Translations under genes and position numbers: made by a program | Part shown: positions 1 through 36,478 of the stretch, piece after piece | How the letters are laid out: every line of letters begins with the position of its first letter | Numbering within the stretch: position 1 is the stretch's first letter | Assembly (NCBI GenBank): GCA_016839445.1 | Contig: JAEOUG010000096.1 | Coordinates: forward strand, 1 to 36,478 | Source of the DNA: Candidatus Thorarchaeota archaeon | GTDB taxonomy: Archaea; Asgardarchaeota; Thorarchaeia; Thorarchaeales; Thorarchaeaceae | Reading direction: 5' to 3' | DNA length: 36,478 bases | The notes under the pieces: generated by a model | What the model was told of the DNA's origin: nothing | Databases searched by the model: none | The model's input: only the letters and a program-made list of their open reading frames with translations

Positions 1-85
1 TCACAACAGAGACTGCAGAGATTACCAGGATTGGTATCAGGGCTACAGTCACGAACGTGACGACTATACGTTTTGAAATGTCCAA
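1..85 (-). CDS. N-terminus of a membrane protein (possibly a sensor), truncated by the window edge
   Basis: Minus-strand TTG start at 85 preceded by GGAGGAA; translation MDISKRIVVTFVTVALIPILVISAVSVV.. is a typical N-terminal TM helix; ORF runs off the window. Confidence 0.55.
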   Translation of the reverse strand, partial: MDISKRIVVTFVTVALIPILVISAVSVV

Positions 86-144
86 TCAGATTCCTCCATC
101 TGAGTCTCTTCTCTCTCTATTCTGTATTGCATCCATTGTAATGC

Positions 145-1590
145 TCAACCACTCCATTTTCTGAGTTCCTGCCCAATCTTCTTGGCAAACGCTCGTATGT
201 CCTCGCCCTCTGCAAGTCGGAACTGGTCCCCGTCCAGGGTGCCCTTGATGTCTCCTTCACCCAAGAGGATGATGAGTGTCCTGCGTAGAATGTCACGATG
301 AACCCCGGTCTCCTTCTCCAACCTGTCCACAGCGAAGGAGTCCCTCTGCCTCAGGAGGTCCATCAATGCGTCTGGCACTCTCTGAATCTCATTGGGCGCT
401 GGTTTCTTCCCTCCGGCAATCACATCCGCCTTAGTCCGCACGAATGTGTTCTCCTGAATGTATCCTTCGATTGCCCCGCTCTGGATCATTGCCTGTAGAC
501 TGCGGCGAAGATTGTAGGCAGCAGGTCGCGGCAATGTTCGCCGGAGTATCTTGTCGAGGTCGTTCAACTGAATTCTCTCGTGCCTTGACGTAATCGAGTC
601 AATGCTCTCCTGAATATACTCCTCGATCACGTACTCCTCGTACATCTCAAGTTGCGCTCCACAGGAGCTACATTTCGCTGCCTCTGGGGACACAGGTGCG
701 CCGCAATTGCCGCACTTTATTGCCCGTCTGTATAGTATGGTCTTAGTTGAGCCTAGCTGTTGAAGAATAACCTGTTCAGTTCTCGATACCTTACCTGTAC
801 CTTCCACTTCGAAGAAGGTCAGTTTCTTGTCTCGAGTGCTCACGACCAGATAGGCGATGTCTGAATCGTCATCTGGAATCCCCGTGGCAAGTGCGCGAGG
901 GCAGTCATCGACTTCGACTCTTGTCACCTCATTGCCATCCAGATCCCAGAGTCTCAGTATGGAAGAGTTGTCGCCCGTGACAAAGAGCTTCCTCTCCCCG
1001 AAAGACAACACCGCGAATGTCGTCAGATTCTCCCCCAGCTGAATTTCCTGTAGCTGGTAACCCGCAGAAGTCAGGACTGTCACGAGACCTGACCTGTCCG
1101 CAATGACTGCTTCAAGTTCCGAGTCGTTAGTGATGTCCTCAAGCCAGACGTCTGCGATGGGATTCCTCATGTTCCGACTGAATATTGCATCCTTATCGTC
1201 GTTCCAGAGTACTACTCGTCGATTCTGAAGTGCGACAATGACCTCAGCGGCCCCATCACCATCGACATCTCGCGCGTCGCAAGCAACTACAGGGCTTTCG
1301 AGGCTGATCTGCCAGAAGGCTTGCCCCCGGTGATCAACAACTAAGAGCTTCTTTCCCACTCCACCCACAAGTGAGTCCTGGCCCTCCCCCCTGATGTCTG
1401 CCACGGCAATGCAACGAACTTTGCTACTCCACTTCCTAGTGCTCCTCAAGGTACCTCTCGCATCAAAGATGCGCAGCCGGTCTGCATAGTCCAAGGAGAA
1501 GATCTGAGTGCTGGCATCCTTCTTCTGCCTTACATAGACAGAATAGACGTTGGCAGAAACGGGAACGTTCGCTACGGTGCGAATCCTCAA
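145..1590 (-). CDS. Beta-propeller-like protein with zinc ribbon and two C-terminal winged-helix-like segments
   Basis: Repeats such as VADIRGEGQDSLVGG, ARDVDGDGAAEVIVA, LEDITNDSELEAVIA (FG-GAP-like blades), then CGNCGAPVSPEAAKCSSCG, then two helix-turn-helix/wing patterns (LRRSLQAMIQSGAIEGYIQENTFVRT; LRRTLIILLGEGDIKGTLDGDQFRL). TTG start. Confidence 0.75.
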   Translation of the reverse strand: MRIRTVANVPVSANVYSVYVRQKKDASTQIFSLDYADRLRIFDARGTLRSTRKWSSKVRCIAVADIRGEGQDSLVGGVGKKLLVVDHRGQAFWQISLESPVVACDARDVDGDGAAEVIVALQNRRVVLWNDDKDAIFSRNMRNPIADVWLEDITNDSELEAVIADRSGLVTVLTSAGYQLQEIQLGENLTTFAVLSFGERKLFVTGDNSSILRLWDLDGNEVTRVEVDDCPRALATGIPDDDSDIAYLVVSTRDKKLTFFEVEGTGKVSRTEQVILQQLGSTKTILYRRAIKCGNCGAPVSPEAAKCSSCGAQLEMYEEYVIEEYIQESIDSITSRHERIQLNDLDKILRRTLPRPAAYNLRRSLQAMIQSGAIEGYIQENTFVRTKADVIAGGKKPAPNEIQRVPDALMDLLRQRDSFAVDRLEKETGVHRDILRRTLIILLGEGDIKGTLDGDQFRLAEGEDIRAFAKKIGQELRKWSG

Positions 1591-1658
1591 CTTGCTTTAT
1601 GCACCTCTGCTCTCTCTGTTCTGAACGGATTTAAGTCTGCACGGAGATAAACCGTGTA

Positions 1659-2741
1659 ATGAGTCCTTCTCCCTTTGAGTGCAGAGTTGGTTTCCTGTGG
1701 AGCGAGCTTCTTGAATCATTCGACTTTGGAGCGAAGCACCCAATCCAGCCTGGGCGATTCAGGAGAATAAGGGACTTCTATCGCTCGTGCGGGTTTCTAG
1801 GTCTGCCAAACGTAAGTGTCGTGCAACCACGCCCCCTGACACAGAATGAGCTTGAAGAGATACACGCAGCGGACTATCTTGCAAAGGTGAGGGCAATCTC
1901 AGATAGCGGGGAAGGCGAGATTGACATTGACACTCCTGGCTTCAAGGGGATATTCGAGAATGCCAGTCTTACTTCAGGGGCCACCGTTAGCGGCATCCGG
2001 GCTGTGTTAGCAGGTGAGATTGACCACTTCGTTTCGCCAACGGGGGGTTTTCATCACGCCAAGTTCGCTCGTGGAGGAGGATTCTGCATCTTCAATGACG
2101 TAGCAGCCGGAGTATACGAACTGAAGAGGTCTGGGCTCCAGAGGATTCTGATTGCCGACTTCGATGTTCACCATGGAAACGGCACCCAGGAGTACTTCCT
2201 ATCAGACCCCGGAGTGATGCAGATCTCCTTCCACGAAAGCCCTGAATGGATGTATCCACACGATGGGTACATTGACGATATCGGCGAGGGGCCAGGAGCC
2301 GGCTACAACATCAACATGCCGTTTCCAATGGATTCAGCAGATGCCGTCTACAGGTACGCGTTCCAGGAGCTTGTGCCGCCTCTGGTTGACTTCTACGAGC
2401 CCGAGTTCATCATATTCCTTCCAGGCATCGATGCGCACTACAAAGACCGCCTAGCACACCTTGTCCTGACCACACATACAATCAGGTTCGTCGCTGAATG
2501 GATGCATCAGGCCGCGCACAGATATGCCTCTGGGCGGATGGGGGTTCTTGCAGGAGGCGGATATCATCCTGACTCCTTCCAGTGGGGTATGGGTGTCGTG
2601 ATGTCTGTTCTCTCTGGCCATGACTATGGTCCGCCACCTCAGAGTCCTCCCTTTGAGGACAATGAAGAGACCTGGAGTGAAGTCCGCGAGAACGTTGCTC
2701 GGGTGAAGGAACGAGTGTTCCCCCTGTTCGGCATCAACTAG
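1659..2741 (+). CDS. Histone deacetylase / acetoin utilization (AcuC) family protein
   Basis: GGFHHAKFARGGGFCIFNDVAAG and DFDVHHGNGTQEYF motifs of the HDAC superfamily. Confidence 0.9.
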   Translation: MSPSPFECRVGFLWSELLESFDFGAKHPIQPGRFRRIRDFYRSCGFLGLPNVSVVQPRPLTQNELEEIHAADYLAKVRAISDSGEGEIDIDTPGFKGIFENASLTSGATVSGIRAVLAGEIDHFVSPTGGFHHAKFARGGGFCIFNDVAAGVYELKRSGLQRILIADFDVHHGNGTQEYFLSDPGVMQISFHESPEWMYPHDGYIDDIGEGPGAGYNINMPFPMDSADAVYRYAFQELVPPLVDFYEPEFIIFLPGIDAHYKDRLAHLVLTTHTIRFVAEWMHQAAHRYASGRMGVLAGGGYHPDSFQWGMGVVMSVLSGHDYGPPPQSPPFEDNEETWSEVRENVARVKERVFPLFGIN

Positions 2742-3424
2742 CCCACGAAGCGCTTGGCCAAATCGACAGCACTCATAGCGTCACTACCGTATGCATCCGC
2801 TCCAGTGTAGTCTACGATGCTCTGGTCGATGTCGCCTCCACCTATGATTACCTTCACCTTGTCCCTTAGGCCGGCGACTTTGAGGGCCTCAATGGTGTCC
2901 TTCATCACATCGTGAGTAGTGGTGATTAGGCCGCTGAGTGCAAGCAGTGGAGCGCCAGTCTCTCTGAGCTTCTCTATGAACCTGTCCGGAGGGACATCCT
3001 CTCCGAGGTCGTATACATCATAGCCATTAGACTTCAGGAAGGCTACCACGAGGTTCTTACCGATGTAGTGTATGTCCCCCTTGACAGTCCCTATGACTAT
3101 CTTTCCTTTCTCCTCTTTCTGCTGGCTCTTAAGGAGGGCTGGCTCTAGGACCTCCATAGCTCTCTTGAAGATGTCTGCTGACATCACAAGCTCCACGAGG
3201 AAATACTCTCCCGTCGAAAACCTCTCTCCAACGATATCCATGCCATCCTTGAGTTCTTGCAGAACCTGAAACGGATCGGTTCCTTCTGACAGCTTCTCTT
3301 CCAGGAATCGCTTCACGTCCTTGTCCTCAAGATCCGCCATAGCGGTGGTCAGCTCTGACATCTGTAGTGAAACCTCTTGTTTCAGTTCTACGGGGGTTTC
3401 CATCATATATCTTTCATTGTCCAA
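2738..3424 (-). CDS. Corrinoid (B12-binding) methyltransferase protein, MtbC/MttC-like
   Basis: B12-binding DxHxxG motif (KGDIHYIGKN), plus SGLITTT and GGGDI motifs; N-terminal helical cap. Confidence 0.88.
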   Translation of the reverse strand: MDNERYMMETPVELKQEVSLQMSELTTAMADLEDKDVKRFLEEKLSEGTDPFQVLQELKDGMDIVGERFSTGEYFLVELVMSADIFKRAMEVLEPALLKSQQKEEKGKIVIGTVKGDIHYIGKNLVVAFLKSNGYDVYDLGEDVPPDRFIEKLRETGAPLLALSGLITTTHDVMKDTIEALKVAGLRDKVKVIIGGGDIDQSIVDYTGADAYGSDAMSAVDLAKRFVG

Positions 3425-3433
3425 CGCTTGGGT

Positions 3434-4360
3434 CTACCCGATCTTGTATCTTGGATGCGACTTGTCGGGCCTGATTCCCTCTTCCAACAGAATCCCCGAG
3501 AGTGCGACATCTATCATTGCCACGGAAGGAAAGGTCACAGGCGCATGTTTGATTGGTCCATAGAGGACGAAGTCAGCTCCCAGTGCTACTGACATGAGGG
3601 CTGATCCGACTTGTGCAGGACGTTTTGCCTCTTTGCCGAACTTCGGAACGAGACCTGACCACATATTCACAGCATTGTGGGCTCCACAACCTGCGGGCCA
3701 ACCAGTTTCGTTCTTCACAAGATCAATTGACTTGCACGCGAGGCCAAGAGTAAGAAGGTCGACTACCCCAGTATCTATCATGACGTTCCCAATCCCCGCA
3801 GCGCTTGCTCTGGCAATGAGGGATTTCGCCAGCTCGAATCTCTTTGAGTAAGAGGCCATTGCAGAACTACTGAACGCGAGAAGCATTGCGGTCTCCACGC
3901 CCGCCTCGACGTATCGGAGAATCGTGTCCTCGTCGTCGTCGGGTCCAATAGAATTGAGAATGATCCTGTCGAGAATGCCCATCTCCTTGGCTGTTCTCAG
4001 TCCTGCAAGGTTGACTTCCAGAACACCGGACCCATCGATCATGAGTGGCATCTGGGTGGTCTCTCCAAGATATCGGATGTAGTTCTCCATCGCCTCAGGA
4101 GTTTCCGCAACCACATCCAGAACACTGGGTACACCCGTCTTCTCCGAGGTTTCCTCAAGCCTCCGGATAGCCTCTCGAGTGCTCTCTCTATCGAACTTGC
4201 CGGTCTTGGAATCCAGAACTAGTCGGTCCTTATTGAAGAACACTGACCCAATCATGACGGTTGGGGACCGGCCTGGTCTCCCCCCGATGTTGATTTGGCC
4301 CACTCTGATTGTCTTCTGCTCAACGCCATAGTCGTGCATTCTAGCAATCCGCCTTCTCAT
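3434..4360 (-). CDS. MtrH-family methyltransferase (tetrahydromethanopterin S-methyltransferase subunit H-like)
   Basis: IRVGQINIGGRPGRSPTVMIGSVFF and the downstream TIM-barrel sequence match the MtrH family. The ORF track starts at 4537, but ATG 4360 is preceded by GGGGGAAGGAG and fits the family N-terminus better. Confidence 0.85.
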   Translation of the reverse strand: MRRRIARMHDYGVEQKTIRVGQINIGGRPGRSPTVMIGSVFFNKDRLVLDSKTGKFDRESTREAIRRLEETSEKTGVPSVLDVVAETPEAMENYIRYLGETTQMPLMIDGSGVLEVNLAGLRTAKEMGILDRIILNSIGPDDDEDTILRYVEAGVETAMLLAFSSSAMASYSKRFELAKSLIARASAAGIGNVMIDTGVVDLLTLGLACKSIDLVKNETGWPAGCGAHNAVNMWSGLVPKFGKEAKRPAQVGSALMSVALGADFVLYGPIKHAPVTFPSVAMIDVALSGILLEEGIRPDKSHPRYKIG

Positions 4361-4613
4361 CTGACGTAGACTCCTTCCCCCTTTAAGAACGAAGTTATGG
4401 GCGTTGCGACTGATTGGGGCGTGCAGAAGCCACATCAACACCCTCGTCGAGTGTGCGTGCTCTCGAACGAGCGACTGAGTGCCGAAAATCCCATGTTTCC
4501 GAGCAGTTGCGTGATACAAGATTCGTTCAAATGACACTTATTATTGTCCCATGCATAATACAATGGTTGATTTAACGGAAGCAACCACAGAATCAAGGCG
4601 GGAATGAAACGTC

Positions 4614-6071
4614 ATGCCCCGGCAACAGAAGGCTCCGAAGAAGAAGACCCCCAGTGAGTCCTCTCCAGACATAGACCTGTACTCCCACAGTGACGAGATT
4701 CTCCACGCAGTTCTAGAGGAGTCTCAGACGGGCATTGCCATAGTTGGGGATGACTACCGACTGGAATACATCAACGAAGAAGGATGCAGGATATTTGGTG
4801 GGTCTAGAGGAGATCTTGTCGGGCACGACTTCCGTGAGTTCTTGAAGGATGACATAAAACAGATTGTTGCTGAACGCTACGAGAAGAGGCGTCTCGGTGA
4901 ACACGTTCCTACCTCTTACCCGTTCAAGCTTGTCCGAAAGGATGGAGAGATGCGCACTGTCGAGGGAAAGGTGTCCGTCGTTCGAGGGACGAACGGCTCA
5001 CTGAAGACAATTGCTCACTTCCTTGACATCACTCACATCGAGCTTGGCCAAATGCTTCTCGAGGAGTCACAAAGACGCTACCGCATTCTTGTTGAAACCA
5101 TGAATGACGGGCTGGCAATCGACGATGAAAACGGGAATCTGACGTACGCAAATGAAGCCTTCTTGAAGATGCTTGGATATGAATTCGAGGAGATTCTCGG
5201 CAAGCCCTGGGTGGAATTGACTTCGGGGCTCGAGCACAATGGTGTGATGGAGAAGATATCTGACAGGAAGAAGGGCCTCTCCGAAAAATACGAGCTCTCT
5301 TGGAAGAGCAAAACAGGCGAGATTATTCCGACGATCATATCCGCAACTCCACTCCATGACAACGATGGTAGGTTCCAGGGGACTTTCGCTGTGGTGACTG
5401 AGATATCCGCACAGAAGGATGCGGAGGAAGCAGTTCAGTTCTATCTCGACCTACTCTCTCATGACATAGCCAATCAGCTACAGGTCATAATGACCAGCAG
5501 CGGGTTGCTGGAGGAGGAGGTCCCAACATCCTATATCTCGGAGGCGAGAAAGGACATCTCAGACGCTGTTGAGAGGTGCAATCGGCTCATAACCAAAGTG
5601 AAGCGTGCAGCACAGAGCAGATACGTTCCTCTGACCAATGTCAATCTCATACCTGTCCTCAAGGAGAAGATCAAGATTCTCGAGCGCGTGTTTGACGCGA
5701 AAGTACACTTGGATGGAATTGGCAAGAGTGCTATGGTAGTGGCTGATGTACTCCTGGGCGAGATGATATGGAATCTACTTGAGAATGCGGCTCGGCACAA
5801 TCCCAAGGAACAGAAAGAGCTCTGGATTGAGGGCAAGAGCAAAGGGGGCGTCTACCAGCTCTCTGTAGCCGATGACGGACCTGGCTTGAGCGAATCTCGG
5901 AAGGCCGCTCTGTTCACGGAGAGAAAGCATGGCGGCGGGGTTGGCTTGACACTGGTCGGTCAGATGGTGCGCAAGTATGGCGGGTCGATTGAGGTTGACG
6001 ACAGAGTGAAGGGCAAGCCCAGCCTGGGGGCGAAGTTCACCATCACTCTTCGAAAGGCCAAGAAGTCCTGA
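4614..6071 (+). CDS. Soluble PAS-PAS sensor histidine kinase
   Basis: Two PAS-like domains, DHp box LDLLSHDIANQLQVI, HATPase N box LLENAARHN and G box DDGPGL. No TM segment apparent. Confidence 0.88.
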   Translation: MPRQQKAPKKKTPSESSPDIDLYSHSDEILHAVLEESQTGIAIVGDDYRLEYINEEGCRIFGGSRGDLVGHDFREFLKDDIKQIVAERYEKRRLGEHVPTSYPFKLVRKDGEMRTVEGKVSVVRGTNGSLKTIAHFLDITHIELGQMLLEESQRRYRILVETMNDGLAIDDENGNLTYANEAFLKMLGYEFEEILGKPWVELTSGLEHNGVMEKISDRKKGLSEKYELSWKSKTGEIIPTIISATPLHDNDGRFQGTFAVVTEISAQKDAEEAVQFYLDLLSHDIANQLQVIMTSSGLLEEEVPTSYISEARKDISDAVERCNRLITKVKRAAQSRYVPLTNVNLIPVLKEKIKILERVFDAKVHLDGIGKSAMVVADVLLGEMIWNLLENAARHNPKEQKELWIEGKSKGGVYQLSVADDGPGLSESRKAALFTERKHGGGVGLTLVGQMVRKYGGSIEVDDRVKGKPSLGAKFTITLRKAKKS

Positions 6072-6074
6072 TCA

Positions 6075-6341
6075 CTAGCGAGTCCTGTTGTTGATTCGCT
6101 CATAGAGGCCTTCGAAGAAGTCCTTCTTCTTGATGGCATTTATCTTGAAGAAGTTGGTCTTGATTCTGTACAGTCTCCGTTTGATCTCGTCATAGTCCTT
6201 GAGCCCTCTCTTTCCCACAGCGTCATCAAACACGGTTGCCACCTTCTCTGGGAAATTGTCGATGAACTGGCATGATTTCACTTGGATGTGGAAAAGTGTG
6301 CTCTTCAGAATGTCATGTCGAGAGATGCTTCTACTCGCCAT
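6075..6341 (-). CDS. Small uncharacterised basic protein (88 aa)
   Basis: Complete ORF, convergent with the histidine kinase (3-bp gap); no recognisable family. Confidence 0.55.
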   Translation of the reverse strand: MASRSISRHDILKSTLFHIQVKSCQFIDNFPEKVATVFDDAVGKRGLKDYDEIKRRLYRIKTNFFKINAIKKKDFFEGLYERINNRTR

Positions 6342-6460
6342 TGTTCGGTCCCCATTTTTCGGTAGTGCGGATTATACTTAAGATATCAGGTAAATATGTT
6401 CGAATATTATCTGTGAACTACACACAAAAGCGCATCGGGACCCTACATTCTGGCTGTCGA

Positions 6461-7213
6461 ATGACAGTAGAGCTGGAGTTATATCGTGCCGGCCGGACCG
6501 ACAGTCAGGGTTGGACTCTCTTGCGACTGGCCTCAGTGATCGATGTAAGCCTGGTTGATGTTCCGAAGATCCCCGTCACGGTGATATTCCTCGCAGGATG
6601 CAACTTCGACTGCCCCTATTGCCAGAATGCAGAGATCATACCTCTAGAATCAGGTTCTGAGTCTACACCTTCAGAGATTGCAGGAAGCGCCAAGGGCTTC
6701 CTGACCGATGGCTATTGCATCACTGGAGGAGAGCCAACGATACAGAAGGAACTCCCGCTCCTGCTGAAGGAACTCAAGGCTCCCGGCAAGCACGTGAATC
6801 TCAATACACAGGGGTCTGTCCCTGATGTTCTGGAAGCCGCTGTTCCATTCTTGGATTCTGTCTGGTTCGATGTGAAGTCAAGTCCGAGGAAGTACCAGCA
6901 GGTTGCACGAACAAGAAATGACCCTTGGCCTCGAGTTCGCAGGAGTGTTGAACTCCTTCTGGACGCTGATGTTCTCTTCTGGCCAAGAACGACTTACGTT
7001 GGTGGCCTCACCCAAGCTGATGACATCGAGGATATCCTAGACTTCCTGTCTGAGATTGGCTTCCATGGCGAGTATGTGATTCAGAACTTCATCAAGTCCG
7101 CAGGCACTCGCGAGTCAGAGGTAGAGGAGTTCTATTCTGCTCCGGAATCCGAAGCGACGGGATTCGCTGGACTCGCCCGATCTGGGATCAGTGTCCGACT
7201 TGAATGGAGATAG
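6461..7213 (+). CDS. Radical SAM protein, anaerobic ribonucleotide reductase-activating (NrdG)-like
   Basis: CxxxCxxC in GCNFDCPYCQN; ITGGEPT motif. Start moved from 6272 to ATG 6461 because upstream residues look non-coding and overlap the opposite gene. Confidence 0.85.
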   Translation: MTVELELYRAGRTDSQGWTLLRLASVIDVSLVDVPKIPVTVIFLAGCNFDCPYCQNAEIIPLESGSESTPSEIAGSAKGFLTDGYCITGGEPTIQKELPLLLKELKAPGKHVNLNTQGSVPDVLEAAVPFLDSVWFDVKSSPRKYQQVARTRNDPWPRVRRSVELLLDADVLFWPRTTYVGGLTQADDIEDILDFLSEIGFHGEYVIQNFIKSAGTRESEVEEFYSAPESEATGFAGLARSGISVRLEWR

Positions 7214-7252
7214 GCCTCTGCGTAGCGAATTATGGACAAACACACAGACAAC

Positions 7253-7260
7253 CTTTTAAA
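7253..7260 (+). promoter_or_regulatory. Candidate TATA box for psmA
   Basis: cttttaaa about 70 nt upstream of the ATG. Confidence 0.5.
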
Positions 7261-7327
7261 CGCCCTCGGATTGAGTCTGTTTTGACCACGCCAGACCACT
7301 GGCACGTACATCTTGAGGTCACTTATC

Positions 7328-8059
7328 ATGTTTCCCACACAGAGTATGGGCTATGACCGAGCCATCACTGTCTTCAGTCCAGAGGGTCGGCTCTACCAAG
7401 TTGAGTACGCGACTGAGGCTGTGCGCCACGGGCCATTAGCCGTCGGCGTCAAGGCCACTGATGGCGTCGTCCTTGTCGGCGAGAAGAGATCTCCACATGC
7501 ATTGGCCGATCTCGACACCCTCCGCAAGATTCTGCTTATTGACGACCATGTGGGAACAGCGATTGCCGGACTCCATGCAGATGCAAGGAAACTCATTGAC
7601 CAAGCCCGAGTCCAATCTCAGGTCAATAGACTCAGCTACGACGAGCCCATCTCAATCCAGGCACTTGTTGTAAACATCTGCGACACAAAGCAGTTGCACA
7701 CACAGTATGGTGGAGTGAGACCTTATGGGGTTGCTCTCCTTGTTGCTGGTGTGGATGACCACGGTCCGCAGCTATACACAACAGACCCCTCCGGCTCATT
7801 CTGGGGCTGGAAGGCTGCAGCTATTGGTAAGGAGTCTGACGCTGTGCGCGAGTACTTCCAGGAGGAGTACAAGCCCACGCTGAAGCTTCCCCAAGCACAG
7901 AGTCTTGCTTTGGATGGCCTCTTGAAGGTCACGGACAAGAGCGAATCAGATCCTGCAGAGCTTGCCAAATCTATTGAGATTGGCCTCATCAATACCACGG
8001 ATAAGAAGTTCAAGATTCTAGAGCAGGATGAAGTACAGGCAATCTTGGCTGCAAGGTAG
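7328..8059 (+). CDS. psmA: 20S proteasome alpha subunit
   Basis: MGYDRAITVFSPEGRLYQVEYATEAVRHG is the canonical alpha-subunit N-terminus. ATG 7328 has an upstream GAGGT; ORF track extends to TTG 7313. Confidence 0.96.
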   Translation: MFPTQSMGYDRAITVFSPEGRLYQVEYATEAVRHGPLAVGVKATDGVVLVGEKRSPHALADLDTLRKILLIDDHVGTAIAGLHADARKLIDQARVQSQVNRLSYDEPISIQALVVNICDTKQLHTQYGGVRPYGVALLVAGVDDHGPQLYTTDPSGSFWGWKAAAIGKESDAVREYFQEEYKPTLKLPQAQSLALDGLLKVTDKSESDPAELAKSIEIGLINTTDKKFKILEQDEVQAILAAR

Positions 8060-8060
8060 G

Positions 8061-8957
8061 CTATCGAGTAGACTGCTGCACTAGTCTGTCTACTATAAGA
8101 CTTGCCACATCGATGTTTGTCACTCGTGACAGGGCGCTCCATGAAGGAGCGGCGTTTGCTTCAATGACAGATGGTCCTTCCGGCGATTCCAGTATATCCA
8201 CACCCGTATAGTCGAGGTTAAGCACTTCAGCTGTCTTGATTGCACACTCTTTGTATTCGTCATCAAGCTCCGCCACTTCTGCTCTTCCCCCACCGTGTAC
8301 GTTCGTTCGCCACTCGCCCTCAACGTCTGGAAGATACCTGTACATCGCTGCCACCAGTTGGCCGCCGATGACAAACGCCCGGATATCTCGATCTGGCTTG
8401 CTTACCATCTCTTGAACGTAGAGGACCTGGCCGAGCTGGTGAATGAACTTCATGGCTCGGTACGTGAGCTCCTTGTGCTCAGCTCTGATGGCGCCCATTC
8501 CTCGGGCCCCAATGAGAGGTTTGATGACAACATCGCCGACCTCGTCGACGAATTCTATGGCTGCCTCAAGGTTCTCTCCGATGTACGTTCTTGGCACTCT
8601 GATGCCCGCCTTGTTCAGTGCGGTGAGAGTGGCGTACTTGTCCTTCGCTCTCCTGAACGAGTAGGCTGGGTTCATGACGTATATGCCTGCATCCTCGAGG
8701 TGCTCGAGCAGGCTTATCCTGTAGGTAATCTGGTCTCCCGTACCGAACCCAATCGTACGCACAAGAACCCCGTCCATGTCAGACACGTCCTCATCGAGGT
8801 GCGTGAAACGATTTGGGATCTGAGCCGCAATGTCCGGGAGTCTGAATGGCTTCGCAACGTGTCCCTTGTCATTGATTGCCTTGATTAGATTTGCAGTCGC
8901 CCAGTTGTTGATATTCTCGTGATAGACGACCCCAAACAGCAGATTCGACATTGACAT
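8061..8957 (-). CDS. ATP-grasp RimK/LysX-like ligase
   Basis: DVVIKPLIGARGMGAIRA, DRDIRAFVIGGQLVAAMYR and VIEANAAPSW motifs of RimK-type ATP-grasp enzymes. Confidence 0.88.
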   Translation of the reverse strand: MSMSNLLFGVVYHENINNWATANLIKAINDKGHVAKPFRLPDIAAQIPNRFTHLDEDVSDMDGVLVRTIGFGTGDQITYRISLLEHLEDAGIYVMNPAYSFRRAKDKYATLTALNKAGIRVPRTYIGENLEAAIEFVDEVGDVVIKPLIGARGMGAIRAEHKELTYRAMKFIHQLGQVLYVQEMVSKPDRDIRAFVIGGQLVAAMYRYLPDVEGEWRTNVHGGGRAEVAELDDEYKECAIKTAEVLNLDYTGVDILESPEGPSVIEANAAPSWSALSRVTNIDVASLIVDRLVQQSTR

Positions 8958-9067
8958 CGCACCTACGAGTAGACATCGCTTCTCATCCTGTTAAAAGGGC
9001 TTGTCTACACAGGGCAACCATTAAGTGCCAGTGGCTTTTCGGGCTGACCTGAGGCGCTATCCTCAAG

Positions 9068-10069
9068 ATGATCAACAGAATCGTCGACCTGTCCGAGAAG
9101 CTGGCCAACAAGAAGAAAGATGATCCCGATCTTCTTGAGAGAATGGAGGTTGCAGCAAAGGGACAGTCGCCACGATTCCTACTCATCTCGCCCATAGACC
9201 GTAGCTCACAGGACCTTCAGGTGCTCGATATGCGCATGGGGGATGCGTTTCACGCCACACGTGTTCCCGGAAATGCTCTGCCACCCGCAGGAGAGTCTCC
9301 TGTTCTCTTTGGAGGACCCGCGTCGTACAACCGTGGATTCCTCCAGAAGAGAGGAGTGATTGTCACATTCGACTCACACGAATCTCACGAGATCGTCAGG
9401 GAATCTCTTCTCAATGTGTCTAGGCACTCAGACCTGTCTGGCCTCCCGATTATCGCGCTTCGCATTGATTACTCGAGTGGTTCTGCCAGACTCGAACCAC
9501 ATAGCTACGGGAGGGATTATGAAGGAGAGAACTGGGTTCTCTCCCGTCTACAGAGACCTGACCCTGTAGATGAAGACTATCTGGTGCTTATCTGCTCTGA
9601 TTCGCGTGTTCATCCTCCGCCCACTCCTGACGGGGTTCCCATGGCTATTCAGACACTTGGAGGATATGTGCCACCTTACAGTGCCGGAGTTGCCGAGTCA
9701 CAGCAGCTCAACGAGTTCTTCGAGAAATGGTTCGAGAGCAGCCACACAGAACACCGGATACTTGTCATCATGCATGGTAGTTTCAGAGGGGATGGTCCCC
9801 CCTGTGGGGCAGCTCAGGCCTCTCTTGACCCTGACAAGGTCTCAAATGATCGACTTCGACCATTGATTCAGAAACTGAGAGACGAGGCATCGAGATTCGA
9901 GGTCAGTCCCTCCGAGAACGCTGAGGATCGAGTTGTGGCTCTGGCATCTGCCATCAAAGAAAACCTGCTTTCCTATCCTGGTATCCAAGCATACAGTGAG
10001 AGGGACCAGCTGATAGAGATAGCGTTCATGAACACTGTAACCAACATCGTCGCCGCTCTCAGGGACTAG
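9068..10069 (+). CDS. Protein with two degenerate beta-carbonic-anhydrase-like modules
   Basis: Module 1 LLISPIDRSSQDLQVLDMRMGDAFHATRVPGNA resembles the CA block CSDSRV..GD.FV.R.AGN; module 2 VLICSDSRVHPPPT ... RILVIMHGSFRGDGPPCGAAQASL resembles CSDSRV ... VVGHxxCGxxxAAL. Confidence 0.55.
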   Translation: MINRIVDLSEKLANKKKDDPDLLERMEVAAKGQSPRFLLISPIDRSSQDLQVLDMRMGDAFHATRVPGNALPPAGESPVLFGGPASYNRGFLQKRGVIVTFDSHESHEIVRESLLNVSRHSDLSGLPIIALRIDYSSGSARLEPHSYGRDYEGENWVLSRLQRPDPVDEDYLVLICSDSRVHPPPTPDGVPMAIQTLGGYVPPYSAGVAESQQLNEFFEKWFESSHTEHRILVIMHGSFRGDGPPCGAAQASLDPDKVSNDRLRPLIQKLRDEASRFEVSPSENAEDRVVALASAIKENLLSYPGIQAYSERDQLIEIAFMNTVTNIVAALRD

Positions 10070-10736
10070 TGGCACTGAATGACCCGGAGTAACTAGCAAT
10101 CAGATCTTCATACTGGTGCAAGTTCACCAAGAAAGAGTTCAACTTGAACACTGGTACTACTGGTACTCCTTCGTGAAGTTCGACCTCCTCCACTAGCCAT
10201 GTGACCACGGCAGGAAAGACTGTGTAGAAACCGGCCTTGAGCCCAGAGATCTTCTTCGATAGTGGGTTAAGCTCCTGCGCCAGACGTGCACACCGTTCCT
10301 TCTGCCTTTCAGCAGCTGTCCTGAGCGCTGAGGTCTTGCCGCCTCTTACTCCCCACATCTTCGCGTCTACCGAAAGAATCTGCCTTCCGCGCACACCCAC
10401 GACATCTATCTCCATGCCTTGAGTCTCTGAACTTCCACGCTTCCTGTAGCTTTCAATACACCGGTAATCGTTCTGAGTCAGAACCTCGGCCACGAACACC
10501 TCGAAGTCCTTCCAGCTGAGAAGCTCTACAACTTTAGCAAACTGAACTCCTCGTCTGATGATGTCCATCGCCAGATTGATGCGTTGGGATCTGCTAATCG
10601 CCACTCCGGACTCGCTAGTTCTGAGTTGCAGATCCTCTACGATTCCCTCGCCAATGTCTGTTAGGTCTTCAACAACCTCTGTATCTTTGGACCTTCTCAG
10701 AAGCTCCATCATCACTCGGACATCGTACAAGGGCAT
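10059..10736 (-). CDS. PD-(D/E)XK restriction-endonuclease-like protein
   Basis: WKDFEVFVAEVLTQNDYRC followed by GMEIDVVGVRGRQILSVDAKMW (E-x-D ... D-x-K core). Confidence 0.65.
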   Translation of the reverse strand: MPLYDVRVMMELLRRSKDTEVVEDLTDIGEGIVEDLQLRTSESGVAISRSQRINLAMDIIRRGVQFAKVVELLSWKDFEVFVAEVLTQNDYRCIESYRKRGSSETQGMEIDVVGVRGRQILSVDAKMWGVRGGKTSALRTAAERQKERCARLAQELNPLSKKISGLKAGFYTVFPAVVTWLVEEVELHEGVPVVPVFKLNSFLVNLHQYEDLIASYSGSFSATSP

Positions 10737-10760
10737 GTTCTAGGCCCAGAAGCGAGTTAG

Positions 10761-10768
10761 TTTATAAC
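10761..10768 (+). promoter_or_regulatory. Candidate TATA box for the 10800 gene
   Basis: tttataac 32 nt upstream of ATG 10800. Confidence 0.45.
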
Positions 10769-10799
10769 ATCGATTGATGACTTGGATTTGGGAGTATCA

Positions 10800-11291
10800 A
10801 TGTCTGAAGCAGACGAAGGTTGGCGGCGAGTTCTGGCAGCCTTTGACGACTGGATCGCCTATGAGAGTACAGAATACGGACCGTATACCGGCTACTTCTC
10901 GGTTGACAGTCTTAGAGACCTTACTCACAAGGAACGCATAGGTTGGATGCACTCCATGTACGAGGAGATTATTCCTGGGCGTGTTGAGCGATGCAGGGCG
11001 GCAAAGGTAGCTTTTGAAGACTTCCTCCCATATATGCCAGACGCAGATGCGATTGAAGTAGTCCAATCGATGATTGACCTCTCAGAGGTCATAGCTGATG
11101 CTATGCTTGCCTTGAGCGATTCTGTTCACTCCATGCAGGAATCATACGTTGATGGGGACCTTGACGAAGTTGTGCCATATCTCGGTGAGATTGCTGAATC
11201 CGAGGAGAGCATCCGACATCACATGAGCCTCTTCAGCGGAGGCTTCGGCAGACTGCGTGCACTAGGGCTTGAAATGCCTGACCTGGAATGA
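10800..11291 (+). CDS. Uncharacterised acidic helical protein
   Basis: Complete ORF (MSEADEGWRRVLAAFDDW..); start placed at ATG 10800 downstream of a TATA-like element. Confidence 0.65.
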   Translation: MSEADEGWRRVLAAFDDWIAYESTEYGPYTGYFSVDSLRDLTHKERIGWMHSMYEEIIPGRVERCRAAKVAFEDFLPYMPDADAIEVVQSMIDLSEVIADAMLALSDSVHSMQESYVDGDLDEVVPYLGEIAESEESIRHHMSLFSGGFGRLRALGLEMPDLE

Positions 11292-11413
11292 GATGACTGC
11301 AAGACTTAAGTGATAATGCTTGACTGTTCAGTTGACCCATTGAAAAGAGGTGAAAATGCAAATGGGAGCTGAAACAACAACTACCCATCGATATCGGGTC
11401 GCGAACACCAAAG

Positions 11414-11782
11414 GTGAGTGCCAAATTAAGCACCGTCACCGAGGTGAATGTGTTCTCCAGTGACTGTAAGGTCTCTGAGTCTGGTTTTTGTAGTCTGGCA
11501 GCCGCGTTCTGTACGTTAGCAGACGCTAGGCTTACGGACACACAGAAGCAGGTGCTTGTAGTGAGCTATAGGCTTCTGGAATTCAGAGAGCTATCGATGA
11601 CGGCACTTGCGGATCTTGTTTCCCGAAACAGCTCGGTGCCGTACAGCACAGTGAAATGGAATCTTCGGTCGCTCAGGGAGATGTCCTTGATGAGCGGGGG
11701 CGATCTCACCTCAAAGGGTGAGCCCGCAAAGCTGACTGAAGAAGCCCGCATGCTCGCGGCCTACTTCGAGAAGCAAGTCTAG
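11414..11782 (+). CDS. Winged-helix DNA-binding protein
   Basis: LTDTQKQVLVVSYRLLEFRELSMTALADLVSRNSSVPYSTVKWNLRSLREMSLM reads as an HTH with recognition helix; GTG start. Confidence 0.6.
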   Translation: MSAKLSTVTEVNVFSSDCKVSESGFCSLAAAFCTLADARLTDTQKQVLVVSYRLLEFRELSMTALADLVSRNSSVPYSTVKWNLRSLREMSLMSGGDLTSKGEPAKLTEEARMLAAYFEKQV

Positions 11783-11820
11783 GTGATGGGGGCCAGCGTG
11801 CCCCCTCACTGTTTTTCTTT
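11783..11820 (+). terminator. Hairpin plus T tract
   Basis: GTGA-t-GGGGGC-cagcgt-GCCCCC-TCAC followed by tgtttttcttt, directly after the stop codon of the 11414 gene. Confidence 0.65.
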
Positions 11821-11850
11821 CCACTGTCTTATAGGAGCCATACCGAACTC

Positions 11851-11867
11851 AAGGGGTGCTACCCCTT
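11851..11867. terminator. Second hairpin in the same convergent junction
   Basis: AAGGGGT-gct-ACCCCTT, perfect 7-bp stem. Confidence 0.4.
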
Positions 11868-11901
11868 CCTCCGCTGCCATCCTTTTCTTTCAAGGGCAGT
11901 A

Positions 11902-12702
11902 TCATCGGATCTTCTTGTCGAACACCTGCCACATCTCATCGGTGATTTCCTTCACCTCATCAGATGCGGTTGCGGATGCGATGACAATGTCGACCGATTT
12001 GCTCTCTCCTGGCTCAAGATTGCCGAGATTCCATTGGAGAGCGATCGCAATGTCACGCGGTCCAGCTTCGAGGTTATTTGAAAGGTCGCGCGTCTCTCCA
12101 TCCGGTCTGAGCTTCGTCGGGGAGGCTATCTCGTGCCCATCGGCCCGTGGCCGTGAGCTCAAGGATACCCAGAGGGGTGTTTCATCGTGAACCAACATCC
12201 TGCCGCTGTCCGGTTCGTATTGAGCAACATCATCCTTGTAGCTTGTCGGGCCACCAACGTCAAAGTCAACGATGAGGTAGACCCTCACATCTTCGATGAC
12301 ATCCCTTGACTGATTGCTTGTCGTGTGTCGGACGAGCAGCGCAGGTTTGTTCCGGCTCCAGATGTCCAATCTGAACCTGACCTTAGCCTCTTTCTCCTCT
12401 TCTGGAGTGTGGTCAAGGACTATCTTCAGCACTCCCGGTTTCGAGTCCTGTTGTGCCAAAGTGATTGCCTTGCTCTCGGTGGAACTAACGCTATGCACCT
12501 GGCCACCTAGGAGATAGCTGCACCAGAAGCCTGCTTTATACTCTGCAGGGTTCTTGAGCAGCAGTCTCTCGACACCGGTCGTGTCGATTAGGCTCAGTCG
12601 TTTGATGAAGAAACCCAGGCGACCCTGTCCACATGAGGAACACTCGATGCTGTACGAGATGTCCAACCTTGGACTTCGGTTTCCTGTGTCAAGGACTTCC
12701 AT
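11902..12702 (-). CDS. Uncharacterised beta-rich protein with CSSC motif
   Basis: Complete ORF, alternating hydrophobic pattern; no family recognised. Confidence 0.65.
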   Translation of the reverse strand: MEVLDTGNRSPRLDISYSIECSSCGQGRLGFFIKRLSLIDTTGVERLLLKNPAEYKAGFWCSYLLGGQVHSVSSTESKAITLAQQDSKPGVLKIVLDHTPEEEKEAKVRFRLDIWSRNKPALLVRHTTSNQSRDVIEDVRVYLIVDFDVGGPTSYKDDVAQYEPDSGRMLVHDETPLWVSLSSRPRADGHEIASPTKLRPDGETRDLSNNLEAGPRDIAIALQWNLGNLEPGESKSVDIVIASATASDEVKEITDEMWQVFDKKIR

Positions 12703-12861
12703 GACCGATCCCTTTACCTATGCTGTCGTTTCCAAGTCCGGCTCGGGATTTAAACATCCTGTTCCAGTCGCGAATCCGAGCGACTAGTTCATGACTTCAT
12801 AGTTCACAAGATTGATAAGCTGGCCAAATGACTGCCGCATTAAATTGGGTGAATCACGCCT

Positions 12862-14091
12862 ATGACGAATCTCACAGTCGAGCAGCTACAGAAGTGGTAC
12901 AGGAACCAGCTCAAGAAGTCCTCCAAGGATTTCCTCAAGCAGGCGGAGAGGAGCTACAAGATTGTTGAGAGTGCGTTGAAGGACATCGAGGAGTTAGTCA
13001 GGGAGTTCGAAGACGAAGAAGCCGACGAACAAGATATGGCAACTTCAGTCAGATTCGCGGGAAAGGTCAAGGAGATTGTAGACGACTTCTACGTTGAACA
13101 GGAGATTACATACGAGTCCACGGAGCTCCTGCAATCGGAAATTCAGCGCTTTGTGCAAGACCTGTGGGAAGCTGGCCGCAGATGGATCAAGCGAATGGAC
13201 AAACGATACAAGACCCTTGTAAAATCGCTCGACACCTCCCTGAAGGACCTCACAAGAGAGATGAATCGAATCCAGAAACTCCTCTACGAGTACAGCTGGG
13301 TCAAGGACCTCGAGCGCATCAGGGGGAGGATTGACACACTTCATGACCTTACCTTCTCTAAGGAGGTCTTCGAGGAGCAGATAGGAACGGTCCGACAGAA
13401 GATAGGGACTGCAGAGGAGGAGTACGACAAGGCAAAGAAGGCCTACAGCGAGTTCACAGAGACCTCCAATGTTGCTGAGCTCCTAAGCCTCGATGAACAG
13501 GCCGACAGGGTTTCCAGCATCTTGCGTATGAAGCTGAACCCGCTGAAGAAGCAGGTCAAGAAGTTCCTCCAGCATGATACTGGGGTCCGCGTAGGCCCTG
13601 CTGGACAGAAGGCTCTCATTGACTACTTCGAGGATCCGTACACTGCCATTGTAGGAGAGCCCGAGGGCTATCCCGGTCTGATGGAAGGTCTGGAGGGACT
13701 CAGAGAAGCCCTGGAAAAGGACCGTCTGTCCATGAAGGACCGATTGGCACGAAGAGCCACAGAAGAGATCGATGCAATCGGTGGCGGCAGTCTTCAGGAA
13801 TTTCAGAGTCAGGCAAAGGAGATTGAGGAGAAGCGCAGAGTGTATGCGGGCTCCGATGTGTACTCAAAGAGCAAGGATCTCGAGATGACGTTGAATGAGG
13901 CAAGGAAGAACCTCGAGTACCATCGCAATGACCTGCTTAGAATCCGTGACGACATTACTCGCCAGATTGAGAAGGTCGAGGACTTCAAGTCCAGAATTGA
14001 GACAGACATTGCCAAGGCCTTCAATGAGAAGGTGAACATTCAGGTGGAGGTCTCTCTGGGGCCTCTGCTGGAGCTATGCGCTATCACGTAA
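12862..14091 (+). CDS. Coiled-coil protein (409 aa)
   Basis: Long charged heptad-like helices; complete ORF with ATG start. Confidence 0.75.
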   Translation: MTNLTVEQLQKWYRNQLKKSSKDFLKQAERSYKIVESALKDIEELVREFEDEEADEQDMATSVRFAGKVKEIVDDFYVEQEITYESTELLQSEIQRFVQDLWEAGRRWIKRMDKRYKTLVKSLDTSLKDLTREMNRIQKLLYEYSWVKDLERIRGRIDTLHDLTFSKEVFEEQIGTVRQKIGTAEEEYDKAKKAYSEFTETSNVAELLSLDEQADRVSSILRMKLNPLKKQVKKFLQHDTGVRVGPAGQKALIDYFEDPYTAIVGEPEGYPGLMEGLEGLREALEKDRLSMKDRLARRATEEIDAIGGGSLQEFQSQAKEIEEKRRVYAGSDVYSKSKDLEMTLNEARKNLEYHRNDLLRIRDDITRQIEKVEDFKSRIETDIAKAFNEKVNIQVEVSLGPLLELCAIT

Positions 14092-14107
14092 CCCGGAGCT
14101 TGTCCCA

Positions 14108-14932
14108 TTGAGGATACTCGTCACATCGAAGAAGGACCTAGCTAGTCAGACGATGAAGGACATCCTGACTGAGGAGTATGACTTCGGTGAGACCGGTGAC
14201 TCATTCGAGGGAACGCCTGTACTCTCTCTTGGGGATTCGATCCTCCTCATCACTTCAGAGAGGGACCTGATACAATGCAGTCATCTGGAGGAAACCTATC
14301 GCCCGGAGGCATTCATCTTCTGCTCCCGCCACAGGTCCGAGTCGGGACGGCCCTCGCTCCTGGTGCACAGCACTGGAAACTATGGAGAGGAGGCTGACTT
14401 CGGAGGCAATCCTCGCGAGCTATCTGTTTCAGCACCGTCTCTTGTTTCCTCAGCGCTTCGCAAGCTGTACCACGAGAGGAATGCCCGTAATCTCGAGGAC
14501 TTCGATGTGACTCTTGAGGTGACACACCACGGACCTACCAATCTAGCTACGCCCATGGTCTTTGTCGAGCTTGGTAGTGATGAAGAACATTGGAGGAATG
14601 AAGAAGGGGCCCGCGCTGTTGTGGCCGCTGCTCTAGACGCGTGCAATGTGCCCCTTGACTGTGCTGCTGCTATAGGATTCGGTGGCACTCACTATGCAAG
14701 CAAGTTCAACAAGCTTGTTCTTGAGAAGAGCCTGATGATTGGCCATATTGCCCCGAAGTATTCCATTGACGGTCTCAATGCTGAGATCATAGAGCAGATG
14801 AGGTCAAGGACTGCAGGGAAGGTTTCGCAAGCCATAATCGATTGGAAGGGGACCAATGCAGAGAACAAGGCACATCTCTTTCCCCTCCTAGAAGCCTCAG
14901 GGCTTGAGATTGTGCGAGCGAAGGACTACTAG
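14108..14932 (+). CDS. dtdA: D-aminoacyl-tRNA deacylase, archaeal DtdA/GEK1 type
   Basis: CSRHRSESG, LLVHSTGNYG, LEVTHHGPTNLATPMVFVELGS and GFGGTHYASKF motifs; TTG start. Confidence 0.92.
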   Translation: MRILVTSKKDLASQTMKDILTEEYDFGETGDSFEGTPVLSLGDSILLITSERDLIQCSHLEETYRPEAFIFCSRHRSESGRPSLLVHSTGNYGEEADFGGNPRELSVSAPSLVSSALRKLYHERNARNLEDFDVTLEVTHHGPTNLATPMVFVELGSDEEHWRNEEGARAVVAAALDACNVPLDCAAAIGFGGTHYASKFNKLVLEKSLMIGHIAPKYSIDGLNAEIIEQMRSRTAGKVSQAIIDWKGTNAENKAHLFPLLEASGLEIVRAKDY

Positions 14933-15032
14933 AGGTGACGAGTAGGTCCCTCGGGCACTCTACTATACTCCCGAAAGGCTAATGTACCGATTTGGTCTAC
15001 TCGCGACTATCGCCACCGTAGTAGGGGATGTC

Positions 15033-16016
15033 ATGCCCGCCGATGAAAAGTCCGATACCGCGGAACTCAACAAGAAGCTGGACGGAATCGCTAAGGATCT
15101 CGATGCGATACGTGACGAGTTGAAGGCAGTCTCAAGCATCGAAGACAAGGTCGATTCTCTTGAGAAGACACTTGCCTCTCTAGAGAAGATAGAGGAGTCA
15201 ATGAATGACGTAGCCACCGGAGTGAAGGAACTTGGTGGTCTTGAGAAGAAAGTGGACAAACTGAGTGACTCCACGGGCAAGCTTGAGAAGTCCATTGAAG
15301 CGGCAAAAGACTCCACCGACACTTCAGAGATTGCCAAGGGTGTCGAAGGACTTCAGAAGTCCCTTGACGAGATACTGGGCTCTCAAGAGACTGCGGTGAT
15401 CATAAAGAAGCTTGATGATCTCCTCATCCAGATTATGGATACGAACGTTCTATCAAAGAAACTTGACGATCTGCAGTCATATGTGGCAGGCTTGTCGAGT
15501 GTTGAGGAGAAGGTTGATGACCTCTCCAACAGCCTCTCGGAAACCAACGAGATTGTGTCCATAATAGTCCGGCAGCTTGATGATGTCGAACGCAAGTACA
15601 ATCAGGCCGCGGAAGTGATTACCGAGGCTGCGCAGAGGGTTGAAGCGGCAATTGCTTCAGGCGCCAGCACTGCTCCTCCGAGCAAGCCGGAGAAGAAGCC
15701 AGAGAAGGAAGAGCCGAAGAAGGTCTCGAAGGCCAGTCTGCCCTCCACGATTGATCAGATTATGAGTGACTTGATGGACCTTGTTACTCCGCAGACAGAA
15801 GCCAAGGCCATGGCTGAGTCCTTGGAAGAGGCTCGGGACCGGCTAACAACGATGATTAGCGGGCATACCCCTGTCCTGTATCAGTTCGGAACAAAGGCCC
15901 GCGAACTCAAGTCTTATCCGCCTACAGCTACACTGAATGAGAATGACATTGCTCTCTTGAGCAAGGACATCCGGTCTTGGACTTCGAAGCTGAAAGAGAT
16001 GGCAAAGAGCCAGTAA
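15033..16016 (+). CDS. Coiled-coil protein with Lys/Pro/Glu linker
   Basis: Repeated LEKKVDKLS / EEKVDDLSNSL segments, then PSKPEKKPEKEEPKK and a helical C-terminal domain. ORF extends to 14982, but ATG 15033 has an SD-like AGGGGAT. Confidence 0.7.
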   Translation: MPADEKSDTAELNKKLDGIAKDLDAIRDELKAVSSIEDKVDSLEKTLASLEKIEESMNDVATGVKELGGLEKKVDKLSDSTGKLEKSIEAAKDSTDTSEIAKGVEGLQKSLDEILGSQETAVIIKKLDDLLIQIMDTNVLSKKLDDLQSYVAGLSSVEEKVDDLSNSLSETNEIVSIIVRQLDDVERKYNQAAEVITEAAQRVEAAIASGASTAPPSKPEKKPEKEEPKKVSKASLPSTIDQIMSDLMDLVTPQTEAKAMAESLEEARDRLTTMISGHTPVLYQFGTKARELKSYPPTATLNENDIALLSKDIRSWTSKLKEMAKSQ

Positions 16017-16078
16017 CTGTCCCAAAGCCAATCAGAAGCCATGAATCTGGCACTTCAGAGAAGGTTTGAGTGGAATAG

Positions 16079-16086
16079 GTTTATCT
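16079..16086 (+). promoter_or_regulatory. Candidate TATA box for the 16204 operon
   Basis: gtttatct, about 118 nt upstream of ATG 16204. Confidence 0.35.
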
Positions 16087-16116
16087 CGATGAAGCTACAA
16101 ATGCGCAAATGGTAGT

Positions 16117-16178
16117 CTGACCTATTGCTAAGATGTCATAGCGTTGGGTCAGTGCTAGCTAGGTCTCGGTCCAAGACC
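16117..16178 (+). other. Structured leader or ncRNA: two successive hairpins
   Basis: CTGACC-tatt-GCTA-agatgtca-TAGC-gttg-GGTCAG (near-continuous 14-pair stem, one T-T mismatch, two wobbles), then GGTCT-cggtcca-AGACC. Confidence 0.5.
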
Positions 16179-16203
16179 CGCGCACAAAGGACAGGTGGCA
16201 TAG

Positions 16204-17004
16204 ATGGAACTGAAGAAACATGACAGTCAACTAGCTGAGCGGATGAAGCTCCTTGACAACTCCGCAGACAAGTACCTTGCCAGAGAACTGATAGAACTCT
16301 ACGAGGACAAGTGTAAGGAATGCCAAGAGGATCGGCTCAGATGTGCCACACGTCCCGACTGCAAGGACCGCAACTTCCTGAATGCCTTGATTGAGATAGG
16401 TGTTCAGGCCGAAGACCTTCCTAGCTTCTGCTACAGCCAATATCTTGACCAAATCCGACGCTACGTGTTGGAGAAGAGGGGCAGAGGACTGAACGATCGG
16501 AGGCTTCCGATTAAGGATCTCCTGTCTACTCTTGATGTGAGTTCTATTCGACATTTCAGCACGAGATTTCGCAAGGAATGGCCGAAATTCACAAGAGCGG
16601 CAGCTGGAGATATCGTCCTGTTTGCAGGTAACGACCTGCTATTCAGATTCGACTTCTCACGAGGTGTTGTGACCATAAATCCGGTCCACAACGAGATCAC
16701 CGATCTTGAGGAATTCAAGCTGTACGTCAAGCTCTTCTCCGAGCACTATGAGCTAGCTTCGAAGGTCAAGGACCTTACACTGAACTGGTGGCTTCTCTCC
16801 ATAGAAGTGACTGGAGTGGATGCTACTGAAATGAGGTCCCTGGCGAAGAGCAGCACCGCAAAGAGCTTTGAGTCTGTATATTCTGTTGTTGAAGATGACA
16901 AGATGAAGATACAGGTTGAAGTCATGTCAGAGGGTGGCAATGACCCTCTTGAGACCGGCGAACTGCGCGATTTGTTCGAGAGAATCGTGAAGATGGCAAG
17001 CTAG
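16204..17004 (+). CDS. Uncharacterised protein with N-terminal Cys cluster
   Basis: CKECQEDRLRCATRPDC near the N-terminus; SD AGGTGG upstream; 5 bp before the giant coiled-coil ORF. Confidence 0.7.
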   Translation: MELKKHDSQLAERMKLLDNSADKYLARELIELYEDKCKECQEDRLRCATRPDCKDRNFLNALIEIGVQAEDLPSFCYSQYLDQIRRYVLEKRGRGLNDRRLPIKDLLSTLDVSSIRHFSTRFRKEWPKFTRAAAGDIVLFAGNDLLFRFDFSRGVVTINPVHNEITDLEEFKLYVKLFSEHYELASKVKDLTLNWWLLSIEVTGVDATEMRSLAKSSTAKSFESVYSVVEDDKMKIQVEVMSEGGNDPLETGELRDLFERIVKMAS

Positions 17005-17009
17005 CATGC

Positions 17010-20000
17010 TTGCTCCTCTCCGCGAGCCGCAATCATATCCATTGGTGGGATGAAGAAGTGAGTGATGAAGCAGTGACAGAAAGCATGTCCATACTAAGGG
17101 ACACTCTGGGAGTAACCGAAGTTGAAACTCGTGTTCTACTTCCGATATTCCTTGGTGGGAACATGACCGCCGGAGGGATTTCGCTCCTATCCGGAGAAAA
17201 GATGACCTCGGTCAAGAGGGCGCTGAGCCGTCTTCAGACCAAGGGCCTAATCATAGAGATCGAGGGACGCGTTCCCGTCTACCAAGCTCTTCCACCCGGT
17301 CTTTCTCTTGGCGAGCTTCTTTCGGAGAAGCTTGAGGACATTGACCGTGTGATGAAGGAAGCCGAAACCATTGTGAAGGACCGAGACGAGCAGCTAGACG
17401 CTACTCTTGAAGCTGTTATGCAAGCCCAGTCGAAGGCACTTGACCATCTACAGCAGTCTTTGGACAAGTATGAGGAGAAGGTACTGAGTCTCGTGCAGTC
17501 CCAGATTGAGGGTGTGGTCAAAACCTCCACAGGAGTCATGGACAAGATCTCCGGAGACTTGGAGAAATCCATGCATCAATTGGACAGCTCCATTGACGAT
17601 CAACTAGGCACGAAGATGAAGGAGCTGCAAGTCGAGCTTGACAAGGGTCAGACCACGCTCAGCAAAGACATGAAGAAGATTGGCAAGGACTTCGACAATT
17701 GGCTGAAGAAGGAGCGTACCACAGTACTTGCCTCTACGCAGGAATTCGAGAAGAAGTCTCGCGAGGTTGTTGTCGCTGCCCGCGATGCTGTCACTGCCGC
17801 CCTTACGGAGTCCTCAGACTCGCTCAGGTCGATTGCCACTGGGGTTTCCGAGTCACTCACTTCTATGGCTTCAACTGCATCCGACGAGGGTCTGGAAGTC
17901 CTGAACGGCGTATCCAAAGACATCACAGATTTCATCACTCACTTGGACGCCGAGCTGGCTGAATCCTACGTCAATGGACAGAAAGCGATTGATGAAGTGA
18001 TTACTCAGGCAGGTGAGATCACTGCCGAATATGGTGAGTTCGCGAGAACGAAGATTGCGGCGGCTCGCGAGATTGCTGGCTCGATTGGTGAGCTTGCGGA
18101 CTCCTGGAAGGAGGAGGTTGGGGGCTTCATGGACGTGGCATCGCAGTCCGTGACCTCCCAGTTGACACAGGTTGCGAATACAGACACGAACTACCTGGAG
18201 ATGATGAAGACCTCCTTGACATCTCACATCGACAAGGTGAACTCACAGCTTGACACCGAATATGAGGAGCTAGGGAGCCTGGCCACAACTCTGGGAAGCG
18301 ACTGCGAGACCACCCTTGGCGAGACACGGGCACTTCTGCTTGAACTGCTGCAAGGCCAAGCAGAGTCAGAAACGGAAGCATGTGACCTAGCCACGAAAGG
18401 TCTCCATGACGAGCTTGACGGTTGGGTTGCGGGCACAGTGTCTTCCATCGAGAAAACACTGAACAGCGCCGCCACGGAAATAGGTGCCATTCTTGATACA
18501 GAATCAAATGAGATGAATGAGATTGCAGATGCAATGAGCAGTCGTCTCAAATCTGCTTTCGGAACGGTGATCAAGTCCACGCAGACGAAGAACGAGGGTC
18601 TCCTTACTGCAGTCAAGACAGCAGCTAGCGAGTTTGAGTCCAGCATTGGGGAGCGACTGGCAGAGATCATTGACAATTTCTCAGGTGCCACCCAGAAGCA
18701 GGTCAAAGACTCAAAGATGCATTATGAAGGATTGCGCGACAGGCTTGACAAGCGCATGGCGAGGTCTGTGGCCAACATCACATCTCACTCTGAGAGAGTC
18801 CAGAGGGAGGTCGAGACTACAATCACTGAGCAAGTCTCGAGGATGGACCAGCACACCGAGGCCATCAAAGCCGAGTTCCACACTCACCTAGAAGACATCA
18901 CGAAGCAGTTCGTCACCTTGACCCAAGGGCTCGAAGCCACCTTCAACGGACTGGTTTCAAGCCAGACTGTCGAAGCTCGGGACCTAATCACATCCACTCA
19001 CTCTGAGTTCAAGAGTGCTCTCAGAAACGAGATGGGCAGCCTCAAGGAGGAATCCACCAAGCTCCAGCAGGAGTATGCTACCGACCTTGGAATGAAGATC
19101 GATGAGGTCACATCTTCTGTTGAAGCCGCGAAGCGTGCATTGGATGAGCTTGCTCTAGAGAAGAGGCACGAGATTGCCCTACGAATGGCCACGACACTAA
19201 GCGATCTTGACGAGGCAGTCAGAAGTACCGAGACTAGTCTGATTGAGATGGAATCGGGAACTGTCAGGTCCTTCATAGACAACTTGGCTCAGGTTTCACA
19301 GGAGTTCAATACCACTGTAACAGGTGCCCGTGAATCCATCTCTGAGAAGCTTGAAGGCGCAGGCTCTGCGGTGAAGAGCGCTCTGGAGAAGAGCTCGGAA
19401 AATGCGAAGACCGCTGCGGACTCATTCGTGGGTTCTCAGAGCGATCTCAAGCAACGGTTTTTGGCAGATACGAGCAAGAAGATGAACAGGCTTGCCACAC
19501 GCCGCGTGAAAGCCGCAGGAGAAAAGATCGAGGCCTTCAGAACGGAGCTCTCGAACCGTGAAACCGAGGGTGTGAAGGACCGGGGGAAGGCCAAGACCGA
19601 GGTTGTCAGTGCCGTGGAGAAGCGTAGATCCGAAGTCGTCAAGGCTTTCGATTCGGCTTCTGAATGGGTGGACTCCACAATGGCAAACGTTGCCACTTCA
19701 TTAGACCAGTTGGGCACCAAGCTGAAGAATGAGCTGACCCTGATAGAGAGAGGTCTTCAGAAGGCCGCTGAGGAGTCTGGAGGCTCCATACAGGAACGTG
19801 GAGAATCTGACATTGAGAGGCTGCAGGAGATCAATGTGGCCCTCCTCAAGAGCGCTGAGAACATGATAAAGGTGAAGCTCGACGAGTTTGCCGACAAGTG
19901 TGCCTCGTCACTCTCAAGAGGAAACGAAGGTCTTGTTTCCATGCCGACAAGGATCTCAGAGCAAGTTGGCGACATTCAGGAGGGCATAGATGAGAAGACC

Positions 20001-20948
20001 ACTCAGAGCTACAGCGATGTAGCTGCCGGGCTCTCTGGCAAGTTCACAGAATATGAACGGGCGGCAGAATCTGCCACAGAGGACTTCCGAAACCTCCTCG
20101 AGTCTGTCTCAATCTCGGTGACTGAGAAGCGCGACGAATCTGTTGACCTGATGGAGAAGAACATCGTAGCGGCCAACCAGCTCGCCTCGAGGAAGTTCGA
20201 AGCAATTGGACTTGAGTTCAAGACGAAGCTCAGTAGTGAAACAGCAGCGCTTCTCGGAAGCACACAGTCCAACATCGCAACCAAGAGCCTTCGTATCACA
20301 GAGGCCGTCACTGATGCCACTAATCGGACAAACGAAGACACGTCTGCGCTATCACAGTCACGAATCGAGGCACTGACATCCTTTGGTGAAAAATCCGAAA
20401 AGGCCGTGCGCAAGTGGTCGGTTGATCAGAAGAAGCAGACTGCGAAGCTCTCGGATGGAATCGTGTCGACTCTGAGTGAGGTGAAGAATACAACCAAGAG
20501 TGCTGCAGATTCGGTCTCGGCCATTCACAGACTCAGCAAGACTCTACTCAAGGCTCCGCCGAAGCGGACTTGGTATCTATCTGGCCTAGAAGAGGCATGT
20601 GCGCATGTTCTCGACATGGTCGGCAGAGCAGAGGAGTCGATAGTGGTTTCGGTACCGAACATGGAGTGCTTGGACCTCAAGCAGCTAGGAAAGGCTAAGG
20701 ATGTCCCAAGAAGGATTCTCATCTTGCCTGATACCGATGAGGCGCAGGAGACTGAGGGTGTGGATGGCTGGCGTGTCTGGCGGACCAAGACCCCTATGCT
20801 TCTTGCAGTCTTAGACGACAAGGAATTGCTCATCGGTGGCTCAAGTGAGGGAGAGAGCCCAATGGTGATTGTGTCAGAAGAGGACTCATACCTCCGTCTT
20901 TACCACGACATCCTTGGACCCCGACTGGTCGCAGGTCGCATCCGCTGA
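17010..20948 (+). CDS. Giant TrmB-like protein: N-terminal winged helix, about 1,075-residue coiled coil, C-terminal TrmB/PLD-like domain
   Basis: N-term LGVTEVETRVLLPIFLGGNMTAGGISLLSGEKMTSVKRALSRLQTKGLIIEIEGRVPVYQALPPG (TrmB-type wHTH); helical Ser/Thr/Glu/Lys-rich middle; C-term TWYLSGLEEACAHVLDMVGRAEESIVVSVPNMECLDLKQL. Alternative starts TTG 17010, GTG 17058, ATG 17085. Confidence 0.8.
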   Translation: MLLSASRNHIHWWDEEVSDEAVTESMSILRDTLGVTEVETRVLLPIFLGGNMTAGGISLLSGEKMTSVKRALSRLQTKGLIIEIEGRVPVYQALPPGLSLGELLSEKLEDIDRVMKEAETIVKDRDEQLDATLEAVMQAQSKALDHLQQSLDKYEEKVLSLVQSQIEGVVKTSTGVMDKISGDLEKSMHQLDSSIDDQLGTKMKELQVELDKGQTTLSKDMKKIGKDFDNWLKKERTTVLASTQEFEKKSREVVVAARDAVTAALTESSDSLRSIATGVSESLTSMASTASDEGLEVLNGVSKDITDFITHLDAELAESYVNGQKAIDEVITQAGEITAEYGEFARTKIAAAREIAGSIGELADSWKEEVGGFMDVASQSVTSQLTQVANTDTNYLEMMKTSLTSHIDKVNSQLDTEYEELGSLATTLGSDCETTLGETRALLLELLQGQAESETEACDLATKGLHDELDGWVAGTVSSIEKTLNSAATEIGAILDTESNEMNEIADAMSSRLKSAFGTVIKSTQTKNEGLLTAVKTAASEFESSIGERLAEIIDNFSGATQKQVKDSKMHYEGLRDRLDKRMARSVANITSHSERVQREVETTITEQVSRMDQHTEAIKAEFHTHLEDITKQFVTLTQGLEATFNGLVSSQTVEARDLITSTHSEFKSALRNEMGSLKEESTKLQQEYATDLGMKIDEVTSSVEAAKRALDELALEKRHEIALRMATTLSDLDEAVRSTETSLIEMESGTVRSFIDNLAQVSQEFNTTVTGARESISEKLEGAGSAVKSALEKSSENAKTAADSFVGSQSDLKQRFLADTSKKMNRLATRRVKAAGEKIEAFRTELSNRETEGVKDRGKAKTEVVSAVEKRRSEVVKAFDSASEWVDSTMANVATSLDQLGTKLKNELTLIERGLQKAAEESGGSIQERGESDIERLQEINVALLKSAENMIKVKLDEFADKCASSLSRGNEGLVSMPTRISEQVGDIQEGIDEKTTQSYSDVAAGLSGKFTEYERAAESATEDFRNLLESVSISVTEKRDESVDLMEKNIVAANQLASRKFEAIGLEFKTKLSSETAALLGSTQSNIATKSLRITEAVTDATNRTNEDTSALSQSRIEALTSFGEKSEKAVRKWSVDQKKQTAKLSDGIVSTLSEVKNTTKSAADSVSAIHRLSKTLLKAPPKRTWYLSGLEEACAHVLDMVGRAEESIVVSVPNMECLDLKQLGKAKDVPRRILILPDTDEAQETEGVDGWRVWRTKTPMLLAVLDDKELLIGGSSEGESPMVIVSEEDSYLRLYHDILGPRLVAGRIR

Positions 20949-20951
20949 GAG

Positions 20952-21413
20952 TCAGAGGTTCGACGAGTAGATGATGGCATCTTCGGCACCGTAGAACCCC
21001 ACTACGCGCCCTGATGCCGCAAACCCTGCTCGCTCGTAGAGGTGCCTCGCGATAGAGTTGCTCTCTCTGACTTCCAGTGTAGCATGTGTACGCCCTCTCT
21101 TCCTCATTTGCACAAGGACCTCCTCCAGGATGAGCCTGCCAAACCCTTGGCTTCTGTGCTCTCCCGCCACGGCGAGATTGATCAAGTGGCCCTCTCCTCC
21201 TTTCTGTTCCCAGACTGCGTACCCAACAATCTCCTGTCGGTGAGTGAGCACCATCATCTCAATCAGCGACCCAGTTGTTGAAAGCGCTCTTCCAGATTGT
21301 CTTGCCAGAATGCGGAACATCTCAGGGTCCCAAGGATCAGGGAAAGATGACTCCTCTATCTCGGCGATTCGCTCAACATCAGTCTCCAGGACTGGTCTCA
21401 GGTTTCCCTCCAA
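20952..21413 (-). CDS. rimI: RimI-like GNAT N-acetyltransferase
   Basis: LRPVLETDVERIAEIEESSFPDPW and HLINLAVAGEHRSQGFGRLILEEVL...LEVRESNSIARHLYERAGF motifs. Confidence 0.92.
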   Translation of the reverse strand: MEGNLRPVLETDVERIAEIEESSFPDPWDPEMFRILARQSGRALSTTGSLIEMMVLTHRQEIVGYAVWEQKGGEGHLINLAVAGEHRSQGFGRLILEEVLVQMRKRGRTHATLEVRESNSIARHLYERAGFAASGRVVGFYGAEDAIIYSSNL

Positions 21414-21424
21414 TGTTCATCGTC

Positions 21425-21790
21425 TCATCGACTGTAGTTGTCATTGCGATTGGCGACCGGTGCGCCACAATATGCACAGAACTCCGCTCTCTCAGGAATC
21501 GGTTCACCACACACTGAGCAGATATCAGTGGATCTGATGTATCTGGGCAGTTCTCCTGTGACATCTCTGGACATCTCTGGCTGAATCACACAGAATCTTA
21601 GCGACACGACCAAAATGACAAGTGTTAGAAGAATTGAAACAACTGCTGCAGTTCCTCCTGTTCCCAGAAAGACGAAGGGAAACACAAAGAAGATGCCTCC
21701 ACCCTCGCCGCCTGAGATCATGGCAAGCAATACTACGCCAATCATTACGAAAGCAAAGCCTGCAGCGATGACATACTCGGACCGATTCAA
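21425..21790 (-). CDS. Small membrane protein with C-terminal zinc ribbon
   Basis: Two hydrophobic helices then CSVCGEPIPERAEFCAYCG. Confidence 0.75.
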   Translation of the reverse strand: MNRSEYVIAAGFAFVMIGVVLLAMISGGEGGGIFFVFPFVFLGTGGTAAVVSILLTLVILVVSLRFCVIQPEMSRDVTGELPRYIRSTDICSVCGEPIPERAEFCAYCGAPVANRNDNYSR

Positions 21791-21811
21791 TGCGCTCTAC
21801 CTTCGCTATAC

Positions 21812-22165
21812 TCAAAGCATGTTTCTTTCTTTGAGTTGCCGAACGATATTCTGGTACTTCGTGTCATCGGAAATCATATCGTTCACTTGAGCCTCTAGCT
21901 GGTGGGTGCCAGGGAGCAGCTTCACGCTCACCTCGCTATCGGGGAACACTTCCTCGAGTTTGTGTCTGATAAGGATACCAATGAGTCCGCCCATTGGACA
22001 ATAGGGTACAGTAGGTTTGAACTGCACATTGATTGTGCTGTCTGCGATTTCGATGAACTCCTCCTTGACAATCCCCATTCTCGGGTCAGTGATTGAGATC
22101 GGATGCTCTGGGTCCATCACCGGCGCCAGGGCCTGAAAAACCTCAGTCCTCGTTGTCATTGGCAT
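21812..22165 (-). CDS. MIP18/DUF59 family Fe-S assembly protein, CIAO2-like
   Basis: MDPEHPISITDPRMGIV, FKPTVPYCPMGGLIGILIRHKLEEVFP, VKLLPGTHQLEAQVN. Confidence 0.85.
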   Translation of the reverse strand: MPMTTRTEVFQALAPVMDPEHPISITDPRMGIVKEEFIEIADSTINVQFKPTVPYCPMGGLIGILIRHKLEEVFPDSEVSVKLLPGTHQLEAQVNDMISDDTKYQNIVRQLKERNML

Positions 22166-22191
22166 CTCCTGACGACCCCGCCTTCTGGGGG

Positions 22192-22201
22192 CTTAATAAT
22201 C
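22192..22201. promoter_or_regulatory. AT island, possible shared promoter of the divergent 22165(-) and 22240(+) genes
   Basis: cttaataatc is the only AT-rich element between the two starts. Confidence 0.4.
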
Positions 22202-22239
22202 TATGCTTGCAGATGACAGAAACTCATGACACAAGACAT

Positions 22240-22749
22240 ATGAGCAGATACCCCCCCTCCACGTCTATTCCGATTAGTGGGATGGGTGTATCACCATTGT
22301 CAAAGAAACGCGCCAAGTCAAGATACCTATTCAAGATTACTGTCCTGGGCCCCGACGATGCTCTTCTGGAGTCCGTCTTGTCAAACTTCAATGACCCAGT
22401 GGTTTCGGTTGATGGGATACGCATCGGGTCCACCGATCTGGATCTTGACTCCTCTGAGGTTCATGCGGTATTCATGTCACCTCGCCATAGCGCCCTCGAC
22501 ATTCTGCTTGCCCTCACATTCAGAGGTGCGAGCGGGGCAGTCATTGTCCTGAAAGAGGCCGATCCTCAAATCGAGGCTCTCTACAGAAACGAGGTTCGAG
22601 AGAACCTTGGAGCAAACGTTCCCACACGGACCGTCGTTATTGACTCCGAGCTTGACAAGTTCAAGCAGACCGAGATTCACCACCTCTTCGATGAGGTAAT
22701 CAGTGAGATTCTTGAGCAGCGGAAGAAGGGCCAGAAGAAGAAGAAATGA
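22240..22749 (+). CDS. Degenerate Ras-like small GTPase domain protein lacking the P-loop
   Basis: YLFKITVLGPDDALLESVLSNF and LTFRGASGAVIVLKEADPQIEAL follow Ras-like strand/loop order without GxxxxGK[ST], DxxG or NKxD; Lys-rich tail. Start chosen from promoter spacing (ORF opens at 22093). Confidence 0.6.
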   Translation: MSRYPPSTSIPISGMGVSPLSKKRAKSRYLFKITVLGPDDALLESVLSNFNDPVVSVDGIRIGSTDLDLDSSEVHAVFMSPRHSALDILLALTFRGASGAVIVLKEADPQIEALYRNEVRENLGANVPTRTVVIDSELDKFKQTEIHHLFDEVISEILEQRKKGQKKKK

Positions 22750-22802
22750 ATGTAAGACAGGCGTAATCACAACGCTTTTCTCAGGTCTGCTCTCCATGCA
22801 AC

Positions 22803-23735
22803 ATGGTGTCAGTGGTGACAGAAGACGACGGCAGGTCTGACGACTACTGGATGGGCGTCAGGGACGCACTCAGAATGGTTGACTCCTTCCTGAAATGGAG
22901 ACAGAAGAACACGAGCCGAGCGAAGACCCTAGAGGACTTCATCCATGATGGTCTCATTGCAGCAGCAAAGAGGTGTGAGTCATGCCTCAGCGAGAAGCTT
23001 GGCGTGAGATTCGATTCACAGGAGCCGCCCACAGAACCCGACGAACTGCCATCCGACTTTGAATCTACTCCAACCACTCTGACAGATGCAGCTGTAGATG
23101 CCCTCTCTGAGTCGCCACCTGAAGAGGCAACATCCTATGAAGATGAAATACCCGCGGAAACCGAGATCCCAGAAGAGGGGATGACTGTCGACAGTGTGGA
23201 GAGGACCACAGATGAGCTACTGGAAGATGTCGACATTGAGGGGCCCGCAAGGGACTTCACCTCGGATTTCGAGCTTGTAGAGCCTTCACCTCTCGTGATC
23301 GACGAGTCTGAGGAGTCTGTTGAACCCGACGAGAGCGCTTGGATGACTGAGGACGAAGAGGATGATGAGCCAGAAGAAGCGCAGGCACCAGCCTCATTCA
23401 CTTGGGCCGAGTACGAGGAAGCTGTGACTCCATCGGAGGAGACCGCTGAGGAAGAGGAGGAGGAACTTGAGCAAGACGATGAACCGGATTTCCTTCCTGA
23501 AGAGCCTCCCGATGTCTGGAATCCGTATGACGAGCCATCAATCTCTGACGAGGAGCTGAGCAGGGAAACTCAGGATGAGCCGATACCTGACGCTGATACT
23601 CTCGACGATGTAGAGGCCGGCGAGGATATTGAAGAGGCTTCCGCAGCTCCCCCACCTCCACCCCCTCCTCCCGAGAGTGACGAGGACGAGGAGGAACGCA
23701 AGAGGAGGGCCCGAAGGCTATTCTTCGGTGCCTAA
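22803..23735 (+). CDS. Highly acidic low-complexity protein with helical N-terminus, poly-proline tract and basic C-terminus
   Basis: N-term DYWMGVRDALRMVDSFLKWRQKN..., long Glu/Asp/Pro-rich middle, APPPPPPPPESDEDEEERKRRARRLFFGA end. Confidence 0.75.
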   Translation: MVSVVTEDDGRSDDYWMGVRDALRMVDSFLKWRQKNTSRAKTLEDFIHDGLIAAAKRCESCLSEKLGVRFDSQEPPTEPDELPSDFESTPTTLTDAAVDALSESPPEEATSYEDEIPAETEIPEEGMTVDSVERTTDELLEDVDIEGPARDFTSDFELVEPSPLVIDESEESVEPDESAWMTEDEEDDEPEEAQAPASFTWAEYEEAVTPSEETAEEEEEELEQDDEPDFLPEEPPDVWNPYDEPSISDEELSRETQDEPIPDADTLDDVEAGEDIEEASAAPPPPPPPPESDEDEEERKRRARRLFFGA

Positions 23736-24763
23736 TCCTGGGAGTCAACTATTCTCCTGTACAACCTGATTGCGTGGTCCGGAGAGGCAACTCCCTTCAC
23801 AATGGCGTTTCCACCCTGCATCAGTGTGACTCGAGATCCATCTTCAAAGGTCACACTCAAAGCTCTCTTACCACCTCTGGCGGCTAGGCTCTTGTCCAGA
23901 TTTGTGCGTATACTGTCAAGATCTAGTTTCTCTCCTTCAGCAGGCGTTACGTTGTAGTTCTTTGAGCAGAGCAGTGTGGCTGTTATCTCTGAAGGAGAAT
24001 CTGATACGAGGGTCTGTGGTGAAGAGCATTCAGGGCAGCCCTCTGCCCTTCCTATGTCAAATACCTCAAACGAAAGCGTCGCTGTTTCGATCGCCATCAG
24101 ACGGTTCTGCAAATGTGGCGTCTTTCCAGTGGCAATCCTAAGTGCTTCATCGACCTGTACTGATGCAGCTATTGATAGAAGTGTTGGAGACACGCCTACA
24201 TTGGCGCACGTGTTCTCGGGGTTGTCCTGCGCATCTCCCATGACACAACTAAGACAACCGGTCTCACCAGGGATGAATGTACTTAGATTGGCGTAGTATT
24301 CAACAGCTCCCGCGAAGATGTACGGCACCGAAAGGGCAAGGCTGGCCTTATTCAGAGCTCTCCTCGCCTGAAACGTGTCTAGTCCATCTACGATGATGTC
24401 TGTACCTCTGAGAATGGGCGTCGCGTTTCTCTCAGTTATTGACGCACACACAGGCTCATACTCTACATTGGGATTCATGAGCTCCAAGTTCTCAGCTGCA
24501 GCCTCGGCCTTCGGCCTTCCTATGTCCCTCGTGTTATAGACGGTCTGCCTCTGGATGTTGGACAACTCAACAATGTCCCTGTCGACAATGAGAATTCTGC
24601 CAAACCCTATTGCAGCCAGCAGTCTAAGTGCTGGACTCCCGAGTCCCCCTGCGCCAACCACTGCGACAGAAGTAGCCATAATGGACTCCATATCTTCCTC
24701 GCTGATGTCTCTCAGTGCAAGCATTCTGGAGTAACGGTCTCGCAAGTCATCAGTCAGTTTCAT
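23732..24763 (-). CDS. E1-like ThiF/MoeB family adenylyltransferase
   Basis: VAVVGAGGLGSPALRLLAAIGFGRILIVDRDIVELSNIQRQTVY, CLSC and CPEC zinc ligands, NTCANVGVSPTL. ORF extends to 24985, but ATG 24763 (MKLTDDLRDRYSRML) has an SD-like AGGAG and fits the family. Confidence 0.9.
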   Translation of the reverse strand: MKLTDDLRDRYSRMLALRDISEEDMESIMATSVAVVGAGGLGSPALRLLAAIGFGRILIVDRDIVELSNIQRQTVYNTRDIGRPKAEAAAENLELMNPNVEYEPVCASITERNATPILRGTDIIVDGLDTFQARRALNKASLALSVPYIFAGAVEYYANLSTFIPGETGCLSCVMGDAQDNPENTCANVGVSPTLLSIAASVQVDEALRIATGKTPHLQNRLMAIETATLSFEVFDIGRAEGCPECSSPQTLVSDSPSEITATLLCSKNYNVTPAEGEKLDLDSIRTNLDKSLAARGGKRALSVTFEDGSRVTLMQGGNAIVKGVASPDHAIRLYRRIVDSQD

Positions 24764-24824
24764 CGCTCTAGCTCCTAGGAGATGTGGAGTTTCACTTAAA
24801 GCCTTGGACATCAGAATGATTGCC

Positions 24825-25646
24825 ATGCCAGAGAAGGTCCATGTTGCAGTGGCAGTCAAGAGAACACCGAGGGAAGCTCTGATGACCGCCCTGGGATTCC
24901 TGCCTGATCCTCTTTCCAAAGGAGCCTCCGCCCAGAGAGTTGTTGTCAAGCCTTCGATATACGATCCTCGCCTCATTGGCAACACGGACCTTGAGATGGC
25001 ACGAGCTGTCGTAGGCCTGTTCAGGAAAGCAATGCAGATCTGTCTAGTTGAGAGCGATAATCCACTTCGTACATCAGAAGAAGCCTTCGAGATGACTGGA
25101 TACAGTACCTTGGCAGATGAGCGCGTTGAACTAGTGAACCTCTCACAAGCGGAGCTCCGCGAAGTTCAGTTTCTTGGGAATCATTTCGGAAAGAGAGAAA
25201 TGCCCTCGGTGCTACATGGGGCCAGACTGCTGCTCAATCTTGCCACAATGAAGGCCGAGCCTGGGGTCACCTCTGTTGGCGCAGGCGTGAAGAACCTCTT
25301 TGGACTCCTCCCCGAGCGAGACAAGAGCATCTACCACTCCACCATAGACTCGGTCCTTGTTGATTTGCTTGCATGCTACCGCCCCGACCTTACCATCATC
25401 GACCTCACGAACCCGGTCATTGGAAAGAGAGAGGCTGGTGTTTCGCGGCATCTTGGTGGCGTCATTGTCGGAGCTGACCCATTAGCGGTCGATGCTATCT
25501 GTGCTGACCTTCTGGGCGTTGACCCCCTCGAAGTGCCATTCCTGAGAATGGCATATGAGAGAGGACTTGGAGAAATCCTCCTGGACCGAATAAGTATCCT
25601 TGGAACTGATCATCAGAAGGAACGGCTGTTTCAGTTCTTCCACTAG
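24825..25646 (+). CDS. DUF362 family protein
   Basis: VVVKPSIYDPR, LLNLATMKAEPGVTSVGAGVKNLFGLLP and GADPLAVDAICADLLGVDP match DUF362. Confidence 0.82.
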   Translation: MPEKVHVAVAVKRTPREALMTALGFLPDPLSKGASAQRVVVKPSIYDPRLIGNTDLEMARAVVGLFRKAMQICLVESDNPLRTSEEAFEMTGYSTLADERVELVNLSQAELREVQFLGNHFGKREMPSVLHGARLLLNLATMKAEPGVTSVGAGVKNLFGLLPERDKSIYHSTIDSVLVDLLACYRPDLTIIDLTNPVIGKREAGVSRHLGGVIVGADPLAVDAICADLLGVDPLEVPFLRMAYERGLGEILLDRISILGTDHQKERLFQFFH

Positions 25647-25736
25647 TTGCCAATACACAAACAATTTATCAAACGACCTTCCCGAGCGGACCTGCTTGAG
25701 CATCGGTGGCAAGATGCTCGCTGGGTCGTGAACAGT

Positions 25737-26903
25737 ATGGACTGGACCTCACACACAATGGAACGCATCCCTCCCTCGGGAACTCTGAAAATGTTTGACT
25801 TGGCCAAAAAGCTTGAGAAAGAAGGACGGAAGATATACCACTTCGAGGTGGGACAGCCTGACTTCCCGACCCCTGACAATGTCGTTGAAGCAGGAGTCAA
25901 AGCTCTTCGGGGCGGAATGACGAAATACACACCTGCAAGAGGGATTCCTCCTCTCTTAGACGCAATTGAGGGGTACTACGCGAGCCGCGGTCACAAGATA
26001 GAAGGCGACAGCAACGTCGTGGTCACTCCTGGCGCAAAAATGGCCCTCTTCGCGGGCTTCCTGAGCACGATTGACGCCGGAGACGACGTCTTGGTCCTTT
26101 CACCTGCTTGGCCCACATACCGTGTGATGATAAGAACAGTGGGTGCAAAGCCAGTTGATGTCCCGACCAAACCAGGATACGAGCTTGACGAGGAGGTCTT
26201 GAAGAGCAAGGCGACAAAAACAGTATCTGCCTTGGTAATCAATACCCCTAACAATCCTACAGGCGGTGTCCTAGGCAAAGAGCAGTTGAGGTTGATTCTC
26301 GACCTTGCCGAGGATAGAGACTTCGTTGTCTTTTCTGATGAGATATACGAATCCCTTGTCTATGATGGCTTCAAGCAGACCTCGATGCTTGATGCTGACC
26401 CGAACATGGAGCACACACTAATCATCAACGGCCTCTCAAAGGCCTACTCCATGACGGGTTGGCGTCTAGGATATGCCATCGGCAATCCTGAAACGATTGA
26501 GAACATGGTTCGCATTCAGCAGAACACCACATCATGTGCGACATCCTTCGTTCAGGCTGCTGGAGTCGAAGCTCTCACAGGTAGCCAGGACTCAGTACAG
26601 AAGATGGTTGACGAGTATCAGAAGCGTAGAGACGAGATTACACGAATCTTCTGTGAGATTGAGGGAATTCAGTGTGTGAATCCCAAAGGCGCCTTCTACG
26701 TCTTCCCTGATTTCTCTGAGTGGGGTCTAAGCAGCATGACTCTGGCAGAGCTGATCCTCAAGAAGACTGGCGTCACAAGCACACCAGGAAGCGCTTTCGG
26801 AGAGCAGTATGACCATCACCTTAGATTCTCCTATTCTCTTTCGCTGGACGATATCCGAGAAGGTCTCGCTGAGATGCGCAAGTTCCTGGCCACCATCAGA
26901 TAG
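25737..26903 (+). CDS. PLP-dependent class I/II aminotransferase (aspartate aminotransferase-like)
   Basis: VGQPDFPTP, NTPNNPTGGV, SDEIYESLVYDG and NGLSKAYSMTGWRLGY. ATG 25737 preferred over 25647. Confidence 0.93.
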   Translation: MDWTSHTMERIPPSGTLKMFDLAKKLEKEGRKIYHFEVGQPDFPTPDNVVEAGVKALRGGMTKYTPARGIPPLLDAIEGYYASRGHKIEGDSNVVVTPGAKMALFAGFLSTIDAGDDVLVLSPAWPTYRVMIRTVGAKPVDVPTKPGYELDEEVLKSKATKTVSALVINTPNNPTGGVLGKEQLRLILDLAEDRDFVVFSDEIYESLVYDGFKQTSMLDADPNMEHTLIINGLSKAYSMTGWRLGYAIGNPETIENMVRIQQNTTSCATSFVQAAGVEALTGSQDSVQKMVDEYQKRRDEITRIFCEIEGIQCVNPKGAFYVFPDFSEWGLSSMTLAELILKKTGVTSTPGSAFGEQYDHHLRFSYSLSLDDIREGLAEMRKFLATIR

Positions 26904-26918
26904 AATTCACGACCGGAT

Positions 26919-27509
26919 GTGCGCAGATTGCCGGAAGGTAATGATGCAGTCAGATTCGAATGTCAGAAATGCGGAGCTTGTTGCAGAAGGCAACAGCTTC
27001 TGATCACTCTCAACGGAAGAGACATCGTGAGGATAGCCAGAGCACTTGGACTGGAGTCTGACAACATGCTGAAAATCGTCGATTTCATGATACTGCCGCA
27101 AGGAGCTACCCGGCCTGAGGGTCTCTTGGGTACTCCCAGTGCGGAAACGGAGCGTGGTCCGGCAGTTTTGGCTCTAAAGAAAATGAGAGGCGGCGACTGC
27201 GCCTTTCTTGAGAACAGCCTCTGTCTGATTCATGCTGCGAGGCCCTCTGTGTGCAGATCATTTCCGTTTGTGTTCAGGAGAGACTCTGAAGGAACATACT
27301 GGGGTCTGAGTGCTCAGAAGGAAATCTGCCCGGGACTTGATCATGGTCCTGAGGTGGAAGAGAGACAGCTCAGCAGTCTGGCCGCGGCTGTTCTCGATGA
27401 TATGGATGCGTATGCCGAGTTCGTCAACGAGTGGAACGAAGGAGAGCCTAGCCCCACGGCCCAGAAACTGATCGCTGCCATACTGATGGACTCAAGATTC
27501 AGAGATTAG
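26919..27509 (+). CDS. YkgJ-family zinc/iron-chelating cysteine-cluster protein
   Basis: FECQKCGACCRR, CAFLENSLCLIHAARPSVCRSFPF. Confidence 0.88.
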   Translation: MRRLPEGNDAVRFECQKCGACCRRQQLLITLNGRDIVRIARALGLESDNMLKIVDFMILPQGATRPEGLLGTPSAETERGPAVLALKKMRGGDCAFLENSLCLIHAARPSVCRSFPFVFRRDSEGTYWGLSAQKEICPGLDHGPEVEERQLSSLAAAVLDDMDAYAEFVNEWNEGEPSPTAQKLIAAILMDSRFRD

Positions 27510-27513
27510 GGAC

Positions 27514-28470
27514 TCAGAGCTTGGTGAGTATCTGCAAGATGTTCCCGAAGTTGTGTTCGACTGTCCTGCTCTTCTCCGCGTAGCCTTCCAGTGCGTGCAG
27601 CCTCTCGTCGGCTCCCAGGATCTGCTGGAACCTGTCCGCCCGAATCTCATTGTGAATTCTCTCGTTGAGGCCGAGGATCTCGTCTGCCGTTCTCAGGATG
27701 TACTGAAGCATCTTTATGAGCAGATTGAAGTCGTTGATGTAGCGAAGCTGGAGTGTCTGGCTGTAGAACTGGAATTCTAGCCGTGCAAGTCTTTCTCGCA
27801 TGGCCGCTAGCTCAGAGAGCCACTCCTCTTTCCCTTCCTCGACAAGTGAATCCTCTGTCTTCTTCCAGTATGTCATCTGGTCTTGGAGCTGCACTAGGTA
27901 CTTGTGAAGAAAGGCGAAGTGGTCCACTCCCTCCTCGATGTCCTCTTCGGTGCCGATGGGTTCCATCATCTCATCCATCTGGCTGTGTTTTACAGCAATC
28001 ATGAGGGAGAACTTGTCCACGTACCTCTTGACCTCGTCCGTCTTCTCCTTCCTGGATAGTAAGTCGGCGAATGTATCACCTAGGGTCAGTATGAATTTGT
28101 AGAGACACTCTGAGCAGATCTCGGCCGAGGTCGTCAGCTCCTTCGTTGAAAGGAACTGCAACGCATCTTCAAGGTCGTCACCTGGGACGTCCTTTCCATG
28201 AATTCTGAGAACCCAGCCCTGAGAGATACAGTAGACCTTGTTGTCAGGGTAGTTGATGAAAATGGAGGCGTAGCAGATGTTCCCCTCTGTCGCTCTCTCG
28301 TCCTCCATGCCATCCTTTTTGGTGTGGAACGCAAAGAGGGAAGGATCCAGCTCAATTGCCTCGATTTCGAGGACACGGTCGTCGTTGACACATAGCTTCT
28401 CGTCTCCGAAGACCTTGTAGCACGGGCAGCCTCTGACTATCTTAATCTCCGATTGCCCCTGTTCAAGCAC
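27514..28470 (-). CDS. Cysteine-rich protein, paralog A of a tandem pair
   Basis: VRGCPCYKVFGDEKLCVNDD, ICYASIF, YCISQ, ICSECLYKFILTLGD shared with the 28578 gene; GTG start. Confidence 0.8.
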   Translation of the reverse strand: MLEQGQSEIKIVRGCPCYKVFGDEKLCVNDDRVLEIEAIELDPSLFAFHTKKDGMEDERATEGNICYASIFINYPDNKVYCISQGWVLRIHGKDVPGDDLEDALQFLSTKELTTSAEICSECLYKFILTLGDTFADLLSRKEKTDEVKRYVDKFSLMIAVKHSQMDEMMEPIGTEEDIEEGVDHFAFLHKYLVQLQDQMTYWKKTEDSLVEEGKEEWLSELAAMRERLARLEFQFYSQTLQLRYINDFNLLIKMLQYILRTADEILGLNERIHNEIRADRFQQILGADERLHALEGYAEKSRTVEHNFGNILQILTKL

Positions 28471-28577
28471 TGTTCTCTGCTCCTAGCGTGTGGCCTCGAG
28501 GTTGCCCTCCAGAGAGGTCACCGTCATACGTTGGTTGGGATGCATTTAGCAGTTGTTGTGACGATACCGATACCAAA

Positions 28578-29564
28578 TCAGGACCTTCGTGAAGTGATCT
28601 CTTTGAGAACCGAAGCCAGTTCTCTGAATCTCTCCTCGGTCTTCTTCCGTCTCTCAGAGCTCTCGAGCAAGATTTCGGATAGACTTCCGTTCACTACACC
28701 CTTAGCCATCAGCCTGTTCGTCTCCTCTACGATGTGCTCGGAGAGAGAGATCATTCTATCGGCGATTCCTATCATCACTCGAATCATCGTTTCCGCATCA
28801 TCGTACTCGGATGGGTTCTCAAGTCCGAGGACCTGGTAAAGGAACACCGCTTCCAACCGATGGAGTGAACGGTACGCTTCAATGAGATCTAGAAGAGCTC
28901 TATCCGCGCCGCTTCTCCTCAGGCGAAGTATTACAGAAGCCCACTTCGACCTCGATTTCCCTACTCTCTGTATGTACTTCGAGAGCGCATGCCTCTGAGA
29001 GTCGTCCACACTCGAGGGATCTGGGATTCTCACTCCGCTTAGCTCGGACGACATCTTGTAGCCTATCTCGCGGATGTACTGGCTGACGACCTCTTCTCTC
29101 TCGGACGACGTGAAGTATCCCTGAGAGGCATCGCCAAGGGTTCGAAGATACTTGTATAGGCACTCTGAGCACATGAGGCCGTCTGACATCTTCTCTGTGT
29201 TTGTGACGAAGCTAAGCGCGCTGTCAATGTCTGAAACGGTGATGTCTTTGCTGTCGATTCGGATCTTCTGATACTGGCTAACGCAGTAACAGTGGTTCTT
29301 CTCCCGGTCGAGGAATATCAACAGGTAGCACATGCTCTCGTTCTCGCTCTTGGTTTCCTCCAGCTCCTCAGAAGAAGTCACACTCTCAAAGAAAGCAGCG
29401 TCCACAGAAATCGCGTTTACAGGAAGAACGTCGTCGTTGTTGAGGCAGACCTTCTCATCACCAAACTGCCTGAAACATGGGCAGCCCTTCACAAGTGTGA
29501 CTGGTTCGTCTTGGTTCCCTTTGAGAACAGCCTGGTCAAACTCCAATACGAGGGCCTCAATCAC
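28578..29564 (-). CDS. Cysteine-rich protein, paralog B of a tandem pair
   Basis: VKGCPCFRQFGDEKVCLNND, MCYLLIF, YCVSQ, MCSECLYKYLRTLGD; GTG start. Confidence 0.8.
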   Translation of the reverse strand: MIEALVLEFDQAVLKGNQDEPVTLVKGCPCFRQFGDEKVCLNNDDVLPVNAISVDAAFFESVTSSEELEETKSENESMCYLLIFLDREKNHCYCVSQYQKIRIDSKDITVSDIDSALSFVTNTEKMSDGLMCSECLYKYLRTLGDASQGYFTSSEREEVVSQYIREIGYKMSSELSGVRIPDPSSVDDSQRHALSKYIQRVGKSRSKWASVILRLRRSGADRALLDLIEAYRSLHRLEAVFLYQVLGLENPSEYDDAETMIRVMIGIADRMISLSEHIVEETNRLMAKGVVNGSLSEILLESSERRKKTEERFRELASVLKEITSRRS

Positions 29565-29608
29565 TTGGTTCTTTGGGCGCGCTTGGCGCCTCTGCCTGTG
29601 TATTAGTT

Positions 29609-29630
29609 GTTGATATAAGCTAATATCAAC
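29609..29630. promoter_or_regulatory. Palindromic operator-like element overlapping a TATA-like sequence
   Basis: GTTGATAT-AAGCTA-ATATCAAC: perfect 8-bp arms, 45 nt upstream of the GTG at 29564. Confidence 0.55.
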
Positions 29631-29752
29631 GTTTCTTTTACATCATCCTCGCGATACGACGCGCGCCGCACAGTGAGGCCTACTGCGCTTTTGAGTGAAT
29701 CTAGCACGTCTGATGTTTGGCGCGGGAAGCGTGTATGTTCTCTGTTCTCAGC

Positions 29753-29893
29753 CTAGCCCCAGAGCTCTCTCTTTAGAAGGTCGCGGATGGCGATTCGGAT
29801 TGCCTCTGATCTGTTAGGATAGAGGTTGCTCTCAACCAGGCGCTCGAGCCCTTCGACGTATTGCTCCGGTATGTGTAATGTTACGAGCTTCAT
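29753..29893 (-). CDS. Ribbon-helix-helix (CopG/Arc-type) DNA-binding protein, 46 aa, absent from the ORF track
   Basis: MKLVTLHIPEQYVEGLERLVESNLYPNRSEAIRIAIRDLLKRELWG: basic beta strand, helix, NRSEAIR turn, helix. Confidence 0.82.
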   Translation of the reverse strand: MKLVTLHIPEQYVEGLERLVESNLYPNRSEAIRIAIRDLLKRELWG

Positions 29894-30045
29894 GGTAGTA
29901 GTCACCAAGCAATCTCTGGGTCATACGGGGATATGATACTGAGTATTACCCGCTTGGATATTTGAATTCACGAAGCCATTGGAGTGGTTAGAAGCGATAA
30001 GTTATATCGGGTCCATATTGCACCCTGCCCGACCAACGTGAGGTA

Positions 30046-32169
30046 GTGTGTCAGGTGGACAGACAGAAAGGCATTGAAGTCCTCTTTAATCCACGTTCAA
30101 TTGCGGTGATAGGGGCTTCGTCAACAAAAGGGAAACTAGGCAATGATGTCATGCGCAACCTCATCGACAGTGGCTACGAGGGCAGGATCTATCCGATCAA
30201 TCCGAAGGGTGGAGAGATTCTGGGACAGAAGACATTCAGGTCTGTCAAGGACATAGCTAGCGACATAGACGTAGCGGTGATTGTGATTCCCGCCAAGTTC
30301 GTGCTCCCGGCTGTCAAGGAATGCGGCGAGAAGGGCGTGAAGGCTCTTGTCATTATCACCGCCGGTTTCAAAGAGATTGGGCACGAAGGTCAGGAATCTG
30401 AGAAGAAGCTTGTTGAGCTGGCCGAGAAGTACGGCATGGTCATCCAAGGGCCGAACTGCCTGGGCATAATCAACACGCACGCTCCATACAATGCATCCTT
30501 CTCTGCAGGGACACCGAAGAAGGGGACAATCGCCTTTGCCTCGCAGTCAGGCGCCCTCATGACCGGAATCCTGGATTGGAGCCTCATGGAGAAGATTGGA
30601 TTCTCCAAGTTCGTCAGTCTTGGTAACAAGGCTCACCTTGACGAGGCTGATTTCATCGATGCTTTTGGCAATGATCCTGATTCTACATTCATCTTGCTCT
30701 ATATCGAATCCGTGGTCGACGGCAAGAAGTTCATGGACGCCTGCCGCAGAGTCGTTCCACACAAGCCCATCTTCGTTGTCAAGTCCGGCGTCAGTGAAGC
30801 CGGAGCTCGCGCTGCATCTTCCCACACCGGTTCTCTGGCTGGAAGCGACACGGCATACGACGTGGCCTTCAAGCAGAGCGGCGTCAGCAGAGCTGTAGAC
30901 ATGGCGGCCCTCTTCGATGTTGCGTCAGTCTACGACGACATGAACCTTCCCGCAGGAAATCGAGTCGCCATTGTCACAAATGCCGGCGGGCCCGGAATCC
31001 TCACCACCGATGCCTGCGAGGCTAGTGGGCTAGACATTGCACAGCTCTCCAACGACACGATTGAGCACCTGAAGAGCAACCTCCCCGCCGCCGCAGCGGT
31101 CTACAACCCTATTGATGCACTTGGAACCGCTCAGCCTGAGGACTATGCTCTCTGTGTGGAGGCAGCTCTGCGAGATGAGAATGTCGACTCAGTGCTAGTG
31201 CTGCTTACCCCCCAGGCAATGACGAAAGAAACGGAGACCGCTCGAGTTCTCGTCGAATCACGAGAGAAGTACCCTGACAAACCGCTCATCGCAGTCTTCA
31301 TGGGTGGGAATTCGATGGTCTATCCTCGAATCGTACTGACTGAGGGCAAGATACCCGTATTTGATTTCCCAGAACGAGCAGTCCACGCCCTCGCAGAGCT
31401 CTACAAGTATACGCTGCACCGAGATAGCCTGAAGGATGAGGCCATCCCCAAGTTCAACCCCAACAAGAAGAAGGTTCAGGAAGTGATCGATGGGGTCCGT
31501 CGCGATGGGAGAAGGGTCCTACTGGGCAGCGAGGCTCACGAGATTGCAGAGGCCTATGGAATCAGGGTTGCCCGAATACGACTGGCCACCAGTTCTGAGG
31601 AGGCGAAGCAGCATGCTGAGGAGCTCGGCTATCCTGTTGTCTTGAAGATTGCCAGTCCTGACATTGTACACAAGAGTGATGTAGGTGGTATCAGGGTGGG
31701 TCTTACAAAACCTGAGGAGGTTGAGGAGGCCTTCCTGCAAATCCTGGACAGCGCTAAGCAGCACATGCCCAAGGCCATTGTGTACGGCGTAGACGTTCAG
31801 GAGATGGCTGAGAAGGGGAAGGAGCTCATAATCGGCTGCTCAAGGGATGTACAGTTCGGGCCGCTAATCATGTTTGGAGCAGGCGGCATCTTCGTGAACT
31901 ACTTGAAGGACATATCCTTCAGGCTGGCGCCTATGACAAGGACTGATGCGGAGGAACTCATCAATGAAACCAAGATGGGTATGCTTCTGAAAGGAGTCCG
32001 TGGAGAGCCTCCCAGTGACATCGCAGCTATCGAGGATACCATTCTTAGGATAAGCCAGATGGTGACAGACTTCGAGGAGATTGTGGAACTAGATATCAAT
32101 CCCGCCTTCGCCTATGTGAGCGGGCAGGGGATCTCAGCTGTGGACGTCAAGATCACGATAGGAGGTTGA
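30046..32169 (+). CDS. ADP-forming acetate(acyl)-CoA ligase, fused alpha-beta
   Basis: LFNPRSIAVIGASSTKGKLGNDV, SHTGSLAGSD phospho-His motif, ATP-grasp part YPVVLKIASPDIVHKSDVGGIRVGL. Confidence 0.93.
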   Translation: MCQVDRQKGIEVLFNPRSIAVIGASSTKGKLGNDVMRNLIDSGYEGRIYPINPKGGEILGQKTFRSVKDIASDIDVAVIVIPAKFVLPAVKECGEKGVKALVIITAGFKEIGHEGQESEKKLVELAEKYGMVIQGPNCLGIINTHAPYNASFSAGTPKKGTIAFASQSGALMTGILDWSLMEKIGFSKFVSLGNKAHLDEADFIDAFGNDPDSTFILLYIESVVDGKKFMDACRRVVPHKPIFVVKSGVSEAGARAASSHTGSLAGSDTAYDVAFKQSGVSRAVDMAALFDVASVYDDMNLPAGNRVAIVTNAGGPGILTTDACEASGLDIAQLSNDTIEHLKSNLPAAAAVYNPIDALGTAQPEDYALCVEAALRDENVDSVLVLLTPQAMTKETETARVLVESREKYPDKPLIAVFMGGNSMVYPRIVLTEGKIPVFDFPERAVHALAELYKYTLHRDSLKDEAIPKFNPNKKKVQEVIDGVRRDGRRVLLGSEAHEIAEAYGIRVARIRLATSSEEAKQHAEELGYPVVLKIASPDIVHKSDVGGIRVGLTKPEEVEEAFLQILDSAKQHMPKAIVYGVDVQEMAEKGKELIIGCSRDVQFGPLIMFGAGGIFVNYLKDISFRLAPMTRTDAEELINETKMGMLLKGVRGEPPSDIAAIEDTILRISQMVTDFEEIVELDINPAFAYVSGQGISAVDVKITIGG

Positions 32170-32173
32170 TTGT

Positions 32174-33238
32174 GTGGCGAAGAACATCGTCATCAGCGGC
32201 GACACTATGACTGGCAAGACGATGATCGCTGTCGCGCTCGCGCGGAAACTAGTGTCCGAGGGGAAGAAGGTAGGCTACTTCAAGCCTGCGGGAACCAAGT
32301 GCTTCCATCTCAGCACGCCTGGCGAAGATGTCGACGAAGATGCAACCATAATGAAGGGCCTTCTCGGGATGGATGAGCCCTTGGCTGTGATCTGTCCTAT
32401 TGTGCGCGCAACGTCTAGCTACGACGAGCTCCTCAAGATTGGCGATGCTGCTCTGAAAGAGCGTGTACGCGATTCATATGAAAGGATCTCCAAGGGTCGG
32501 GACTACGTCATTGTCGAGGGAACTAAGGCACCGTGGCATCTCCTGCATGTAGGGCTGTCCACCCCTCAGATTGCAGCAGAACTTGAAGCTCGGGTTGTCT
32601 GTCTCGTCAACTTCCCTGATGTAACTGCCATAGACGATGTGCTCTTGCAGAAGAATCTCTTCGCCAGAGAAGGCGCTGAGGACATAGGCATTGTCCTGAC
32701 TCAGGTTCCTCCAATGCTAAGGAAACCAATCACTGAAAGGATTGGGCCGTATCTGAAGACTCAGGGAGTTCGCTTCTGTGGGGCAATCTACCACCACAGG
32801 GAGCTCTTCAGTCCGACAATCCGAGAGATTCAGCGGGCTCTAGCAGGACAGATGGTCTTCGGCGAGGCGAAAGGGGATCTGCCCATAGACCAGTTCATGG
32901 TGGGCAGCATGGCTCCTGAGAATGCCCTGAAGTGGTTCAGGAGGGCGAAGGATAAGGCTGTGATAACTAGTGGGGATAGAACGGACATATGCCTCACTGC
33001 GCTTGAAACAGACACGAACCTGCTGATACTAACAGGCGGACTAGGACCCGACATGGCGACGCTAACCCGCGCGAGAGAGCTAGACGTGCCTATCATGACT
33101 ACGGCCCATGATACGTTTCGTACAAGCCAGATTGTGGATGGACTTGTCGGAACGGTTTCCGCAGACAATCCCGAGAAGCTATCTGATGTTGAGCGTATCC
33201 TTCGAGATTCGCTGGATCTTGATTGTCTTGGTGCCTAG
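32174..33238 (+). CDS. BioD/Pta N-terminal-like P-loop protein with DRTGG domain
   Basis: ISGDTMTGKTMIAVALARKL P-loop; C-terminal LILTGGLGPDMATLTRARELDVPIMTTAHDTF typical of DRTGG; 4 bp after the ACD gene. Confidence 0.82.
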   Translation: MAKNIVISGDTMTGKTMIAVALARKLVSEGKKVGYFKPAGTKCFHLSTPGEDVDEDATIMKGLLGMDEPLAVICPIVRATSSYDELLKIGDAALKERVRDSYERISKGRDYVIVEGTKAPWHLLHVGLSTPQIAAELEARVVCLVNFPDVTAIDDVLLQKNLFAREGAEDIGIVLTQVPPMLRKPITERIGPYLKTQGVRFCGAIYHHRELFSPTIREIQRALAGQMVFGEAKGDLPIDQFMVGSMAPENALKWFRRAKDKAVITSGDRTDICLTALETDTNLLILTGGLGPDMATLTRARELDVPIMTTAHDTFRTSQIVDGLVGTVSADNPEKLSDVERILRDSLDLDCLGA

Positions 33239-33520
33239 CATTCTCTGCGAGGAGCGGGATTGGGAGCACAAGGCTCCCTCCATAGAAACAGTTGAAACGC
33301 ACATTGCCGGGAGTCAGTTGTGCGCTTCCTGCCAAAGGATGCCTATGGGGCATAAGTCATCTTGTGTGTTGCAGCTAATACTAGGTCATTACTCGGAGCT
33401 GATTCTCCACAACACAGAGGACTTGTCAGAGTATCAGTCATCGACCGCCCTTTCTCGGAATACATAAATGGTCGCTGGAAGCACCGAGGGCTGCTTGACA
33501 AACCAACTTGAGGTGAACAA

Positions 33521-34291
33521 ATGGCTTCAGATGCTGCAAAGTCTGAATCTGACTCCGCCGGTAAGGCTGAAGATACGACTAAGACGACTGAAGAGCTTCA
33601 GTCGTTGAGGCTTATCCGAGACCGCCGCTCTATTAGGGAGTTTACTGGTGAGAGGATTCCTGACGAGCATATTGAGATGATATTGGAGGCGGCACGGCAT
33701 GCTCCCAGTCCGGAGAACATGCTGATGATCCGCTTCATCGTAATCCGCGATGACAAAGAGGCCAAGGAGTTCTTGGCTGACATCGCTCAAGAAATGGCCC
33801 AGACTGCATTCGGTGGTGCTCCATTCGAGCTCACTAGTGGGAGGAACTGGTTCATCAATGACCCCTACCGTGCCGCTGTCTACGCAAGGCTAAGGGACGG
33901 TGAGCTGTTTCGCTATCCAGAGAAGAGCGATGCTGTGATCATCGTCTGTGCCAGCGAGGCATGGCATGATGCAGGCTATCTCTATCCAAACGAGTTGTTT
34001 GGGTCAGTTGTAGCCGGAATGGCAGTGCAGAACATGTGGCTCACTGCAACCGAGCTTGGCTACGGTTGTGGATATGAGGCCCTCATCTGCTCTGATCCTC
34101 GTCATGCAGAGCTTGTGAGAGACAAGCTTGGAATTCCACCAATCTGGACTCCGCTTACAGCATTCTGCATAGGTAAGAGAATATCTCCGAGAGCTCTTGG
34201 TCCCAGCAGAGCTCCCCTCGAAGGACTCATGTACGAGGAGCGGTGGGGCTATCCGTACAAGCGGTTGGCTTTCAGGAAGGAGGAGAAGTAG
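33521..34291 (+). CDS. Nitroreductase-family flavoprotein
   Basis: RLIRDRRSIREFTGERIPDEHIEMILEAARHAPSPEN and GSVVAGMAVQNMWLTATELGYGCGY. Confidence 0.9.
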   Translation: MASDAAKSESDSAGKAEDTTKTTEELQSLRLIRDRRSIREFTGERIPDEHIEMILEAARHAPSPENMLMIRFIVIRDDKEAKEFLADIAQEMAQTAFGGAPFELTSGRNWFINDPYRAAVYARLRDGELFRYPEKSDAVIIVCASEAWHDAGYLYPNELFGSVVAGMAVQNMWLTATELGYGCGYEALICSDPRHAELVRDKLGIPPIWTPLTAFCIGKRISPRALGPSRAPLEGLMYEERWGYPYKRLAFRKEEK

Positions 34292-34292
34292 G

Positions 34293-34820
34293 ATGGACGT
34301 GAATTTCGAAGGAAAAACCCTCGACAACATGAAGGAGATGGCTGAAGAGGCCGGTCTCACTCTTGAAGGCTTCATTGAAGTTGTCATGGAGCAGTTCTGT
34401 GACAACAAGGGTGGACGTGTCTACACTGGGAGATGGTCCAGCGGCGAAGTCGATGGGGAGAAGGGATTCCGCTATGTCCCACAGTGGCCGTTCAGACCTG
34501 GGTTCAAAGAAGCTACCGGCGACCTAGTGAAGAAGTGGAAGTCTGGTGGCAAGAAGTTCAGGCCCCATCCGACTGGTGCATGGCCTTTCTATCCACGTCT
34601 TGAGGATGGGGACATCCAGCACGAGTACTGGAACACCAAGAAGATGATCCATCAGTCCTTCATCAACGACCGCAAGGGCAGAATCGTTGTCCTCATGGAG
34701 GGCGACCGATATGATGAGTTCATTCACACGATAAAGGAGAGAAAGGGGAACTTCTGGAGCGTGACAATCGACGACGTCATGCAGGAAGCCATCAGTGATT
34801 GGATTGCGAAGGAGGAGTAA
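34293..34820 (+). CDS. Uncharacterised protein with Arg/Trp/Pro/Phe-rich core
   Basis: ATG 34293 one base after the nitroreductase stop; MDVNFEGKTLDNMKEMAEEAG...RYVPQWPFRPGFKEATGD. ORF track start 34197 is in overlapping frame. Confidence 0.7.
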   Translation: MDVNFEGKTLDNMKEMAEEAGLTLEGFIEVVMEQFCDNKGGRVYTGRWSSGEVDGEKGFRYVPQWPFRPGFKEATGDLVKKWKSGGKKFRPHPTGAWPFYPRLEDGDIQHEYWNTKKMIHQSFINDRKGRIVVLMEGDRYDEFIHTIKERKGNFWSVTIDDVMQEAISDWIAKEE

Positions 34821-34822
34821 GA

Positions 34823-35191
34823 ATGTCACAACTGCAAGAATTCTTCCAGTTCTTAATCGCCAAGGTGCGAGAGAAGGACGACCTACAGAAGCAAGTGGCT
34901 GACTGGATTGGCCCGTACCACGGCAAGATACTCCAAGTTTCAACTCCAGAGCATGGGCACCAATACATCGTGGTCACCAAGCATGCGCCCTTCATGGAGC
35001 TCAAGAATGGAATCTATCCAAGTCCCGATGTGATCTACAAGGCGAATGCAGAGACCCTATTGGGAATCTTCACTGGAGAGGTGAAATTCAAGGACACCAT
35101 GAAGGATGGCAGCCTCGATGTAATTGGCAACGCTCACGAGAGTGATGCCTTGGCCAACCTGATCCTTGCGGCCATGATGGGCGCTATGTAG
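34823..35191 (+). CDS. SCP-2 sterol-transfer-like domain protein
   Basis: PDVIYKANAETLLGIFTGEVKFKDTMKDGSLDVIGNAHESDALANLILAAM fits the SCP-2 fold pattern; start ATG 34823. Confidence 0.65.
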   Translation: MSQLQEFFQFLIAKVREKDDLQKQVADWIGPYHGKILQVSTPEHGHQYIVVTKHAPFMELKNGIYPSPDVIYKANAETLLGIFTGEVKFKDTMKDGSLDVIGNAHESDALANLILAAMMGAM

Positions 35192-35203
35192 GAGGCTCTA
35201 TCT

Positions 35204-36328
35204 ATGGATGTCAAACGGATTGCAGTCATAGGCTCTGGACTCATGGGTTCAGGAATCGCCTATGTGTCTGCATGGAACGGGTACGACGTCACCATTAACG
35301 ACATCAAGCAGGAGTATGTCGACAGCGGGATGGATCGAATCCGGAATGATGTGATGACTGGCATCGACAAGGGCAAGATGTCCATGACCGAGGCTGAGGG
35401 TCTTATTGGCCGCATGAAGGGCAATGTGGACCTAGAGGCAGCGGTGAAGGACGCAGACCTGGTCATCGAAGCCATCTTCGAGAACATGGACGTGAAGAAG
35501 GAGGTATTCGGCCGTATCGATGCCGCCGCCCCCTCTCACACAATCCTCGCGACAAACACGTCATCCCTGAGCATTGACGAGCTGGCCTCCTCGACCAAGA
35601 GGCCTGACAAGTTCATTGGCATGCACTACTTCTCCCCTGTCGCAGCAATGAAGCTGCTCGAGATCGTGGTGGGTGACAAGACGAGCTCTGAAACCATCGC
35701 CATTGCTGAAGCTGTGGGGGCCAAGCAGAACAAGACAACTGTTCGTGCGAAGAACAGCCCCGGCTTCATCGTAAACAGGATTCTGATGCCTGTTCTTCGT
35801 GAGTCCATTCTCCTGTACGAACAGGGAGTGGCAACGATGGAGGAGCTTGACACTGCTATGGTAGCAGGCGCCAAGTTCGCAGCTGGCCCATTCGCTCTTG
35901 GCGACTTCGTTGGCCTAGATGTGGCGTTCAATGCCATGAGCACTCTGTACCGGGAGCTCGGTGATTGCTTCAAACCGCCTGAAACTCTCAAGAAGCTTGT
36001 CGATGCGGGCCACTTGGGCAACAAGACCAAGAAGGGCTTCTACGACTACAGCGGTAAGGGACCTGCGCCCGAGCCCTACAAGGGTGTGGACAGGGACTGG
36101 TTGGTCACACGAGTTTCAATGCCTGTCATTCGTGAAGCAATGATCCTGGTTGATGATGGGATTGCGAACAAGGAAGACATTGACAAAGCAATGATTCTTG
36201 GCGCAAGCTTCCCGGAGGGACCTTTCGCCATGGCCCAGCGTGTTGGTATGGACAAGGTGAAGACCGAAATCACCAAGCTCCACGAAGAGCTAGGCGAGTG
36301 CTACAGCGTTCCGAAGATGCTCCAATAG
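35204..36328 (+). CDS. 3-hydroxyacyl-CoA dehydrogenase with duplicated C-terminal domain
   Basis: IAVIGSGLMGSGIAYVSAWNGYDVTINDI; ATNTSSLSI; GMHYFSPV; NSPGFIVNRI; two copies of the C-terminal domain (LMPVLRESILLYEQGVATMEELDTAM / SMPVIREAMILVDDGIANKEDIDKAM). Confidence 0.93.
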   Translation: MDVKRIAVIGSGLMGSGIAYVSAWNGYDVTINDIKQEYVDSGMDRIRNDVMTGIDKGKMSMTEAEGLIGRMKGNVDLEAAVKDADLVIEAIFENMDVKKEVFGRIDAAAPSHTILATNTSSLSIDELASSTKRPDKFIGMHYFSPVAAMKLLEIVVGDKTSSETIAIAEAVGAKQNKTTVRAKNSPGFIVNRILMPVLRESILLYEQGVATMEELDTAMVAGAKFAAGPFALGDFVGLDVAFNAMSTLYRELGDCFKPPETLKKLVDAGHLGNKTKKGFYDYSGKGPAPEPYKGVDRDWLVTRVSMPVIREAMILVDDGIANKEDIDKAMILGASFPEGPFAMAQRVGMDKVKTEITKLHEELGECYSVPKMLQ

Positions 36329-36337
36329 AGTACCCAA

Positions 36338-36374
36338 GAGGCAGGACTCTCGTCTTGCCTCCCTCACTTGTTTT
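36338..36374 (+). terminator. Hairpin and short T tract
   Basis: GAGGCAGGAC-TCTC-GTCTTGCCTC (10-bp stem, one G-T pair) then cctcacttgtttt, 10 nt after the dehydrogenase stop. Confidence 0.55.
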
Positions 36375-36389
36375 CATTCGAGATGAACT

Positions 36390-36399
36390 CTTTATAAGG
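36390..36399 (+). promoter_or_regulatory. Candidate TATA box
   Basis: ctttataagg upstream of ATG 36444. Confidence 0.55.
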
Positions 36400-36443
36400 T
36401 GGTCCTGTAACGGCAGCTCAAAGTCTCTTGAGGAATATGAACA

Positions 36444-36478
36444 ATGGCCGAATACGAGACAATGCTCTACAGCAAAGA
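36444..36478 (+). CDS. Start of a gene cut by the window edge, possibly enoyl-CoA hydratase
   Basis: ATG after SD-like GAGGAA; MAEYETMLYSK.. resembles crotonase N-termini and follows a hydroxyacyl-CoA dehydrogenase; only 11 complete codons visible. Confidence 0.35.
   Translation, partial: MAEYETMLYSK

Follow-up and report, generated by a model that had tools for sequence, protein, structure and literature searches.

The TrmB proteins of archaea are regulators, and TrmBL2 of the Thermococcales is a chromatin protein (PMC4877046). Members of this family are typically small, roughly 250-350 aa. Another winged-helix protein, Sso10a1, forms an antiparallel coiled-coil dimer and bridges DNA (PMC4941522). 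In SMC-type proteins, the lengths of the coiled-coil arms are constrained (PMC5344682). Here we describe a giant protein that appears to share some features with each. It is encoded in a stretch of 36,478 nucleotides from a Candidatus Thorarchaeota archaeon (contig JAEOUG010000096.1; hereafter the window), and it carries a rod of ~1,070 helical residues between TrmB-type end domains. No similar protein was found in the literature searched, and protein-family libraries name the family by its end domains only. Our main reading, to which we assign a probability of about one half, is that of an SMC-like hairpin with a DNA-binding head, serving as an architectural tether on the chromosome.

Results

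The open reading frame reported by the first-pass annotation (1,312 codons, TTG 17010 to 20948, + strand) is real, but its start was probably placed too far upstream. The orthologues start at an ATG (M-S-D/N...) where the window has GTG 17058, 48 bases downstream of the TTG, and we therefore prefer the GTG. The predicted protein would then have 1,296 aa (17058..20948, + strand), compared to 1,293-1,301 aa for the orthologues. Residue numbers refer to this protein, and equal the first-pass numbers minus 16.

Both end domains proposed in the first-pass annotation were recovered by profile and fold searches, which return TrmB-type matches. The winged helix-turn-helix (residues 12-85, 17091..17312, + strand) matches the Pfam family TrmB (PF01978, 31 bits, E 2.4e-7, cut-off 25.6), the profiles of TrmB (3qph, E 5e-6) and TrmBL2 (5bpd, E 1.5e-3), and an ordinary TrmB encoded in the same genome (hhalign 93.5%). 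In the C-terminal domain (residues 1166-1296, 20553..20945, + strand), PF11495 (Regulator_TrmB) is detected in 14 of 25 orthologues, with a best E of 2.2e-5; the window's own match is below the cut-off (E 0.004). This match covers profile positions 3-115 of 233, where the protein stops; the domain represents the first half of this profile. Its fold matches TrmBL2 (Foldseek, prob 1.00, E 3.7e-6) and phospholipase D (PLD2, prob 1.00), and hhalign aligns it with an ordinary TrmB from this genome (77.8%, E 1.9e-5); the domain alone gave no significant relative in a profile search of the PDB. The sugar-binding domain of TrmB and TrmBL1 is absent, and no ABC-type ATPase head was found in Pfam or NCBIfam scans, both ends being TrmB-type. 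The five other open reading frames of the genome with above-cut-off PF01978 matches span 133-384 codons, which bears out the contrast in size drawn earlier.

Between these domains, the rod is almost free of proline, with a single one between residues 80 and 1166. The first-pass annotation described it as a Pro-poor coiled coil of ~1,075 residues. This description stands, except that the repeat is an 11-residue hendecad and not the ordinary heptad. Family-averaged hydropathy over residues 101-1165 has a single sharp peak at a period of 3.662, with 131x the mean power, against 11.7 for the largest of 300 shuffles; in the same profile, no heptad signal rises above the noise. The register shifts once in the N-arm (residues about 96-610, 17343..18887, + strand), at about residues 310-390, and changes little between residues 377 and about 1146, a span that takes in most of the C-arm (residues about 630-1165, 18945..20552, + strand). 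The middle of the protein does not resemble a series of short unrelated domains. The N-arm may have an elbow at residues 341-398 (18078..18251, + strand), where the register shift coincides with low-confidence AlphaFold breaks; this region contains a conserved segment around residues 353-385. The most conserved stretch of the rod is at residues 600-682 (18855..19103, + strand), the putative hairpin tip, with the lowest entropy (0.78 bits) at residues 617-649.

Among orthologues of about 36 Thorarchaeota species, with identity down to about 30%, the rod has no indels, which we attribute to a constraint on length imposed by arm pairing. The sole length change in this set is in OWC3, a 232-residue tandem duplication centred at about residue 621. 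The new midpoint of this protein (residue 779 of L063) has the sequence SDTGASSST together with a register break of -99 degrees; no break is present at the two old midpoints.

This fixed length bears on two other readings of the rod. In the first, its amphipathic helices would lie on a lipid surface, as in apolipoproteins, and form no coiled coil. The 11-residue periodicity is common to apolipoproteins, and PF01442 matches the rod in five stretches. This match amounts to 79 bits, below the cut-off of 90, and with one proline in the rod we rejected membership in the apolipoprotein A1/A4/E family. We consider the surface-helix reading very remote: there are no proline-punctuated 22-residue units and no signal beyond the shared periodicity, and neither exact length conservation nor the antiparallel charge complementarity described below is expected of helices spread on a surface. 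In the second, the protein is a TrmB-type transcription regulator, with the rod as a signalling stalk through which the tip or the PLD-like domain would sense a signal and alter DNA binding. In its favour, the domains of the head follow the order that is canonical for TrmB, the TrmB proteins of archaea act as regulators, and nowhere is the rod more conserved than at the tip. This reading nevertheless seems unlikely to us, given the lack of the extra sugar-binding domain, and because a stalk would need neither strictly fixed arms of hundreds of residues nor their fourfold variation between lineages.

Three features share a centre at residues 619-621, inside the conserved stretch: charge complementarity, conservation, and the breaks in the helix of the AlphaFold model. 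For the Thorarchaeota rod, antiparallel charge complementarity is best at residue 619 (18912-18914, + strand), with z 4.1 and P 0.043 after scanning. The same test was applied across families, with rod ends set by domain profiles. In 35 rods of 477-1,851 residues, the best shared centre lay at an offset of -12.0 from the midpoint, with a summed z of 5.7; the null maxima over all offsets were 3.7 (95%) and 4.1 (largest). The signal is present separately in rods linked to the partner gene described below (4.0) and in unlinked rods (3.6), and with one rod per cluster it reached 3.75 against a 95% null of 3.68. In a hold-out of 18 newly fetched rods, the top three offsets were -12.5, -14.5 and -13.0 (4.5, 4.5 and 3.5). 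An offset of about -12 thus recurs over 53 family rods of very different lengths, hold-out included. On real SMC proteins the charge test is insensitive (P < 0.05 in one of eight), so that the method is without a positive control. The conservation profile mirrors about residues 619-621 with r 0.67 (11-residue smoothing), the best among all centres, and none of 100 shuffles reached the observed value. Residue covariation along antidiagonals showed no mutual-information signal; its charge signal was weak, with a z of 3.0 at 618.5 that ranked second among all centres. In the AlphaFold model, which is of low confidence (pLDDT 62.8, pTM 0.28), the helix is broken at residues 611-629 and further breaks pair about residue 619, with residues 856-867 of the C-arm (19623..19658, + strand) opposite residues 341-398. 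The model resembles the SMC hairpins of MukB, condensin and JetC. There is no globular insert at the midpoint, where the sequence is helical with at most a short break.

The hendecad register behaves differently at the centre than along the arms. Its mean cosine along family rods is 0.82 (sd 0.04), and falls to 0.28 at the predicted centre; in most partner-linked rods, however, the register is nearly intact across the midpoint, with a change of 3-38 degrees. Several lineages have Pro- or Gly-rich loops at the centre, and some rods (L108, L124) have Pro-rich or low-complexity loops at the midpoint. Among the first 35 rods, Gly and Pro were strongly enriched at the midpoint, with a peak at -1 to -2; the 18 hold-out rods showed no such peak, and we place no weight on this enrichment. 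Taken together, the mirror symmetry, the recurrent offset of its centre and the loss of register there argue that the two arms pair in an antiparallel manner, a conclusion that we regard as well supported by the sequences.

A parallel coiled-coil dimer would form a single extended rod of ~160 nm, possibly able to assemble into filaments. The coherence of the hendecads across about 1,070 residues is compatible with such a structure, and intermediate-filament and myosin rods are also fixed in length. However, neither mirror symmetry, nor a register break at the midpoint, nor a duplication centred there would be expected of a parallel dimer. The best parallel stagger by charge was not significant (z 3.4; 95% null maximum 3.75), with nothing over 3.0 in a parallel arm-arm control across rods. 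A single extended parallel helix was rejected on symmetry, a charge stagger for filament assembly for want of a peak over the null, and we regard the parallel dimer as highly improbable. The continuous single helix of ~160 nm suggested in the first-pass annotation is probably wrong in the light of antiparallel charge, mirrored conservation and midpoint register loss.

An antiparallel homodimer of the Sso10a type is a more serious contender. In this arrangement, two helices of ~160 nm would cross at residue 619, each end would combine the winged helix of one chain with the C-terminal domain of the other, and DNA sites up to 160 nm apart could be bridged. It predicts the same symmetry of charge and conservation; sequence symmetry is blind to whether pairing is intra- or intermolecular. 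In the window's orthologue group, moreover, the register is nearly unbroken at the midpoint (14 degrees in the window) and the Thorarchaeota tip has no clear turn sequence; Sso10a1 itself provides a precedent. Against it, a through-going helix would need neither the family-wide register break exactly at the midpoint, nor the midpoint loops of L108 and L124, nor the combination of a break and a Ser/Thr/Gly linker at the new midpoint of OWC3. We therefore consider the homodimer possible but rather less likely than the hairpin. Pairing within one chain is backed family-wide by the midpoint register break, and is less certain for the window's own group.

The giant TrmB-type rod protein is present in Thorarchaeota and most other Asgard archaea: beyond the orthologues, related proteins across the phylum have both end domains, separated by rods of 477-1,851 aa. 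An initial genome scan with a single sequence as the query gave no relatives, and a search of other families with the central block gave a convincing, centrally placed match only in one rod (L106, family f4). A link to SMC loss was rejected, as SMC_N matches were found in 44 of 44 Asgard genomes sampled. A mobile or viral origin was likewise rejected, since viral contigs contain no relative and the gene lies in conserved synteny. Directly upstream of the rod gene is a gene for a 266-aa protein (16204..17004, + strand), which occupies this position in 30 of 30 Thorarchaeota loci showing both genes, and in nine other family-level lineages (ten in all). The alignment of this partner reveals five invariant cysteines (C37-x2-C40-x6-C47-x5-C53, and C76). 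Its AlphaFold model has a pLDDT of 80, and the fold has no match in the PDB with E < 1e-3.

Discussion

We propose that a pan-Asgard family has a very long antiparallel hendecad coiled coil in place of a TrmBL2-like dimerisation helix. The chain would go out for about 523 residues, turn near residue 619 and come back in register, so that the most likely structure is a hairpin some 78 nm long, which would bring the two end domains together. We favour the hairpin because register is lost at the centre, as expected of a turn. The winged helix and the C-terminal domain would make up a single head from which the stiff arm extends, and this head may bind DNA, probably as a dimer like TrmB and TrmBL2; proteins of the TrmB family bind DNA as dimers or tetramers. 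The arm would place its conserved tip, and with it perhaps the 266-aa partner, at a set distance. The protein would then serve in chromosome architecture, as a tether or a bridge, and not as a sugar-responsive repressor. This role is plausible. TrmBL2, which the C-terminal part matches best in fold, is a chromatin protein. The cytoskeletal role also raised in the first-pass annotation found no specific support. More tentatively, the Asgard ancestor may have possessed an ATP-independent, SMC-shaped class of chromosome organisers, composed of a TrmB-type head, a lineage-locked hendecad arm and a cysteine-rich partner.

No known relatives of the eukaryotic host lineage are closer than the Asgard archaea. 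If our reading is correct, they have broadly retained a family of long hairpin rods linked to DNA, in which a small DNA-binding regulator became a mechanical or architectural protein by coiled-coil growth, with both arms changing together. The mirror symmetry predicts exact contacts, with residue i facing residue 1238-i. Arm lengths differ between lineages (about 35-135 nm) and constitute a natural experiment on the purpose of length.

Several known systems resemble the rod protein in part. Its best sequence and fold matches, TrmBL2 and TrmB, have the same order of winged helix, helical segment and PLD-like C-terminal domain. They differ in having a short dimerisation helix, where the Asgard family has 477-1,851 hendecad residues that appear to pair antiparallel, and TrmB has the extra sugar-binding domain that the Asgard protein lacks. 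Sso10a, a crenarchaeal winged-helix chromatin protein, likewise joins a winged helix to an antiparallel coiled coil (PMC4941522), but is only about 10 kDa, has an intermolecular coiled coil and is without a C-terminal domain. Hendecad coiled coils and the apolipoprotein A/E repeats share the 11-residue periodicity; compared to the latter, the rod has one almost uninterrupted register, folded end domains and almost no proline. The rod protein would resemble SMC, MukB and Rad50 in its apparent antiparallel hairpin, with both terminal domains brought to one end and a conserved tip, and in its constrained arm length; unlike them, it has neither an ATPase head nor a hinge domain, and is built of hendecads rather than heptads.

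The rod gene and its end domains

The ORF from 17010 to 20948 is uninterrupted in the window. Its GTG at 17058 occupies the position of the ATG start of the orthologues (1,293-1,301 aa), and residues are numbered here in the 1,296-aa protein that begins at this GTG (the numbers of the first-pass annotation minus 16). That annotation had described a TrmB-type winged helix and a TrmB/PLD-like domain flanking a proline-poor region, and all three were borne out. The N-terminal winged helix scored above the Pfam cut-off, the C-terminal domain is the PLD-like domain common to TrmB and TrmBL2, and the region between them, the rod, comprises about 1,070 residues with one proline.

The rod repeats with a period of 3.66 residues, i.e. 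as hendecads (11/3), with a power 131 times the mean versus a shuffle maximum of 11.7; in the same analysis, the heptad signal was at noise level. Between residue 377 and about 1146 the hendecad register stays roughly the same; the stretch from about 91 to 310 likewise keeps one register, shifted by one residue. Across 25 full-length orthologues, with identity down to 32%, the rod contained no indel: all indels were of 1-2 residues, at residue 1169 or beyond. A second set of 32 loci, with rod identity down to 28%, again gave no rod indel. This would be expected because a length change in one arm (half of the rod) would unphase it from the other. It fits equally an SMC-like hairpin, in which the arms pair within one chain, and an antiparallel dimer.

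Distribution and genomic neighbourhood

Relatives were sought within the phylum, in genomes that are metagenome-assembled throughout. The window comes from a Thorarchaeota genome of the lineage Promethearchaeati, and near-full-length orthologue matches are present in most genomes of its family. The C-terminal-domain profile matched in 121 of 196 phylum genomes (36 of the 45 high-quality ones), and nearly all matches terminate very long ORFs. Forty matched regions were read, and all complete ORFs combine a winged helix with a long rod of peak period 3.635-3.685, with the sole exception of region L105 (rod length 87). Rod lengths range from 477 to 1,851 residues between lineages and are often fixed within them: four rods from four families, each with the partner gene described below beside it, have 1,069-1,074 residues, and most members of a second Thorarchaeota paralogue group have 854-856-residue rods despite 20-24% identity. 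This second paralogue (L136, L137, L138, L159-L167) occurs in several Thorarchaeota genomes, two of which have rods of 741-742 aa; it was not found in the window's genome. In region L062 (record CP070658), the rod gene has N-masked stretches, the probable cause of its absent neighbours and truncated match.

The partner gene (16204-17004, plus strand), encoding 266 aa, lies directly upstream of the rod gene, as it does in 30/30 Thorarchaeota loci showing both. Since the whole region is syntenic in Thorarchaeota, this linkage means little there. A 344-aa coiled-coil protein gene (14982-16016, plus strand), with the D-aminoacyl-tRNA deacylase gene (14108-14932) on one side and the partner on the other, belongs to this conserved Thorarchaeota synteny, and the gene of a 409-aa protein (12862-14091, plus strand; 55-72% identity), which had no match in Pfam or NCBIfam, is also syntenic. 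The informative part of the linkage is its presence across distant families: the partner adjoins the rod gene in Asgard families f3, f4, f6, f11, f12, f14, f16, f24 and f26, and is located elsewhere in the examined f2, f9, f13, f18 and f21 loci. In three f2 regions (L139, L147, L150), the place of the rod gene after the partner is taken by a proline-poor gene of 418-433 codons. The partner gene is nearly always single-copy, and an alignment of 33 sequences of its product shows five invariant cysteines. Comparison of its predicted fold (pLDDT 80) with the PDB gave no confident match.

Mirror symmetry of the rod

In a charge test, residue i was paired antiparallel with c-i and scored for opposite charges meeting, against hendecad-shuffled nulls. 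By this method, which proved insensitive on SMC proteins used as a positive control, the best centre of all in the Thorarchaeota family was residue 619 (z 4.1, P 0.043), also the best in each alignment half and in the window alone. With rod ends in all relatives set by the two domain profiles, the best common centre of 35 rods, with a summed z of 5.7 (versus 3.7 for the 95% level of null maxima), preceded the midpoint by 12.0 residues. The same offset was best for rods with and without the partner beside them separately, and with one rod per sequence cluster (3.75 versus null 95% 3.68). When the window was left out, the top four of 401 offsets were all -12 to -14. Eighteen rods fetched later as a hold-out, which share some distant relatives (about 20% identity) with the first set and are thus not fully independent of it, gave -12.5, -14.5 and -13.0 as the three best offsets (4.5, 4.5, 3.5). 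Conservation along the Thorarchaeota rod is also mirrored, and no other centre does as well as 619-621 (r 0.67). In a low-confidence AlphaFold2 model of residues 97-1296, the long helices are interrupted at 181-196, 341-398, 611-629, 856-867 and 1043-1052, and these interruptions pair up around residue 619. The rod is mirror-symmetric.

Hairpin or antiparallel dimer

Symmetry by itself is silent on whether both arms belong to one chain, and the main rival, an Sso10a-like antiparallel dimer, is possible. It is consistent with the window's own orthologue group, where the register crosses the midpoint almost unbroken. However, across 38 selected rods the register is lost at the predicted centre (mean cosine 0.28, versus 0.82, sd 0.04, elsewhere along the rods). 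Moreover, the only length change in the Thorarchaeota set, in isolate OWC3, is a 232-residue tandem duplication centred at about residue 621; at the new midpoint stand the sequence SDTGASSST and a register break of -99 degrees, neither old midpoint has a break, and charge symmetry is retained at offset -12.5. Judged from sequence, midpoint register loss and this duplication favour the hairpin. In the OWC3 rod gene (L063:9833-14554), the duplicated unit is the central block of the rod, diverged, with a period of 232 aa and copies 65% identical. In the L124 and L108 rods, the predicted centre coincides exactly with a loop that is Pro-rich or of low complexity.

Most likely, the head is a TrmBL2-like unit, which we infer to bind DNA and dimerise, and sits at the foot of the paired arm. 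At about 0.15 nm per residue, the 523 residues of this arm would measure about 78 nm. The conserved tip would point outward, most likely making the protein a tether or bridge that is bound to DNA and has a fixed reach, with putative contacts to a tip ligand and to the partner. Other sequences take the place of the tip in several lineages, e.g. aromatic-plus-basic motifs in f2, and since it varies across lineages, the tip partner may differ between them. Such midpoint motifs (such as GFFWLGKKKKYKAR or AFKALFAGKHKKYK) occur in f2 and related rods (L099-L103, L128, L135, L156); a membrane or an acidic partner is a possible binding target for them.

Relation to known systems

No description of such a protein turned up in a literature search for TrmB, hendecads or long coiled coils in Asgard archaea, with subscription-only work, including hendecad-protein surveys, outside its reach. 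TrmB has an extra sugar-binding half (domain description including this part: PMC4877046), whereas the window protein is without it. The two end domains are already known, as is every structural principle involved; new, as far as this search goes, are the way they are combined, how widely this occurs in the phylum and the locking of the arm lengths.
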